From Chlorobiota bacterium (lineage in GTDB: Bacteria; Bacteroidota; Ignavibacteria; OLB7), in the NCBI GenBank assembly GCA_028287785.1, contig JAQBOZ010000028.1, positions 1 to 64,000 on the forward strand: 64,000 bases of DNA, read 5' to 3'. Both the position numbers and the translations under genes were made by a program. The notes beneath the pieces were generated by a model, which made no database searches, had not been told where the DNA came from, and was given only the letters and a program-made list of their open reading frames with translations. This document shows, one piece after another, positions 1 through 64,000 of this stretch; the first letter of the stretch is position 1, and each line of letters begins with the position of its first letter.

Positions 1-151
1 CCGTGCCGAATGGTACGCTCCGATGGAGCTTCAGATCATCGAAGACGTGGCATCGCTACAACCGGTACGCCCCGATGGGGCTGGAAGGAGAGATGCCGAA
101 TGCTCTCGATGAGTCCGAACAGCATGAACCGTATCCCAACCTGAGTCACTA
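1..151 (+). repeat. Interspersed palindromic (MITE-like) element, copy A, truncated by window edge
   Basis: This is the right half of the repeat family seen complete at 49702-50004, in the same orientation. Shared blocks include the GGTACGCTCCGATGGAGCTT arm (13-32), the GCTACAACCGG block (54-64), the CCCCGATGGGGCTGGAAGG block and the terminal CTGAGTCACTA (141-151). The left half lies outside the window. Open frames through it are by-products of the repeat. Confidence 0.85.
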
Positions 152-223
152 CCATCCGTTCCGACCCATACCAACGACGCCCGGAAGGGAAACCCTCCGG
201 GCGTCTGGAATATTCGGATCGTT

Positions 224-359
224 CCGCGGCGAAACATCATCCACGGCGAAACATCATCCGCGGCGAAGCATCATCCGCGGCGAAACATCATCCGCGGCGA
301 AACATCATCCGCGGCGAAACATCATCCGCGGCGAAACATCATCCGCGGCGAAACATCAC
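224..359. repeat. Eight tandem copies of a 17-bp unit at the 3' end of mfd
   Basis: The unit CCGCGGCGAAACATCAT is repeated eight times head to tail with no spacers. Copy 2 has G to A at position 3, copy 3 has A to G at position 11, and the last copy ends in C instead of T. The final copy holds the mfd stop codon (TCA at 356-358 on this strand), so the array starts exactly at the end of the gene and runs into its 3' flank. Each unit contains the CCGCGG palindrome. The near identity of copies suggests recent expansion by slippage. Without spacers it is not a CRISPR array. Confidence 0.95.
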
Positions 360-3300
360 TCGCTCTGGTTCTCCGCCACCTCCCGCGCGGTGAGCTTCGC
401 CTCCCGCATCTTGCGGGTGAACCGCGAGAGCACCCGCTCCGCCTCGTCGATATCCTCCACGCCGGTGTAGCGGATGGCGAGCGCCTTCCCCTTCGTCTCC
501 AGCTTGGCGTTCCGCTCGCGGCTGATGGCCTCCATGATCGACTGGAACCAGCGTTCGTAATAGTCGCGGTTGCTCTCGGCGGGAAGATCAAGCCGCATCT
601 CCCCATCGCGCAGCGCCAGACGGCTTGCGCCGGTGGGCATGGCCGCCAGACGGAGGCGCACCGCCATAAAGAGCCGCTCGGTTTCCGGGGGCACCGGGCC
701 GAACCTGTCGCGCATCTCCGAGGCAACGGCGGCAAGCGCGGCGGAATCCTTCGCGGCGTACATCCTGAGATAGAAATCGTATCGCTCGGAATCGTCCCCG
801 ATATACCCCTTCGGGATCAGCGCGTCCCCCTCCACCTCGATGATGATATCGTCGTTCACCGGAAGCTGCGCCTCCCGCTCCTCCTTCTCGATCTGATCGG
901 CGAACAGGTCGCGGAACTCATCGCGCTTCAGCTCATCGACGGCCTCATCGACGATCTTCTGATAGAGATCGAACCCGACATCGTCGATAAAGCCGGACTG
1001 CTCGGCGCCGAGCAGATTGCCGGCGCCGCGGATCTCCAGATCGCGCATCGCCAGCTTCAGGCCGGAGCCGAGATCGGTCAATTCCTGGATCGCCTGAAGC
1101 CGCTTCAGCGCGATACGCGAAAGCGACGTTGGAGGCGGGACCACCATATAGCAATACGCCTGGATATTGGAGCGCCCCACCCGGCCGCGAAGCTGGTACA
1201 GCTCCGCCAGGCCGAACTTGTCGGCGCGGTTGACGATGATCGTGTTCACCGCGGGAATATCGATCCCCGACTCGATGATCTTGGTCGCCACCAGCAGATC
1301 GTACCGCCGGTCGATGAACGCCATCATCGTCTTCTCGATCTGCTCCGGGGTCATCTCCCCATGCACCACCGCGATCCGGGCATCCGGCACCATCGTGCCG
1401 AGCTTGGCGGCCAGATCCTCGATATCGCCGATGCGCCAGTGAACCACGAAGCACTGCCCGCCGCGCCGCAGTTCCCGGCGGATGGCATCGGCAAGGGCCT
1501 CATCATTCCACTGCGTCAGCTCCGTGACGATCGGCAGGCGGTTGCGCGGAGGCGTCTCGATGGTGCTCAGATCGCGCGCGCCCATCAGCGAGAAGTTCAG
1601 CGTGCGCGGGATCGGCGTGGCGGTCAGCGTCAGCGTGTCGATGTTGGTCCGTACCTGCCGGAGCTTCTCCTTGGACGCGACGCCGAACCGCTGTTCCTCA
1701 TCCACGATCAGCAGCCCAAGATCGCGGAAGCGGACATCCTTGGAAAGCAGGCGGTGCGTGCCTATCAGCACATCGACACGCCCCAGCTTCAGGTTCTCCA
1801 GCGTCTCCTTCTGCTGCGCCTTGGAGCGGAACCGGGAGAGGAGATCGACGCTCACGGCGTAGCGGGCCAGGCGATCGCGGAACGTGTTGAAATGCTGCTG
1901 CGCCAGGATCGTTGTGGGGGCCAGCACCGCCACCTGCTTCCCCCCCTGCACCGCCTTGAAGGCCGCCCGCACCGCCACCTCCGTCTTCCCGAAGCCGACA
2001 TCGCCGCAGACGAGCCGGTCCATCGGCGTGGATGATTCCATATCCTGCTTTACCGCGTAGGTGGCGCTGGACTGATCCGGCGTGTCGTCGTAGATAAACG
2101 ATGCCTCCAGCTCCCGCTGCCACTGCGTGTCGGCGGGGAACGCATATCCCGGCTGCGATTTCCGCTGCGCGTAGAGCCTGATAAGCTCGCGCGCGATATC
2201 CTTCACCCGTTTCTTGGCCCGCGCCTTTACCCGCTCCCACTCCTCGGTCCCCAGCTTGCTCAGCTTTGGCGCCGCCCCCTCCTTGGAGGAATATTTCTGA
2301 AGCCTGTTGATGTAGTTCAGGTTCACAAAGAGGGTATCGCCGCCGCCGTATTCCAGCTTCACCGCCTCCCCCCTGGAGCCGGCCGCGCTGATCGTCTCCA
2401 GCCCGATAAACCGGCCGATCCCCTTGTCCACATGCACCACGTAATCCCCCGGCCGCAACTGCTTCAGCTCGCGGAGGGTGAAGCCCTTGAACTGCTTCCC
2501 CCGCTGGCGCGCGCGGACCGTGGACCGTCGGCGACTGAACACCTCGTGCTCCGTCAGCACGGCGAGCTTGATCGCCGGGATCAGAAACCCGTGCGTGAGC
2601 GATTCAGGCTCGTAGATCGCGTTCGCCGATTCAAAACCATATGGCTCGCCGGCCTCCGCCGCGCGGTCGCACTCGCCATCCACCAGATCCTCCAGGCGCC
2701 GCCGGGAGTCCTCGCCATCGGCCAGGAGGAAGGTGGTGTAGCCTTCGCGCGCGAAATTGCCGACCCCCTTGCAGAGTTCCCTGAGGGATGATGAATAGCT
2801 GGGCTGCTGCCGACCACCGGCATCGATCACATCGCCGGTGGAGGGGGCGTGAACAAGCGAGTGATGGATTCTCCGCCGCTCCCCGATCGCCGCGGCAAGA
2901 TCGCCCCGCCCGCCATCCTCCAGCAGACCGTGAATCCGCTCCGGCTCCTCCAGATAAATGATAGTGTTTTCCCCGATGTGGTCGAGGATGGTTGAAGAGA
3001 GTTCGTCCTCCTGCTCGGAGTGGAAAAGTCGCGCCATCAGGCTTACCGACCCACGGTCGCGGATGGAACGCTGCGACATCGGATCGAACTCCCGCATCGA
3101 ATCGATCTCATCGCCGAAGAACTCCAGCCGCACCGGATGTTCGGAGCCGACCGGAAAGACATCGAGAATGCCGCCGCGGACGGCGTACTCGCCAACCGAC
3201 TGGACGATATCGGCGCGCTCGAACCCGCCAAGCGCCAGCCGGCGCGTAAGCTCCTCGAACCCGACATTCTCGCCGAGCTTCAGCTCGATCACGCTTCCGG

Positions 3301-3703
3301 TGATCCGCTGCGCCGTGGGGACATGCGCCATCAGCGTCTCCACATCCGCCACGATCACCCGGTCGGGATTATCGGCGATCGATTTCAGGGCATCGGTCAG
3401 GGAGATCACCTCGGCGTCCAGCGAATCGCGCACGGTGGCGGCGGTATGATGCTCCTCCTGATAGAGGAGCGCGTGATCGCTGCCGATCAGCGTCACAAGA
3501 TCGGCGAACACGGCATCGGCCTCCTCCTTCTCCTCGAAGACCATCAGCACGGGCTCCCCCGTCCGCTGGTGAATCAGCGCGGTGACAAGGGAGCGGAGGG
3601 AGCCGGCGAGGGCGGTCACGTTGGTCTCCCGGCGGTTCTTCACCGAGTCCAGGAGCGCGGCCATCAACGGCGAGGTCGAAAGTTTATCGAGTATGCGTCG
3701 CAT
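356..3703 (-). CDS. mfd: Transcription-repair coupling factor Mfd
   Basis: Mfd is an ATP-driven DNA translocase that removes RNA polymerase stalled at lesions and recruits UvrA for nucleotide excision repair. The 1115 residues match the usual length (about 1150). An N-terminal UvrB-like region is followed by the polymerase-interacting RID/CarD-like domain near residue 420 (LRPGDYVVHVDKGIGRF). Superfamily 2 helicase motifs follow: Walker A GDVGFGKTE near 568, DEEQ near 668, TATPIPRTL near 694, and the translocase segment IIESGIDIPAVNTIIVNRAD with QLRGRVGRS. A C-terminal UvrA-inhibitory D7 region completes it. The gene lies 191 bp downstream of a same-strand glycosyltransferase gene, and its stop codon falls in a tandem repeat. 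All key motifs are intact. Confidence 0.97.
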   Translation of the reverse strand: MRRILDKLSTSPLMAALLDSVKNRRETNVTALAGSLRSLVTALIHQRTGEPVLMVFEEKEEADAVFADLVTLIGSDHALLYQEEHHTAATVRDSLDAEVISLTDALKSIADNPDRVIVADVETLMAHVPTAQRITGSVIELKLGENVGFEELTRRLALGGFERADIVQSVGEYAVRGGILDVFPVGSEHPVRLEFFGDEIDSMREFDPMSQRSIRDRGSVSLMARLFHSEQEDELSSTILDHIGENTIIYLEEPERIHGLLEDGGRGDLAAAIGERRRIHHSLVHAPSTGDVIDAGGRQQPSYSSSLRELCKGVGNFAREGYTTFLLADGEDSRRRLEDLVDGECDRAAEAGEPYGFESANAIYEPESLTHGFLIPAIKLAVLTEHEVFSRRRSTVRARQRGKQFKGFTLRELKQLRPGDYVVHVDKGIGRFIGLETISAAGSRGEAVKLEYGGGDTLFVNLNYINRLQKYSSKEGAAPKLSKLGTEEWERVKARAKKRVKDIARELIRLYAQRKSQPGYAFPADTQWQRELEASFIYDDTPDQSSATYAVKQDMESSTPMDRLVCGDVGFGKTEVAVRAAFKAVQGGKQVAVLAPTTILAQQHFNTFRDRLARYAVSVDLLSRFRSKAQQKETLENLKLGRVDVLIGTHRLLSKDVRFRDLGLLIVDEEQRFGVASKEKLRQVRTNIDTLTLTATPIPRTLNFSLMGARDLSTIETPPRNRLPIVTELTQWNDEALADAIRRELRRGGQCFVVHWRIGDIEDLAAKLGTMVPDARIAVVHGEMTPEQIEKTMMAFIDRRYDLLVATKIIESGIDIPAVNTIIVNRADKFGLAELYQLRGRVGRSNIQAYCYMVVPPPTSLSRIALKRLQAIQELTDLGSGLKLAMRDLEIRGAGNLLGAEQSGFIDDVGFDLYQKIVDEAVDELKRDEFRDLFADQIEKEEREAQLPVNDDIIIEVEGDALIPKGYIGDDSERYDFYLRMYAAKDSAALAAVASEMRDRFGPVPPETERLFMAVRLRLAAMPTGASRLALRDGEMRLDLPAESNRDYYERWFQSIMEAISRERNAKLETKGKALAIRYTGVEDIDEAERVLSRFTRKMREAKLTAREVAENQSE

Positions 3704-3894
3704 GCTTGGGTTCTGGTTCGTAGTCGGCCGGAGCCGGAGGGCTCACGGCGCGGGGGGATCGCGTCAACACGAGAAGCCGACAGGGCCCCCATCCGGGAGG
3801 GGCCTGGCGGCGCGGGAGGCGAACGTAATGAAAAGATCGGCACCGGCAATATCGAAACGGGCATCGCTCTCCCGGCGGAGCCTTTGATGACGAA

Positions 3895-5472
3895 TCAGCG
3901 GGACCGATCGCTTCCGCGGCGAAGGACGAGAAGGCCCTTCACGGTGGCGATGCTGTCGTAATCGCGGATGAACGCCGCAAAGCGGGGATCGCGAGAGAAA
4001 TAGTCGAGAAAATCGAACGGGGCATCGCCAAACCCCTGCTTCCGGGAATGGCGGTCCACCACAAGCAGGTCCGGCCGCGACGCAAGCAGATCATCGACCG
4101 TGGCGTCGGCCGCGTATCGCTCGAACTCCCCCATCGAACGGCGGTCGTGATAGGGGAACGGCCCCGTAGCTGAAACGCCCGGATAAAGCCCCGGCAGCAT
4201 CCAGAGCGCGTTGAACCGGAGACCCCAGCGGACGCCGCTGTAGTTCACGAGCGGGAACGCGTAATAGATCGATGTGGAGAGCACCGCGATCGTCGCGCCG
4301 GAGGGCTGGGCGCGGACGATCGGCAGAAGATCCAGATAGTCCGCCGGGATGGCCGCGGAGTCCCGGAAATCGCCGAGGGCGGCAACCCCGATAAGGAGCG
4401 CGACGCAGAGAGCAAGGAACCGGGAGAGAACCGACGGGAGAACCCGCGCGGAACCGGGACGTTCGGCGAAGAGGAAGAGGCTCAGATGAATCACCATCAG
4501 CCCGAGCCCCAGCGCGGGGAGGAAATGGTAGTCCCATCCCTTGTGCTGGTAGAACGCCCCGGCCAGAAACCCCGTGGCCGCGATAAACAGCGCCAGCACC
4601 GCCCGCCGTTCCCCGGCAACGAAACGCAGCAGCGGAAGCGCCGCCGCCGCAATCACCCAGACGATCGTCCCGTCGCGACGGAGAAGCGCGGCAAGGGGCC
4701 GGTCATACGCGCCATAGACGCCGGACGCCATCCGGGCAAGCGGGGGATATTCCGGGGCAAGGAGGAGCACCGCGACCGCATACAGAAGCAGCATCCCGGC
4801 AACGCAGAGCGTATCGATCCGCCGCAGCTCCCGCCATCCAAGAGCCAGCGCCAGATAAAGCTCCACGCCGATCCAGGGGAGAAGAAAGAACGGCTTCAGC
4901 GCCAGCCCCACGCCGGCCGCCAGAGCTATCAATATCGCCGTTCGCGGGCCGGTCGTGCGCCCGGCGGCACGTCCGGCGGCGGCGATAAACCAGGGGAACG
5001 CCAGCACCATCATGATATGCTCGCGCTGCCCGAAATCCGCGCCGGGGAAGACGATGAACGCGATCAGGAGAAGAAGCGAGCCACGCATCGCGGCGGAGCG
5101 GCCGGCGAATATCCGTTCGATCAGAACGCGGCAGGCCAGCAGCGAGCCGAGGATCAGCACAAGTAGAAATCCCCGGAAAACGTCGATCTCCGGCAGGCCC
5201 AGCGCGCGCGCAAGCCAGACGGCCGGAGTGGTAAGGTAGAAGATGAGAGGCGGGTTGATCTCGACGATATCGCGATAGAGCCTTCCCCCTTCCAGCCAGC
5301 GCCCGGCGCCGTGGATGATCCACGCCACATCGTGGTTTGCCACCGACCGGAACAGGGCGGCGGCCTCGGTGGCAACCAGCGCCGCGAGGAGAATCCACCA
5401 GAGAACCGGGCGTTCGGCCAGGGCCGCGAGCCATCGCATGGGGGGCATCGCATCATCCCGGCGACCGGTCAT
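3895..5472 (-). CDS. Polytopic GT-C superfamily membrane glycosyltransferase (ArnT/PMT-like)
   Basis: A 525-residue integral membrane protein with about ten or more hydrophobic segments. An acidic residue sits in the first periplasmic loop just after TM1 (NHDVAW, Asp48), and the segment around residues 60-75 reads GRLYRDIVEINPPLIFYL. That is the arrangement of GT-C enzymes, which transfer a sugar from a polyprenyl-phosphate donor on the outer face of the inner membrane. Acceptor and sugar cannot be deduced. The soluble tail (about 400-525) would be periplasmic. The start is the first ATG; an in-frame ATG eight codons later is possible. It diverges from the Memo gene across about 130 bp, and may share a transcript with mfd downstream. 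Confidence 0.7.
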   Translation of the reverse strand: MTGRRDDAMPPMRWLAALAERPVLWWILLAALVATEAAALFRSVANHDVAWIIHGAGRWLEGGRLYRDIVEINPPLIFYLTTPAVWLARALGLPEIDVFRGFLLVLILGSLLACRVLIERIFAGRSAAMRGSLLLLIAFIVFPGADFGQREHIMMVLAFPWFIAAAGRAAGRTTGPRTAILIALAAGVGLALKPFFLLPWIGVELYLALALGWRELRRIDTLCVAGMLLLYAVAVLLLAPEYPPLARMASGVYGAYDRPLAALLRRDGTIVWVIAAAALPLLRFVAGERRAVLALFIAATGFLAGAFYQHKGWDYHFLPALGLGLMVIHLSLFLFAERPGSARVLPSVLSRFLALCVALLIGVAALGDFRDSAAIPADYLDLLPIVRAQPSGATIAVLSTSIYYAFPLVNYSGVRWGLRFNALWMLPGLYPGVSATGPFPYHDRRSMGEFERYAADATVDDLLASRPDLLVVDRHSRKQGFGDAPFDFLDYFSRDPRFAAFIRDYDSIATVKGLLVLRRGSDRSR

Positions 5473-5599
5473 GCGGGGTCCCCGGAGAGGCTGTCAGCCG
5501 GCGATCCGATGATTTCGCGACGGGGAATCGCGCTGTGGCATGGGGTCTGCTTTTTATATTGGATCATAATACGTGCGAAACATAATCAGAACGATCGTA

Positions 5600-6817
5600 A
5601 TGGCTTATTCCGCATCCTCTCCTCTCCCGCCGGTGCGCCACGACATCACCGCGTATGAATTCGTCCCCGGCATGGTGGCATTGTACGACGATTCCTTCTA
5701 CGCGCCGAACACGCTCCGCCTCCCTACCGACGTTGTGGAGTTCCTGGAGCTGCTGGATGGCGAGCGGAGCGCGGAGTTTATGGCGATGCAGGCGGCGCGG
5801 GCCGGGGTCGCCTTTTCCACCGAGGATTTTCTCGAGGTCGTTGAAACGTTGGATCGCGAATACTTCCTTCAGAGCCCGCGTTTCGAGGCTTTTCGCGCCG
5901 AATCGGATCGCGCGTTCAACGCCCTGACCTCGCGACCCGCGGCCCACGCCGGGATATCCTATCCGAACGATCCGGCCGAGCTTCGCGCGATGTTCGACTC
6001 CTTCCTCGCCGCCGACAGGGACAGCTCCGCGAACCGTCGCCCGCCGGTGGCGGTGGTTGCCCCGCATATCGACTTCCGGGTCGGCGGGGAGAGCTACGGG
6101 CCGGCCTACAACGCGCTCCGCCACTCGGACGCCGACACGTTCGTGATTTTCGGGACATCGCACAGGGTGAACAGGGATACGTTCATGATCTCCCGTCTGG
6201 ACTTCGAGACGCCGCTTGGGATGATGCCGACCGATCGCGAGTTCATCGATCATTTCCGGGCGAACCTCCCGTTTCAGTTGACCCGCGACGAGACGCCGCA
6301 CCGGCGCGAGCACTCGATCGAGTTTCAGGCGGTGTTTCTCCGCCACATCTTCCCGGATCGCGATATAAAGATCGTCCCGATCCTCACCGGAAGCCTTCAC
6401 GAGTATGTGGAGTTCGCCAACGGCAACGCCGGAAACGATCAGCGGCTGAACACCCTGTATGGAACGCTGGAGAGGACCGCGGAGGAGCTTGGGCGGAGGG
6501 TCTGCTATATCGCCGGGGCCGATCTGTGCCATATCGGACGGAAATTCGGCGATGAGTTCGATGCCCGGTCGATTCTGGAGGAGGTGCGGGAGTTCGATTA
6601 TCAGGTGCTGGAGCAGGCGGCCCGCCCGGACGCGGATGGGTTTCTGAAGGTGCTTACCGGCGTCCGGAACAGATATCGCGTCTGCGGCGTGGCCCCGATC
6701 TATGCCACGCTCCGTTCAGCGAAGCCGGCCACGGGCGAGGTTCTCTGCTACGCGCAGTGGGATGAGTCCGAGCGGGACTCCGCGGTGACATTTGCCAGCC
6801 TGGCATTCTACAAATAG
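5600..6817 (+). CDS. Memo-family protein (AmmeMemoRadiSam system protein B) with N-terminal PqqD-like extension
   Basis: Residues from about 115 onward match the MEMO1 family: HAGISYP, then APHIDFRVGG (His near 155), FGTSHR (His near 188) and GADLCHIG (Cys near 310), the three positions that hold the metal or catalytic site in family structures. The first 110 residues contain a PqqD-like pattern (VEFLELLDGERS, then FLQSPRF), an extension seen in some bacterial Memo proteins. The usual partners (AMMECR1-like protein and a radical SAM enzyme) are not beside it. ATG 5600 is preferred; a GTG at 5573 in frame would add nine residues. The biochemical role of bacterial Memo proteins is not established. 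Confidence 0.88.
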   Translation: MAYSASSPLPPVRHDITAYEFVPGMVALYDDSFYAPNTLRLPTDVVEFLELLDGERSAEFMAMQAARAGVAFSTEDFLEVVETLDREYFLQSPRFEAFRAESDRAFNALTSRPAAHAGISYPNDPAELRAMFDSFLAADRDSSANRRPPVAVVAPHIDFRVGGESYGPAYNALRHSDADTFVIFGTSHRVNRDTFMISRLDFETPLGMMPTDREFIDHFRANLPFQLTRDETPHRREHSIEFQAVFLRHIFPDRDIKIVPILTGSLHEYVEFANGNAGNDQRLNTLYGTLERTAEELGRRVCYIAGADLCHIGRKFGDEFDARSILEEVREFDYQVLEQAARPDADGFLKVLTGVRNRYRVCGVAPIYATLRSAKPATGEVLCYAQWDESERDSAVTFASLAFYK

Positions 6818-7299
6818 CGCGATGTCACTATAAATAGACCAATCCGCATACAGGGACACTGTGAATCGATCGCTTGAAATATTTTCACGGAATCGTGGAA
6901 ACTTTCCGCGATTTCCGGGTTTATAACAACTACAGGCTCTTCCTTATCCTTCGCGTTCGGGCATCCGCCCGCGTTTTTCCGACCGGACAATGTGTAGACT
7001 TTCCCTTTCGTGTCATCTTAGCTAAAGTGAACGCCGCTCTGAATGAATTTCAGACAGCGTGGCGAAAACGCGCGGCAGACCGAACCACCAGGGACGCGTT
7101 CCCCGTTTGAATCCGAGGAGAGGAATTGCCGATACGCCGGGTTATCCCGCACGGTTGTATCTTGCGACTTCCTCCCCATTCCGCTGGCGACCCGATTCCG
7201 GAACAATTGCCCTGCCGTACAGGGCTATCGGCTCTACATCTCCCGGCGAACGGATAGTTGATTCCTCAGAAAAATTCCATAAATCAGGAGTTGAAGCAC
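6818..7299. other. Intergenic region, 482 bp, no convincing gene
   Basis: Only short, compositionally poor open frames occur. A small CCCTG-CCGTA-CAGGG hairpin lies near 7210-7224, and the AGGAG ribosome-binding site of the next gene is at 7286-7290. The stretch presumably holds the promoter and leader of the 7300-9713 operon, but no promoter was clear enough to place. Confidence 0.5.
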
Positions 7300-8298
7300 A
7301 TGCAATCCATTCGTTACAGAAGCATCCCGCTTGTCGCGGGCGCAATGCTTGCCGGATCACTGTTGTACGGCTGCAAGGACACAGCAACCACGCCGGTCAC
7401 GGTCGACCCCAATGCCGATGTCACCATGACCGCCCCACCGGCCGGAAAGGGCATCCAGGTCGTGATTGGACCGTTCGACGTTCCGAGCGGACAGGAAGTA
7501 CAGAAGAATTTCTATCAGAAGCTCCCCATCGATTCCGATATCTATATCACGAAGGTGGAGTTCAAGTTCAACAGCGGAAGCCATCACCTGAACATCTTCA
7601 AGAGCGACACCACGAACGTGCCGGACGGCGTTGTTGATTCGTTCAGCGCGCTTCAGTTCGAGAGCTGGGACATGGTGGCAGCATCGCAGAAGGGGGAGTA
7701 CGTCTGGACGCTTCCCCCGGGAACGGCGATCAAACTGAAGGCCCATCAGCAGATGGACTTCCAGACGCATTATGTAAACGCCGGCACGCAGAGCACCCCC
7801 AATGGCCGCGGCAAGGCGATCGTGAACTTCTGGACCACCGACAAGAGCAACGTGACCTCGCTGGTCGGCGCAGTGTTCTCGAACAACAAGGCGCTCGATC
7901 TGAAGCCGCACACCGCGCAGACCTACTGCAAGGTGATGAAGCCGTTCGATCATGACGTAAGCCTGCTTCTGATGACCGGCCACTTCCACAGCCGCGGCAA
8001 GACATTTATCGTGGGTCACTGGGACGGCACAAAGCTCACCGATACGATCTATCAGAGCAGCGCCTGGTCCGATCCCCCCATCCTCCAGTTCGCGACCCCG
8101 CTGACGGTCAAGGCCGGCGACAGCATCGCGTATATCACGACGTACGAGAACCGTACGGACAACGAGATCAAGTTTGGCCCGCACGTGGAGATCGAGGAGC
8201 ATGCGAATCTCTTCACGTTCTACTATCCCGGCCCGGCAACAGGCAAGGCAGTGTATGACTTCACGGGCGGCTTTCTCATGAAGACCGAAAACATCTGA
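7300..8298 (+). CDS. Lipoprotein resembling copper type II (PHM-like) monooxygenase domains
   Basis: A 332-residue predicted lipoprotein: hydrophobic signal then LLYGC with Cys25, so it would be anchored after export. The mature part has histidine clusters in the order expected of copper-dependent PHM/DBM-type folds: GSHHLNIFK near residue 105, DFQTHYVNAG near 150 and LLMTGHFHSRGKTF near 225. This suggests a two-domain beta-sandwich that binds copper; enzymatic hydroxylation is not shown, and a binding-only role is possible. ATG 7300 is chosen over an upstream frame because AGGAG lies nine bases before it and the signal peptide begins there. The gene is followed 10 bp later by a beta-barrel protein, so the two are probably co-transcribed. 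Confidence 0.65.
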   Translation: MQSIRYRSIPLVAGAMLAGSLLYGCKDTATTPVTVDPNADVTMTAPPAGKGIQVVIGPFDVPSGQEVQKNFYQKLPIDSDIYITKVEFKFNSGSHHLNIFKSDTTNVPDGVVDSFSALQFESWDMVAASQKGEYVWTLPPGTAIKLKAHQQMDFQTHYVNAGTQSTPNGRGKAIVNFWTTDKSNVTSLVGAVFSNNKALDLKPHTAQTYCKVMKPFDHDVSLLLMTGHFHSRGKTFIVGHWDGTKLTDTIYQSSAWSDPPILQFATPLTVKAGDSIAYITTYENRTDNEIKFGPHVEIEEHANLFTFYYPGPATGKAVYDFTGGFLMKTENI

Positions 8299-8308
8299 TA
8301 CGCCCCTG

Positions 8309-9247
8309 ATGAGATTTATCATCGTTTCGGCAACAGCAGTGCAACGCCACGGGAGCCTGACAGCTCTCGTGGCGTTCTTTATGATTATCACCCCCGCGCT
8401 CTCGCTTGCGGGCGGAGGGTGGATCAGCGATCCCGGCCACGGAGGCGTGCGGATCGGGCATGACTGGAAACTGCAGCGGGACGCGCAGCGCCGCGATATC
8501 GACGGCGAGCTCTATCGCTCTCTCTTCAACTCCAGCTACGATTATGAATTCCTCTATCTCTCCGGCCAGGTCGGCGTGATGAAAGGGCTGGAGATTTCCA
8601 CGCTGGTGACCTATCTCTGGGCATCGGAGACGGTGGACAGCACGGCCGAGGACAGGTCCCATTTCTACAATGGGTTCAGCGATATGTGGTTCGGCGTGAA
8701 ATATCAGATATTCGATGGCGCGTGGCCCACGGCAATCGAGGCGAACATCCGGCTTCCCTGGCTCTACGAGGGATCGAGCATCCTGAACGGCCAGAACCTG
8801 ACCGATATTCCGGGGCTGCTCAACAGGGATTATGAGCTGAACCTCTCGGTATCCCATTCGATCACCGACAGGATCTACGCCTCCGCGACCGGCGGATTCA
8901 GGCTGCGCGAGGGAGCGCCGGCAAACCAGATAGTCTTCAACGCGGAAGTCGGTGGAAAGCTCCCGTTCCTGGATGATCGATTCTTCGTCAAGGTGGGAAT
9001 CGATGGCGCCGCCAGCATCGGCGAGCCGGGGAAATACACATCGAAGGATCGATTCCCAGGGCTTTCGCTGGAACGCGACTCGCATTTTTTCGATTTCAAC
9101 AACTCCTCGTATATCCGGCCGCAGGTGGGCGCATCGTTCGCGATTACTCCCCACCTCGATCTGAGCGCGGGGTACTCGTACATGAGCTGGGGACACAGCA
9201 TCCTTGTCTATGACGATATCCTTCTCCAGCTCGGCTACTCATTCTAG
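8309..9247 (+). CDS. Predicted outer-membrane beta-barrel protein
   Basis: The 312-residue product starts with a signal peptide ending near SLAGG. The remainder is made of alternating amphipathic strands rich in aromatic residues and ends in phenylalanine (LQLGYSF), the classic C-terminal signature of outer-membrane barrels. Strand-like segments such as WFGVKYQIFDG, LNLSVSHSI and GASFAITPHLDLSAGYSY support this. No family was recognised with certainty. It lies 10 bp after the copper-site lipoprotein and 16 bp before the cytochrome-like lipoprotein, which suggests a common export or redox function. Confidence 0.65.
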   Translation: MRFIIVSATAVQRHGSLTALVAFFMIITPALSLAGGGWISDPGHGGVRIGHDWKLQRDAQRRDIDGELYRSLFNSSYDYEFLYLSGQVGVMKGLEISTLVTYLWASETVDSTAEDRSHFYNGFSDMWFGVKYQIFDGAWPTAIEANIRLPWLYEGSSILNGQNLTDIPGLLNRDYELNLSVSHSITDRIYASATGGFRLREGAPANQIVFNAEVGGKLPFLDDRFFVKVGIDGAASIGEPGKYTSKDRFPGLSLERDSHFFDFNNSSYIRPQVGASFAITPHLDLSAGYSYMSWGHSILVYDDILLQLGYSF

Positions 9248-9263
9248 CAAACGAACATTTCCG

Positions 9264-9713
9264 ATGCGGCCACTCCGTCCATCCCCGACAACCAGCCGCC
9301 CCCTCTTCCTGGGGTTGATCCTTTCCGCGGTTCTGGCCGGCTGTTCCCCCACCGCTACCTCCCCCGGCGTCACGGTGGAACCGACGTATACCAGCATCCG
9401 CAACAAGATCTTCACGAAAAGCTGCTCCACCCCATCATGCCACAGCACCGAGGGATTCCGCGGCGCGATGGTCCTGGAGGCGGACAAGGCATACGATAAT
9501 CTCGTCTCCGTCCCCGCCGATAACGACGGCGCGAAGGCCAGACACCTCCTCCGCGTAAGCCCCGGCCAGCCGGACAGCAGCTTCCTCTATATCAAACTGA
9601 CCCATCCCGCGGCCAACGAGGGATCACTGATGCCCTACTCGGGCATCCCGCTGGACTCGCAGTCGATCAGCGCCATCCGCACCTGGATCGCCAACGGCGC
9701 CAAACGGGACTGA
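9264..9713 (+). CDS. Cytochrome c-like lipoprotein with a CX4CH motif
   Basis: A 149-residue protein with a lipobox (VLAGC, Cys27). A haem-type motif follows, Cys54-STPS-Cys59-His60, with one more residue between the cysteines than the canonical CXXCH. Downstream come the PGQPDSSFLYIKL segment, LMPYSG with a candidate axial Met, and AIRTWIANGA, the usual C-terminal helix of small periplasmic cytochromes in Bacteroidota-type genomes. Whether haem is attached through a CX4CH site is not certain. ATG 9264 is chosen because the signal peptide begins there; the frame is open further upstream but overlaps the previous gene. Confidence 0.65.
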   Translation: MRPLRPSPTTSRPLFLGLILSAVLAGCSPTATSPGVTVEPTYTSIRNKIFTKSCSTPSCHSTEGFRGAMVLEADKAYDNLVSVPADNDGAKARHLLRVSPGQPDSSFLYIKLTHPAANEGSLMPYSGIPLDSQSISAIRTWIANGAKRD

Positions 9714-9935
9714 CCCCCTCCGCCGCTCCACAGGCCCAACCCAGGGCATGGTGATGTAATCCTCCTCAAACAGAATCGTCTCAGCGATATCCCGCATAAC
9801 GCCGGCCTCCGCGCCGCGCCCGATACCGGAGATCGGAACGCCGGAAACCTATCGGAAGCCATCGGGTTTATATGATCGGCCGGAGCCCATTCCCAGCAGC
9901 TCCCGCCATCAGTTCCATTCAATTCCAGAAGTACT

Positions 9936-11279
9936 ATGACACCCTTCTACCGCCGCGGGCATCCTCTGCCCGTACTCCTGCTGATGCTCCTTGCCCTCCG
10001 TCCCGTTTCAGCATCGGCGGCGGAAACAGATTCACTCTATCACGACGCCGCCCGGTTCATTCACGCATGGAACCATATGCTCACCGACATCATGGTCGAT
10101 GAGATCAGAACCCCATGCAATATCAGCCGCGTCTACGCCTACGCCAATATCGCCGCCTACGAGGCCGCAAGCCCCGGTTTTCCCAAATGCCGCTCGCTGG
10201 CCGGGCAGCTCAACGGCCTGACCAGCGTCCCCAGGCCGGACCCGACGCAGACCTACGACTGGCGCGTGGCGGCGGTGACGGCATATCGCGTCATCGGCGA
10301 TCAGCTTCTCTTCAAGTCCTACCGGGCCGACAGCCTGTACGACGCCAACATCGTGGAGTTCAAGGCCGCCGGCGTCCCAGCCGATGTCCTGGACCGCTCG
10401 CGCACCTACGGCGAGAAGGTGGCCCGGAGAGTCATCGAGTGGGTGGGAACCGACAACTACAGCAAGATCACGGCCGCCACCCGCTACGTTATCCCGAAGG
10501 GACGCGGCCTCTGGGAGCCGACCCCCCCCGATTTCGTCGACCCGGTCGATCCGTTCTGGAACACCATCCGCCCGTTCACGATGACGCGCCCGGACCAGTT
10601 CAGGCCGGAGCCCCCCTACAAGTTCAGCACCGACAAGCACTCCGCGTTCTACAAGGATGCCATAGAGGTGTACCAGGTGGGGAAGAAACTCAACGATTCG
10701 CTGAAGGTGATTCCGAAGTTCTGGGACTGCAACCCGATCCACTCCCATCACTTCGGACATCTGAACTTCTACACGCGGCAGATCAGCCCGTCCGGGCACT
10801 GGATCGCCATCACCGCGATCGCCACCAAGAAGAAGGATCTCGGGATGATGGAATCGCTGGAGACCTACACGCTCGTCTCCTCCGCGCTGGCCGATGCGTT
10901 CATCAGTTGCTGGACCGAAAAGTATCGCGATAACGTGATCCGCCCGGTGACCTACATCAAGCGCTATATCGATTCCACCTGGGAGCCGTACATCCAGACC
11001 CCGCCGTTCCCGGAATACACCAGCGGCCATAGCACCATCTCCGCCGCCGCCGCGACGGTGCTGACCCGGATGGTTGGGGAGATGCCCTTCCAGGATGATA
11101 CCGAGGTCTATCTCGGCACCCCCATCCGCTCCTACCACAACTTCATGGAGGCGGCGCAGGAGGCGGCCTACAGCCGGATGCTTGGGGGCATCCACTACCG
11201 GCACAGCAACGAGCAGGGAACGAAGAACGGCGTGGAGATCGGCGAACATGTTGTCTCGGCGATTCATACGAGAGCGTGA
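9936..11279 (+). CDS. Secreted vanadium-dependent haloperoxidase / PAP2 family protein
   Basis: A 447-residue protein with a signal peptide ending near SASA. The vanadate/phosphate-binding motifs of the haloperoxidase-PAP2 superfamily are in order: KYRDNVIRPV near residue 330 (Lys and Arg), PEYTSGHSTISAAA near 360 (Ser, Gly, His), and SRMLGGIHYRHS near 415 (Arg, His). The family includes haloperoxidases and acid phosphatases sharing one site, so the substrate is open. A 222-bp gap separates it from the cytochrome-like gene, so it may have its own promoter. The segment after it carries a 29-nt perfect palindrome. Confidence 0.85.
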   Translation: MTPFYRRGHPLPVLLLMLLALRPVSASAAETDSLYHDAARFIHAWNHMLTDIMVDEIRTPCNISRVYAYANIAAYEAASPGFPKCRSLAGQLNGLTSVPRPDPTQTYDWRVAAVTAYRVIGDQLLFKSYRADSLYDANIVEFKAAGVPADVLDRSRTYGEKVARRVIEWVGTDNYSKITAATRYVIPKGRGLWEPTPPDFVDPVDPFWNTIRPFTMTRPDQFRPEPPYKFSTDKHSAFYKDAIEVYQVGKKLNDSLKVIPKFWDCNPIHSHHFGHLNFYTRQISPSGHWIAITAIATKKKDLGMMESLETYTLVSSALADAFISCWTEKYRDNVIRPVTYIKRYIDSTWEPYIQTPPFPEYTSGHSTISAAAATVLTRMVGEMPFQDDTEVYLGTPIRSYHNFMEAAQEAAYSRMLGGIHYRHSNEQGTKNGVEIGEHVVSAIHTRA

Positions 11280-11291
11280 TGATCTGAATCT

Positions 11292-11320
11292 GTCGGGGGA
11301 CGTTTAAAACGTCCCCCGAC
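11292..11320. terminator. 29-nt perfect palindrome after the haloperoxidase gene
   Basis: GTCGGGGGACGTTT and its exact complement flank a single A, starting 12 bp after the stop codon. A further half-copy (ACGTCCCCCGA) follows at 11324-11334. There is no T-run, so it may act as a transcript-end stabilising hairpin or be a repeated palindrome rather than a classical intrinsic terminator. Confidence 0.5.
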
Positions 11321-11334
11321 GCAACGTCCCCCGA

Positions 11335-12202
11335 TGCAAAAACGCGCCGCGGGTGTTTATCCCACGACGCGCAGCGGAGGACTACCGCACCGATGTCTCA
11401 TTCCCTCCCGACGGCGGACAGCCGCCGAACTCCTCCCCGCTATCGCCCGGATCGTACAGAATCCAGCGAGAGTCCATCGAAATGGAACCGGCCGAAACGC
11501 AGCCACGCGCCGCGCCGGGTTCATCCTCCGCACGCTCGATGTTCCTGTGTGCCCATACGACCGGAATCGACCGGGCAATCGAATGAATTGCATGACCGCC
11601 GGCCGTGTTCCCCTTCAGTGCCGTTGACAGGAACCATAAGGACGCTTCCACCCCAACACTCTGCAATCCCAAGGGATAGCCGCGCGCCGCTTCCTGGAGA
11701 TCGAAACGGAGTACGGCCCTTCCACGGAAAACCCGATAAAAACGATCACGCCGTGTACATATCACACGTCGCGAACTGATCGGACACAGCAACAAGCAAT
11801 GGACAACAAGAGCACGTAACGCCCAGGCATGGCGTGATGGCACCGACTACGGAACGATTCGCGACGGCTGACCCTTACGGAATCAGGGAGTAACCGCCGC
11901 GGATCTATACCGGACTGAGCAAAGCTCGCAAATATCACCCCCGATCCGTGCCAACGATGAACGACAAAACAAAACACGGCGCGGCCATCCATGCCGGAGC
12001 GGAATGATGCGTTGCACAGAACACGGCCGGGAAAAAAATTGCGGCGCGTTGAGTTCATCATCTCACTGTAAAGGGGAGAGAATCGCCCTGCGGGTCCGAT
12101 AAGCCGCAATGAAATGCCCCGTCAATTGACTACATTCCCCCTCTTCCGCTTTAGGCACGCGCCTCCATCCCGAAGCACGGTACCAAACGTTCCCAAACCC
12201 GT
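11335..12202. other. Large intergenic region with possible gene remnant
   Basis: 868 bp between convincing genes. Open frames on both strands are arginine- and proline-rich shadows. One minus-strand frame (11382-11843) has a faintly protein-like core and is listed separately. No structured RNA or repeat was recognised. Confidence 0.4.
11382..11843 (-). pseudogene. Possible decayed gene with DNRLRE-like segment (uncertain)
   Basis: A 153-residue frame contains RAVLRFDLQEAARG followed by VGVEASLWFL and HAIHSIARSI, which recalls the LRFDLS...A.L.L...HTVHRVT pattern of DNRLRE surface-adhesion domains. A typical protein would be much longer and have a signal peptide followed by the rest of the domain; here the ends are arginine- and glycine-rich and do not look coding. 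It may be an eroded fragment or chance similarity. Confidence 0.22.
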
Positions 12203-15200
12203 ATGCCCATGCTCCCTTCTACCTTGCTACGTTCGGCAATCCTTGTCGTCATGCTCCTGCTGCTCGCCCTGCCGGCCCTGGCGCAGGCCCCGGCCGGGTC
12301 AATCCTCTGGCTCAGAGCCGATTACGGCGTCCTGGCGACCGGAGGGAAGGTGACGACGTGGCGGGATGCCAGCGGCTTCGGCAACGATGCGCGGCAGGAT
12401 ATCCCCGAGCAACGCCCCACGCAGGTCAGCAAGGGCGCCAACGGGCTGCCGGTCATCCGCTTCAACGGCGCCAACCATATGGTCGGGGCATCGGTGTTTC
12501 CGGTTCGCGCCGATTACTCGCTGACGTTCGTGGTGAAGATCAACAACTTCGGCGCGACCAATAACATCGTCTCCGGCAACAGCCACGCCCACTGGCTTGG
12601 GGGTGACAGGTATCCCAAGGTGCTCCACGGCGGGAACTTCAACACCCAGGCGGTTTCCACGGTGGGGCTTACGCCATCGTTCAACGTGGTGACCATGACC
12701 TACCGGGAGAGCGGGCAGCACGCGGCGATCTACGTCAACGGCATCTTCGCGGGGGAGAATGTGACGGGGCCGAATGTGGACTCGACGCTCTACCTGGGGG
12801 CGTTCGCCACGCAGAACTATATGAACGGCGATCTGGCCGAAGTCCTCCTCTACAAACGTGAGCTGAGCGATCAGGATCGGGTCGCGCTTGAGCGATATCT
12901 GATCGCCAAGTACGCCATCCTGACGCCGCAGCCGTACGCTCCCCCCGCCGCCGGGCCGCTGCTCTGGCTGAAGGCGGATTCCGGCGTGGTCACCAGCGGC
13001 GGCAAAGTGACCCGCTGGGTGGACCGGAGCGGGCACGGATACGCGGCAAAACAGGATTCCGCGGCGCTTCAGCCGGCGCTGCTCCCCAACGCGATGTTCA
13101 ATCTCCCCGCGGTCCGGTTCAGCGGCCTTGGCGATTTCATGGAGGCATCGCCGGTGTTCCCGGTCGGCTCCGATTACAGCCTCCTCTTCGTGGTGCGGCT
13201 CAATGATCTCGGCGCAACCAACAATGTGGTTTCCGGCAACAGCCACGCCCACTGGTTCGGCGGAACGCCGTATGCGAAAGTGCTTCATAACGGCAACTTC
13301 TCCACCGTGGCGGTCTCGCCGATTCCGGTCACGGCCTCGGAGTTCGCCATCGTGACCATGACATATCTGGAGGCGCGGCAGCGGGCGGCGATCTACATCG
13401 ACAGCTACTTCGCCGATTCCGCGCTGGTGGGACCAAACCCGGACTCCACCATCTACCTTGGAGCGTTCGGCAAATCCAGCGTGTTGAACGGCGATCTGGC
13501 CGAAGTCCTCCTCTACAATCGCGAGCTGAGCGCCGCCGACCGGAAGGCATCGGAGACATATCTCTTCAGGAAATACGGCATCGCGCTTCCGCCGCCACCG
13601 CCACCGCCCGACTCCACGTTCAGCCAGGTGCCGAAAGCCGAACAGTTCTATGCGCGCGAGGCAAACGATTCCGCGGCGGTGGGAATTGCGGGAACGGTCA
13701 GGCTTGCCGGATACGATTCCATCTACGTGACCATCGCCAGAAATGATCTCCCCTGGAAGCGGATCGCCGCGCCGCTGGCCTACCAGAAGGGGCTTGCGGC
13801 ATTCGATCTGCGCCCCATGATCCACGCGGAGCTGAGCGAATACCGCTTCACGATCGGCGTCAAATCCGCAACCGCCGATACGGTGCTGGCGGAACGCGAC
13901 AGCATCGTCTGCGGCGACGTGTTTCTGATCAACGGCCAGTCCAACTCGATCTTCGGCGGCGTGGCCGATACGTACGAGTTCTTCCGCACCTTCGGCCTCA
14001 ACTATTCCCAGAGCCCGCGCGATACGCTCTGGACCGAAGCGCGCGCCGATGGCTTCGGCGGCGGCCCTCACGTGGGCGCGTGGGGCCTGCGGATGGGAAA
14101 GCTGCTGATGGATCGAGCGCAGGTGCCGATCTGCATCATCAACGGCGGCGTCGGCGGGACATCGGTGGAGCAGCATCAGCGGAACGATGCCAACCCAACC
14201 GATCTCGGGACGATCTACGGCAGCATGCTCTACCGCGTCCGCAAGTCGGGGCTGGAACAGAAGGCGAAGGCGCTCCTCTGGTATCAGGGGGAGGCCAACA
14301 CGATCACCAACTACTACATGAACTTCAAGGCGCTGTATGAGGACTGGCGATCCGATTACCCGGGCGTGCGGAAGTTCTACGTTGTGCAGATCCGTCCGGG
14401 CTGCGCGGCCGGCCCCCACAGCGAGCTGCGCGAGCTGCTCCGCACCCTTCCCGATTCGCTGCCGGATATCGAATCGTTCTCGGTGATGGGCGTCCCCGGC
14501 CACGATGGCTGCCACTACGCCGCCGCCGGGTACGATACCATCGGCACGCAGCTCTACCGGCTGGTGGCGCGCGATTTCTACAGCCTGGCCGATACTGTCG
14601 ATATCAGCGCCCCCGATATCCGCCGGGCATACTACACCGATTCATCGCATACGCGGCTGGCGCTCCTCTTCACCAACGCGCGACGGGGGCTTGCCATCAC
14701 CTCCGACAGCCTTGTCGGGGGCCTGACGGTGGCGATCAGGGATGCGTTCTTTCTCGATGACACGCTCTCGCTTATCCAGTCCGTGCGCGTCAGCGCCGAT
14801 ACGGCGTTCCTTACGCTGACGGCGCCGTATCGCGCCTCCACGGTGGCCTATATCCCCAGCCAGGTCTATCCCGGCACCACCGTGACCTACGAAGGCCCGT
14901 GGATCAGGAACACGCTTGGCGTGGGGGCGTTCTCCTTCTTCCGCTTCCCGATCACGACCGCGGAGCCGGGGGCCGGGGTCGATGAACCCGTCGCATCAGC
15001 CATGAAGCTTGTGGCGGTCCCCAATCCCTTCACCACGCGAACCGAACTGCGCGCGACTGTGGCACGCGCGGGACGGCTTCAGGTGATGCTCTACGATGCG
15101 GTCGGTCGCGAAGTCCGTCGCCTGAATTTCGATGCGCGGGCCGGGGAGAACAGCGTGATGATCGAGCGGGGCGATCTGCCGGCCGGCATCTATCTCTGCA

Positions 15201-15250
15201 AGATCGCCGGCGGCGCGGATGAACGGGTGATCTCCATCGTGGTCCGGTAA
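12203..15250 (+). CDS. T9SS-secreted protein with two LamG-like domains and a sialate O-acetylesterase (SASA) domain
   Basis: The 1015-residue product has a signal peptide (cleavage after ALAQA). Two tandem concanavalin/LamG-like domains (about 30-235 and 250-455) share near-identical cores such as VSGNSHAHW and NGDLAEVLLY, so they arose by duplication. A proline run (PPPPPPP) links to an SGNH-type SASA hydrolase: INGQSN near 576 with the nucleophile Ser, GGVGGTS, LLWYQGEAN near 690, and GHDGCHYAAAGYD near 768 with the catalytic His. The last 75 residues are a T9SS type A sorting domain (VPNPF, then LPAGIYL). It probably deacetylates sialic acid or another acetylated glycan outside the cell; the LamG domains would bind carbohydrate or surface. 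Confidence 0.88.
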   Translation: MPMLPSTLLRSAILVVMLLLLALPALAQAPAGSILWLRADYGVLATGGKVTTWRDASGFGNDARQDIPEQRPTQVSKGANGLPVIRFNGANHMVGASVFPVRADYSLTFVVKINNFGATNNIVSGNSHAHWLGGDRYPKVLHGGNFNTQAVSTVGLTPSFNVVTMTYRESGQHAAIYVNGIFAGENVTGPNVDSTLYLGAFATQNYMNGDLAEVLLYKRELSDQDRVALERYLIAKYAILTPQPYAPPAAGPLLWLKADSGVVTSGGKVTRWVDRSGHGYAAKQDSAALQPALLPNAMFNLPAVRFSGLGDFMEASPVFPVGSDYSLLFVVRLNDLGATNNVVSGNSHAHWFGGTPYAKVLHNGNFSTVAVSPIPVTASEFAIVTMTYLEARQRAAIYIDSYFADSALVGPNPDSTIYLGAFGKSSVLNGDLAEVLLYNRELSAADRKASETYLFRKYGIALPPPPPPPDSTFSQVPKAEQFYAREANDSAAVGIAGTVRLAGYDSIYVTIARNDLPWKRIAAPLAYQKGLAAFDLRPMIHAELSEYRFTIGVKSATADTVLAERDSIVCGDVFLINGQSNSIFGGVADTYEFFRTFGLNYSQSPRDTLWTEARADGFGGGPHVGAWGLRMGKLLMDRAQVPICIINGGVGGTSVEQHQRNDANPTDLGTIYGSMLYRVRKSGLEQKAKALLWYQGEANTITNYYMNFKALYEDWRSDYPGVRKFYVVQIRPGCAAGPHSELRELLRTLPDSLPDIESFSVMGVPGHDGCHYAAAGYDTIGTQLYRLVARDFYSLADTVDISAPDIRRAYYTDSSHTRLALLFTNARRGLAITSDSLVGGLTVAIRDAFFLDDTLSLIQSVRVSADTAFLTLTAPYRASTVAYIPSQVYPGTTVTYEGPWIRNTLGVGAFSFFRFPITTAEPGAGVDEPVASAMKLVAVPNPFTTRTELRATVARAGRLQVMLYDAVGREVRRLNFDARAGENSVMIERGDLPAGIYLCKIAGGADERVISIVVR

Positions 15251-15279
15251 CGCGACTGAATAATCTTCGGACATGTGGG

Positions 15280-15316
15280 ACGGCCATCGCTCCAGGGGGT
15301 GATGGCCGTTCTGTTT
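15280..15316 (+). terminator. Intrinsic terminator after the esterase gene
   Basis: A 9-bp stem (ACGGCCATC / GATGGCCGT) with a 12-nt loop is followed by TCTGTTT, about 30 bp after the stop codon. Confidence 0.75.
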
Positions 15317-15429
15317 AGCGGCACGCTGAATCCGCAGACATCAATATCGGGCGGCGCTTCGTATGTTGGGCCGGATTTTCGGCCGCTGCATTGCTGCCGG
15401 CACCCGGACCGTTCAACAGCTACATACGC

Positions 15430-16047
15430 ATGAGCACGATCACGACAATCTTCAGCGATGTGGGGGGCGTCATCCTCACCAACGGCTGGGACAGAAACGC
15501 GCGACGCACAGGCGCGGAAACATTCGGGCTGGACTGGGAGGAATTTCAGGACCGGCACGATCTGGCCGGACAGGAGTTCGAGATCGGCACCATCACGCTC
15601 GATAGCTATCTGGCACGCACCATCTTCTATCGCCATCGCGACTTCACGCCGGACCAGTTCAAGGAGTTCATCTTCGCCCAGTCACAGCCGTTTCCTGAAA
15701 CGCTGGCGATCATGGGCCGGCTTGCGCGGAGCGGTCGCTACCTGATGAGCACCCTCAACAACGAGGAGCTGGAGCTGAACAACTACCGGATCGAGCGGTT
15801 CGAGCTGCGGAAGTATTTCACCATGTTTCTCTCCTCCTGCTTTCTCCACATGCGGAAGCCGGATGAGGTGATCTACCGGACTGCCCTGGCGATCGTTCAG
15901 CGCCACCCGGAGGAATGCCTCTTCATCGACGATCGGCGCCTCAACGTGGAGGCCGCCTCATCGCTCGGGATACGAACAATCCTCCATGAAAGCCCGGAGC
16001 AATTACTGAACGATCTCGCCGCACAGGGTATCGAGCTGGCCGCGTGA
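15430..16047 (+). CDS. HAD-superfamily hydrolase (YihX-like phosphatase)
   Basis: A 205-residue HAD protein. Motif I is FSDVGGV (nucleophile Asp near residue 9, with the DxGGV form used by YihX/epoxide-hydrolase-type HADs), motif II is the STLNNE segment near 112, motif III the KPD lysine near 143, and motif IV ECLFIDDRRLNVEAA near 165. It is likely a small-molecule phosphatase, perhaps of a sugar phosphate, as it lies 45 bp upstream of the gnd-zwf-pgl operon and could be co-transcribed. Substrate is not deducible. ATG 15430 is used; the upstream part of the frame lies in the intergenic region. Confidence 0.85.
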   Translation: MSTITTIFSDVGGVILTNGWDRNARRTGAETFGLDWEEFQDRHDLAGQEFEIGTITLDSYLARTIFYRHRDFTPDQFKEFIFAQSQPFPETLAIMGRLARSGRYLMSTLNNEELELNNYRIERFELRKYFTMFLSSCFLHMRKPDEVIYRTALAIVQRHPEECLFIDDRRLNVEAASSLGIRTILHESPEQLLNDLAAQGIELAA

Positions 16048-16092
16048 TCGGGTTCCCGTTTCGTACAACGTTATCAACCAAGGAGATACCAG

Positions 16093-17010
16093 ATGGATCT
16101 GGGGATGATCGGGCTTGGGCGCATGGGCGCCAATATGACCGAGCGCCTGATGCGCGGCGGCCATCGTGTTGTCGGCTACGATCGCGCGGCCGAATCGGTA
16201 CAACGAGTTGTGGGCAAGGGGGCCGTCGGGGCGGATTCCCTCGCATCGCTGGTGGGACAGCTTCCCGCCCCGCGCGCCATCTGGCTGATGGTCCCCTCCG
16301 GCGATCCGGTGGACGCCACCATCGACGCGCTTATCCCCATGCTCTCCCCCGGTGATACCATCATCGACGGCGGGAACTCCAACTACAAGGACGGGATGCG
16401 GCGCGCCCTGATGCTGAAGGAACGCTCCATCGACTTCGTGGACGCCGGCACCAGCGGCGGCATCTGGGGCATCAACGAAGGCTACAGCCTGATGGTCGGC
16501 GGCGATGACGCGGTGATCGATCGCCTCCGGCCGATCTTCGAGACGCTGGCTCCGGCCGCCGATCGCGGCTGGGGACATGTGGGGCCGTGCGGGTCGGGAC
16601 ATTTCGTGAAGATGATCCACAACGGGATCGAATACGGGATGATGCAGGCGTACGCGGAGGGCTTCTCCATCATGAAGCACAAGAAGGAGTTCGGGATCGA
16701 TCTTCATCAGGTCGCGGAGCTGTGGCGCCACGGCAGCGTGGTCCGCTCGTGGCTGCTGGACCTGACGGCGCTCGCGCTGGAAGGGGATGCCGATCTGCAC
16801 GAGGTGGAGCCGTTCGTGGCCGATTCCGGTGAGGGACGCTGGACCGTGGCGGAGGCGATCGACCTGGATGTCCCCGCGCCGGTGATCACCCTCTCGCTCC
16901 TCGAACGGATCAGATCGCGCGATACCGAATCGTTTGCCGACAGGATGCTGGCGGTGATGCGCGAACAGTTCGGCGGCCATGCCGTCAAGCGCGAGGAGGC
17001 ACAGCAGTGA
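16093..17010 (+). CDS. gnd: 6-phosphogluconate dehydrogenase (decarboxylating), short form
   Basis: It oxidatively decarboxylates 6-phosphogluconate to ribulose 5-phosphate. The 305-residue length matches the short (GndA/YqeC-type) class, not the 470-residue enteric form. The N-terminal nucleotide-binding motif is GLGRMGANM; substrate residues include [21 protein letters not shown], and the catalytic Lys of [22 protein letters not shown]. An AGGAG ribosome-binding site lies at 16081-16085. Its stop overlaps the GTG start of zwf, so the genes are translationally coupled. Cofactor preference (NAD or NADP) was not decided. Confidence 0.95.
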
Positions 17011-18473
17011 ACGGAAAGGAAATCGAGCGCCATCTCTTTATCGTCTTCGGCGCCACCGGCGATCTGATGCACCGGAAGCTCCTTCCGGCGCTCTACACGC
17101 TGATGACCTCCGGCCCGCTGGAGGGGAAGAGCGTGATTCTGGGCGTTGCCCGCGGCGATGAGATGAACGATGAGAAGTTCAGGGCGATGGCCCACAAAAC
17201 CCTTGTCGATGCCGGGCTGCTGGACGATACCGGCGCAAGCGCCTGGTGCGAGAAGTGCATCCACTACCAGCCCGTGGATCATGGCGACGCGCAGGATTAC
17301 ACGGAGCTGAAGGGGCGGATCGAGCAGATCGAGCACGAGCACGACATCCCCGGCAACCGCGCCTTCTACATGGCGCTCCCGCCGCAGGTGTTCCAGCCGA
17401 CGGTGGAACGGCTCGGGGAGGCCGGCCTTAACAAGAGCGCGGGATGGACGCGGATCGTGGTGGAGAAGCCGTTCGGCCGCGATCTGAAATCGGCGCAGGA
17501 GCTGAACGCGCTGCTCCATCGCTTCTACAAGGAGAAGCAGATCTTCCGGATCGATCACTACCTCGGCAAGGAGACCACGCAGAACATCCTCTTCTTCCGG
17601 TTCGCCAACCTTCTGTTCGAGCCGCTCTGGAACCGCGACCGGATCAAGAGCGTGCAGATCACCGTGGGGGAGGAGCTTGGCGTGGAGAGCAGGGCCGGAT
17701 ACTACGAGCACGCCGGCGCCCTGCGCGATATGATCCAGAACCACCTGACGCAGCTTATGACCCTCACCGCGATGGAGCCGCCGGTCGCGTTCGACGCCGA
17801 CGCCATCCGCGATGAGAAGGTGAAGGTGCTCCGCGCGGTTGCCCCGATATCCCCCGATGACGTGGTGTTCGGCCAGTACGCGGCCGGCCAGATCGACGGG
17901 GAGACGGTGCCGCCGTACCGCAAGGAGCACGATGTCGCGCCCGACTCGAAGACCGAGACATTCGTCGCGCTCTGCCTTCATGTCAACAACTGGCGCTGGC
18001 AGGGGGTGCCGTTCTATCTGCGGACCGGCAAGCGCCTGAAGCGGCGGATGAGCCAGATCGTGGTCGATTTCCACCGGCCGCCGATCACCCTGTTCGACAG
18101 CTTCGAGGATTTCGACGACACCATCAACTCCAACACGCTGGTGATGACGATCCAGCCGGATGAGGGCTTCGATCTCTACTTCGAGGTGAAGTCCCCCGGA
18201 CAGCCGGTGAAGGTGAAGACCAAGCACTTCAGCTTCCGCTACGAACATGCGTTCGGCAAGCTGGCGGAGGCATATCAGACGCTGCTGCTCGATGTGCTTC
18301 AGGGGGACCAGACGCTCTTCGTCCGCGCCGATGAGGTGGAGACATCGTGGGGCATCTACACGCCGATCGTGGAGAACCCGCCGGAGCCCTTCCTCTATTC
18401 TTCCGGCGGCTGGGGACCGAAGGAGGCCGATCGTCTCGTCGAGGTGACGGGCGAGGAATGGATCATGACATGA
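17007..18473 (+). CDS. zwf: Glucose-6-phosphate 1-dehydrogenase
   Basis: It catalyses the first oxidative pentose-phosphate step, glucose 6-phosphate to 6-phosphogluconolactone, producing NADPH. The 488 residues are the normal length. The cofactor-binding [16 protein letters not shown] is at the N-terminus, and the active-site signature [13 protein letters not shown] (catalytic His/Lys region) is near residue 185. A conserved VEKPFGRDL precedes it. Translation begins at GTG 17007 inside the gnd stop (GTGA overlap), and its own stop overlaps the pgl start (ATGA). Confidence 0.97.
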
Positions 18474-19192
18474 GCGGCGACCGGAAGATATTTCCCGATC
18501 TTGAATCGCTTGCGCGCGCCGCCGCCGAATCGATCGCGGCGGCGGCCGGCGCCGTGCCCGCCAACGGGACCATGAGCATCGCCCTCTCCGGCGGTGACAC
18601 CCCGGCCGCCCTCTACAGGCTGCTGGCCGGCGAATATCGCGAGCGCATCCCCTGGCAGCGCACGCATTTCTTCTGGGGGGATGAGCGATGGGTTCCACAC
18701 GATTCCCCGAAGAGCAACTACCGGATGGCACGCGAGACGCTGCTGGACCCGCTCGGGATTCCCGCGGCGAACATCCATCCCATCCCGACCGATCTCCCGG
18801 ACCCGGAGACGGCGGCACTGGCCTACGAGGAGGAGCTTCGGCTTCACTTCAAGGCCCCCTTCCCGACCTTCGATATCCTCCTGCTCGGCATGGGGGATGA
18901 CGGGCATACGGCATCCCTTTTTCCGGGGATCGCGGCCCTCTCGGAGCGGCGACGCGGGGTGGTGGTCACGCAATCGCCGGTGGAGCCGGCAACCCGGATC
19001 ACCCTGACATTTCCGGCGCTGGAGCGATCGCGCAGAACGATCTTCCTGATCGCCGGGGAGAAGAAACGCCCGATCATCAGCATGATGTTCGAGCAACCGG
19101 AGGAATCGCGCGCGCGCTTTCCGGCGGCCATGCTCTCCCCCGCCGGCGAGCTGACGTGGATGCTGGACAGGGAAGCATACGACGCCGAATGA
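18470..19192 (+). CDS. pgl: 6-phosphogluconolactonase
   Basis: It hydrolyses 6-phosphogluconolactone and completes the oxidative pentose-phosphate branch. The 240-residue DevB-type protein has [12 protein letters not shown] near 40, [10 protein letters not shown] near 70, and [15 protein letters not shown] near 145, the known family signatures. The ATG at 18470 overlaps the zwf stop (ATGA). A frame extending upstream inside zwf is ignored. Confidence 0.95.
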
Positions 19193-19226
19193 GGCAACGC
19201 CGGGATGGAAAGGATCGAGATGATGG

Positions 19227-19260
19227 GCTCGCGCCGATGTACCGGCATATCGGCGCGAGC
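19227..19260. terminator. Strong hairpin after the gnd-zwf-pgl operon
   Basis: A perfect 12-bp stem, GCTCGCGCCGAT / ATCGGCGCGAGC, closes a 10-nt loop 34 bp after the pgl stop. There is no T-run, so termination may be factor-assisted, or the hairpin protects the 3' end. Confidence 0.6.
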
Positions 19261-19293
19261 GATACTGAACCGGCAACGCAACACGATTGATCG

Positions 19294-20097
19294 ATGAGAA
19301 CACTATTTCTAGCCTGGCAGGATTCCGCCACGCGCCGCTGGTTCCCCGTGGGTCGGTTGACATACAACGGCACAACCTACGAATTCCGGTATACCGAGGG
19401 AGCAAGGATCGCCAGCCACGATGGGGGCTTCACGGGGCTTCCCTCCTTTCCGGAGCTTGGGCTGGTCTACGAATCGAACAGGCTCTTCCCCCTCTTCTCC
19501 GAGAAGATCCTCTCCGGCAGCGATGCCGAGCGGGAGGCGTATGTGGAGTGGCTGGCGCTGCCGGAGGATGAGGATGATCCGATGGCGATGCTGGCCGGCG
19601 GCGGCGTGCGGCAGATCGGCGAGAAGCTGGAGATATTCCCCTGCCCGGAACCGGACGAGCATGGGCGCTACAACATCCATTTCTTCTCGCATGGCCTCCG
19701 CCATTTCCCCGCCGATGCCATCGAGCGGGTGGAACGGATGGCGCCGGGCGATCCTCTGCTCCTGGTGCTGGATATCCAGAACTCCCACGATCCCCGCGCG
19801 CTGATGCTTCGCACCGCCGAGCAGACGCCGGGCGATCTTCATCTGGTGGGCTACTGCCCGCGCTATCTGCTGGATGACGCCCTCGGCCTGATGCTCAAGA
19901 CGCACGCATCCCCGACCGTCACCGTCCGAAGGGTCAATCTCCCTCCCGCCCCCATCCAGTACCGGCTGCTGGTGAGCATGACGATGGTGTGGCCGCGCGG
20001 CTTCCATCCCTTCACCAGCCGCGCCTACCTGCCGATCGAGCCCGACGTCTTTACGCCGCGGAAGCCCGCGACCGAGCCGGAGAGCCAGGGGGCGTAA
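19294..20097 (+). CDS. HIRAN-domain protein
   Basis: A 267-residue soluble protein. The segment at about 145-190 fits the HIRAN fold: DPLLLVLDIQNSHDPRALML then LHLVGYCPRYL, the pattern of a small beta-barrel that binds single-stranded DNA 3' ends in HLTF/Rad5-type proteins and occurs alone in bacteria. The N-terminal part (AWQDSATRRWFPVGRLTY, then FPELGLVYES) resembles the start of HipA-like proteins, but no kinase domain follows. The exact role is unknown; DNA-damage or restriction-related roles are proposed for stand-alone HIRAN proteins. A strong bidirectional terminator follows. Confidence 0.7.
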   Translation: MRTLFLAWQDSATRRWFPVGRLTYNGTTYEFRYTEGARIASHDGGFTGLPSFPELGLVYESNRLFPLFSEKILSGSDAEREAYVEWLALPEDEDDPMAMLAGGGVRQIGEKLEIFPCPEPDEHGRYNIHFFSHGLRHFPADAIERVERMAPGDPLLLVLDIQNSHDPRALMLRTAEQTPGDLHLVGYCPRYLLDDALGLMLKTHASPTVTVRRVNLPPAPIQYRLLVSMTMVWPRGFHPFTSRAYLPIEPDVFTPRKPATEPESQGA

Positions 20098-20138
20098 TAT
20101 CTCCGCGAGCCACGGCGGGAGCAATCTTCTATTCCATT

Positions 20139-20181
20139 GCGGGAAGGCCCGTCCGAAACATCATCGGACGGGCCTTCCCGC
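20139..20181. terminator. Bidirectional terminator between HIRAN gene and purE
   Basis: A perfect 18-bp stem (arms 20139-20156 and 20164-20181) with a 7-nt loop lies between two convergent genes. A 12-bp direct repeat GCATAGTTGCAC (20180-20191 and 20196-20207) follows. Confidence 0.8.
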
Positions 20182-20216
20182 ATAGTTGCACTTGGGCATA
20201 GTTGCACATCAGGCGC

Positions 20217-20729
20217 CTACACCTCGATGGTCCCATCACCGGGAAGCCGCCCGTTCTGCGCGCGCGATTCTCCGGCGATGCGCGCCTTGTATTCAAGCAT
20301 CCGATCGAGCAGCGCGTCATCCATCACGCTCAGTATCTGCACCGCCAGCAGCCCCGCGTTCCGTCCCCCGCCTATCGCCACGGTGGCAACCGGCACCCCT
20401 TTCGGCATCTGCACGATCGAGAGGAGGGAATCGATCCCGCCGAGCGCCGTGGACTGCACCGGCACGCCGATCACCGGCAGCGGGGAATGTGCCGCCACCA
20501 TGCCGGGGAGATGCGCCGCGCCGCCCGCGCCGGCAATGATCACCTTGATCCCGCGCTGGTGCGCGCTCCGCCCGTACTCCGCCATATCGTCGGGCGTGCG
20601 GTGCGCGGAAACCACGCGCATCTCATACGGCACACCGAATTCCGCGATGGCATCGGCGGCCTGCCGCATGGTCGGCAGATCGGTTTCACTCCCCATGATG
20701 ATCCCGATAAGGGGTCTGCTCTCACTCAT
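20217..20729 (-). CDS. purE: N5-carboxyaminoimidazole ribonucleotide mutase
   Basis: PurE converts N5-CAIR to CAIR in purine synthesis. The 170-residue protein has [14 protein letters not shown] at the N-terminus, [15 protein letters not shown] (active-site SAHR), [14 protein letters not shown] and IGVPVQS, all intact. The start at 20729 matches the length and N-terminus of the family; an in-frame ATG at 20780 would add 17 poorly conserved residues. No purK neighbour is present. It diverges from the small membrane protein gene. Confidence 0.95.
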
Positions 20730-20879
20730 TATCGAACTGCGTTGCTGATAAGAAATTTCGCCGGAAACGGCGCCTGCCACCGTTTGGCATGGTCATTGAT
20801 CCAGGAGTTATAGAGGCGAGAATGATCGACTCGTAGACAAATAACGGAAACTTTCGGACTTCTTTAGGAGGGTTATATC

Positions 20880-21026
20880 ATGTGGACAGTCGTAATTGTA
20901 TTGTTGGTGCTTTGGGCACTCGGGTTTGGTTTCGCACCGGGCCTCGGACCCCTTATTCATCTGCTGCTTGTGGTTGCCGTCATCGTTGCCATCGTGAACC
21001 TGATTCGCGGTCGTAGCGTTGTCTGA
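20880..21026 (+). CDS. Lmo0937/DUF5670-family small membrane protein
   Basis: A 48-residue protein, MWTVVIVLLVLWALGFGF at its start, with two short hydrophobic segments separated by a glycine/proline turn and a C-terminal NLIRGRSVV. This is the pattern of the lmo0937 (DUF5670) family of tiny membrane proteins, often linked to envelope stress. A strong ribosome-binding site (TAGGAGGG, 20865-20872) precedes the ATG. The long 3' region (21027-21242) carries two hairpins and an intrinsic terminator. Confidence 0.85.
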   Translation: MWTVVIVLLVLWALGFGFAPGLGPLIHLLLVVAVIVAIVNLIRGRSVV

Positions 21027-21080
21027 TGGCATTGACATCATAAAGAGACAACGAGCTACGGTTGATCCCTGGAAGAAGAA

Positions 21081-21134
21081 CTTTGCCCGTGTCATCGGTC
21101 CATCTCTCCCCCCCGGACCGATACACGGGCAAAG
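21081..21134 (+). ncRNA. Long hairpin in the 3' region of the small membrane protein gene
   Basis: CTTTGCCCGTGTCATCGGTC pairs with the reverse-complementary segment at 21115-21134, giving a stem of about 20 bp with one mismatch and a loop rich in C and T. The same GCCCGTGT / ACACGGGC arms recur in the terminator at 21211-21242, so alternative pairing between the two structures is possible. It could be a 3' UTR-derived small RNA or a regulatory element. Confidence 0.5.
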
Positions 21135-21210
21135 TCCTGGTTCGCAACCGGCTGCATGAGATCCGTGTGCCTTCCGGCCCTCCCTTGTGCATACGAATTC
21201 GTTGTCTTGC

Positions 21211-21242
21211 GCCCGTGTCGTCTTTCGACACGGGCTTTTTTT
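21211..21242 (+). terminator. Intrinsic terminator
   Basis: A textbook terminator: a perfect 10-bp GC-rich stem (GCCCGTGTCG / CGACACGGGC), 5-nt loop, then seven T. It ends the transcript that starts at the 48-residue protein gene. Confidence 0.92.
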
Positions 21243-21344
21243 ATCAGCCACCGGCTGAACGCTTCCGCGCGGCACCGTCCAAATTGAAAAGGGGGCATGC
21301 AGTTATCCGCTCGTCACAGGCCCGCCACCATCTCCCGAGAAAAA

Positions 21345-21359
21345 TTTAAGAACTCTTTA
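21345..21359. promoter_or_regulatory. 15-bp operator-like motif, copy 1
   Basis: TTTAAGAACTCTTTA, with imperfect dyad symmetry (TTAAGA / TCTTTAA), lies 77 bp upstream of the zinc-ribbon gene that precedes the giant regulator. An identical 15-mer is at 25298-25312, ahead of the gene after the regulator. It may be the regulator's own binding site or a shared promoter element. Confidence 0.5.
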
Positions 21360-21436
21360 AGAGCATCCATCATGTTGTATCGTGAATCGGATTCACTGAT
21401 CGGTTACCTTCAACATCATGGAGTTGAAACCCCCTC

Positions 21437-21712
21437 ATGGCACAATTTGCACGATGCCCGGAGTGCGGAGCCCTCAACGACGGCGCCTCCCACGACTGTT
21501 ATCTCTGCGGGGCCTCACCGCTGCTCCTTGCCTGCTCCGCCTGCGGCGCCGAAGTCCGCAATCCCGTTCACTCCTCCTGCCCCGCCTGCGGATCGGAGTA
21601 CGCCCACCGGCGTCGACGGCCCGGCATGAATGGCGGTCATGACGGAGATGATGCCGATCGCGCCGGGCCGCTCCCCCGGCCCGGAACGCTCCTGTCGCGC
21701 GGGAAATGCTAG
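21437..21712 (+). CDS. Double zinc-ribbon protein
   Basis: A 91-residue protein with four CxxC pairs: CPEC at 7-10, CYLC at 21-24, CSAC at 33-36 and CPAC at 48-51. This is enough for two treble-clef/zinc-ribbon units. The last 35 residues are basic and glycine-rich and less conserved-looking. It lies 48 bp upstream of the giant regulator gene and probably shares its transcript, so a role in nucleic-acid or protein binding beside the regulator is inferred. Confidence 0.6.
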   Translation: MAQFARCPECGALNDGASHDCYLCGASPLLLACSACGAEVRNPVHSSCPACGSEYAHRRRRPGMNGGHDGDDADRAGPLPRPGTLLSRGKC

Positions 21713-21760
21713 ATTGTCGATCTCCGTGAAACAGCCTCGATTCTCATCGGAACATATGAT

Positions 21761-24700
21761 ATGTCGCCTCGGATAAAAGAATTCATCAACCGTGGGGTGA
21801 TGCCCCTGGTGGGCCGCGAACGCGAGCTTCGCATCCTCCTCGACGCCTTTGCCGGGCTCCTGGAAGGGGAGCCGCGCGCGGTCTGGATGAGCGGCGCGCC
21901 GGGGGCCGGCAAGAGCAGGCTGCTGGACGAGCTGAAGGCGCGGGCAAGGGACTCCACCGCCCGTTCCCTTATCGTTCACGCGAAATGGTACGAAGGTGAG
22001 GGAATCGAGCTTGGCCCGCTCAGCAACGCGCTGGAGGTGCTCCGCCCCGCGCTGGCCGCGCCGCTGGCCGCCAGGATCTATCGCGATGGCGCGGTCGCCA
22101 CCGTCGATGCCGCGGTGGAGGCGGTGCAGATCGTCTCCCGCCGCTATCCGGTGGTCCTGATCCTGGACGATCTCCATTATCTCAATTCATCATCGGAGCT
22201 GGGTCGGTTCGTTGCCGCGATCGAGGAGATACCGCTGCTGCTGGTGGTGACCACGCGCCCGGTGGAGAACCCCGCGCTCCGCTCCTTCCGCTCGGCGCTC
22301 GCCGGCTCTATTCCCCCGCAGGAGCTGGAGATAGGCCCGCTGGATGGCGCCGGCATCGCGGAGGCGGCCACGGCGCTCTTCGGCACGGAGCCGCCGGAGG
22401 GGATGCTGGGGCAGATCGCCGATCTTTCGGCTGGGCTTCCGCTGGCGCTGCGCGAGGTGTTCCGGGAGCTGATCGCGGCGGAGCATCTGGTGCCGATCGG
22501 CGAGGGGTGGGACTGGCGCACTGCATCGCTTCCCGATGACGATCTCCGCGCCATCGGCGACCGCGTTCACGGCTTCTCGGGTCGGCTGGCGTCGCTCCCG
22601 GTGGCGGAGCGGCGGATACTGGCGCTGGCCGCGTATCTGGGGGAGCAGTTCAACCGCGATCTTCTCCGCCATCTCTGCGAGCGGACGATCGGCTGGGACG
22701 ATCACGCGTTCGAACGGCTGATCATCGGCGGCTTTATCGCGGTCTCCACGCCATCCATCCGGTTCGGAGCGCGGGAACAGGAGGGTCGCGTCTGCTACGC
22801 GTTCATGCACACGCTCCTCTGGAAGGCGGCCGGCGCGCTGGAGATCGAGGGGATTCCCGGACGGCGGGAGCTTGCGGCGATCATCCTCGACATCCTGATG
22901 CGCGGCGCCGGTGAGCTCTACACCGTTGCCCCGCTCGAAGTTGCCGATGTCTGCGCCCTCGATGAATCCGATCTGGCCCGGCTCTTCTCATGGCTTGTCG
23001 TGGTCGGCCGGAAGCTCTCACCGATCTATGCCGAGGCATACGTGGCGCTCTGCCGCGCAACGCTGGAGCCGTGCCGGACGGCGGAGATCGCCATCACCGC
23101 AAACGAGACATTGCTTGATGGATACCTGGAGGCGCTCTCCGTCTATGGCGACAGGCTCTACATCACCGGCGCGCGGGAGGCGCTTCACAACGTCACCTCG
23201 GAGATCACCGCGATCCTGGAGCGATTCGCCGGACGCGAGCCGCGCACCGCCGGCGAGCGGATGATCCGCCTGGATGCCGCCGTCGTGGTCTGGAAGGACG
23301 CGCTGATGCAGGGGGACCCGGAGCGCGCCAAGGGATTTCTGGACGAACTGCTCAAGGTGCTCCCCCAGCCCGCAGAGCAGAGCGACCGGGAGCTGCGCGG
23401 CGCCGCCGAGGCCATACGGCTGCTGGCGTCGTACTGGTTTGGACGTGGGGAGTTTGCGGAGGGGCTCGATCTGGCGACCCCCTATATCGGTGAGATGGAC
23501 CGGATGCGGCCGGAAACGCTGAACGCACTGTTCAAGGTGCTCCTTCCCGCGATGCTGACGGCCGGCAGATTATCCGAGGCCGGCCAGATTGTGGAATCAG
23601 GCCTTCGCCTCCGCCGCGAAGCCGACCTCTTCACCGAGTACGAACTGCTCTGGCACGCCGCCAATTACGCCCGCATCGTTCGTGACTTCCGAAGCCTCCG
23701 CCAGTACGCAACCGAGGCGCGCAACCTGGTTGATCGTTATCCCGCCTATCGCAATCTCAGCACCAATTACTTTTTCCTTCCTTACGTGGCAGCGTGTGAA
23801 GGGAACCCGGATGAACTCGCCCGTCTGGAGAATGATTTCCAGGCGGTTCCCCCGCCGACTCGATCCTCGCCGGAGCAGGTGACCGGCGCCAAGTATCAGT
23901 TCATGTGGGCATGGAATCTCCTGGGCGTACCGGAACGCGCGTTGAAGTTCGCACGCGAACTCAACGAACGTGGAGTTCTCTCTCCCCTGTTACGCATGCG
24001 CGTGGCGGAGGAGGAATTGCGCTCTTATATCGACCTTAGAAAAACAGAATCCATCCCTGATGTGCTTCAACGGTTTCACAAGCTGTCCGAACAACTCGGC
24101 GATGACTATCTCAATCCCGAATCCACCACGGGGCGCCGCGCAAGGATGTTGAGGCTTCTGGCCGAATCGCTGTCACAGAGCGAGCCTGATGGGCTTCGGG
24201 AATATGTGATTGAGCTGAAGGATGATATCGAGGATGTCGATGGCATACGCGCGGCCAGACTGCTGTTGGAAGCGGCGGAAAAGAGCAGTGGACGGAAGCG
24301 GGAGTTCAACGACGCTGCATACACCGCTCTTGAACTGGCATTGAAGGAAGCCCAGCAGGAGGCCGCGACCGGATTTGCCCATCACCACCTGGATCAGTTG
24401 GCATCCCTCCTTCCCAAAACCAGGCTGTCCCGATTCCGACAGATGGTTGGTGATGATCCCAGGATCATCGAAGAGATACAGGTCGAGCACAAAGCAGGCA
24501 TCGAGGTGGAGCAGCATGACAGAAAGATTCTTCGAGCCTTTGGGGCGCTCCGTATTGAAGGCGTTGACGATGTCGGCGCAAAGCTGGAATCCAAGACACG
24601 AACGCTTGTGGCCGCACTCGTGGTCTCGAAACTGGGTGATACGCGCTCGCTTGGTGAGTTAACAAGAGATCGTCTGGCGGACCTTCTCTGGCCCGATATG

Positions 24701-25267
24701 CCGTCGGACAAGGCAGTCAACAATCTTCATGCAACCCTCAGCTATGCCCGCCGCTTCCTTGGAGGGAGCAACACAGTTCTTCAATCCGATGGAGTGTATA
24801 CGCTTGGTGATGATGTCGCCATCGACGCCGTCGAATTCAGAGAGAGCGTCAAGAAGGGGAACCGATTGTACAGCGAGGGTGTCTATTTCGGAGCCGCCGC
24901 CGCCTACCGGCACGCGCTCGATCTGGCAACCGGCGATTTTCTCGAAGGGATGTACGCGGAGTGGGTCGATACCGTCCGCGAAACTCTGCGGGGCGAGCTG
25001 GCAACCGCGCTGGAGAGATTGATCGGCCTGGAGATCGACCGTGAGGAGTATGCCGCGGTCCCGGCGCTGGCGGAGCGTCTGCTGGCGCTCGACGACCTTC
25101 ACGACGGCGCGTACGAGGCTCTCATCCGCTCGGCCGCCGCCCGCGGCGCCCGCCGTGAGGCATTCAGCTATTTCAACCGATACGAGGTCGCGCTCGACGC
25201 TTACGGCGCCGGTCCCGCGCGGAAAATCACGGAGCTGATGAACAGGGTTCGCGCCGGAGATGCGTGA
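21761..25267 (+). CDS. Giant AAA ATPase / SARP-like (BTAD) transcriptional regulator
   Basis: A 1168-residue STAND-type regulator. An N-terminal AAA module has Walker A GAPGAGKS (45-52) and Walker B VVLILDDLHY near 130. The middle (about 400-900) is helical and TPR-like. At the C-terminus, from about 925, an OmpR-like winged-helix segment (FGALRIEG, RDRLADLLWPD, AVNNLHATLSYARRFLGG) leads into a bacterial transcriptional activator domain (AAAAYRHALDLATGDFLEG, ALDAYGAGP). In AfsR/SARP and most LAL-type proteins these DNA-binding modules are N-terminal, so the order here is inverted. It likely activates genes in response to a ligand or nucleotide signal. The segment around 23640-24800 looks less GC-rich than the rest. 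Confidence 0.8.
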   Translation: MSPRIKEFINRGVMPLVGRERELRILLDAFAGLLEGEPRAVWMSGAPGAGKSRLLDELKARARDSTARSLIVHAKWYEGEGIELGPLSNALEVLRPALAAPLAARIYRDGAVATVDAAVEAVQIVSRRYPVVLILDDLHYLNSSSELGRFVAAIEEIPLLLVVTTRPVENPALRSFRSALAGSIPPQELEIGPLDGAGIAEAATALFGTEPPEGMLGQIADLSAGLPLALREVFRELIAAEHLVPIGEGWDWRTASLPDDDLRAIGDRVHGFSGRLASLPVAERRILALAAYLGEQFNRDLLRHLCERTIGWDDHAFERLIIGGFIAVSTPSIRFGAREQEGRVCYAFMHTLLWKAAGALEIEGIPGRRELAAIILDILMRGAGELYTVAPLEVADVCALDESDLARLFSWLVVVGRKLSPIYAEAYVALCRATLEPCRTAEIAITANETLLDGYLEALSVYGDRLYITGAREALHNVTSEITAILERFAGREPRTAGERMIRLDAAVVVWKDALMQGDPERAKGFLDELLKVLPQPAEQSDRELRGAAEAIRLLASYWFGRGEFAEGLDLATPYIGEMDRMRPETLNALFKVLLPAMLTAGRLSEAGQIVESGLRLRREADLFTEYELLWHAANYARIVRDFRSLRQYATEARNLVDRYPAYRNLSTNYFFLPYVAACEGNPDELARLENDFQAVPPPTRSSPEQVTGAKYQFMWAWNLLGVPERALKFARELNERGVLSPLLRMRVAEEELRSYIDLRKTESIPDVLQRFHKLSEQLGDDYLNPESTTGRRARMLRLLAESLSQSEPDGLREYVIELKDDIEDVDGIRAARLLLEAAEKSSGRKREFNDAAYTALELALKEAQQEAATGFAHHHLDQLASLLPKTRLSRFRQMVGDDPRIIEEIQVEHKAGIEVEQHDRKILRAFGALRIEGVDDVGAKLESKTRTLVAALVVSKLGDTRSLGELTRDRLADLLWPDMPSDKAVNNLHATLSYARRFLGGSNTVLQSDGVYTLGDDVAIDAVEFRESVKKGNRLYSEGVYFGAAAAYRHALDLATGDFLEGMYAEWVDTVRETLRGELATALERLIGLEIDREEYAAVPALAERLLALDDLHDGAYEALIRSAAARGARREAFSYFNRYEVALDAYGAGPARKITELMNRVRAGDA

Positions 25268-25297
25268 TCCACGAGAAGTTTCCCCCTTCAAAGTGTT

Positions 25298-25312
25298 TTT
25301 AAGAACTCTTTA
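25298..25312. promoter_or_regulatory. 15-bp operator-like motif, copy 2
   Basis: TTTAAGAACTCTTTA, identical to 21345-21359, lies 31 bp after the regulator stop and 52 bp before the next start codon. Its conservation at both ends of the regulator locus suggests common control. Confidence 0.5.
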
Positions 25313-25364
25313 GGCCCCGGTTATAGGTTATGGACATAGCGTAAACACTCAGTCAGGAACGATC

Positions 25365-25931
25365 ATGAAATCAGCAATGCGACATATCATCATTCAGGGG
25401 TCTGGCGCCTTTATTCTGGCCGGGCTGGGGATCGTGCTGGCGAGCCTGGCTCTGCGGGCGCAGAGCGCCGTCGAGACATCGATCACATCAAACGGCGGCG
25501 ACATGCGATCGGGGAGCTATGGCGAGCTTTACTCCACGATCGGGGAGCCGATAGCCGAAGATCCGGGTATTAAAGATGATGGCTCCACGTTTACCGGCTT
25601 CTGGCAGGTGAACAACCCGCACCCGGAGGCGGGAATCCGCGAGGAGGCCGGCTCCGGCATGTTCGCCGCGACGAGCATCGCGGGCGCGACGCCCGATCCA
25701 TTCTCCACGGTCGTATCGGTCGAGCTGCGGCTGGCGCATTACGGCATCGTGGAACTGAAGGCGTATGATCTTCTCGGACGCGAGGCGGCCCGGCTGGTGA
25801 GCGGCCCCCGCGATGCCGGAGCGCTCCGCGTTGAATGGCAGCCCACGGGGCTCCCGGCCGGAAGCTATCTCCTGCGGCTGACTGTGAACGGCGAGGAGCA
25901 GGGGACGCGGCTGGTGCATTACTACAAATAG
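25365..25931 (+). CDS. Small secreted protein with T9SS type A sorting domain
   Basis: A 188-residue protein. A signal peptide (hydrophobic to about residue 33, ending near RAQS) is followed by a short region with NGGDMRSGSYGELYSTIGEP, a pattern common near the N-terminus of Kapabacteria/Ignavibacteria-type surface proteins. A C-terminal sorting domain follows (TPDPFSTVVSVELRL, then YDLLGREAARL and LPAGSYLLRL). Almost no cargo lies between, so it is a minimal T9SS substrate. It begins a two-gene unit with 25970-26968, downstream of the regulator and its motif. Confidence 0.75.
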   Translation: MKSAMRHIIIQGSGAFILAGLGIVLASLALRAQSAVETSITSNGGDMRSGSYGELYSTIGEPIAEDPGIKDDGSTFTGFWQVNNPHPEAGIREEAGSGMFAATSIAGATPDPFSTVVSVELRLAHYGIVELKAYDLLGREAARLVSGPRDAGALRVEWQPTGLPAGSYLLRLTVNGEEQGTRLVHYYK

Positions 25932-25969
25932 AAGTTGGAACATCAACGATACAGAAGGACTATCATATC

Positions 25970-26968
25970 ATGAAAACAACAGCGACGCTTTTCGGCCTGC
26001 TCCTGCTCGCGGCGGCAACGGCACTGGCCGGGGTTCCGAGAACCATCAACTATCAGGGACGGGCGGTCAACGGTCAGGGAGCGCTCACCGGGACGCATCA
26101 GATCACCTTCCGCATCTACGATGTGGCTACCGGCGGAACCCCGCTCTTCACCGAGCAGCAGCCGGGGATCGATTTCAAGAACGGGATCTTCACGGCGGCG
26201 ATCGGCAACCTTACGTTCGGCGGCATTCCCGAATCGATCAGCTTCGACAAGCAGCTCTGGCTGGGGGTGACCATCTCCGGCTTCAACGGCGACGCGGAGC
26301 TGAGCCCGCGCTTCACACTCAGAGCATCGCCCTACGCGCTCCACTCGACGATTGCCGATTCCGCCGCGCGCGCGGCCCAGGCGCTGAAAGCCCTGCGTGC
26401 CGATTCGGCGAAGACGCTCGATCTCCCCGCCAGCCTCCGAGGCGCCGAGGGGGTCAACCCGCTCTTCGAGGTAAGGAATGACAAGGGAACGGCGCTCCGG
26501 ACGCAGGGAACAACGTTCGCCACCGTGAGCGACGGCATCGACAGCACGACGAAGCACTATGTGTCGGGGGAGACCTCGGGGGATGCCGGGAAGCCGGGTC
26601 CGGGCGCTCTCTATCGCGATAACGCGCCGATGGCCTGGGGCATCGTATCGAGCGACGGCACGTTGCGGAGCGGGTTCGGCATCGACAGCGTCCGTCGCGC
26701 GGGGCTGCTCTACGCCGTGTATCTTTCGAACTCCGCTGCCGCGATCATTCCAGCGGACCCGAGCAGCCCTCCCGCCCTTGCCCCGATGATCACGCAGGGG
26801 GATGTCACCAGCGGAACCGGGACGCCGGCATTCATGAGCTGGTTGTACGCGACCAATCCGAAAAAGCAGGGATATCTGATGAACGTGGTGGTGGTAAAGG
26901 CGGGGAACATCGACGGCGCGGCGACCAGCGCGGCGTTCTCGATCGTCGTCTTCGGGCGGCCTCAGTAG
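25970..26968 (+). CDS. Secreted protein with an INYQGR-type N-terminal domain
   Basis: A 332-residue protein with a signal peptide ending at ALA. It opens with TINYQGRAVNGQG and THQITFRIYDVATGG, then LRASPYALHSTIADSA near 125. These segments recur at the N-termini of many secreted proteins of Bacteroidota-like genomes, often upstream of tail-fibre-type repeats. The C-terminal half (about 190-332) is unrecognised and has no T9SS sorting domain, so export beyond the periplasm is unclear. ATG 25970 is used because the signal peptide starts there. It lies 38 bp after the small T9SS protein. Confidence 0.65.
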   Translation: MKTTATLFGLLLLAAATALAGVPRTINYQGRAVNGQGALTGTHQITFRIYDVATGGTPLFTEQQPGIDFKNGIFTAAIGNLTFGGIPESISFDKQLWLGVTISGFNGDAELSPRFTLRASPYALHSTIADSAARAAQALKALRADSAKTLDLPASLRGAEGVNPLFEVRNDKGTALRTQGTTFATVSDGIDSTTKHYVSGETSGDAGKPGPGALYRDNAPMAWGIVSSDGTLRSGFGIDSVRRAGLLYAVYLSNSAAAIIPADPSSPPALAPMITQGDVTSGTGTPAFMSWLYATNPKKQGYLMNVVVVKAGNIDGAATSAAFSIVVFGRPQ

Positions 26969-26994
26969 CCGCGTCGCCGGAAGCAGATACGCGC

Positions 26995-27030
26995 GAAGGC
27001 CCGATCATCCGCTGTGGTGATCGGGCCTTC
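26995..27030. terminator. Bidirectional terminator between a secreted-protein gene and murA
   Basis: A perfect 13-bp stem (GAAGGCCCGATCA / TGATCGGGCCTTC) with a 10-nt loop lies between convergent genes. Confidence 0.8.
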
Positions 27031-27065
27031 TCACATACAGGCATATCGCGCCGGCGCATCGCCAT

Positions 27066-28328
27066 CTACATCTCTTCGGTCTTCTCCCGCCTGATATCGG
27101 CGCCAAGCGCGGTCAGCTTGTGCTCAAGCCCCTCGTACCCGCGATCGAGATGATAGACGCGGAGCACTTCGGTTTCACCATCGGCCACAAGGCCGGCCAG
27201 CACCATCGACACGGAGGCGCGGAGATCGGTGCTCATGACGGTTGCCCCGGTGAGCTTTCCGCCGCCGCGGATGGTGGCGGTGTTGTCGTTGACATGGATA
27301 TCGCAGCCGAGGCGCGCCAGCTCGGGGACGTGGGAGAATCGATCGCGATAGACGGTATCGGTGACGGTGCTCGTGCCGTCGGCGCAGGCCATCAGCGCCA
27401 TCCACTGCGCCTGCACATCGGTCGGGAAGCCGGGATAGACCGCCGTGGTGATGCCGACGGGGGCCAGCTTCTCCGGGGCCTTCAGCGTGATCACATCGGC
27501 GCGGATATCGATCTCGCAGCCTGCCTCCTCCAGCTTTTCAAGGACGAACGCGAGATGATACGGGTTGGTTTTGCAGACATTGGCCCTGCCGCCGGTGATG
27601 GCGACGGCGATCAGCAGCGTCGCCGCCTCGATCCGGTCGGGGATCGTCTCCTCGTCCACCGGCTTCAGATCATCCACGCCGTCGATGGTGATGGTGGAGG
27701 TGCCGAGCCCCTCGATCTGTGCCCCCATCTTCTGAAGGAAGCGGCCGGCGGCCGTCACCTCCGGCTCCATCGCCGCGTTGGTGATCACCGTCCGTCCCCT
27801 GGCGAGCGTGGCGGCGGCCATCACGTTGAATGTGGCCCCCACCGACGCGAAATCGAAGCTGACACGGGCACCCTTCAGGCGTTCCGCCCTGGCGATGATA
27901 TAGCCCCCCTCCAGCGTGATCTCCGCGCCGAGGCGTTCCAGCCCCTTCAGGTGAAAATCGACGGGGCGCGGGCCCCAGGCGCATCCGCCGGGAAGCGAGA
28001 CTTTCGCGTAGCCGTAGCGGGCCAGCAGCGGGCCAAGGACGTGGATCGACGCGCGCATCCTCTTGACATGCTCGTACGGAGCCTCCTGCCGGGGGATATT
28101 GGTCGTGTCGAGAAACAGCTCGTTATCGTTCAACTCCGCGTGGGCTCCCATGGAGCTCATCAGCCTGGACATCGTCCAGACGTCGCGGATGTTGGGGGTG
28201 TTGCGGAGCCGGAAGACGCCGGGGGCCAGCAGTGCGGCGGGCATCAGCTCAAGGGTGGCGTTTTTCGCGCCGGTGACGTTGACGGAGCCGCTCAGAGGGG
28301 CGCCGCCGCGAATGACGAATTTATCCAT
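27066..28328 (-). CDS. murA: UDP-N-acetylglucosamine 1-carboxyvinyltransferase
   Basis: MurA transfers enolpyruvate from PEP to UDP-GlcNAc in the first committed step of peptidoglycan synthesis. The 420-residue length is normal. The N-terminus reads [18 protein letters not shown], and the catalytic cysteine lies in [13 protein letters not shown] (Cys116), the position targeted by fosfomycin; NMTDPFPT-type substrate residues correspond to [21 protein letters not shown]. All looks functional. An interspersed palindromic element ends 45 bp before its start codon. Confidence 0.96.
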
Positions 28329-28372
28329 AGAGGGCGAAGTTACGGGATTTCCCCATCTCCCCGCTCGGCCAG

Positions 28373-28658
28373 TAGTGACTCAGTTCAATTCACCCTCGGG
28401 TCTTCTGAGCGATGATCGATCGATCATCCCTTCATCGCTCTTCAAGCTCCGTAGGAGCGCGCCGGTTGTAGCAATGATGCTCCCATTGCCCGCCCAGGAG
28501 CGTACCATCCCCGCATTCATGCCGAATGGCACGCTCCGATGGAGCTTGAGGTCATGGACGGCGCGGCAGTGCTACAACCGGCACGCCCCGATGGGGCTGA
28601 AAAGACAGAGAACGGATGCGCTCCATGATTCCGGGCAGCATCCTAAACTGAGTCATTA
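28373..28658 (+). repeat. Interspersed palindromic (MITE-like) element, copy B
   Basis: Starts TAGTGACTCAG and ends CTGAGTCATTA, imperfect terminal inverted repeats. Inside are GGAGCGTACCAT / ATGGCACGCTCC and CCGGTTGTAGCA / TGCTACAACCGG inverted pairs, as in copy C. The 12 bp outside each end match at nine positions around the core CGCTCGGC, consistent with a decayed target duplication. It lies between murA and the DinB gene. Confidence 0.9.
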
Positions 28659-28678
28659 TCGCTCGGCACGCCGCACAA

Positions 28679-29200
28679 TCAATCGATCGGCGGGTCATCC
28701 ACCTCGGCCTTCCCGCGAAAAACCCAGCCGGGAGCCGAGTCGATGGTCTGGCGGAGGATCAGGTTCAACTGCGCGGCGTGGTGCTGGACATGGCGCATGA
28801 CGTAGAGAAGCAGCTCGCCGAAGTCAAGATCCACCGACCCGAACATGTACCGCCGGCGCATGCCGTCATCCGTAAGGGCATCAACGGTCTGGCGACTTTT
28901 CCGGCGGCAGTGCTCCAGATATGCCAGCATCTCATCCCTGGTGTAGACACGCTCGGGGAGGAGCCCGGCCGGGTCCAGCTCGCTCAACGTGAACGGCGCG
29001 GGAGGGGCAAACGTCGCGGGGAAATCGGAGAGATAGAGATCGAGCCAGAAGAGGGTATGATAGACCGTATACCAGAACTCCGGCCGGCGCGAGCGATCGC
29101 CCCAGAGATCATCGGGACAGGCGCGCACGGCGCGTTCGAGCGTTTCGATCGCCGCGCCAAGCTGCACCCGGACGGCGGTTTTCCAGAACAGATCATTCAT
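28679..29200 (-). CDS. DinB-family protein
   Basis: A 173-residue four-helix protein of the DinB/YfiT superfamily. The metal-ligand histidines are visible in YTVYHTLFWLDLYLSD near residue 45-60 and in MRHVQHHAAQLNLILRQ near 140. Members are often metal-dependent thiol transferases or are induced by DNA damage; the substrate of this one is unknown. It is read away from 29362, with about 160 bp between the two starts. Confidence 0.85.
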   Translation of the reverse strand: MNDLFWKTAVRVQLGAAIETLERAVRACPDDLWGDRSRRPEFWYTVYHTLFWLDLYLSDFPATFAPPAPFTLSELDPAGLLPERVYTRDEMLAYLEHCRRKSRQTVDALTDDGMRRRYMFGSVDLDFGELLLYVMRHVQHHAAQLNLILRQTIDSAPGWVFRGKAEVDDPPID

Positions 29201-29361
29201 TGCACGTTACCTGTGAATGTTTCTCCGCCGGCCGGTGAGATGAACGCATGCAGTCCACGCGGCGGCACGTGGCGTAATTTACGATCATGGCAAATGAGTG
29301 ATATCAACCCACGCCGTGCTTCCTTGCTTCCTTCGGCCGCCGGAGGTAAGTTCATCCCCTC

Positions 29362-32300
29362 ATGAACAGGAATGCCCCCACCCGCCTCCCTCGATTTCCG
29401 CTCCCGCCGCGGTTGGTGCTCTATTGTATACTGTTCATCCTCTCCTGCGGGACAATTGCCGCGCAGACATCCTCATCGCCGTTCGGAAAACATTTCTTCG
29501 TGGTCATCCCTGATACCATGAGAGCCTATATCGGCCCGTTTGTGAACCCGGCGGCGGACAGCGCGCAGCTTGTCATCTTCAGCAACGATACCGCCCACGT
29601 CACGATCACCGCGCCCGGCTACAATCGTAGCATCACGGTCCTCCCGTCGGCATCACGCACCGTCTCCCTGCTTGCTCCCGGCGGGCCGCGCAAACCATTT
29701 ATCGACACGCTCGGCACGGCGACGAAGAACGTGCTGGAGATCAGATCGGACAGCGCGATCACCCTGCTCTGCTATTACGTTACGCATGCGGGCTGCGAGG
29801 CGTTTGCCCCGCTGCCGGTGGAGTCGTGGGGAACCGAATACCGGGCGATGGCATTGCGGAACCAGTTCATGTTCGATGTGGGGTTCACCGGCGCGCTGGA
29901 GGAGCAGATCTTCAGGAACGATGGCCCATCGCAGATGATCGTGATCGCGGCGGAGAATGGTACGCAGGTAACGATCAGCGCGGCCACCACGCTCACATCG
30001 GCGCGCGACACGACCTTTCTCCTGAACGCGGGCGAGGCATTCCTTGTGGAATCCGATTCCACGGCGCGCTACGATGTGCGCTACGATCTGACCCCCAGGG
30101 ATATCTCCGGCAGCGTCATCAGAGCATCGAAGCCGATCGGCGTGATCACCGGCAACACCAGGACCGGCGGCGGTGCCGGGGCGCAGGCGGCGCCCCCGCC
30201 AACCGGCAACTCCGGGCGCAGCTCGGCCGTGGAATGGCTGTTCCCGACGATCGCGCACGGCACCACGTTCGTCTACCGGCCCATCGCGCCGGCAAGCCTG
30301 CTGGACAGCACCGAGGAGATCATCAGGATCTACGCCACCTCCCCCGGCATCACAACCATCACCCCGTCGAGCGGCCCGGCCGACCTTGTCCCGGAGGGGG
30401 GATTTGTCCAGTACAGCTACAGCCTTCTGGCCGATCGCGTGGCGCAGGGGAGCTTTACCAGGGCGACGGCGTTCCGCACCGATCAGCCGGCCGAGGCGAT
30501 GGTCATCACCGGCTCCTTCTCCCGCAAGGTCGATCCCGATGCCTCCGACTATGCGATGTTCGAGACCTACGCCGCATCGATGAGCCTCCTCCAGCCGCGC
30601 GAGTCATGGATCAACTCCGCCCGGTTCAACGCCCCCTCCTATCCCGCCTACCTGCTGCATTACGTGGTGATCGTGGCCGACAGCGGCGTGCAGATGCGCC
30701 TTGACGCGTCGGACATCACGCCGACGCTCACGGCGGTTCCGGGAACCCCGTTCGTCGAGACGCGGGTTCCGGTGGCCGCGGGGGATCACTCCATCTTCGC
30801 GACGGGAGGACGGTTCAGCGCCATCGCCTACGGGATCAGCAGGGGATCGGAGGGATATCAGCCGCCGAAAGCCCGGAAGGATGATGACGGGCTTCAGGGA
30901 GGCCGCGCGGTTATCGGCGACGCGCTCCTTCCTCACCCGTCGAAATACAACGAGGTGATCTCCATCGGCTATTCGTACCCGATCCTCGGCGTCTCCGACG
31001 AAAGCCTCCCGCCGGATTCCCTCTCGATCGATCGCATCGATGAATGCGACTCCACCATCGCCGTCGTACAGCGCTACGGGCTTCCCTGGAATCTCCAGCC
31101 GGTGACGATCAGGCTGGATAGCGACTCGGTCAACATCGACGCGCGGATCGTGGCGGATACGGCAGCCGGCATCCCGGTGAGCTATCGGATACGATTCGCG
31201 CCGATCGACCCGCGGAACGACGCCCGCGGGACGCTGGTGATCACCAACGCATCGGGGAGAAGATGGACGATACCGTTCATCTACTATGCCGATCAGTTCG
31301 CGATCACCCCCCGCCCGCTCACGTTTCTGGACGCGACCATCAACGTGGAGCGGATCATCAACGTGAGCTTCACCAGCCGGCGGTTATTCCCGCTGACGAT
31401 CCGCTCGATCCGCCTGAAGAACGGCGGGAGAGGATTTTCGCTGAGAGATACCAACGATATCGGCGGGACGATCGCGCCGGGCGACAGCTTCAGACTGACG
31501 CTGGCATTCACCGGCACGGCACGGAACACAGTCTACGATGATACACTTATCGTGGAAACCGACTGCCACACCGATACGATCCTCGTCCACGCGCGCACCG
31601 GCCCAAGCCCGGTTCCGGCGATCACCGGCTACGACTGGAAGGTCCGCCGCGTCGGGAGCGCGAACGACACGCTCTCCTTCCTCTCGAACAGCGGATCGCT
31701 TGGATATACCGTCAGAAGCGTGGAGATCGTGGGGGATGCCGCCGGCGCCTTCGCGCTGACCGCGACGCCGGACTGGCGCGGGATCGCGGGGGTGGGGCCC
31801 GGAGAGATTCATCCGGCGGGGATCAGGTTTACCCCACCGGCGGAGGGGACGTTTACGGCCCGCATCCTGCTGGTGACGAACGACAACGATTCGGCCTGGG
31901 GGGAGCTTCGCGGGATCGGCGCGCTGCCGCACATCGAGGTGGCGACGATCGATCTGGGATTCCTCTGCCGTGGCGATACGCTCGATACGGCGCTGACGAT
32001 CCTCAGCACCGGACGCCTGCCGCTCATCGTCCGCTCGATCCGGCGCGCCGGCATCGGCGATGCGGAGATCGCCATCGACACGGCATCGCTCCCCATCGCG
32101 ATACTGCCTGGGGATACCGCGCGGCGGAAGCTCGGCATCCTCCCTCATGCTCTCGGAAGATTTGCCGATACCCTTGTCGTCGGCTCCGATGCGGCCTCCG
32201 GCGACAGCATCGTGGTGATAACCGGAACCGTCCGCTCCTGCTCGCGCGACAGCATCACGGTGGACGATCACGATTTCGATTCGGTGCTGATCACCCTGAC

Positions 32301-33246
32301 GAGGCAGGGGTTTGTGACGGTCAGGAATCTGGGGGATCGCGATGTGACAGTGACCGGCATGACGCTGGCCGGGGACACCGCGGCGGCGTTCGCGATTCTC
32401 TCGCCGGCCGCGCCGTTTGTGGTCCGCGGCAGCGACTCCACGCGGGTCTTCTGCACGTTCACCCCGGCTACGATCGGGCCGAAGGGCTCGCGCATCGAGT
32501 TCACGACGGAGATCGGCCCGCTGACATCGCATCTGCGCGGCGTGGGACGGAAGCTGACGGTGCCGGCGTTCATCCGCCGCGATTACCATGCCCCGCCGGG
32601 AATCACCACCACGATCTTCGTGGAGCTGGAGGGAAGGCTTGATACGCTCCCGGTGAAGCGGCTGGGGATTGCCGTGGGGTTTGCGCCGGAGCTGCTCGAT
32701 TTCCTCGCTCTCTCGGCCGATACCGGCGGCGTGCTTGGCTGGCGGTATTTCGGCGCGCGCGATGGCGACAGCATCCGCTGCACGATCGATGTCAATGTCA
32801 ATCCTCCGGGAGCCGGGCCGTTCCTCGCCATCCGTTTCCTCCCGCGATTGAGCCTGCTGGACAGCAGCGAGCTTCCGTTTACGATCGAGGCCGGGCTTCC
32901 CTATCTGGAGATCATCGAGCGGCCGGGGCTTTTCCGGCGCGACCCGATCTGCGGCCTGACGCAGCGGCTCTTCGTCTTCGATCCAAACAGCTTCCGACTG
33001 GATGAGAGCATCCCGAACCCGTTGCGTGGCGAGGGGCATATCGACTTCGAGATCCCCTTCGATGCCCCGACCACGCTGATCGTCTACGACGCGCTGGGGC
33101 AGGAAATCCTCCGGCTGATCGATGCCGAGCTTCCGGCCGGAACACATACCGTGGTGATACCCGCGGGGGCAATTCCGCCGGGCCTCTACTATTATCGCCT
33201 TGTCAGCAGCTCCTACTCGGCCATCCGCAAGTTGATCGTGGAATAA
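29362..33246 (+). CDS. Large T9SS-secreted protein with IgGFc-binding-like N-terminus and choice-of-anchor/ASH-like repeats
   Basis: A 1294-residue exported protein. A signal peptide ends near TIAAQ. Residues about 40-500 resemble the IgGFc-binding N-terminal domain: GKHFFVVIPD, VTITAPGYN, LLCYYVTHAGCEAFAPLP and EWLFPT. Following repeats of about 100 residues have the choice-of-anchor/HYDIN-type pattern (VITNASGRRWTIPFIYYAD, VTNDNDSAWGELRGIG, VIGSDA-like turns). The last 80 residues form a T9SS type A sorting domain (IPNPLRGEGHIDFEIPF, YDALGQEILRL, IPPGLYYYRL). It is probably a surface adhesin or scaffold. No catalytic motif was seen. Confidence 0.78.
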   Translation: MNRNAPTRLPRFPLPPRLVLYCILFILSCGTIAAQTSSSPFGKHFFVVIPDTMRAYIGPFVNPAADSAQLVIFSNDTAHVTITAPGYNRSITVLPSASRTVSLLAPGGPRKPFIDTLGTATKNVLEIRSDSAITLLCYYVTHAGCEAFAPLPVESWGTEYRAMALRNQFMFDVGFTGALEEQIFRNDGPSQMIVIAAENGTQVTISAATTLTSARDTTFLLNAGEAFLVESDSTARYDVRYDLTPRDISGSVIRASKPIGVITGNTRTGGGAGAQAAPPPTGNSGRSSAVEWLFPTIAHGTTFVYRPIAPASLLDSTEEIIRIYATSPGITTITPSSGPADLVPEGGFVQYSYSLLADRVAQGSFTRATAFRTDQPAEAMVITGSFSRKVDPDASDYAMFETYAASMSLLQPRESWINSARFNAPSYPAYLLHYVVIVADSGVQMRLDASDITPTLTAVPGTPFVETRVPVAAGDHSIFATGGRFSAIAYGISRGSEGYQPPKARKDDDGLQGGRAVIGDALLPHPSKYNEVISIGYSYPILGVSDESLPPDSLSIDRIDECDSTIAVVQRYGLPWNLQPVTIRLDSDSVNIDARIVADTAAGIPVSYRIRFAPIDPRNDARGTLVITNASGRRWTIPFIYYADQFAITPRPLTFLDATINVERIINVSFTSRRLFPLTIRSIRLKNGGRGFSLRDTNDIGGTIAPGDSFRLTLAFTGTARNTVYDDTLIVETDCHTDTILVHARTGPSPVPAITGYDWKVRRVGSANDTLSFLSNSGSLGYTVRSVEIVGDAAGAFALTATPDWRGIAGVGPGEIHPAGIRFTPPAEGTFTARILLVTNDNDSAWGELRGIGALPHIEVATIDLGFLCRGDTLDTALTILSTGRLPLIVRSIRRAGIGDAEIAIDTASLPIAILPGDTARRKLGILPHALGRFADTLVVGSDAASGDSIVVITGTVRSCSRDSITVDDHDFDSVLITLTRQGFVTVRNLGDRDVTVTGMTLAGDTAAAFAILSPAAPFVVRGSDSTRVFCTFTPATIGPKGSRIEFTTEIGPLTSHLRGVGRKLTVPAFIRRDYHAPPGITTTIFVELEGRLDTLPVKRLGIAVGFAPELLDFLALSADTGGVLGWRYFGARDGDSIRCTIDVNVNPPGAGPFLAIRFLPRLSLLDSSELPFTIEAGLPYLEIIERPGLFRRDPICGLTQRLFVFDPNSFRLDESIPNPLRGEGHIDFEIPFDAPTTLIVYDALGQEILRLIDAELPAGTHTVVIPAGAIPPGLYYYRLVSSSYSAIRKLIVE

Positions 33247-33298
33247 TTCCGGCCGGATATCATGATTCCGCGCGCAGCACAGTTACATCGATCCCATC

Positions 33299-33871
33299 AT
33301 GAAATCTCTCATCCTCGCAACCCTGATTCTTGCCTCCTGCTCCGGCGGCGAGCGACGCGACACGGCTCCGGCCGATACCGCTGCAAGGCCCACGACGCCC
33401 GCCACTGAGGCAGTGGGAACCTTCAGGCTGGAAAGCCCCGCGTTCGCCAACGGCGGCGCCATCCCGAGGCAGTATACCTGCGATGGCGCCAATATCTCCC
33501 CGGCGCTCCGGTGGTCCGGGACGCCCACCGCCGCACGCGCGCTTGCGCTTATCTGCGATGACCCGGACGCCCCGTCGAAGCCGTGGACGCACTGGGTGAT
33601 CTGGTCGCTGCCGGCAACGCGCGAAGGTGCCATCGCGGAAAAGGCCGGCACCGCGACGGGGATGGAACATCAGGGGATCAACGACTTCGGCAGGGGGGAA
33701 TATGGCGGGCCATGTCCGCCGGGGGGGCTGCATCACTATCACTTCAGGCTCTACGCGCTCGACACGGCGCTGGGGCTGACGGGCGATATCACCGCCAGCC
33801 GTCTGACGGGCGCCATGAACGGCCATATCCTTGGCATCGGGGAGCTGGTGGGAACGTATGCGCGTGAGTGA
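33299..33871 (+). CDS. PEBP (YbhB/YbcL, Raf kinase inhibitor-like) lipoprotein
   Basis: A 190-residue PEBP-fold protein. The lipobox LILASC (Cys14) predicts a lipid anchor. Family signatures are CDGANISPALRWSG, ICDDPDAP with the anion-binding Asp-Pro-Asp, THWVIWSLPA, and GGPCPPGGLHHYHFRLYALD, all intact. Bacterial PEBP proteins bind anionic ligands; their role is unknown. It starts 52 bp after the large surface protein and may be read from its transcript. It converges on the next lipoprotein gene. Confidence 0.88.
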   Translation: MKSLILATLILASCSGGERRDTAPADTAARPTTPATEAVGTFRLESPAFANGGAIPRQYTCDGANISPALRWSGTPTAARALALICDDPDAPSKPWTHWVIWSLPATREGAIAEKAGTATGMEHQGINDFGRGEYGGPCPPGGLHHYHFRLYALDTALGLTGDITASRLTGAMNGHILGIGELVGTYARE

Positions 33872-33964
33872 TACGGAAAGCGCCGGGGCCCTCATCATCG
33901 CGGGATTGCGGGAGGGCTCCGGCGCCAATGACCTTGCCGCGAGGGGATGCGGCGGGGATTATGG

Positions 33965-34720
33965 CTATTTCACCACGGCGATAACCGCATCGAGTTCACT
34001 CGTCCGCCGCTGAACTTCCTGAACATAGGGCTGAATGTACGGTTCACTCGTCATCAGCACCTGGCGGGTTGCCTGAAGCACCCCGCGAAGCGCGCGAAGC
34101 TGTGCCGCGGGCGACTTCGCGGCCCCCGCGCCGGTAAGCGGGATGACGGTTCCAAGCAGCGCTGTTCGCGCGGACTGCGAGCTTCTCCTCCCCTCCGATC
34201 GATCGTTCGCCAGCTCCTCCGCGGTCGCCCGGAACCTGAGCAGGTCCGAGCCGGGGACACGGCCTTTTGTGCTGACGGCCTGATCGACCACTCCACCGAG
34301 CCAGCCCATATAGTGATCAAGCTCGTTCCAGGTAGTCAGGTCCACCCCTGTGGGGGGCGTGGAGTAATCCCCTTCGCTGGGAAGGTGGCCGGAGCCACCG
34401 GCGGTGGCATCGATGCCACGGGGCAACTGGACGGGCGCATTGGAGGGGATATCGGCGGCCGAGCCGGAGGCCGGGACCTGTGCTGATGAATTCGGTGGCA
34501 CCCCGTTTGCGGATGGGCTTGCAGCGGCGGGATTGTTTTCAGATCCGGGACGGCTTTCAGGCGCGGGATTGCTTCCGGTCACGGGGGCCGTGGCGGGGAT
34601 GGAATCCTTCGCCGCTGTTTTGCCGGTGGATGCGGCCGATCCGCATCCGGCCACCAGAAGCGCCACAACCGCGGGCATCCCGAACAGGGGATATGACAGG
34701 GCTCGATTCATAAAACGCAT
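33965..34720 (-). CDS. Hypothetical lipoprotein with low-complexity linker
   Basis: A 251-residue predicted lipoprotein: signal with LLVAGC (Cys26), then about 95 residues rich in Ser, Pro, Ala and Asn, which suggests a disordered tether. A helical C-terminal part (about 125-251) contains WNELDHYMGWLGGVVDQAV and repeated amphipathic helices. No family was recognised. It is divergent from the PepSY lipoprotein gene (about 290 bp apart). Confidence 0.6.
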   Translation of the reverse strand: MRFMNRALSYPLFGMPAVVALLVAGCGSAASTGKTAAKDSIPATAPVTGSNPAPESRPGSENNPAAASPSANGVPPNSSAQVPASGSAADIPSNAPVQLPRGIDATAGGSGHLPSEGDYSTPPTGVDLTTWNELDHYMGWLGGVVDQAVSTKGRVPGSDLLRFRATAEELANDRSEGRRSSQSARTALLGTVIPLTGAGAAKSPAAQLRALRGVLQATRQVLMTSEPYIQPYVQEVQRRTSELDAVIAVVK

Positions 34721-34930
34721 GCTATCCTTCGGTCGATTTATTACGCCGAATATTATCGTGAAATAACCGGAAACAGGGGATATAAAAATCTCGAAGAAAA
34801 ATTCGTAACGGCATTAATCCGATTGGCCCCGGCTCTCTCCAACCCCCATCGCTCTCCTGTGGGCCAATTCGCATTCTCTCCCGGCCCGCGCAATTGCCTC
34901 GAAAAAAAAATCGGGGCTCCGCTAACAACT

Positions 34931-34963
34931 CTCCTGAGCATTCCGTTGTTGGAATATCAGGAG
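34931..34963 (+). promoter_or_regulatory. 5' UTR hairpin before the PepSY lipoprotein
   Basis: CTCCTGA pairs with TCAGGAG and ATTCC with GGAAT around a short loop, with a small internal bulge. It lies 45 bp before the ATG. An AAGGA ribosome-binding site follows at about 34992-34996. It could stabilise the leader or reflect a dyad operator. Confidence 0.4.
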
Positions 34964-35007
34964 AGCGAAATCAACAAAACAACTCAACTTCAAGGATAAG
35001 GATCACA

Positions 35008-36240
35008 ATGGAACGGACTGTGATTTCCCGCCTATGCTATCGCTATGCGGCGCTAGGCCTACTCTCCCTTTCTGCACTGGTAGCAGGGTGCGCCGATAAC
35101 GCGACCGGCCCGAACGCAACCACCAATAATCCCCCCGGCACCTCGGGCACGGTTGAAGTGAGCGACCCCGTTACTTCCCAGGAGGCGACCGCGGTTCGTG
35201 CGAATGTACAGCGCAATTCGCAAGATACAATCGTTATATCGATCGATCAGATCATTCAAATGTTGATATCGCAGTCGGGTGGAACGTCCGATGTGCTCGG
35301 CGTCAACCTGGATTACGACTCGGATCATCTCAACTACGAGTGCGTGGTTCGTTCCGGCGGCAAGGTCTACCTGATCGTGATCGACCCGAAGAGCGGAGCG
35401 GTCAAGAGCAAGGAAGAGATCACCGACTACTACTACCCTTCGGCCATCGTGATCCGGAACATCACGATCAAGACAAAGGATGCGAAGGAGAAGGGAAAGA
35501 AGATCGCCGACGGCGATGTGGTGGAGTGCAATCTGGAGAATGTGGACAGCACGCCGACGTATGTGATCATCATCCTCACGAAGGATAATCATTACGTCAC
35601 GGTCTATATCGACGCCCAGACGGGCCAGCAGCGGACGGTGAAGGAGGATGAGAAATGCAAGGGCGAGGATCAGGGCGATGGAAAGCATAAGAACAAGAAC
35701 GGACGCGGGCACTATCGTCACGGCAACGGACATGGCTACGGACACGGATTCCACTGCCATTGCGACTGCGACGATAACGGCAACACCGATTCCACGAAGG
35801 TTCCCCCCGGCGTCATCAGCGTCGATTCGGCCCGCGCGATATCAGGCCATATCATCGACAGCGCCGTTGTAGGCGACCCGAAGATCCATGTGACGAATGA
35901 CTCGACCGCCACCTACACCGTGAGCCTGTCGCGTGATTCCAACACGTACGAGGTAACGCTCGACGCGTTCAAGGGATCGCTGGTACAGATCAGGCAGACG
36001 GGCGGACGATTCGACAGCACCGATTATACGCCATCGGTCAAGGGCGACACTCTGGTGAAGCTCAGCGTGGCACGCATCGCAGCACTGGCACAGGTCGCAG
36101 GCCAGGTCCAGTCATGGAGCCTGGAGTATGACAAGACCGACGCGAAGTGGGAATACACGTTCGATATCAAGACGGCGGCGGGAGATACGAAGCACGTGGT
36201 TGTCGACGCCAAGACCGGCCTGTTTATCCGAATCAAGTAG
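35008..36240 (+). CDS. Lipoprotein with four PepSY-like units and a His/Cys-rich linker
   Basis: A 410-residue lipoprotein (LVAGC, Cys28). Four repeats of about 60 residues (about 75-140, 150-215, 270-330, 350-410) end in DPKSGAVKS, DAQTGQQRTV, DAFKGSLVQI and DAKTGLFIRIK, the typical PepSY ending. Between repeats two and three lies a charged linker (about 218-258) with KHKNKNGRGHYRHG followed by HGFHCHCDCDD, a dense set of histidines and cysteines that could bind metal. PepSY units often inhibit peptidases or sense ligands in the envelope. The ATG at 35008 is chosen over an upstream frame because of the ribosome-binding site and signal peptide. Confidence 0.72.
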   Translation: MERTVISRLCYRYAALGLLSLSALVAGCADNATGPNATTNNPPGTSGTVEVSDPVTSQEATAVRANVQRNSQDTIVISIDQIIQMLISQSGGTSDVLGVNLDYDSDHLNYECVVRSGGKVYLIVIDPKSGAVKSKEEITDYYYPSAIVIRNITIKTKDAKEKGKKIADGDVVECNLENVDSTPTYVIIILTKDNHYVTVYIDAQTGQQRTVKEDEKCKGEDQGDGKHKNKNGRGHYRHGNGHGYGHGFHCHCDCDDNGNTDSTKVPPGVISVDSARAISGHIIDSAVVGDPKIHVTNDSTATYTVSLSRDSNTYEVTLDAFKGSLVQIRQTGGRFDSTDYTPSVKGDTLVKLSVARIAALAQVAGQVQSWSLEYDKTDAKWEYTFDIKTAAGDTKHVVVDAKTGLFIRIK

Positions 36241-36328
36241 CACCGGTACAGGAATAAGAAGCAGCACGAAATGGTAGCGAAATCCACCCCCTGATTTTGT
36301 TGACCAGACTAATTAGAGGGGTCCGGTT

Positions 36329-36376
36329 GTAAAGCCGTCGGTGATGTAACAATCAAACCGACGGCTTTACATTTTG
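36329..36376 (+). terminator. Intrinsic terminator after the PepSY lipoprotein
   Basis: A perfect 15-bp stem, TGTAAAGCCGTCGGT / ACCGACGGCTTTACA, is followed by TTTT. Outer GGTCC/GGACC arms extend it. Confidence 0.85.
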
Positions 36377-37192
36377 GACCAGTTGAATCCGCCATAAAGG
36401 ATCAGCCCACCATGTCCCCGACCCGGCTCACGTCATAATGGAACGGAAGGATCATTTCCCCAAAAAAGTATCGGCCGTTAAATTTACTGAAGGAATTCCG
36501 TGGGACATCACCTCCTGACCATTATTATTCCGCAGATACCAACCCGCATTCCATATTATTCCGCTATCGATGCGTTATTGATATCTGAATGATATATCCG
36601 GCAGCAATCCGTCCGGGGATTGCCGGGCACAAAGGATATTTCCGCGATAACAGCCCCACGCCACCGTTATTCTATCGGCAAACCTCCCGCAAGGCGCTGA
36701 AACATGGGCGCTGGCTCAGTGTGAGATGATGCCCGGAATCATGTGCGGCATCCGTCTTTCCAGCCCCATCGGGGCAAACAAGTTGAAGTAATGCCACGCC
36801 TCTCAGGCTCCAGAGGAGCATAGCATGTATTCCGCTGAAATGAAAGGTCGCGGCGAGGAGCCGGAAATGCGTTGTACCATGATTATCCAACGCAATCACC
36901 ACCGGCATCGATTTCAAAACCGGGAGATATGCGCTGATAATATTCCCAATATTCTTCACAACGGATTTTTCTTCACCGCATTACATGCGGTAACGGAGAA
37001 TCTCCGGGATTGATGGATGAGAATGGTTTGAGATCACCTTGACCATGCATTCCATCCCACACCTCTTCATGACGATATATCGCGATCATGAGGGATAATT
37101 ATCGGCGGACGGGCGATGATATCGCGCGGTGGTTTTGCACTGTGGTCGCGGGCATTATCCGCGATGACGGATGCGAGCAACATTCCGCTTAC
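36377..37192. other. Intergenic region between convergent genes, with decayed repeat
   Basis: 816 bp with no convincing gene. AT content is higher around 36500-36660. It contains the degenerate repeat copy E, listed separately. Open frames here fall in the repeat or lack protein-like composition. Confidence 0.5.
36711..36890 (-). repeat. Degenerate copy E of the palindromic element
   Basis: Oriented like copy D at 62031. Matching blocks are CTCAG then GAGATGATG, CAGCCCCATCGGGGC, AGTTGAAGTAATGCCAC (copy D: AGTTGTAGCAATGCCAC) and GGCTCCAGAGGAGC. The outer part is eroded and the right end cannot be placed exactly. Confidence 0.6.
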
Positions 37193-37228
37193 AAAAAAGG
37201 CGGGGAGAACATTGCTGTTCTCCCCGCC
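37193..37228 (-). terminator. Intrinsic terminator of the Ig-repeat surface protein gene
   Basis: On the minus strand a perfect 13-bp stem (GGCGGGGAGAACA / TGTTCTCCCCGCC) with a 4-nt loop is followed by six T, 30 bp after the stop codon. Confidence 0.92.
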
Positions 37229-37258
37229 ATATCGACATCTATAGGAACGCGGGCCCGG

Positions 37259-40200
37259 TTACTTGGTCACCATGACCATACCGAGATTGCTGCTCCATCC
37301 ACCCACCTCGACGCGGCAGTAATACGCCCCCGTGGGGAGCATCGCCGCATCGAAGTCGGCCGAAGTCCAACCGCTTCTGGCGAAGCTGGAGCTCAGATCG
37401 AGCACAACCTTGCCGGCAGCATCGTAGAGCTTCACGGACGTTCCCTCGCGCGGCGTCACGCTCGACGGGAACTCGATTGCGAGCCTGGTCAGGCCACGTG
37501 CCGGCTGCGGCACCACCGTCATGCGGGCTCCCTTGGCGGCATCGACCATCCCCGGAACACCGAGGCTGGAGGTATCCACCGTGAGCTTCACCGAGGCGCT
37601 GGTTGCCGGCGGCGGGCAGATGCCGTTGATGATGACGTAGTACGTACCGGCGTCAGCAAGCTGAGCGCTCGGGATTGTGTACGTCGGCGAAACCGCTCCA
37701 CCGATCGGCGCGCCATCCTTGTACCACTGATAGGTAGCGGATGTGCCGGTCCCGGCGGCCGTATAGACAACCTGCGTTCCGCTCTTCACCTTCTGGCTGG
37801 CCGGGGTCGGCTCCAGAGTGACAGCCGGGGGCAGATTGACCGTCAGGAAGGCGGAGGAGCTGGCGACGGTATCGTCGCACTGTCCGATTACCATCACATC
37901 ATACCGGCCGGTATCCGCAATGGCTGCGGCCGGGATGTTCAGGGTATTGGTCGTGGATGACGTAACCACCACGCCGTTCTTCCGCCACTGGTAGGTAAGC
38001 CCTGTACCGTTGGCCGTCACGTTGAAGGCAACCGCCTGTCCAAGGCAGACCGTCTGATTCGAGGGCTGCGATGCGATCGAGGCCACCGGGTTCACCGTAA
38101 GCGTGGCCTGACTGCTGGTGCTCGACTGTCCGAACTCACCATTGATCACCACATCGTACGTCCCGGCATCGGCCGGCGTGACGTTCTTGATGGTGAAGAT
38201 GCGCTTGTTCGTGCCGGGGATATCGACCCCGTTCTTCCGCCACTGGTAGACCAGACCGTTTCCACTCGCCGTAACGGTGAAGCTGGCCGTGCCGCCGGTG
38301 CAGAGGACCTGATTATCCGGGTTCTTGGCGATCCCCAGCGGCGCATCGATCAGGAGCGATGCACGATTGCTGACGGTGAGGTAGTACTGGCACTGCGTGC
38401 CATAGACCACCACGTTGTAATCGCCGATATCCTTTGGCGTGACCGAGGCAATGGAGTAGGATGCCTGTACGGCATTCGGGATGTTGACCCCATCCTTCTG
38501 CCACTGATAGGTCAGGCTTCCGCCGGAGATCACATCAGCCCGGAACGTGACCGGCTGTCCGATCAGCACCGACTGATCGCGCGGCTGATTGACGATGATC
38601 GGCTCGGTGGTAATACGGACCCGAACAGGATTGCTCGTGAACGTCACCGGGCAGCTTCCCGTGATCACCACATCATAGAGACCCTCATCATAGATCTGTC
38701 CGTACCGCGTATATGACGGTCCGGTGGCCCCATCGATGGGCTTGCCGTTGAAACGCCACTGGTAGCGGACGTTTGTTCCGCTCGCCCCAACCACGAGGGT
38801 AAACGGATGATCGCGGCAGATGCTCGACGGAGGCGTGAACGTGAGCAGACGGCCGCTCGTGATCGGCGTCGTGTTCAGGTCGTTGGCGTCGTTCGGGTTG
38901 GTCAGGCTCACCGTCGGCGTGCTCGCGAGCGAGACGCTCTGGAAGGCAACCGCGCCAGCGGCGGCGATACCGATCGTCGCCGAATTCGGGAAGCATCCCT
39001 GCGTACCGGTCGGGCAGACGGAGCATGGGCTCATCTGTCCGTAGTAGAACTCGATGGCGTTGGACCGCTCGTAGAGGCGAACCTGGAAGCTGCCCCACGC
39101 GGTGGTCTGCTTCGTCAGCTCGATGCTCTTGAAGTCGATCACAAGCGCCCTGTTCGGAGCGGTACCGCTGATGTAATAGCTCACAAGCGGGTTACCGCAT
39201 CCGCCGGCGCCGCCGCCGACCCGAAGATCATCCCAGAATGGAGCGATGATCGGCACGCCACCACCACCGATGATGGTGTTGATGCCGGTCGTCGTCACCG
39301 GTATCGGCCCGACGCCGATCACGCCGTTGCTGCTGACCGAGAGCTGATTGTAGGTCGCGCCATCGAAGGTGAACGGGAAGCCGATGTTGATGACCCTCAC
39401 CGAATCATCGACGCCGCCGCTGCCGGCGGGAGCCTTGAAGATCTGCGTGACACCACTCTCCGGCTGCGGAAGCGCTGCTCCGGTCCCGACCGAGAAGGTG
39501 TAATCGCGAACCGAACCGGCCATGTTTCCGGTCGTGGTATCGAACGGCTGCTGCGTGAACTGCGGCGGCAGCGTCACGGTAAGCCGTGCCGGGTTGCTGA
39601 CCGCAGGACCGCAATCACCACCGACCACGACATCATAGACGCCGTTATCCGCCGGGGTGGGCGCGGGGATCGTATAGGAGGTGCCGGTTGCGCCGGGGAT
39701 ATTCACCCCATCCTTCCGCCACTGATAGTTGATGTTGGCCGCGGTTGCCACCACGGTGAACGTCGTGGGAACAACGTTACCGCAATAGGAGGCGCCGGTC
39801 GGCTGGCCGGTGATAAGCGTCGGGGCAACGATCGAAAGCGTCGCCGGGTTGCTGGTCACCGTCGAAGCGCAGCTTGCGGAGATCACGACATCGTAGGTTC
39901 CCGCATCGGACGCGGTCGGCGAGCCGACCGAGTACGACGAGGCGTTGGCACCGGGGATGTTGACCCCGCCCTTCCGCCACTGATACGTAAGGCTGCTGCC
40001 GGTAGCGGTCACCGAGAACGTCGCCACCTGTCCCTGGCAACCGTTTCTGTTGACCGGCTGCTGGCTGATGACCGTTGGAGCGTTCAACCCCTCCTGACCG
40101 ACCGAGAAACCCGGTTCAGGGCTGGTATAAGGACGTGCCCGAGCCCAATCGATGGAAAGCGTGCCGCTCGAAGTGTTGCCGTTGGTCTGAAGGCAGCCCA

Positions 40201-41104
40201 TCGCCATGTTCACACTGGAGGGAAGAGGATACGGCCCCGGAACGCCGGCAGCCGGGCCGACATAGGTAATGGACCCTCCCGGATAGGTCGCGACCTTCGC
40301 GGCGGAAGTCCAGTAGATCGACCAGATTCCCGTTCCCGGAGCGGCAGTTCCATTTTCCAGGTACGCCTGGTAACTGGCGCCGGTTGCCTGAGTTGGCCCA
40401 AAGAAGAGCGGTGGAGTGCGATCCGCGCCATGAAAGAGAGCGTAGCCTGTTTCCGTGCCCGGCTGCAACTGGGCGATATTCGGCCAGTTTGCAGAATAGC
40501 CGTTCACCTTGGCCTCAACAATCGCCGGGGTGTTGATTGCGGCATTCGACTTTATGGTCACAGCGGAGCCGTTGGGTGCCGTGAAGTTGATGCTTCCCCC
40601 ACTTACCGTAACCGAGCCGGTGCCGCCAATGCGGGGAGAAGTCCACTTTACCAGATCCAACGAACTACCGTTGAAATCATCATAAAGAGGAAACACGGTG
40701 TTCGGGTCGCTGATAGGCGTTGCGGCGGGGTTGCCATAGAGCAGGTAGATCGTCCTGTTGGCACTTGCCGCAAGCGTCGGCATCTTCACCCATATGCTTG
40801 TAAACGAGGAATTCAGCCCGCTTTCGATCCAATAGCTGAGCTGCGTGCAGCAGTCATTGTCCGCAAAGCGCATATCGGAGCCATCGGCGTTCATCTTGCC
40901 TACAGCAATCAATGCGGCTGTATTTACCGAGATGTTGACCGGATAGCTTGTCAGCGCCGAGGTGTTGGCGCTGTTATTGATGGTCACGGGCGTGCGATAC
41001 TGCCATGCCGGAAGGCAGACCTGCGCCCGGAGATCACTGACCGCGCAGAGGCATGCCAGCCCCATGAGCAAGGTCAGATAGTGTAATCGTATGGGAATCT
41101 TCAT
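37259..41104 (-). CDS. T9SS-secreted protein with DUF2341 and seven Ig-like domains
   Basis: A 1281-residue exported protein. The signal peptide ends near LRAQ. Residues about 30-170 match DUF2341 (WQYRTPVTINN, MRFADNDCCTQLSYWIE, YLLYGNP), followed by a lectin-like segment to about 330. Seven Ig-like domains have the YQWRKxGVxIPG core near residues 376, 464, 782, 869, 956, 1040 and 1127. A different domain is inserted at about 520-740 (VSSNGVIGVG, IIAPFWDDLR, AIEFYYGQM), nidogen-like in style. The C-terminus is a T9SS sorting domain (VVPQPARGLTRLAIEFP, LYDAAGKVVLDL, LPTGAYYCRVE). It is probably a surface adhesin. An AGGAG site precedes the ATG. Confidence 0.85.
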   Translation of the reverse strand: MKIPIRLHYLTLLMGLACLCAVSDLRAQVCLPAWQYRTPVTINNSANTSALTSYPVNISVNTAALIAVGKMNADGSDMRFADNDCCTQLSYWIESGLNSSFTSIWVKMPTLAASANRTIYLLYGNPAATPISDPNTVFPLYDDFNGSSLDLVKWTSPRIGGTGSVTVSGGSINFTAPNGSAVTIKSNAAINTPAIVEAKVNGYSANWPNIAQLQPGTETGYALFHGADRTPPLFFGPTQATGASYQAYLENGTAAPGTGIWSIYWTSAAKVATYPGGSITYVGPAAGVPGPYPLPSSVNMAMGCLQTNGNTSSGTLSIDWARARPYTSPEPGFSVGQEGLNAPTVISQQPVNRNGCQGQVATFSVTATGSSLTYQWRKGGVNIPGANASSYSVGSPTASDAGTYDVVISASCASTVTSNPATLSIVAPTLITGQPTGASYCGNVVPTTFTVVATAANINYQWRKDGVNIPGATGTSYTIPAPTPADNGVYDVVVGGDCGPAVSNPARLTVTLPPQFTQQPFDTTTGNMAGSVRDYTFSVGTGAALPQPESGVTQIFKAPAGSGGVDDSVRVINIGFPFTFDGATYNQLSVSSNGVIGVGPIPVTTTGINTIIGGGGVPIIAPFWDDLRVGGGAGGCGNPLVSYYISGTAPNRALVIDFKSIELTKQTTAWGSFQVRLYERSNAIEFYYGQMSPCSVCPTGTQGCFPNSATIGIAAAGAVAFQSVSLASTPTVSLTNPNDANDLNTTPITSGRLLTFTPPSSICRDHPFTLVVGASGTNVRYQWRFNGKPIDGATGPSYTRYGQIYDEGLYDVVITGSCPVTFTSNPVRVRITTEPIIVNQPRDQSVLIGQPVTFRADVISGGSLTYQWQKDGVNIPNAVQASYSIASVTPKDIGDYNVVVYGTQCQYYLTVSNRASLLIDAPLGIAKNPDNQVLCTGGTASFTVTASGNGLVYQWRKNGVDIPGTNKRIFTIKNVTPADAGTYDVVINGEFGQSSTSSQATLTVNPVASIASQPSNQTVCLGQAVAFNVTANGTGLTYQWRKNGVVVTSSTTNTLNIPAAAIADTGRYDVMVIGQCDDTVASSSAFLTVNLPPAVTLEPTPASQKVKSGTQVVYTAAGTGTSATYQWYKDGAPIGGAVSPTYTIPSAQLADAGTYYVIINGICPPPATSASVKLTVDTSSLGVPGMVDAAKGARMTVVPQPARGLTRLAIEFPSSVTPREGTSVKLYDAAGKVVLDLSSSFARSGWTSADFDAAMLPTGAYYCRVEVGGWSSNLGMVMVTK

Positions 41105-41518
41105 TAGCCGTCTCCTGGGAATGAGAAGGTGATTGGAGTCTATGAGTTGGTTAGATAGATATTTTCAACTGCGCTTTCACGGAAACGGAAGGATTGTAAC
41201 CGCAGCACGTTTCCTTACCCGAAAACTTCAGGTGCGAAAGCCCATGGAGTGGGATTTCACGCTTTAAAATTTTGAGCACCAATATAACCAAGGCGCAATC
41301 AATCACCAGCATTCCCGGAGATGCGTTGTAACAATTTCTCCGCCCGCTCCCTACCGCCTGTTGCTGAACCCGGCAGCTTTACGGCTGCATTGGAGAGCAA
41401 CCCGGGGATCGATTGATCATCAGCATCCTCCCATTATTTTACCAGGATCGGAGACAGGGCTGTGTGGTTAGGCGGCAACCGATGAAACGAACGGCTGATG
41501 CCTCGGGCGTTCCAACAG
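41105..41518. other. Intergenic region upstream of the Ig-repeat gene
   Basis: About 410 bp with no gene. The first 180 bp are AT-richer and presumably hold the promoter of the minus-strand Ig-repeat gene; no consensus box was clear enough to place. Confidence 0.5.
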
Positions 41519-41551
41519 AAAGCGCCCCGGAGTTCTTCTCCGGGGCGCTTT
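41519..41551. terminator. Terminator of the TlpA-like gene
   Basis: A perfect 14-bp stem (AAAGCGCCCCGGAG / CTCCGGGGCGCTTT) with a 5-nt loop, 54 bp downstream of the minus-strand stop codon. A T-run is better on the plus side (CTTTTG). Confidence 0.8.
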
Positions 41552-41604
41552 TGATTATCGTGCCTTATGAATGAGGATGCCGCGTTTGTTGCCGACCTCC
41601 TTCC

Positions 41605-42150
41605 CTACTTCAACGCCGCAGCTATCTTCCCGTCCAGATCGTCGATATAATTTCCGCTGGCGATGATCTTCCCATCACGACCGATCAGGAACTGCGTCGG
41701 AATCGCCGATATATGGTATCGGTCGGCGGCGGTGTTGCCGCTCTTGCTGCTGTATCCGTTGAGCACCTGCGTCCAGGTCATCCCGTTCCCCGCCACATAT
41801 GTTTTCCACGCGCTCAGGCTGTTATCCAGCGATACGCCCAGGATCATGAAATCCTTCGCCCTGTACGTTTCCCATGTCTGCCGGACCGTCGGCATCGCGG
41901 CGCGGCAGGGAGCGCACCAGGAGGCCCAGAAATCGACCAGCACAACCTTCCCGCGCGTGCTTGAAAGGGAAACCGGGTTTCCATTCATATCGGACTCGGT
42001 GAAGTCCGGCGCAGCCTTGCCGACGTTCGGATCGGTGACGACGGTGCCGGTCGTATCGGTCGGGTCCGAGGGAAGCGCGGGGGGCTGGCCGCATCCCGGG
42101 AGCAGCGTGCCCAGCGCAAGGGCGAGCAGAATGGCGGAGAGATATCTCAT
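41605..42150 (-). CDS. TlpA-like thioredoxin-fold lipoprotein
   Basis: A 181-residue envelope redox protein. The lipobox LLPGC (Cys20) is followed by a short linker and an AhpC/TSA-TlpA domain: GKAAPDFTESDMNGNPVSL, VVLVDFWASWCAPCRAAMP with the WCAPC active site near residue 80, a gap insert, and ISAIPTQFLIGRDGKII with the cis-proline. It likely reduces disulfides of exported proteins or of apocytochromes. It follows gatA by about 100 bp on the same strand and has its own terminator. Confidence 0.9.
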   Translation of the reverse strand: MRYLSAILLALALGTLLPGCGQPPALPSDPTDTTGTVVTDPNVGKAAPDFTESDMNGNPVSLSSTRGKVVLVDFWASWCAPCRAAMPTVRQTWETYRAKDFMILGVSLDNSLSAWKTYVAGNGMTWTQVLNGYSSKSGNTAADRYHISAIPTQFLIGRDGKIIASGNYIDDLDGKIAAALK

Positions 42151-42251
42151 ACTTCCTTCTCCGAAAGCTGGATGAATGGGAGAACGTATCGTCGGGGGAA
42201 GTTATCCCGTGAGGGAAAGCGATGCAACCCAGGATCGCGGCGATGCCACCA

Positions 42252-43676
42252 TCACTCACCACGCTCGACCCATGCCGCGGCCCGGAACATCGTCGCCTCG
42301 TCGAAATGCCGGGCGATAAACTGCGCGCCGATCGGCAGGCCGGTTTCCTCATCACGTCCAAACGGAACGGAGAGTGCCGGAACGCCCGCAAGGTTGGCGG
42401 CGGCGGTGAAGATATCGCTGAGGTACATCGCGATCGGATCGTTCGCCTTCTCGCCAAGCCTGAATGCCGGCGTGGGGGTGGTCGGCGCCAGGATCAGATC
42501 GACCCGCGCGAATGCCTCCTCCATGTCGCGATGAATCAGTCGCCGTACCTGCTGCGCCTTGTGATAATAGGCGTCGTAGTACCCGCTCGACAGCACAAAC
42601 GTCCCCAGCATGATCCGGCGCTTCACTTCATCGCCAAACCCCTCCGAACGGCTCATCTCATACATCTCCTCAAGAGTGGTCGCATTCGGCGAGCGATAGC
42701 CGTAGCGGGCGCCGTCGAATCGGGAGAGATTGGCGCTGGCCTCCGCCGTCGCGATCACATAATACGTGGGGATGGTGTACTCGGTATGCGGCAGGGAGAT
42801 ATCCACGATCTCCGCGCCGCCATCGCGCAGGCGCGCGCGAAGCTCGTTCAGCGAACTGACCACCGCCGGGTGCATCCCGTCGATCAGATACTCCTTCGGC
42901 ACGCCGATCCGCATCCCCCGCACGTCGGCGCCGGCAAGCGCGTCGGTGTAGCGAACCACCGGATGGCTGCTCGATGTGGCATCATTCGCGTCGATCCCGG
43001 AGATCGTCTCCAGGATCAGCGCCGCATCGTGAACCGACCGGGCGAACGGGCTGATCTGATCAAGCGATGAAGCGAACGCCACAAGGCCGAACCGGCTGAC
43101 GCGACCATACGTCGGCTTCACGCCGACAACGCCGAGAAACGCCGCCGGCTGCCTGACCGATCCGCCGGTCTCCGACCCGAGCGAGCCATGACAGATATCC
43201 GCCGCGACCGCGACGCCGGAACCCCCTGAAGATCCCCCCGGCACCCGCTCCGGGTCGAGCGGATGGTGTACCGGGCCGAAGTACGATGTCTCGTTGGAGG
43301 AGCCCATCGCGAACTCATCCATGTTCGTCTTGCCGATCAGAATCGCATCGGCCGCCTCCAGCCTCTGAATCGCGGTCGCCGAATAGAGCGAGCGGAACCC
43401 GGTCAGGATCTTCGAACCGCATGTCAACTGCTCATCGCGGATGGCGATGTTATCCTTCACGGCGATCGTCATCCCGGCAAGCGGTCCCGCGGTCCCCTGC
43501 TTCAGACGCCCGTCCACCGCCTGAGCGCGTTCAAGCGCCCGTTCGGGGAAGAGCGAGAGAAATGCGTTGAGATCCCTTGCCCCATCCGCCCTGCGATACG
43601 TCTCGGTTACGGCGTCCACACAGGTGGTCTCCCCCGCATCCAGTCTCCGCCGGAAATTCTGATATGTCTCTGACAT
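42252..43676 (-). CDS. gatA: Aspartyl/glutamyl-tRNA amidotransferase subunit A
   Basis: GatA liberates ammonia from glutamine for transamidation of misacylated Glu-tRNA(Gln) or Asp-tRNA(Asn). The 474-residue protein is of normal length. The amidase Ser-cisSer-Lys triad is visible: AVKDNIAI (Lys), PGGSSGGSGVAVAA and GSETGGSVRQPA (Ser). The start at 43676 (MSETYQNFRRRL) is chosen; the frame is open 40 residues upstream but that part is not conserved-looking. gatB and gatC are not in the window. Confidence 0.96.
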   Translation of the reverse strand: MSETYQNFRRRLDAGETTCVDAVTETYRRADGARDLNAFLSLFPERALERAQAVDGRLKQGTAGPLAGMTIAVKDNIAIRDEQLTCGSKILTGFRSLYSATAIQRLEAADAILIGKTNMDEFAMGSSNETSYFGPVHHPLDPERVPGGSSGGSGVAVAADICHGSLGSETGGSVRQPAAFLGVVGVKPTYGRVSRFGLVAFASSLDQISPFARSVHDAALILETISGIDANDATSSSHPVVRYTDALAGADVRGMRIGVPKEYLIDGMHPAVVSSLNELRARLRDGGAEIVDISLPHTEYTIPTYYVIATAEASANLSRFDGARYGYRSPNATTLEEMYEMSRSEGFGDEVKRRIMLGTFVLSSGYYDAYYHKAQQVRRLIHRDMEEAFARVDLILAPTTPTPAFRLGEKANDPIAMYLSDIFTAAANLAGVPALSVPFGRDEETGLPIGAQFIARHFDEATMFRAAAWVERGE

Positions 43677-43858
43677 CGAACTATCTCTATCTGAAAGTAA
43701 ATGCAGTTGCGCTTCATGAACCCGGCCGGTATCGCCGGACCGCAAAGGTACTAACCTGCCGGGAACCTGTTGTGAATCATAACGGGAAGGGCTCATATAT
43801 TGGCGCGCCGGCGCATGAACCCACGCTGTAAACCGCGATCCGCGCCGACGGAAGGAAC

Positions 43859-44218
43859 ATGTTCAACCCAATCATCAGGGCGATCATCATGATGCCGGAA
43901 GAGTTATACGTGGTGGAGATAAGCGATACCGGGATATCCTGCACGCATCCCGACGGCGAACGGCAGACCGTGGCATGGAGCGATCTGAGGGAGATCGCGA
44001 TCGAGACAAACGACTCCGGGCCGTGGGGAATGGATTTTCTCTGGGTGCTGACCGGAGAATCATCAAGATGCGTTATCCCTCAGGGAGCCAGCGGCGAGCA
44101 GGAACTGCTGGATCACATGATGGCAATGCCGGGGTTCGATTACGACTCGTTTATCAGCGCCACCACAAGCACCGATGTGGCCCGATTCCCCTGCTGGCAG
44201 CGTGATTCCCCCGGTTAG
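43859..44218 (+). CDS. Conserved hypothetical protein
   Basis: A 119-residue soluble protein with YVVEISDTGISCTHPDGE, VAWSDLREIAIETNDSGPWG, FLWVLTG, CVIPQGASGEQELLDHM, GFDYDSFISA and ARFPCWQR. This pattern is familiar from a widespread bacterial family without known function. An ATG at 43889 is an alternative start. The stop overlaps the convergent small membrane gene by 4 bp. Confidence 0.75.
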   Translation: MFNPIIRAIIMMPEELYVVEISDTGISCTHPDGERQTVAWSDLREIAIETNDSGPWGMDFLWVLTGESSRCVIPQGASGEQELLDHMMAMPGFDYDSFISATTSTDVARFPCWQRDSPG

Positions 44219-44430
44219 TTTCCCCGGCCGGCCAGCGTGGCGATAAGCATGATAAGGCCAAGCGCCAGATCGGTATAGCCGACTATCTTTATCCATCGCG
44301 TGATATTTTTTCTATCCGGGCTGATCCTCCCCTCGGCAATCCCCCGCGCCACAAGCACCGGAATCCTGAACACGGAATACAGGCCGGCAAGGATGAGAAA
44401 TATCGGCGTGACTATTTTTTCGATATGCAT
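44215..44430 (-). CDS. Small two-TM membrane protein
   Basis: A 71-residue protein with hydrophobic segments at about 8-28 (VTPIFLILAGLYSVFRIPVL) and 48-66 (VGYTDLALGLIMLIATLAG), and a basic loop between them. No family was recognised. Converges with 43859-44218. Confidence 0.55.
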   Translation of the reverse strand: MHIEKIVTPIFLILAGLYSVFRIPVLVARGIAEGRISPDRKNITRWIKIVGYTDLALGLIMLIATLAGRGN

Positions 44431-44513
44431 AACGGGCTGCCGAATTACTTCAGATTCACTGACGATTCAATAACATCAGATGCGGGGAGGTCGGGCGATC
44501 GCAGCGTGATAGC

Positions 44514-44933
44514 TCAGTCAATGGAAGCCGGCCGGATTATCTCCAGGCCATAGGTCTCCCGCACGCTCTCGATAAACCTGTGGAGCGAGGCCATCGCAAT
44601 TTCCTTCCCCAGCGACAGTCGCTTTGTATCATCTTCCGTCCTCACGAGGAGCACCAGCTCCCTGTGCCGTGACAGACGGATAAGCCAGATGCCCAATACC
44701 ATCAGGGAATAAGGCAACAGACGTATTCCTGAAAAGATCAGGCCCAGGCAAAGGAATATGGAGAGGATGCCGGCGACAAGCTGGAGCTTCGGCCATTCCG
44801 ATACTTTTCCACGCTCTATCTCCATTGACTGGATCTCCTCCATCGAAACGAACAATTTCCGACCGCGCTGATTAAATCCGGTGATCCCGTCGGCATCGAC
44901 GGCGACGGAGGAAAATGATATGGGATTGCTCAC
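44514..44933 (-). CDS. Small membrane protein, paralogue 1 of a pair
   Basis: A 139-residue protein. The N-terminal 45 residues (SFSSVAVDADGITGFNQRGR, FVSMEEIQSMEIERGK) look like a PH-type strand region; two TM helices follow (about 50-85), then a charged C-terminal part. It resembles the next gene (45019-45486) in length, topology and the pattern GI...GR..FV..E.I.S.E...G...E.P..QLV.G. The function is unknown. Confidence 0.6.
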   Translation of the reverse strand: MSNPISFSSVAVDADGITGFNQRGRKLFVSMEEIQSMEIERGKVSEWPKLQLVAGILSIFLCLGLIFSGIRLLPYSLMVLGIWLIRLSRHRELVLLVRTEDDTKRLSLGKEIAMASLHRFIESVRETYGLEIIRPASID

Positions 44934-45018
44934 GGTGATTGATAATCGTGTTGAACATTAATGGAGAACATCGCCACGATGAATTTCATGGATATGAGCG
45001 GGATATCGAATATTCATC

Positions 45019-45486
45019 TCATGTATTCCAGACTCCATCGGCCCGCGAAATAATTTCCATCTCAAATCTCCGCTTCGTTGCACCCATGAATTCCTGAAGC
45101 CCATCTCGATCGACATCGCCACGAAAAACTATTTTCCGTTCACCACGGTCAAGGCATATCCTGAGGAAATAACGTTTCCGAAGAGCCGCGTAGATCAGCC
45201 AGGAGCCCAGCAGAAGCATGGGGGGCGGAACAATCAGAAAACGGTAATTGATGGCCCATGGAGTGTTCCACCACGCCACCACGCCGGAGAGCCAGTACAG
45301 CGCGCCACCGAATATGATCATCCCGAGGACCAGTTGAACCATCGGCCGCTCTGCGGGGCTCCCCTGTTTCAACTCGATCGATCTGACGTTCTCCCTCGGG
45401 ACAAACACCGATCGTCGCCCGTGATCCAGTTCCATGATCCCCTTCTCATCAACCCGCACGGATGCGTACACTATCGGATCGGCCAT
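45019..45486 (-). CDS. Small membrane protein, paralogue 2 of a pair
   Basis: A 155-residue protein with the same layout as 44514-44933: VYASVRVDEKGIMELDHGRR, VFVPRENVRSIELKQG, two hydrophobic segments (about 50-70 and 83-102), and a soluble tail ending EIISRADGVWNT. The pair probably arose by tandem duplication. Divergent from the aldo/keto reductase. Confidence 0.6.
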   Translation of the reverse strand: MADPIVYASVRVDEKGIMELDHGRRSVFVPRENVRSIELKQGSPAERPMVQLVLGMIIFGGALYWLSGVVAWWNTPWAINYRFLIVPPPMLLLGSWLIYAALRKRYFLRICLDRGERKIVFRGDVDRDGLQEFMGATKRRFEMEIISRADGVWNT

Positions 45487-45646
45487 TGGTTATACCTGCT
45501 GAATTGAGCCCGGAAATGAATGAACGCCGAACTTACGAAACGGGGATCATTGCCAACCGATCATTATTTGCCCGGTTGGGCCTCCCCGCCGTATCATCAT
45601 GACTGGTATCGCAACAGGTTCCATTATCTGACGGAGAAGAGGGACA

Positions 45647-46636
45647 ATGAACACAAGAGCACTCGGAAATCAGGGGCTGCGCGTTTCAGAGCTCGGCCTG
45701 GGATGCATGGGAATGAGCTGGGCGTATGGCGCGCCGGGCAACGAGGAGGAATCGATCAGCGTGATCCACCGCGCAACGGAGCTGGGGATCGACTTCTTCG
45801 ATACGGCGGAGATCTACGGGCCGTTCACCAACGAGGTACTGGTGGGAAAGGCGCTCCGGGACCGGCGGGAGAGGGTGGTGATCGCCACGAAGTTCGGGTT
45901 CGATATCGGCGAGGACGGGATGCGGCGGGGGCTGAACAGCTCGCCGGAGAATGTCCGCCGCGCGTGCGATGCATCGCTGGCGCGGCTCGGGGTGGATCAG
46001 ATCGATCTCTTCTACCAGCATCGGCTGGATCGCTCGGTGCCGATCGAGGAGACCGTTGGCGCGATGGCCGAGCTGGTGCGCGATGGCAAGGTCCGCTATC
46101 TGGGGCTTTCCGAGGTCGGCGCGGAAACGTTGCGACGTGCCCACGCGGTTCACCCGATCACCGCGCTTCAGAGCGAGTACTCCCTCTGGGAACGGGGGAT
46201 CGAGGATGAGATTCTTCCGACGCTCCGGGAGCTTGGCATCGGCATGGTCCCCTATTGTCCGCTGGGCCGCGGGTTCCTGACCGGGCAGATCAAGCGACCG
46301 GAGGATATCCCTGAGAACGATTACCGGCGCACCGATCCGCGGTTTCAGGGGGAGAACTTCATGAAGAATCTGGATGTGGTGAGGGCGGTGGAGGAGATCG
46401 CGCGGGAGAAGGGCACAACCCCGGCCGGCATCGCGCTGGCGTGGCTGCTGCATCAGGGGGATGATATCGTCCCGATCCCCGGCACCAAGCATCTCCGCCA
46501 TCTCGAGGAGAACGCCGCTTCAGTCACTATCGCCCTGACGGCCGATGACCTGGCGCGGCTCGATATGCTGGGAGAGCCCGGAGCGATCGCGGGTGAGCGG
46601 TATGGCGAGATGGGGATGAAGGCGATCGATCGATAA
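45647..46636 (+). CDS. Aldo/keto reductase
   Basis: A 329-residue NADPH-dependent oxidoreductase of the AKR superfamily. It has [12 protein letters not shown], the catalytic tetrad in FFDTAEIYG (Asp, Tyr), ATKFG (Lys) and YQHRLD (His), plus [17 protein letters not shown] and [13 protein letters not shown] for cofactor binding. The similarity is to the YdhF/YakC-like aldehyde reductase group. The substrate is unknown. Confidence 0.92.
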
Positions 46637-46662
46637 ATCCCCTGGTGATTGCCTGATATTCC

Positions 46663-46696
46663 GGGCCCGTTCCCCGTAATCCCGTGGGACGGGCCC
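46663..46696. terminator. Bidirectional terminator-like hairpin
   Basis: GGGCCCGT pairs with ACGGGCCC across an 18-nt loop between the convergent aldo/keto reductase and the helical protein gene. Confidence 0.55.
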
Positions 46697-46818
46697 GAAT
46701 TGCATATGGCCGGCATCCGATCACCCATCGGATCGTGACCGGGAATCATGCCGTGGGATCGAGAAGAACGATGGTGATCGAATGATGCCCTTTATCGTCG
46801 CCGGGAGGAATCAGCCCC

Positions 46819-47364
46819 TTATTCCGGCGCGCAGACGGCCTCGATCATCTCCGCGGCCGAGCGGATCTCCCGTTTGAGCCGCTCGATCACCGCGGCGGCG
46901 CGAACCTGCGCGTCGGCCTGCACCTGGGCGATGGAGATCAGCCCGGCGGTCATATTCTGAATGGTGATAAGCTGCCGCTCCAGCGCGTAGAGCGCCTCCG
47001 GCAGCCCTTCAAGATCGCGCAATCCCTCCCGAACGATCTCCTCCTCCTCCGGCGTCTGCTGGATGGCCCTGGCTCTGAGAAACGCATCGATGCTCGTGGC
47101 GAAATGCGATGTAAAAAGCTCGGTCTCCTCCTGGAACGTCTCGCGGAGCTGATCGAAATCGGTGGCGATTTTCCCGGCCACCCCAAGCAGCATCCGGTTC
47201 TGCGCCTCCCCTTCCAGATAATTCGCGTACGCCAGCTCCTGCGCCCTTGTCCCGAGAGCCTCCCCGAATGCCTCGCTCGATGCGGTAATCCTCGTGGTTG
47301 AGGCGATCGCCGACTCGATGGAATCGTTGCTTAGATTCAGAAGATCGTCGAAACAGTCGGCCAT
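46819..47364 (-). CDS. Hypothetical helical (coiled-coil) protein
   Basis: A 181-residue cytoplasmic protein, almost entirely predicted helical, acidic and rich in Ala, Glu and Leu. Segments such as REGLRDLEGLPEALYALERQ and VRAAAVIERLKREIRSAAE have heptad-like spacing. No signal peptide or family was recognised. The start at 47364 follows from a composition change upstream; the frame is open 17 codons further. Confidence 0.5.
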   Translation of the reverse strand: MADCFDDLLNLSNDSIESAIASTTRITASSEAFGEALGTRAQELAYANYLEGEAQNRMLLGVAGKIATDFDQLRETFQEETELFTSHFATSIDAFLRARAIQQTPEEEEIVREGLRDLEGLPEALYALERQLITIQNMTAGLISIAQVQADAQVRAAAVIERLKREIRSAAEMIEAVCAPE

Positions 47365-47498
47365 GGGACTATTGTCGGAAGAGGTTGATGACGGGATAGA
47401 TGAAGATCGGCCCATCGGTGGATGGACCGGAACCGTATGAAACGACGCCGGCCACGCTGAGGCGGCCGGTAGTGATACTGCGACGTGGTCTGCAACGT

Positions 47499-47909
47499 TC
47501 AGGCTCGCGCGGCGTGCTCATCGGCCTGATGTCCCGGCATCTCCGTCGCGTGCTGATGCGTCGGGATCTCCGCCTCGTGCGGCGTGACCGGCTCCATCTG
47601 GCGTTCCGCCTGCGGCACGGGGGGCACATGCATCTCCGACTCACCTTCCTCGCCGCCGGTTATCGCGATGGGGGGAGACGTTGGAGTAACCACCGGCCGG
47701 GAAACCGGGCGGGCCACCGTTCCGGTGTTCCGCTGGTGCTCCTGCTCGATGGCACTGTTGATATGATCGGTAAACTCCCGCTGCGCCTTCTTGAATTCCC
47801 GGATGCCGCGCCCCAGGCTCTGTGCAAGCTCCGGAAGCTTCTTCGGCCCGAACAGCACCAGCACACACAGGAGAATCAGAAAGAGCTCTCCACCGCCTAT
47901 GTCGAACAT
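47499..47909 (-). CDS. TatA/TatB-like sec-independent translocase subunit
   Basis: A 136-residue protein. It starts with an N-terminal TM helix ([20 protein letters not shown]) and the [23 protein letters not shown] hinge and amphipathic helix of TatA/B. The long tail is proline-rich, then histidine-rich ([18 protein letters not shown]). TatA and TatB cannot be told apart safely. The start at 47909 matches the family's N-terminus. Confidence 0.85.
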
Positions 47910-48098
47910 CGTCCTGTTCCCTCGAAAAACATGAATGATCAATCCCGCACTCATCAAAACCCGCACCACGAAGCGCGCCAGCCAGCGCGCACGCCCGCCG
48001 ATTGATCGCGATGCTTCGGCGGGAGATCCCCGCGGAACATCCCGGTCTTACGAGCCTGTCACGAAATGCCCGCGAACAACCATGACAAACGGCTGGTT

Positions 48099-48389
48099 CT
48101 ACTGGCGAGCCTGATACTGACGACGCTCCTCTTCCAGCAGACGGCGCTGCTCCTCAAGATCGCGACGCTCCTGGTCCAGCCTCAGACGCTCATCGGTGGC
48201 GCGGCTGTCGAGCTGGCGATCGTACGTGCGGGGAGTGGGCTCCGGCTCATCGTCGTGAATGCTGGTGGCCTTCTTGAACTCCTTCATGCCCGATCCGAGG
48301 CCGCGCATCAGCTCAGGGATCTTCTTTCCGCCGAAGAGGAGGAGGAGGATCACCATGATAACGATAATTTCAGGTGCACCGAGGTTCAT
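48099..48389 (-). CDS. tatA: TatA-like sec-independent translocase subunit
   Basis: A 96-residue protein. A short TM helix ([16 protein letters not shown]) is followed by [22 protein letters not shown] and a charged coiled-coil tail of Glu/Arg repeats. TatA oligomers form the protein-conducting element of the twin-arginine export system. It is one of two adjacent Tat genes; tatC is not in the window. It lies 98 bp downstream of purQ on the same strand. Confidence 0.88.
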
Positions 48390-48486
48390 AGAACTTCTTC
48401 CGAAAAAGGATTGGAAATGGATTGTCGATCTGCGTCGGTCATCCGGTCGGGGGCCGTTTCAGGAAGCTCATCCCGACAGAAGAAAA

Positions 48487-49188
48487 TCAGGCCGCGACGA
48501 TCTCGAGCGAACGGACGATCGACCGGAAGATACCGAGACCGTCCGTAGAACCGAGCAGAGGAGAGCAGGCACGCTCCGGATGGGGCATCATGCCAAGGAC
48601 ATTGCCCTTGCCGTTGACGATCCCCGCGATATTGAATTGCGAGCCGTTAGGGTTCGCCCCGTCCGTTACGTTCCCGGCCGCGTCGCAGTACTGGAACACG
48701 ATGCGCCCTTCGGCGTTCAGCTCGTGCAGCACTTCGGGGTCGGCATAGTAGTTCCCCTCGCCGTGGGCGATCGGGATGCGGAGCACTTCTCCCGCGGCCA
48801 GCTCGCCGGTGAAGATCGTCCGGTTGTTGATAACGCGGATATGAATATGCTTCGAAATAAAGCGCAGGCCCCGATTACGAAGAAGCGCCCCCGGAAGCAA
48901 CCCCGCCTCGCAGAGGATCTGGAAGCCGTTGCAGATGCCGATCACCGGCCCGCCGGACTGTGAAAACCGCACAACCTCCCGCATGATCGGGGAGAAACGG
49001 GCGATGGCGCCGCAACGGAGATAATCGCCGTAGCTGAACCCGCCCGGAAGGACGATCGCGTCAACATCCCGCAGATCGTGCTCCTTGTGGAACAGAAATA
49101 CCGTTTCCACGCCAATCTCATGCCTCAGGGCATAATACGCATCGTGATCGCAGTTCGAGCCGGGGAATACCACCACGCCGATTTTCAT
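48487..49188 (-). CDS. purQ: Phosphoribosylformylglycinamidine synthase, glutaminase subunit
   Basis: PurQ supplies ammonia to PurL for the fourth step of purine synthesis. The 233-residue class I glutamine amidotransferase has [13 protein letters not shown], the nucleophile Cys in [11 protein letters not shown] near residue 88, and the His-Glu partners in GMMPHPERA. The GTG/ATG overlap with purS is 4 bp. It is the split (PurS-PurQ-PurL) form used by Gram-positive and Bacteroidota-like bacteria. Confidence 0.96.
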
Positions 49189-49454
49189 CGTGCTTCCTCC
49201 ACCGCCGCCTCGGAAACGGTAACGTCGAAGTTCTCCATGACCGGGTTGCTGAGCACATCGCGGGAAACCTCGCGGGCAATCGCCTCGGCCTCCTCCATGC
49301 TCGCGGCCTCGATCTCGAACGTGACATGCTTTCCGATACGGACATGCCCCACGTTGGCGTGACCATGCGAGTGGAGGGAGTTCTCAACTGTCTTTCCCTG
49401 CACATCGAGGATGGCCGGACGGAGCATCACATTGACCTGAGCGTTATAGATCAT
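49185..49454 (-). CDS. purS: Phosphoribosylformylglycinamidine synthase subunit PurS
   Basis: An 89-residue dimeric subunit that bridges PurQ and PurL. The pattern [33 protein letters not shown] and [13 protein letters not shown] is typical. The gene starts the purS-purQ pair and overlaps purQ by 4 bp. The 250 bp upstream before the palindromic element carry no gene. Confidence 0.95.
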
Positions 49455-49701
49455 AACCTGCTACTACAATTTACGGGAATGAAGCACCGGCGGATGTTCA
49501 ACCGGGGAGATGGAAGAACATTGTACGGCCCGGCGGAGAGGATCGGTCCACTGAAAACAAAAGTACGAGATCGGTGGGGTTCGTGAAACTGCGGCGGATG
49601 GGGATGGATCAATGGACACGGAAACTTACCAACAAACGGAACAGACGGCGGCGATGGATGCCGGATCGCGCCACGATGCCGGGCTCTCCCCGAAAAAACG
49701 G

Positions 49702-50004
49702 TAGTGACTCAGGTTGAATCCACTCTTCCGTCTGCTGAACAATCATCGATCGGCGATCCCTTCTTCTCTCTTCAAGCTCCAGAGGAGCGCGCCGGTTGTA
49801 GCAATAATGCTCCCATCTCCCGCTCAAGCTCCATCGGAGCGTACCATCCCCGCATCCGTGCCGAATGGTACGCTCCGATGGAGCTTGGAATCATGGGGCA
49901 TGGCGATGCTACAACCGGTACGCCCCGATGGGGCTGGAAGGAGAGATGTCGAATGCCCACCATGAGTCCAAACAGCATGAACCGTATCTCAACCTGAGTC
50001 ACTA
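49702..50004 (+). repeat. Interspersed palindromic (MITE-like) element, copy C, with flanking duplication
   Basis: A complete copy of 303 bp. TAGTGACTCAGGTTGA and its exact complement form the ends. A perfect 23-bp stem (arms 49825-49847 and 49865-49887) with a 17-nt loop lies near the centre, with a second inverted pair CCGGTTGTAGCA / TGCTACAACCGG (49792-49803 and 49907-49918). Both ends are flanked by CCGAAAAAACGG (49690-49701 and 50005-50016), an exact 12-bp direct repeat as expected of a target-site duplication. No coding capacity. Confidence 0.93.
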
Positions 50005-50059
50005 CCGAAAAAACGGGGAAAGCCAATCCATCATCGTCAGGCACGCGACTTTGCGACCA

Positions 50060-53000
50060 TCACTGCCACCATTCGTCGGCCGCGACGATCGCCATCACCA
50101 TCTGATCGATCCCCAGCAACGGGATGCGATCCCCCTGATCATTGCCGCTGGAGATCGTCATCCCCATCACCAGCGTTCCGTTCCTCGTCTCCGGCCGTAT
50201 CTGCGTATACCATGCCCCAAGCTGCGCCGCCACGGCATCGATATAAATGGCCGGCTCGGAAAGGCCGCAATCGGTGATAAGGAGCAGCGGAATCGTCACC
50301 GGAAGCGATGCATCCCCGGAAACCGCCACGTCGTAGCGATAGCTCATCTCCATCCGCAGCCGCAGATCCTGATTGCCGATCGTGCCGTTGATCATCGCGA
50401 ATGCCGCCGTGAGCGATGCGGTCAGAGTCGCGCCGGTGGGGATGGTGATCGGCGACAGAATCTCGTTGAACGGTTTTATCCCGTTCGCGAATGAGATATC
50501 GGGCGTGCGGAAGATGAAGAGGGGATTGGTCCGCATCCCGCTTACCAGCGTCGCGTTCCGCTCGATCCAGATGTTCGTGATCGCCGATTGCAGCGTCCCG
50601 ATGTCATTGTCGGCAAATGTCAGCACCCGCGTCACATCGCCCCCCTCCCCGGCATCGGCGGCGATATCGGCCGATGCGGTGTACTCCCCGCGATCCGGGT
50701 TCTTCGCATCCTGCGCGAACGTGAAGCCGTCGATCGCCGGCCATGGCGACCAGACGTCGCCGGCAACGCCAAGCCGTTTCATCCGCGTGGCGATGATCGT
50801 CCGGCCGTCGTTCTCGGGACGGAACGCATATTCGTCGATCACCGATACCGGCGCGGCGATCATCGCCGACTTCAGCGCGGTGCGCGTCTCGGCAATCCCC
50901 ATCACCAGCTCCTCGAACCGCCCGATCGCCGCCAGCGCCACATTCTGATCGCCACGAGTTCTGATCTGCTCGAAATGCGACGCCACCGCCGGATACTCCG
51001 CCGTAAACCGCGCCAGCCCCTCGAACCGATCAGCCGGCAGCGGACGTGCCGCGCCCGAAACCATCGCCGCCACGGCCCCGGTCCCGGCCGGTCCACCGGT
51101 CGCCGCGTTGTATGTCACCACCATGTGAATCAGATCCTGCCCGATACGTGGGTGGTTGTACGCGACCTGATAGCTCCACTTCAGCGCGTCCGCCAGGTCC
51201 CCGGCGCCGGGATGGCTTGGAAACGCCGCCTGCGACGTAAGCGTCGGCGAGGCGGGATAGAGTCGCAACGGGATCGGTATATCCACGTTGCCGAGCGGCA
51301 CGGTAAGGTCGGCATCGGCGATGGCTCCGCTGTCCAGCACGAACTTCAGCCATGATGAGCTTGCGTAGCCATCGCCGCTCTCGATATCGTACTCCACAAA
51401 CCCGATGCGATAGCCCAGCTCCGCGTCGAAATCCGAGTTCGCCGTCGGCTGCGACGATGTGAAGAGCGTGGTGATATATCGCTTGCCGGTCGTCAGGGGA
51501 ACCTTCGCGGTGGTGAACGTGGCGTTCGGCTTCGGAGGCTCATCGCCGACCGGTGATTGCCCCGCGCCGATCATCATCGTGCCGTAAAGGCCGGACGGCG
51601 GGAGCGGCGCGCCGGAATCGGGAACCGTTACGCTCACGGGAATCTGCACCACCGTGTTCACCTCGTACGCGCTCGACAGGCGAACCAGCAGCTTCTGATA
51701 GAACGCGGCCACCGCCGCCTGAAGGGCCTCCTCCGGCGCCGTCTGATCGGCAAAGACCGTGACAATGCCCGTCGCGATATCCGATGCGATCTTCTCCTTG
51801 TGCGCCATCAGCCGGGCGTAGATGTCCGGGGCAAGATCGGCGGCCGGAAGCGCCAGCGAGGGATCGAGAAAGGCGTCGAAGGCCGCCAGGAAACAGCGCA
51901 TCCAGACTTCGACATCGATATTCGCGAACGTTATGGAAACCGGGGTGAAATCATCATCGCCCCCGTTCCATTGCGCCTTGTAATCGCGGACAACCACGGT
52001 GCCGCTCTGAAGCGAGGTATGATCCGGCGGGGGCGCGTAGTACAGCGGCGTCTGATCGTCCGCGCGCGCTATCCGAACCCCGTCGGCCGGGTTGATGCGA
52101 ACCGCCCAGAGCGATGTATTCCCGGTCTGAAGCGCTCCCCGCATCGCTCGCGGCGTGCCGCCGCCATTCGCCGCGCCAACCGCCAGCTTGAAGGCCCCGT
52201 TGAACGCGGCCTCGAACGCGCCGGCGAACGCCTCAAGCGAGTTGGCGGGAGGGGCCGCATCGGGCGTCGCCGTTCCGTTCGCCGCGATTGCCGGAGCGGG
52301 CGCCGCGGTTATCAGCGGCGGGATCGTCATCGTCACGGAGCCGGCGCCGGGGTTCTGCGCGTCGACATACTTCGTCCGCGCGAGGGTGATGGTGACATCC
52401 AGCGCGAAGATCGGCTCCTTCGGCAGAGCGGCATCCGCCATCGGAAACGCCAGCGATGTGACGATGATGCCGCCGCTCTCCCCGCCGTTCATCACGCCGC
52501 GCAGCTCCGCGCGAATCTTCTCAACGAACAGCGCAAGGTCGGACGTGAGCCCGGTCGCGATGGCAACGGAATTCCCCGGAGCCAGCGTGGTATCGAACGC
52601 GGCAACGACGTTCGGATCGGTGATCTGATCGTAGATCAGGTTGTACGCCACAAGCGCGTCGGCCGCCCGCTCCGCCGTCTGCGACCCCTGCGTGCCGATG
52701 ATGCCCGACGGATCGAAATCGATCGCGATCGTTACCCCCGCCGGGGGGCCGCCCACCGTGTAGTGGATTCCGACCCCGGGCCAGCCGGTGATCGGAAGCA
52801 GGGAATCGTAGTACATGATCCGCGGAACCGTCAGCGTGGCGGGGAGCGCGGCTGGCGCCGGATTGCCGTAGAGATCGAGCGCGACAAACTCCAGCGTGAT
52901 CGATGAGCCGACGCCCAGATAGCGGTTCGGCGGCGATCCGGCCGGGCGTTTCGCGAACCTGTGGAACGCGAGCGTCTGCTGGTAGTTCCAGAATTCCGGT

Positions 53001-56000
53001 TCCGGTGCCGTCAGGGCGCGGAGCCTGCGGAGATCGAACTCCTCCCTGCTCGTCGTGGGATCGGCCGGGCCGACCGGAAGCCCCCACATCGATTCATCGA
53101 ACGCATCGCTCCCCACGATCCTGCATTGAACCAGATTGAAGAGATTATCCAGATCGGCCTGCGGGCTGGCGGCGCCGAACTTCGGGTTGTTCCGTTGCAG
53201 CGTAACGCCGATACATCCGGCCGGAACCACCGGCTCGAACTCCATCACATCCGGCGTCGTCGCAACGTAGATGCCGCCGGCCCCGGAATCGGCGGGCGCC
53301 GCGGCCACGGCGACGTTGTGGAACTGACGGATGGCATCGCTCCCGGAAGGGAACTGGATGAGGATGGAAAACGGGGCGCTCCGGCCGTCGTTGAAGATGC
53401 TCTCGGGGAGATCGGCCCCATCCACCGCCTCGTAGTAGAGATAGAACCCGCCGGAGTTGACGATGCTGCATTCCCAGACGAGCGTCAGGAAATCGCCGGC
53501 CGCCGAGAGCTTTGCGTAGACGGGATCGGCCGCATCATCGGCAAGGCCCGTCAGCATTGCGGAGCCCTGAGGATTGCTCGACGTGGAGAGATTGGTCTTC
53601 ACCAGCCCCACGCGGGCTCCCGGCGCGCGCGCGATCATCCCGCCGCTCCCCGACGGATAGAGAAGCTCCAGCGATTGAATTCCGCTCACCGCGCCATCAT
53701 CGATCACCATCCTCAGCAGATTTCTGCTCGCCTCGTCGGTCCCGCCGATCTGATAGATGTGCGGCTGATAGGCGGTGCTCTTCCCCCCGGCATCCGCGTT
53801 GCCGTCGGAGCGGGCGGCGACACGGCTCACGGTGAGATCGATCCTGAGGCCGGGGGAGAACGAGAGAGGGCTCCCCTGATCGGAATTGCCGGGGATAAAC
53901 TGAAGCGTCGTCCGAAGAGAATCGCCGGTCACGGCCGCCATCAGCGGGCCATCCAGCGAGATGATCTCGAACGGATTCCCCGGAGCCGTGTCGGGACGAC
54001 CCAGGGGAATCAGGTTCTTCAGGGAGAAATTCTTCGCGGCCGGAAGGATCGGCTCGACGAGCGTCCTCGTGGGGATATCCCCATTCGGAACCAGCCCGGC
54101 GAACGCCTGGAACGCCGCCAGCCCGTCGGCGCCATCGATCGTGAAGAGGGGCGCCGCATCGCCCGTGCCAAGCACCAGCCACTCCGGGGCAACCCCCTCC
54201 GCCCCCTTGCAGGCCAGATCGAGCGAGACGGTGTAGGCGTTGTCGTCGATGCAGATGGGGAACTGCTGGCCGGTCATCCGGTAGAGCGGCGAAAGCGGAA
54301 GCCCCGGCCACGCCGAGGAATCGGCCGGGAGCTCCTCCGGCAGTCGCAGCCCGTTGAGCATAAAGCGCGAGACCTTGCCGGCGATGGTTCCGTAGTCGAT
54401 CGCCGCCAGCGCATCGCCGATCGATATCCCCGCGCCGCCGTCGGCAACCGCCTGGATCTGCCCCTGAAGCTCGCCGGAGATCAGGTCGAAATAATCGACG
54501 AAGAGGATCTTCGCCATCGAGGCATCCCCGGCCGCCGTGGCGCCGAGCGATTGGGGAGCATCGGGCCCCGCGAAGGCGATCGCCATCTCGTTGAAATAAT
54601 CGCTCAGGCTCGCGGAATAGGAATCGGGCTTTGCGTTATGGTCCTGGAACGACAGGCACCAGGACTTCCCGCCGCATTCGCCGGCAACGTTTACGAACAG
54701 CTCCGCGAAGACCGGAAAAACCACGGCGCTCCGCGATCCTGCATCCGCGCCATCGGGGGCGGGCGGCTGGCATTCCACCGTGAAGGTGAAGTATTTGGTC
54801 AGGAAATCGATTCGCTGCTGGTACGCATCGTTGACGGAGCCGGCACCGGCGCGCACCGCCCCGCGCTCCCGGCGGAGCATATCGCCAAGGTTCCCGATCT
54901 CCGACGGGGAGATCATCCCATTGTCCGGCATCGCGGTCCCCGCGACCGTCGCCAGCAGTTCCTTCGCCAGCGCGTTCACCATCAGCTCGAACGGCGATGT
55001 CCCATCCGATCCGGTCGCGATGGCAAGGCCCGCGATAAAGCAGGGGGAGCCATCGGCGTGGGAGAGCTGCGGCGTGAAGACCAGCGCAAGCGACGTGGGA
55101 CTATCCGGCGCGGCAATCGTAGAGGCTGCCAGCCCGCTCCAGAGAAGACCGGCCATGCGCTCCGCTTTTGCGGCGAGCATGCGGGAGGAGCCGTTGTCGA
55201 TTTCAAAACTCATGCTGATATCGGTATGGAATGAGAAGCTGATCGTGATTGATATGCGATGGCCGAAGATCCTGAACCCGCCGATCTCCACGCTGATCTC
55301 CACCGAGACATAGGCGTTCAACTGGATCAGCGTTTTTTTGTTGGTCTCGAACGTGGCGGTGACGCTGGCCCCCAGGCTGATGGTGAGCGATGCCTTGACG
55401 ATGCCGAAATCGACAACCCCCTGGAGCACGCCGGTGATGCCGAACGTGCCGCGGAACCAGAAATAATCCGGCGTCGCGTTCCCCGCCGTCGCGCCGTCCG
55501 CGATCCACGCCAGCCTCCCCTCGAAGACGCCGTAGAGCGAGAGCGTGGCGCTCGCCTTCAGTATCCCCTTGTTGAACTCCCGCCCCACTCCCAGGCTCAA
55601 TGCGATGCCGAACGCAACGATGGGGTTGTAGTCGTGATCGGTCGGCATGTCGGTCACGGTGGCGCTGCTCAGCTTCGCGATATAGAAGCCGGCGCGGCCG
55701 ATGAACGGAAATACCTGCACGGTGATCGATCGCTCCCCGAGCGGCCAGCCGATGCTCAGCTTGAAATCGCCGTTGGTGTAGATCCAGATGGCGATCGATG
55801 GGAGGGTCAGCGAGAGGGAGCCCAGATCGATCTGGCGATACGCGGTGGGAAGCGTGAAGTCGAGATAATACAGCCCGATATCATCGCTGATTTTTTTATA
55901 GACGATCTCGAAACTCAGCCCCGCCAGCGGCGCCTTGTCGATGCCGATCCGCAGCCCGTACATGTTAGGATCGCTGAAGACCGCCTGAAGCGTGAAGAGC

Positions 56001-56746
56001 TTGGCGACGGCGAGATCGACCCCGATCAGCCAGCCGGCGTCGGCATCGTAGAAGCTCAGCAGGCCGGTGATATCATCCCCCTCCACCGGCTTGAGATTAT
56101 CGCGCATCGCCTTGATGGCGTCGGCCACCGTGACGATGCCGGTCCCGGCCGGAACGGTAAAGCGCTGGCCGAAGCCCAGATAGTTGAGCTTGAACGCCGG
56201 ATCATCGGGGACCGGCGTCGGGAAGGGATATTCCAGCACCCGCCGCTGGTTCAGGATGGTCACATCGGCGCCGAAATCGAAGCTCCCGCTCCCCTTCCCC
56301 CCGCCGCCGATATCGACGACAAAGCCGTTGAAGCTGATCCCCAGCACCGACGGGCCGATATCCACCGGCTTCTCCAGCAGCAGACCTCCCTGCACCCGCG
56401 CAAGGCTCTCGCCGGGAAGCATCGTCAGGCTGGGGGTGAACGTGACGCCGCCGACCGCGCCCCAGATGGAATCCCAGGGAGAAGAAAGCTCCGGCAGCGC
56501 ATAGCCGAACCAGCCGATGACCTTCTGCAGAATCTCCCGCAGCGAAACCGGCGCCGTGGTGGTCAGCGTGAAGGCGGTCCCCTTGCCGGAGATATCGAGG
56601 TAGATCAGAATCTCGGTCCCCCCCGACAACGTCGCGGTCGCGATATCCGCCGCCGCGATATCGCCATCATCTCCCCCCGCAATCCCCAGCTCCGCGATCG
56701 ACGTGCCGAGCGCCATCCGGGCCTCGAACCTGACTGAGAGGCTCAT
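50060..56746 (-). CDS. Giant uncharacterised protein (2228 residues)
   Basis: The last gene of a tight minus-strand unit. No signal peptide or TM helix is evident, so it is probably cytoplasmic. It is built mainly of beta-strand-like segments. The first 600 residues include WDSIWGAVGGVTFTP, then IYTNGDFKLSIGWPLGERS near 332, VFPFIGRAGFYIAKLSSATV and SLGVGREFNKGILKASATL. These recall large uncharacterised bacterial proteins, possibly of the DUF6603 type; this is from memory and not certain. The rest has no recognised domain, though segments like LEFVALDLYGNPAPAALPA recur in style. GAGGAGAG precedes the ATG at 56746; the frame is open 24 codons upstream. No catalytic motif seen. Confidence 0.75.
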   Translation of the reverse strand: MSLSVRFEARMALGTSIAELGIAGGDDGDIAAADIATATLSGGTEILIYLDISGKGTAFTLTTTAPVSLREILQKVIGWFGYALPELSSPWDSIWGAVGGVTFTPSLTMLPGESLARVQGGLLLEKPVDIGPSVLGISFNGFVVDIGGGGKGSGSFDFGADVTILNQRRVLEYPFPTPVPDDPAFKLNYLGFGQRFTVPAGTGIVTVADAIKAMRDNLKPVEGDDITGLLSFYDADAGWLIGVDLAVAKLFTLQAVFSDPNMYGLRIGIDKAPLAGLSFEIVYKKISDDIGLYYLDFTLPTAYRQIDLGSLSLTLPSIAIWIYTNGDFKLSIGWPLGERSITVQVFPFIGRAGFYIAKLSSATVTDMPTDHDYNPIVAFGIALSLGVGREFNKGILKASATLSLYGVFEGRLAWIADGATAGNATPDYFWFRGTFGITGVLQGVVDFGIVKASLTISLGASVTATFETNKKTLIQLNAYVSVEISVEIGGFRIFGHRISITISFSFHTDISMSFEIDNGSSRMLAAKAERMAGLLWSGLAASTIAAPDSPTSLALVFTPQLSHADGSPCFIAGLAIATGSDGTSPFELMVNALAKELLATVAGTAMPDNGMISPSEIGNLGDMLRRERGAVRAGAGSVNDAYQQRIDFLTKYFTFTVECQPPAPDGADAGSRSAVVFPVFAELFVNVAGECGGKSWCLSFQDHNAKPDSYSASLSDYFNEMAIAFAGPDAPQSLGATAAGDASMAKILFVDYFDLISGELQGQIQAVADGGAGISIGDALAAIDYGTIAGKVSRFMLNGLRLPEELPADSSAWPGLPLSPLYRMTGQQFPICIDDNAYTVSLDLACKGAEGVAPEWLVLGTGDAAPLFTIDGADGLAAFQAFAGLVPNGDIPTRTLVEPILPAAKNFSLKNLIPLGRPDTAPGNPFEIISLDGPLMAAVTGDSLRTTLQFIPGNSDQGSPLSFSPGLRIDLTVSRVAARSDGNADAGGKSTAYQPHIYQIGGTDEASRNLLRMVIDDGAVSGIQSLELLYPSGSGGMIARAPGARVGLVKTNLSTSSNPQGSAMLTGLADDAADPVYAKLSAAGDFLTLVWECSIVNSGGFYLYYEAVDGADLPESIFNDGRSAPFSILIQFPSGSDAIRQFHNVAVAAAPADSGAGGIYVATTPDVMEFEPVVPAGCIGVTLQRNNPKFGAASPQADLDNLFNLVQCRIVGSDAFDESMWGLPVGPADPTTSREEFDLRRLRALTAPEPEFWNYQQTLAFHRFAKRPAGSPPNRYLGVGSSITLEFVALDLYGNPAPAALPATLTVPRIMYYDSLLPITGWPGVGIHYTVGGPPAGVTIAIDFDPSGIIGTQGSQTAERAADALVAYNLIYDQITDPNVVAAFDTTLAPGNSVAIATGLTSDLALFVEKIRAELRGVMNGGESGGIIVTSLAFPMADAALPKEPIFALDVTITLARTKYVDAQNPGAGSVTMTIPPLITAAPAPAIAANGTATPDAAPPANSLEAFAGAFEAAFNGAFKLAVGAANGGGTPRAMRGALQTGNTSLWAVRINPADGVRIARADDQTPLYYAPPPDHTSLQSGTVVVRDYKAQWNGGDDDFTPVSITFANIDVEVWMRCFLAAFDAFLDPSLALPAADLAPDIYARLMAHKEKIASDIATGIVTVFADQTAPEEALQAAVAAFYQKLLVRLSSAYEVNTVVQIPVSVTVPDSGAPLPPSGLYGTMMIGAGQSPVGDEPPKPNATFTTAKVPLTTGKRYITTLFTSSQPTANSDFDAELGYRIGFVEYDIESGDGYASSSWLKFVLDSGAIADADLTVPLGNVDIPIPLRLYPASPTLTSQAAFPSHPGAGDLADALKWSYQVAYNHPRIGQDLIHMVVTYNAATGGPAGTGAVAAMVSGAARPLPADRFEGLARFTAEYPAVASHFEQIRTRGDQNVALAAIGRFEELVMGIAETRTALKSAMIAAPVSVIDEYAFRPENDGRTIIATRMKRLGVAGDVWSPWPAIDGFTFAQDAKNPDRGEYTASADIAADAGEGGDVTRVLTFADNDIGTLQSAITNIWIERNATLVSGMRTNPLFIFRTPDISFANGIKPFNEILSPITIPTGATLTASLTAAFAMINGTIGNQDLRLRMEMSYRYDVAVSGDASLPVTIPLLLITDCGLSEPAIYIDAVAAQLGAWYTQIRPETRNGTLVMGMTISSGNDQGDRIPLLGIDQMVMAIVAADEWWQ

Positions 56747-56867
56747 GGTTATATCTCTCCTCGATGGATAAGCGACCCCGCGGGGCCGATGGGTGCCAGT
56801 GCCGGACAACGAAACCACGGGCGCCGCCGCATCGAAGGACGCGACGGCGCATCAGCCAACAGCCATG

Positions 56868-57350
56868 TCACGCGGACGCGGCCTTGTAGTTGATCACCAC
56901 GCTCGCGGAGTTCATCGTGACCCCCGCGACCAGCGTGAGATTGAATGTGAAGGTAAGCCCGAGCACCAGAATCCCGGCCGCGGTATCGATCTGAAATTTG
57001 TCGATCGTCGTGGTGGTGCTGCCGAACTTCTGAAGGAACACGTTTGAATCCCACGGCAGCACCGGCATGCCGATCTGCTGCCCGATGGAGCTGGTCCTGA
57101 TCGCGTCGTAGGCATCCTTCACCGATCCAAGCTCCACCGGCGCGGAGAGGGTGAACTTGAAGGTCCCCTCCGTCACCTTCGTGATATCGTCGGTGCTGAC
57201 CGCGACGACCTTGCCGCCGAACGTAAACGACGCGCCGAACCCGACGACGAGCGAACTCGGGGTGGCGGCGACATCGGCGACCGCGCCGGTTGATCTCAGG
57301 AGCGGCTTCGGCCCGCTGCTTTTAACGATGCTCTTCGTTGCTTTCGCCAT
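56868..57350 (-). CDS. Small uncharacterised protein of the giant-protein operon (160 residues)
   Basis: It has a basic, low-complexity N-terminus (MAKATKSIVKSSGPK) and a beta-rich body. Residues about 70-125 (FKFTLSAPVELGSVKDAYDA, PVLPWDSNVFLQKFGSTTTT) resemble residues about 50-110 of the 2228-residue protein (FTLTTTAPVSLREI, LPELSSPWDSIWG). It has no signal peptide. The start lies inside the end of the preceding gene (55-bp overlap) with a GGAGAGAG site before it. It may be a subunit or chaperone of the giant protein. Confidence 0.65.
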   Translation of the reverse strand: MAKATKSIVKSSGPKPLLRSTGAVADVAATPSSLVVGFGASFTFGGKVVAVSTDDITKVTEGTFKFTLSAPVELGSVKDAYDAIRTSSIGQQIGMPVLPWDSNVFLQKFGSTTTTIDKFQIDTAAGILVLGLTFTFNLTLVAGVTMNSASVVINYKAASA

Positions 57351-57709
57351 GTGCTCTCTCCTTTCAAAGATGGGTTGATGATGATGTTGACCTGTACCGA
57401 AACTGTGTTGATTGCCACCTGCGGGACGATCTCCCACGGCCCCGTCACCCCGTAGATGCACTCCGCCCCATCGCTCTCCGGCACGCCGACCGGGGAGGCG
57501 AAGAGGAGCGCGAACGGGCTGCCATCGGGGAAGTCCGATGCTCTCGGGAGATCGACGCCGAAACGGGCGTTGAGCGTCCCCATCAGATCGTCCACGGTGG
57601 TCGCCGCGGGGCATCCTCCCTCGGTCGAGGATGGCGCCGGTACGGGGATGGCCTGTTTACGCCTCACGCTCTTCTCCGCTGGCTGGTTGTTGTTCCTGAC
57701 TACGCGCAT
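57296..57709 (-). CDS. Small uncharacterised protein of the giant-protein operon (137 residues)
   Basis: A basic N-terminus (MRVVRNNNQPAEKSVRRKQ) followed by CPAATTVDDLMGTLNARFGV, GSPFALLFASPVGVPESD and CIYGVTGPWEIVPQVAINTV, VQVNIIINP. It starts 3 bp after the 1139-residue protein ends, and its tail overlaps the next start by 55 bp, so translation is coupled. Two cysteines are far apart. The function is unknown; the last 25 residues are arginine-rich and may be a read-through tail. Confidence 0.6.
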   Translation of the reverse strand: MRVVRNNNQPAEKSVRRKQAIPVPAPSSTEGGCPAATTVDDLMGTLNARFGVDLPRASDFPDGSPFALLFASPVGVPESDGAECIYGVTGPWEIVPQVAINTVSVQVNIIINPSLKGESTWRKQRRASLKAAGRSRS

Positions 57710-57712
57710 CGG

Positions 57713-60700
57713 TTACGCATCCTGCGGCTGCACCGCGACATACCACGCAAGGTTGTTGCGCGATGGGTTGTCCCTGCCGGCCAGGAAGAGAAGATCGACG
57801 ATGTAGCCGGGGGGAAGGGTGAACGTAAAGACCTTCAGCGCCACGTTGTTGAACGCCAGCAGATAGCGGTCCCCCGCCACCTTCATCATGTTGCATGTGC
57901 CGAACGTGGTCTGCAATATCCCCTGCAATGTGAAGCCCTTGAAGCCGGGGGTGAGCTGCGGCAGGACGATCGCCACGCAGAGCGCATCATCATCCGGCAC
58001 GGTCCCGCCGGCCCCCCAGCCAACCACCAGATGAGCGTCAAGACCGGCGTGGATCGATGAGAGCGATCCGAGCGATCCCAGTGGAAGCGTGAAGTCGAGC
58101 GCGTATGTCGGCGTCGTGGTCAGATACTCGCGCGGCCCGCCGTTCTCCCGGCCGCCGACAAGCTCGGGGATTCTGACGATCTGCCCTCCAAGGCTCGACG
58201 CTGAAATCCCGTTCGGATCGGTACGGAAGCCGCTCAGCGTCAGGGGCATGGCGGCGGGAAGGCTCCCCGGACGGGGGGAAACTCCGCTCGTGAACCGCAG
58301 CGTCGTCGTTTGAAGCGTGATGGTCCGGTTCTCCGTCGCCCCGGCCGTCGTCAGGAGAAACGCCACGTCGAGATCGAGGCCGGAGAAGGGGAGATCGACG
58401 GCATCGCCATAGCCGAGGAGATCGAACACGGTTCCGGACGGCGAAACGATCGTGTTGAACGCTATCCCCCCGCCAAGCGAAAACGTGCAGCCGATCCACT
58501 CGCCATCGGCCCCGTCCACCACGCTCGTGGTGGCAAACGATGCGCTGGAGATCGTCACCCCGCCGATGGCGCGGAAGAACCCATCCCCGGTATCGGTGGT
58601 GAAGATGTTGTCGTCCGAGCCCTGGAAGGTGAAGATGTTGGTGTCATTGTGCCGCTGCATCGTCCCGTTGATCCTGATCGTGTTTCCTCCGCTCCCGGCA
58701 CGCTGAACCGACCGGCCGAAGAACTGATTCACCGTCAGATCGACCACGCAGTTGTAGCCCACGGTCACGGAGTTCTCGAACGCCACATCGAGCTCGCTCA
58801 CGCTGTAATCGTACGGCAACTGAGCGTCGGCCCGCGTATCAGTGGCCGGCGCGGAGTCCCCACCGAGATCGGGAAGAGGATAGAGGATAAGGCCGGAGAG
58901 GGAGCTCTTCAAACTCCCCTCGGTGATGGGGGCATCCCCCTGGATGATCTGATTCTGCGCGATGACGAGATGATGTCCCCGCATCGGCGCACTCATCCCG
59001 CCCAGCAGCCCCTTCATCTCCCTGGGGAGCGCCACCGGATCGATATCGCAGTTGAGGGCCAGGATTCCCCGCCATGCCGGATCGTCCAGCATGGTGTTGA
59101 AGCCGGCCAGATGCGGGTTCTTCGGATCGTTGTTGACGTAGCTCAGCACGGCCGCGCGGGTCGCCTGCGGATCATCGTTGAAATCCTCCGGCTGCACCCA
59201 GGAGCCCGGATCGGCCAGCAGGTCGCGGGCCGAGATGCCGGTGACATACTTGAAGATCAGGACCCCTCTCAGGGGCTCCCCCCGCGCCGCCAGCGTAAGA
59301 TCGAACGTAAAGCCGTCAACGGGGATCGCCGCATCGAACAGCCCGACGTTTTCCGATCGGGAGATCACCATGAAGAGATCGCCACGGGACATCGCCTGCG
59401 CCAGCTTCGGCGCGACGGTGGAGCCCGCCACCGCCGGATCGCCGTGGAACGCTAGGCTCCCTCCGCTGGCCGGATCGCGCGCCATCACCAGACGGTTCCA
59501 CGATCGCAGGCCGAACTTCATATCCTCCCTGTTCAACACGGCCAGAAGCCCCTGCGGCGTCAACGTCGTCAACTGCGATCCCGGATCATCGATAACGCGC
59601 CCCGTCCGCTGGAGGCGGGAGCTGAAGAGAGGCCCCGTCTGATTTCGAAGCATCGCCCCCTGCCGAACGGTGGCGAGTATCCGGCTTTCGAACCGGGCGA
59701 ACTCCTGGAGATCGGCGGGGGCCGTGATGCCGGCGTACGGGACCATTGGAAACGCATGCCCCGGAGGGATCGCCTGCTGGGGTGGCGATACGATCATCTG
59801 CATCGGCGCCATGATCCCGGCACCCGCCAGCGCGATGCCGTAGTTGACCGCCGTCCCCGACTGCGCGTAATACCCGAACGACTGCGGGTTCTGCATCTTG
59901 TCGACGGCAACCCATGAGGTGGTGGCCGTTCCATCCAGCAACGCGACCCCGCGGAAAGCGCCGCTCACCGGCAGGGAGGCGGCGAACGCGGGCCGGCCGG
60001 GAATGAAGGTGAGGAACGCCTGGGATGAGAGATAGAGGAACTCTACCCCCGAGAGCCCGGTCATCACCGGCGCGCCGAACTGCCCCGACACGCCATCGTT
60101 GAACCCGATGGTAAAGTTCCCGACCGGGGCCAGATAGTATCCGGGAACGCCGCTCCCTCCCGCCGGCATCGTGGCGAATGCAAAGCCCGCGGTCCCCTGC
60201 GGCACCGGATCGGCGGGGGTCAGGCCGGAGGGGCTCAGTGCGGAGGGGACAAGGTTTACCGGAGCGCCGGGAACGGTGCGGAAGAATGTGGGGAGGGGCA
60301 CCGGGGAGGGCGCATTGCTGAGAATCGAGAAGACCGAGCGATCGGGATCGGCCGGGCGGAAGGGATCGAACCGTGCGTCGAATATCACCGCCATATCGCC
60401 GCCACTCCGCGGATCGCGAAGATCGAAGAGAGGATAGCGGAACTCCGTTGCCGCGCCATCCCCCGTCCCGGCGGCATAGTAGCGGAGATCGCCGCCGAAC
60501 TCCGCCAGCCCCGGACGGAGAAGGACAACCTGAAAGCGGAACGAGCAGACCGCGGCGCCATACAGAGGAAGCCGCACGGGGTTTTCAAGGGGATGCTCGG
60601 CCCCTCCGTCGGACGCGCGCATCGTCATGCTCCGAGGTTCGGTCGCGATTCCCAGCGTGAACCCGGCGAGATTATCGTCCAGCGTAACCCCCGTCCCCCC

Positions 60701-61132
60701 GCCGATCGTCAGAGCGATGTTCCCCGTCCGGAACAGGAGCGACCCACGTGTCCGCCGCGTCTCGTCGGGACCGGTTGCGCGATCGAGCGGCAGCGCCAGG
60801 AATGTGGGGATATCGGTGCGGTTATCGATCCAGAGCAGATAATTATCGGCCGGCGGCAGGTTCAACCCGCGCACCCATTCCGCCAACTGATCGCCATTGG
60901 TGACGACCCTGGAGACGATCAGATAATATCCACGGATATATGATGGCTGGTTCCATGTCCGCTCGATCGGGAGCATCGCCGGCATTGCAGCGTCCCGCTT
61001 TTCGGAGACGAAGCAGATGAAGGGAATATCCCCCGCCTGGCTTGAATCGCGGCCGGGGACTCCAATGTAGAAGCCATTCTCCGATTCGAGATTGAAGATG
61101 ATCCCCTCGCCGATGCCGTTCTGCTGTGCCAT
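57713..61132 (-). CDS. Large uncharacterised protein of the giant-protein operon (1139 residues)
   Basis: It has no signal peptide: MAQQNGIGEGIIFNLESENG. The body is beta-rich with many glycine- and aspartate-containing turns (LTIGGGTGVTLDDNLAGFTL, YYLAPVGNFTIGFNDG). The C-terminal 300 residues include VDLPFSGLDLDVAFLL, LPQLTPGFKGFTLQGILQTT, and the ending FTFTLPPGYIVDLLFLAGRD with NLAWYVAVQ, a tail I recall in other giant uncharacterised bacterial proteins. No catalytic motif or TM helix was seen. A tandem ATG occurs at 61135/61132 with GGAGCGG just upstream; ATG 61132 gives better spacing. The open frame further upstream (to 61351) does not look coding. Confidence 0.72.
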   Translation of the reverse strand: MAQQNGIGEGIIFNLESENGFYIGVPGRDSSQAGDIPFICFVSEKRDAAMPAMLPIERTWNQPSYIRGYYLIVSRVVTNGDQLAEWVRGLNLPPADNYLLWIDNRTDIPTFLALPLDRATGPDETRRTRGSLLFRTGNIALTIGGGTGVTLDDNLAGFTLGIATEPRSMTMRASDGGAEHPLENPVRLPLYGAAVCSFRFQVVLLRPGLAEFGGDLRYYAAGTGDGAATEFRYPLFDLRDPRSGGDMAVIFDARFDPFRPADPDRSVFSILSNAPSPVPLPTFFRTVPGAPVNLVPSALSPSGLTPADPVPQGTAGFAFATMPAGGSGVPGYYLAPVGNFTIGFNDGVSGQFGAPVMTGLSGVEFLYLSSQAFLTFIPGRPAFAASLPVSGAFRGVALLDGTATTSWVAVDKMQNPQSFGYYAQSGTAVNYGIALAGAGIMAPMQMIVSPPQQAIPPGHAFPMVPYAGITAPADLQEFARFESRILATVRQGAMLRNQTGPLFSSRLQRTGRVIDDPGSQLTTLTPQGLLAVLNREDMKFGLRSWNRLVMARDPASGGSLAFHGDPAVAGSTVAPKLAQAMSRGDLFMVISRSENVGLFDAAIPVDGFTFDLTLAARGEPLRGVLIFKYVTGISARDLLADPGSWVQPEDFNDDPQATRAAVLSYVNNDPKNPHLAGFNTMLDDPAWRGILALNCDIDPVALPREMKGLLGGMSAPMRGHHLVIAQNQIIQGDAPITEGSLKSSLSGLILYPLPDLGGDSAPATDTRADAQLPYDYSVSELDVAFENSVTVGYNCVVDLTVNQFFGRSVQRAGSGGNTIRINGTMQRHNDTNIFTFQGSDDNIFTTDTGDGFFRAIGGVTISSASFATTSVVDGADGEWIGCTFSLGGGIAFNTIVSPSGTVFDLLGYGDAVDLPFSGLDLDVAFLLTTAGATENRTITLQTTTLRFTSGVSPRPGSLPAAMPLTLSGFRTDPNGISASSLGGQIVRIPELVGGRENGGPREYLTTTPTYALDFTLPLGSLGSLSSIHAGLDAHLVVGWGAGGTVPDDDALCVAIVLPQLTPGFKGFTLQGILQTTFGTCNMMKVAGDRYLLAFNNVALKVFTFTLPPGYIVDLLFLAGRDNPSRNNLAWYVAVQPQDA

Positions 61133-61367
61133 CATCCGCTCCGATGCGTTCGTGGGTGATCCATCCGTTGCCGGGCGCCACAGGCCGGGCCACCGATGCC
61201 GGAGAAAATCTTCCGGCCGCGCGGCCGCGTATCCCCATGGATCGCCGGGAGGAACACGAGGCAGTGGACCGGATCGGGATAAACTTACGATCAAATCCGC
61301 GCCGGAGGACACGTAATTACTACGTAGAAGGCCGCGCCGGATCGGGACCAACGAAGCGGCAGACGAG

Positions 61368-61964
61368 CTACTTCAACAGATCGATATGGTTCTCCACCGC
61401 GCGCGCAAGCCCTCCCATCAGCTCAACGCGGCCGAGCACGCAGACGGCGTAGGCGTAGTACATCTGCCAGGCGCATCGCGCGTAGGGCATCCTCCCCTCG
61501 CCCGTGCCGAGCGCGGGACAGAGGATGCTGTTGATCGTTCCGGGGAATTCGGCGTTGTGTTCCCTCACGGCCCGCAGGACCGCGCGGAATGCCCAGTAGA
61601 CATTGACGGTGTTTTCGATGTTGCTCGGGACGCGCATGGTGGGAGCACTGATCAGATACGGAATCCGGGGGTCGAGCGTCTCGACGATCACCGCCTGGCC
61701 CACCGGAAGCTCGCCATCGTGCTTCTCGACAAGCAGCTTGCGGAGCCTCTTTTCCAGGTCCCATCCGAAATGCTGCGTGTAGACCAGATCGATGCCGCCA
61801 TCCATGTAGCCGAAGCTGTTGGCCGGGCTGACGATGGCATCGGCGGTGGAGCGCAGGATATCGCCGTAGATGATCTCCACGTTCTCGAATTCGCCGAAAT
61901 ATTTCTCCAGCTCGGAGACCATCTCGCCATCGAGCACGCAGAACCGGATTATCAGGTTTGTCAT
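61368..61964 (-). CDS. Macro-domain (ADP-ribose-binding) protein
   Basis: A 198-residue single-domain macro protein. The ligand loop is DAIVSPANSFGYMDGGID near residue 40, with the catalytic/ribose-binding Asn and the GG(I)D loop, and CPALGTGEGRMPYARCA near 150 forms the second phosphate loop. Such domains bind or hydrolyse ADP-ribose derivatives. The preceding GTG/ATG choice puts the start at 61964. It is upstream of, and in the same direction as, the giant-protein genes (235 bp gap), so it may be part of the same unit. A palindromic repeat ends 66 bp upstream of its start. Confidence 0.85.
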   Translation of the reverse strand: MTNLIIRFCVLDGEMVSELEKYFGEFENVEIIYGDILRSTADAIVSPANSFGYMDGGIDLVYTQHFGWDLEKRLRKLLVEKHDGELPVGQAVIVETLDPRIPYLISAPTMRVPSNIENTVNVYWAFRAVLRAVREHNAEFPGTINSILCPALGTGEGRMPYARCAWQMYYAYAVCVLGRVELMGGLARAVENHIDLLK

Positions 61965-62030
61965 AGAGGAATTGTGTTTCCCCAAGATACGGCGGCATGC
62001 CGGAGTACGGCGGACCCGGTTTGTTTCCGG

Positions 62031-62325
62031 TACTGACTCAGTTCGAGATGATGCTCGAAATCATCCAATGCATCGGGACTGCGTCCTGACAGCCCCATCG
62101 AGGCGAACCAGTTGTAGCAATGCCACAGCTTCCATGATCTCAAGCTCCATCGGAGCCTATTATCCTTCAAGAATGCGAAGATGGTTCACTCCTCTGGAGC
62201 TTGAGCGGGAAACGGAAGTATCGTTGCTACAACCGGCGCGCTCCCATGTCGCTTGAAGAGCGACAAGCGGATCGATCATCGTTCAGCAGGCCCGAACCAG
62301 AGCCCTGATGCAAATCGAGTCACTA
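62031..62325 (-). repeat. Interspersed palindromic (MITE-like) element, copy D, reverse orientation
   Basis: Reads TACTGACTCAG at the left and CGAGTCACTA at the right; internally it carries the reverse of copy C's blocks, such as CAGCCCCATCGAGGCGAACC, AGTTGTAGCAATG, CAAGCTCCATCGGAGC and GTTGCTACAACCGGCGCGC. No clear flanking duplication remains. It separates the macro-domain gene from the truncated T9SS gene. Confidence 0.9.
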
Positions 62326-62356
62326 CCCGTTGTTCGATTTCGCCACACCCCGCCGA

Positions 62357-64000
62357 TCAATGCACCACGGTCATCCTGATGATGCGGGAAACGGCATCGC
62401 CGCCGACGGTCAGACGGGCCAGATAGACGCCCGCCGGCAGCGCCGAACCGTCGATGGTTACATCATGATCGCCGCCATCGAAATCCCCCTCGGCCGGCGT
62501 CGCGACAACGCGGCCGAGCGCGTCGAGAAGCTCCAGCCGCGCATGGCGTCGCCACGGGAGGGAGAAGCGGAGCAGCGTGCGCCCGCCGAACGGATTGGGG
62601 GCGTTTTGCGAAAGGAGCACCGCCGAGGCATCGGAGGCATTATCGACGGAGAAATTTTCGCCGGTCTGAAATGACCAGGTATCGGACCAGGGGCCGGCGC
62701 CCCCGGCATTCTCCGCCCGCACGCGCCAGTAGTAGGATGTGTATGATCCCAGGGAGACAAACAGGCTGGTGGCGGTAAGCGTTGAATCGTCCAGAATGGG
62801 GGAGGCGAGCCCGGAATCGGTTGAAAGCTGCAGATGATATCGCGGCGCTCCCGGAACACTGCTCCAGGAAAGGGTCAGGGAAACCGCCAGATCGTGTGCG
62901 CCGGAGCCCGGCGATATAAGAGTGACCGCGGCGGGTGCCGCCACATTCTTTTTGATTTTCACCAGCATCATGTCGCCGTTGCCGCCGGTCTGGAGCGATG
63001 GCGAGTCGGTGCTGCCGCAGGCGATATATCCATCGGCCACCTCGATCACATCGTAACCGCCATCGCTGCCGCTGCCGCCGAATGTCTTTTCCCAGTCCAG
63101 CGTTCCATCGGAGAGCGTCTTCACCACATACATATCCTCGGCCCCTTTCGTATCGTGCGTGGTATAGCCGGCCATGATATATCCGCCATCGGAGGTCTGC
63201 CTGCCCGACCACGCAAATGAATCGGACAAGGGATCGCCGAAATGTTTATCGATGATGATATTTCCCAGCGTATCGATCACCAGCAGCCATATTCTTCCGG
63301 TATATGGGGATTTCGCGAGCGATGAGCCGCCGATGATGGCGTAATTTCCCTCCTTCGTCACGAACGCATGATAGGGGGAATCCTCGGTGGTATCGCTGCT
63401 GCTGAAGATTTTATCCCACTGTTTTGTCCCATTGGAATCGACCTTCACCACCCAGTATTTTTCCTTGTTTCCCACCGACGCATGGCCGGCCAGCAGGCAG
63501 CCGCCGTCGCGCGTTTCGGTGCCCCAGTGCGCGTGTTCGGAACCACCGTGACCGTACGTCTTTTCCCAGACGATATTTCTGGCGGAATCATAGCGGATAA
63601 GCCACATATCCCCCTGCGGATCGCCCTTCGATTCGGTATGCCCGCCGAAATAATATCCCCCTTCCTTCCGCTCGACGAAAAAGTGGAAATGGTCGCTGCT
63701 GCTGTAATCGATCTGAATATTCCAGTTGACCGCCCCGGTCGTATCGATCTTGTACATCAACGCCGATTCGGTTCCGGAGAACTGCACGCCGGTGAACCCT
63801 CCGAGCATGATTCCATGATCCCCCGTGGCGCCGGAGCCGAAGATCGTCTCCTGAATTCCGGCGGTGCCGTAACGTTTATCCCAGATTTTATTTCCATTGG
63901 CGTCGAACCGCGCGGCCCAGAAATCCTGATCGGTCTGCTGATTGCCGGTGGCGGTTCCTCCCGCGGTGATAAAGCCACCATCCGGTTCCGGGAAAATATT
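62357..64000 (-). CDS. 3' part of a T9SS-secreted beta-propeller-like protein with fibronectin type III domain (runs off window)
   Basis: The frame is open to the window edge; 548 codons including the stop are visible. Repeats of the form DGGYIMAGY, GGYYFGGHTES and VVKVDSNGTKQWDK, about 45-50 residues apart, suggest beta-propeller-type blades as in many FCB surface proteins. A fibronectin type III-like domain follows (APAAVTLISPGSGAHDLAV, YYWRVRAENAGGAGPWSD). The last 80 residues are a T9SS sorting domain (SQNAPNPFGGRTLLRFSLP, LDALGRVVA, LPAGVYLARL). Its start and signal peptide lie beyond the window. Confidence 0.8.
   Translation of the reverse strand, partial: NIFPEPDGGFITAGGTATGNQQTDQDFWAARFDANGNKIWDKRYGTAGIQETIFGSGATGDHGIMLGGFTGVQFSGTESALMYKIDTTGAVNWNIQIDYSSSDHFHFFVERKEGGYYFGGHTESKGDPQGDMWLIRYDSARNIVWEKTYGHGGSEHAHWGTETRDGGCLLAGHASVGNKEKYWVVKVDSNGTKQWDKIFSSSDTTEDSPYHAFVTKEGNYAIIGGSSLAKSPYTGRIWLLVIDTLGNIIIDKHFGDPLSDSFAWSGRQTSDGGYIMAGYTTHDTKGAEDMYVVKTLSDGTLDWEKTFGGSGSDGGYDVIEVADGYIACGSTDSPSLQTGGNGDMMLVKIKKNVAAPAAVTLISPGSGAHDLAVSLTLSWSSVPGAPRYHLQLSTDSGLASPILDDSTLTATSLFVSLGSYTSYYWRVRAENAGGAGPWSDTWSFQTGENFSVDNASDASAVLLSQNAPNPFGGRTLLRFSLPWRRHARLELLDALGRVVATPAEGDFDGGDHDVTIDGSALPAGVYLARLTVGGDAVSRIIRMTVVH

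What the first reader, a model, noticed from the sequence alone, without database searches (positions are those of the whole stretch)
50060..61132. Four-gene operon encoding two giant proteins with no recognisable domain
The order is 1139, 137, 160 and 2228 residues, with gaps or overlaps of 3 bp, 55 bp overlap and 121 bp. None has a signal peptide or T9SS tail, unlike every other large protein in the window. The proteins are beta-rich and share stylistic similarities. The two small proteins may be partners of the giants. The architecture suggests a large intracellular assembly or delivered effector of unknown kind.
Basis: partly seen in the sequence, partly recalled or inferred. Interest (0 to 1): 0.75.

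Follow-up and report, generated by a model that had tools for sequence, protein, structure and literature searches.

The report
Unnamed mobile giant-protein gene cassette
Four neighbouring genes, two of them giant, form an unnamed cassette that has jumped sporadically between distantly related bacteria; the largest protein is predicted to contain a membrane-type beta-barrel although it carries no export signal, so it may be part of an unknown pore or delivery machine.

Summary
They carry no signal peptide and give no Pfam, NCBIfam, PHROGs or PDB match at E<=1. They are real genes. The same A-B-C-D order occurs in 14 further loci (Pseudomonas, Xanthomonas, Brenneria, Enterobacter, Glycomyces, Acidobacteria, Gemmatimonadota, Calditrichota, Saprospiraceae, alphaproteobacteria). 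A wider circle of 14 loci, several on plasmids, keeps A and D but replaces B-C, mostly with other genes: EEP phosphodiesterases/nucleases, metallo-beta-lactamase-fold enzymes, a trypsin-like protease, Hint, collagen or LamG proteins. A and D co-evolve (tree correlation 0.95), are always adjacent, and are fused in one genome, so they very probably form one complex. The cassette is rare (about 1% of genomes), absent at this site in close relatives, and phylogenetically scattered, so it is horizontally acquired. Residues 182-520 of D are predicted as a porin-like beta-barrel with an amphipathic pattern conserved even in Gram-positive bacteria. Best guess: a pore or translocator complex with exchangeable partners, aimed at another cell (confidence 0.38). 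A lipid-carrying barrel or an envelope structure is not excluded. No described family was found.

The parts
57713..61132 (-). Gene A, 1139 aa, beta-rich giant of unknown family; conserved partner of D
   Evidence: Translation; homologues in 14 narrow and 14 wide loci; AF2 mean pLDDT 69.5, no convincing fold match
57296..57709 (-). Gene B, 137 aa; motif TVNDLMxWLNxxxGxxLP; present only in the narrow family
   Evidence: alignment A4; weakly similar to C and to the D N-terminus (hhalign P 2e-5 and 9e-5)
56868..57350 (-). Gene C, 160 aa; motif FxLxxPVxLGxxxDFxxWxxxxFGV; overlaps B by 55 bp
   Evidence: alignment A3; faint similarity to N-terminal extensions of wide-family D proteins (0/200 shuffles for three of eleven)
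50060..56746 (-). Gene D, 2228 aa giant; conserved core FNDPAMYGL...IWIYTNGDF...GWP...GFYxAKL
   Evidence: A1 alignment; homologues in 15 genome-contig loci and 8 plasmids
55187..56203 (-). D residues 182-520: predicted porin-like amphipathic beta-barrel
   Evidence: AF2, VIA-align Z up to 12.8, listed rows dominated by outer-membrane barrels; alternation 38 windows against 2.2 expected over the whole protein; pattern kept in all D homologues scored

Best explanation
A-B-C-D is a horizontally acquired cassette for one protein complex. Shown by sequence: A and D are an obligate, co-evolving pair, fused in one genome; they lack signal peptides; B and C accompany them throughout one branch, while in the other branch mostly enzymes or binding-type proteins occupy the same slot or the flanks. 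Predicted: D carries an approximately 16-strand amphipathic beta-barrel. Inferred: D is a pore or translocator that inserts into a target membrane, A is its docking or shell partner, B and C plug or stabilise the N-terminal part of D, and in relatives the complex presents or delivers an enzyme (EEP nuclease/phosphodiesterase, MBL-fold hydrolase, protease). Because the proteins are made without a secretion signal, also in Gram-positive bacteria that have no outer membrane, the likeliest mode is release by cell lysis or a non-Sec route followed by action on another cell, in the manner of (but unrelated in sequence to) Tc-type toxin complexes.
For: A-D adjacency in 13/13 genomes or records, with 3 A and 3 D in G210. 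Patristic distances of A and D trees correlate at r = 0.947, 0/2000 permutations. A and the D barrel lie in one 1731-aa ORF in L056 (A match 288-1100, D match 1121-1566). Barrel; the polar face is 22% Ser and 13% Thr, as in beta-pore hairpins (background knowledge). The pattern is kept in Lysinibacillus, Paenibacillus and Glycomyces, so it is not an ordinary outer-membrane protein. Exchangeable enzymes: EEP in L035, L047, L055, L058 with N/E/H/DxN motifs visible; MBL in L012, L043, L044; Nal1-type protease in L037; PT-HINT above its cut-off in L058. Collagen, LamG and small tandem beta proteins flank the giants as possible binding parts. Rare and mobile: 4/395, 3/398 and 1/246 genomes; plasmid-borne; absent next to purS in the same genus; Glycomyces nests with Pseudomonas/Xanthomonas, away from Brenneria/Enterobacter.
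Against: The model covering the barrel is of moderate quality (mean pLDDT 61.5 for D 1-1150; Foldseek E no better than 1.8e-3). The hydrophobic face is the more conserved one (entropy 1.04 against 1.42, p = 0.005), which fits packed or lipid-filled hydrophobics at least as well as lipid-exposed ones. Four partner enzymes carry Sec or lipoprotein signals, so they are not simply loaded in the cytoplasm with A and D. The window's own locus and L028 have no recognisable enzyme, binding protein, lysis gene or immunity gene that belongs with the four. No target or activity is known.
Confidence: 0.38

Rival explanations
1. Hydrophobic-cargo complex: the amphipathic sheets of D (and perhaps modular C-like repeats in wide D proteins) form a groove or barrel with a hydrophobic interior that binds or conducts lipids, like large lipid-transfer or bridge-like proteins; the EEP and MBL enzymes would then be lipid or phosphodiester hydrolases acting with it.
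For: Hydrophobic face more conserved than the polar face; no signal peptides; weak A-model matches to lipid-binding beta proteins (BPI, LBP, OrfX) at Z about 3 and one D match to MTP among the barrels.
Against: The strong, uniform structural matches are to closed outer-membrane barrels, not to lipid-transfer proteins; collagen, LamG, PT-HINT and protease partners do not fit a lipid role.
Confidence: 0.25
2. Structural or surface assembly of the producer: A-D are fibres or shells of the cell envelope (LysM inserts in wide D, collagen and LamG neighbours, a glycosyltransferase downstream in seven narrow loci), exported by an unknown route.
For: LysM in D of L015, L032, L034, L046, L058; collagen and LamG proteins; MptE+GT2 gene next to D in seven narrow loci; Sec or lipoprotein signals on partner enzymes.
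Against: No Sec, lipoprotein or T9SS signal evident on A or D in any lineage, including Gram-positives; scattered presence in about 1% of genomes; narrow D proteins have no LysM match.
Confidence: 0.22
3. Inward-acting conflict system (anti-phage or abortive infection) in which a large cytoplasmic complex holds an enzyme in check and D perforates the producer's own membrane on a trigger.
For: No signal peptides; sporadic mobile distribution; partner enzymes of nuclease and protease type.
Against: No sensor, NTPase or nucleotide cyclase recurrently next to A-D; some partner enzymes are exported; PADLOC was not searched with these proteins.
Confidence: 0.1

Closest known systems
Tc / ABC toxin complexes (works-like comparison only)
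   Same: Giant subunits without signal peptides, one carrying a membrane-crossing element, interchangeable enzyme parts, mobile distribution
   Different: No Tc, RHS or VRP Pfam match in any A or D homologue scanned; A's best structural row is an Rhs core at Z 4.9 only, which is not evidence of kinship
Polymorphic toxin systems (PMC3482391)
   Same: PT-HINT protein next to A in L058 and swappable enzymes near conserved scaffold genes
   Different: Enzymes are separate genes, not C-terminal tips of the giants; no immunity genes recognised; the window's locus has neither
Bacterial outer-membrane porins
   Same: Predicted barrel of D 182-520 aligns with OmpT, OprO, CymA and others (Z 11-12.8)
   Different: No signal peptide; embedded in a 2100-4300-aa protein; present in Gram-positive bacteria; 4-11% identity to the porins listed
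Contractile injection systems (T6SS, eCIS, tailocins)
   Same: LysM-containing large proteins and collagen-like fibres in some loci
   Different: No sheath, tube, baseplate or injection ATPase recognised in the loci scanned; no PHROGs match; no phage or viral contig hit

Membership tests
Tc/ABC toxins | TcA / TcB / RHS sequence domains in the large subunits | tested here: not met
   hmmscan Pfam of the window proteins and of 12 D and 15 A family members: no Tc or RHS family at E<=1
Tc/ABC toxins | Rhs-type cocoon or TcA-type pore fold | tested here: inconclusive
   A model: Rhs core Z 4.9 over 115 residues, below the level that means kinship; D 1151-2228 not modelled
Polymorphic toxins | Pretoxin/HINT or other processing domain with a toxin tip in the same polypeptide | tested here: not met
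   PT-HINT is in a separate neighbouring protein of L058 only; none in the window proteins
Outer-membrane porins | Closed amphipathic beta-barrel | tested here: inconclusive
   Predicted for D 182-520, Z up to 12.8, but model pLDDT is moderate and the orientation of the hydrophobic face is not settled
Outer-membrane porins | Sec signal peptide and restriction to bacteria with an outer membrane | tested here: not met
   No signal peptide in D; homologues in Lysinibacillus, Paenibacillus, Glycomyces and Embleya
T9SS cargo | Signal peptide plus C-terminal sorting domain | tested here: not met
   No signal peptide, no Pfam or NCBIfam match at the C-termini
Phage tails / contractile injection systems | Sheath, tube, baseplate or ATPase genes nearby | tested here: not met
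   Selected neighbours scanned in narrow and wide loci; PHROGs negative for the four window proteins
Bridge-like / large lipid-transfer proteins | Hydrophobic groove or cavity that holds lipid | not testable with these tools
   Needs a high-confidence structure or lipid co-purification
Known anti-phage defence systems | Match to a PADLOC model | not tested

The most novel reading that the evidence does not exclude
A previously undescribed class of mobile effector-delivery or pore complex, spread over many phyla including Gram-positive bacteria, built on two giant proteins (A and a beta-barrel-bearing D), with an exchangeable slot for EEP, MBL or protease enzymes; the window holds the minimal, deep-branching form in which two small subunits B and C fill that slot.
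Probability: 0.3. Interest if true: 0.9.

Novelty: categorically new. Interest (0 to 1): 0.7.

Why it matters
A pair of giant genes conserved across a wide range of bacterial phyla, yet invisible to Pfam, NCBIfam, PHROGs and PDB sequence searches, is unusual. If the pore/translocator reading holds, it would be a further bacterial delivery or killing machine with exchangeable enzymes, testable in culturable hosts (Pseudomonas, Glycomyces, Lysinibacillus, Paenibacillus). If the lipid reading holds, it would be a new type of bacterial lipid-carrying assembly. Either way a barrel-type fold in a protein without an export signal is a clear, checkable puzzle.

Tried and rejected
Profile searches of each window protein and of family alignments: nothing convincing in Pfam, NCBIfam, PHROGs or PDB sequences. 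Viral origin: no viral contig or phage record encodes a relative; BFVD fold search of A gave nothing below E 0.04. Common ancestry of A and D: not seen. B, C and the N-terminus of D as copies of one module: only a short helix motif is shared; C-like repeats in wide D extensions are suggestive only; the full-length C against D comparison was not significant. DUF6603 as the name of the barrel region: a recalled lead, no Pfam hit. E. coli genomes: no match. tRNA-borne integration: tRNA calls lie inside D coding sequence or far away, uninformative. Macro-domain gene upstream of A as a fifth member: not seen next to any other A-D locus. Literature searches found no description. PDB lists for A show no fold above Z 5; this is weak evidence because the model was folded whole.

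Full report
Observation. All lie on the minus strand, in the order A (1139 aa), B (137), C (160), D (2228). None matches a Pfam, NCBIfam or PHROGs family at E<=1, A and D match no PDB sequence, and none has a signal peptide by a hydrophobicity scan.

Relatives. A genome-contig scan with D found 15 loci. In 14 of them, all except L026, whose contig begins inside D, the order A-B-C-D is conserved, although the giants share only 26-32% identity with the window; in L030 and L031 A itself is cut by the contig end. The hosts span Pseudomonas, Xanthomonas, Brenneria, Enterobacter, Glycomyces, Acidobacteria, Gemmatimonadota, Calditrichota, Saprospiraceae and alphaproteobacteria. I call this the narrow family; the window is its deepest branch. 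In L025 and L031 D is read as two ORFs.

Wider family. B and C are absent there. Between A and D, or just upstream, lie EEP phosphodiesterase/nuclease-type proteins (L035, L047, L055, L058, catalytic motifs visible), MBL-fold enzymes (L012, L043, L044), a Nal1-type protease (L037), Hint proteins (L033, L058; PT-HINT above cut-off in L058), LamG (L035) and collagen repeats (L043). In L034 and L036 nothing is annotated between A and D. D is two genes in Tistrella and Paenibacillus. Several narrow loci have tandem small beta-type proteins upstream, and seven have an MptE+GT2-type gene downstream.

One complex. A was found in every genome or record tested that has D (13/13), beside D in the loci read, with three pairs in G210. 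Tree distances of A and D correlate at 0.947 (0 of 2000 permutations). In G852 an A homologue and the barrel region of D are one open frame of 1731 aa. Together these make a physical A-D partnership very likely; it is still an inference.

Mobility. The cassette is rare: 4 of 395 genomes of the window's phylum, 3 of 398 and 1 of 246 in the phyla of the Pseudomonas and Glycomyces loci, counts that include the genomes known beforehand. The same-genus G210 has the purS-purQ neighbourhood of the window (73.8% DNA identity) but not the cassette there; G128 of the same family likewise. Glycomyces (Actinomycetota) groups with Pseudomonas and Xanthomonas at full support, apart from Brenneria and Enterobacter. 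G+C of the cassette (61-68%) is slightly above most of its flanks (54-64%).

Structure. AlphaFold2 on D 1-1150 with 16 sequences gave mean pLDDT 61.5; residues 182-520 average about 70. VIA-align places that region on outer-membrane barrels, Z up to 12.8, with all listed rows being barrel proteins of the porin, receptor, usher or secretin kind; Foldseek E-values are weak, at best 1.8e-3. Independently of the model, D shows hydrophobic/polar alternation far above shuffles (38 windows against 2.2 expected), mostly in 318-511 and with smaller stretches in 38-170; the pattern is retained in every D homologue scored, including Gram-positive ones. The hydrophobic face is 81% V/L/I/A/F; the other face is 22% Ser and 13% Thr. 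The hydrophobic face is the more conserved, so the lipid-filled alternative stays open. For A (pLDDT 69.5) no fold match reached Z 5.

How it may work. Shown: conserved gene pair, co-evolution, fusion, lack of evident signal peptides, mobility, exchangeable neighbours. Predicted: a barrel in D. Inferred: D forms a pore or translocator, A docks on it, B and C occupy the place that enzymes take in the wider family, and the complex acts on another cell after release. Against this, four partner enzymes carry Sec or lipoprotein signals, and the window's locus has no enzyme that recurs with the cassette.

Novelty. I found no described family, structure or paper for A or D. The paper library is limited to open-licence PMC text, so a description elsewhere cannot be excluded. 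PADLOC was not searched.

Noticed in passing
window 61368-61985 (-): Macro-domain (ADP-ribose binding) protein 236 bp upstream of gene A on the same strand (Pfam Macro E 1e-14); no match in four relatives and not next to other A-D loci.
   Followed up: partly
window 62357-64000 (-): Large protein, cut by the window end, with repeats of the 'DGGYIMAGYT..' type and a C-terminal tail that looks like a T9SS sorting signal.
   Followed up: no
L043 7220-8611 and L044 5023-6399: Collagen-repeat proteins directly upstream of two wide A-D loci in a genome of the window's own genus.
   Followed up: partly
L034 8122-10400 and L015 11300-13570: The approximately 750-aa N-terminal extensions of the 4.1-kaa D proteins are homologous to each other (E 8e-41) and contain a 'TPxxGHQ' motif that looks like a GT-B glycosyltransferase; no Pfam hit.
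   Followed up: no
L019 3889-5457, L022 3878-5448, L017 4930-5316 and 17025-17426: Tandem small (about 120-155 aa) beta-type proteins without signal peptide upstream (in L017 also downstream) of narrow cassettes; no Pfam family.
   Followed up: partly
L012 10892-12340: MBL-fold enzyme between A and D has a lipoprotein-type signal, unlike A and D.
   Followed up: partly
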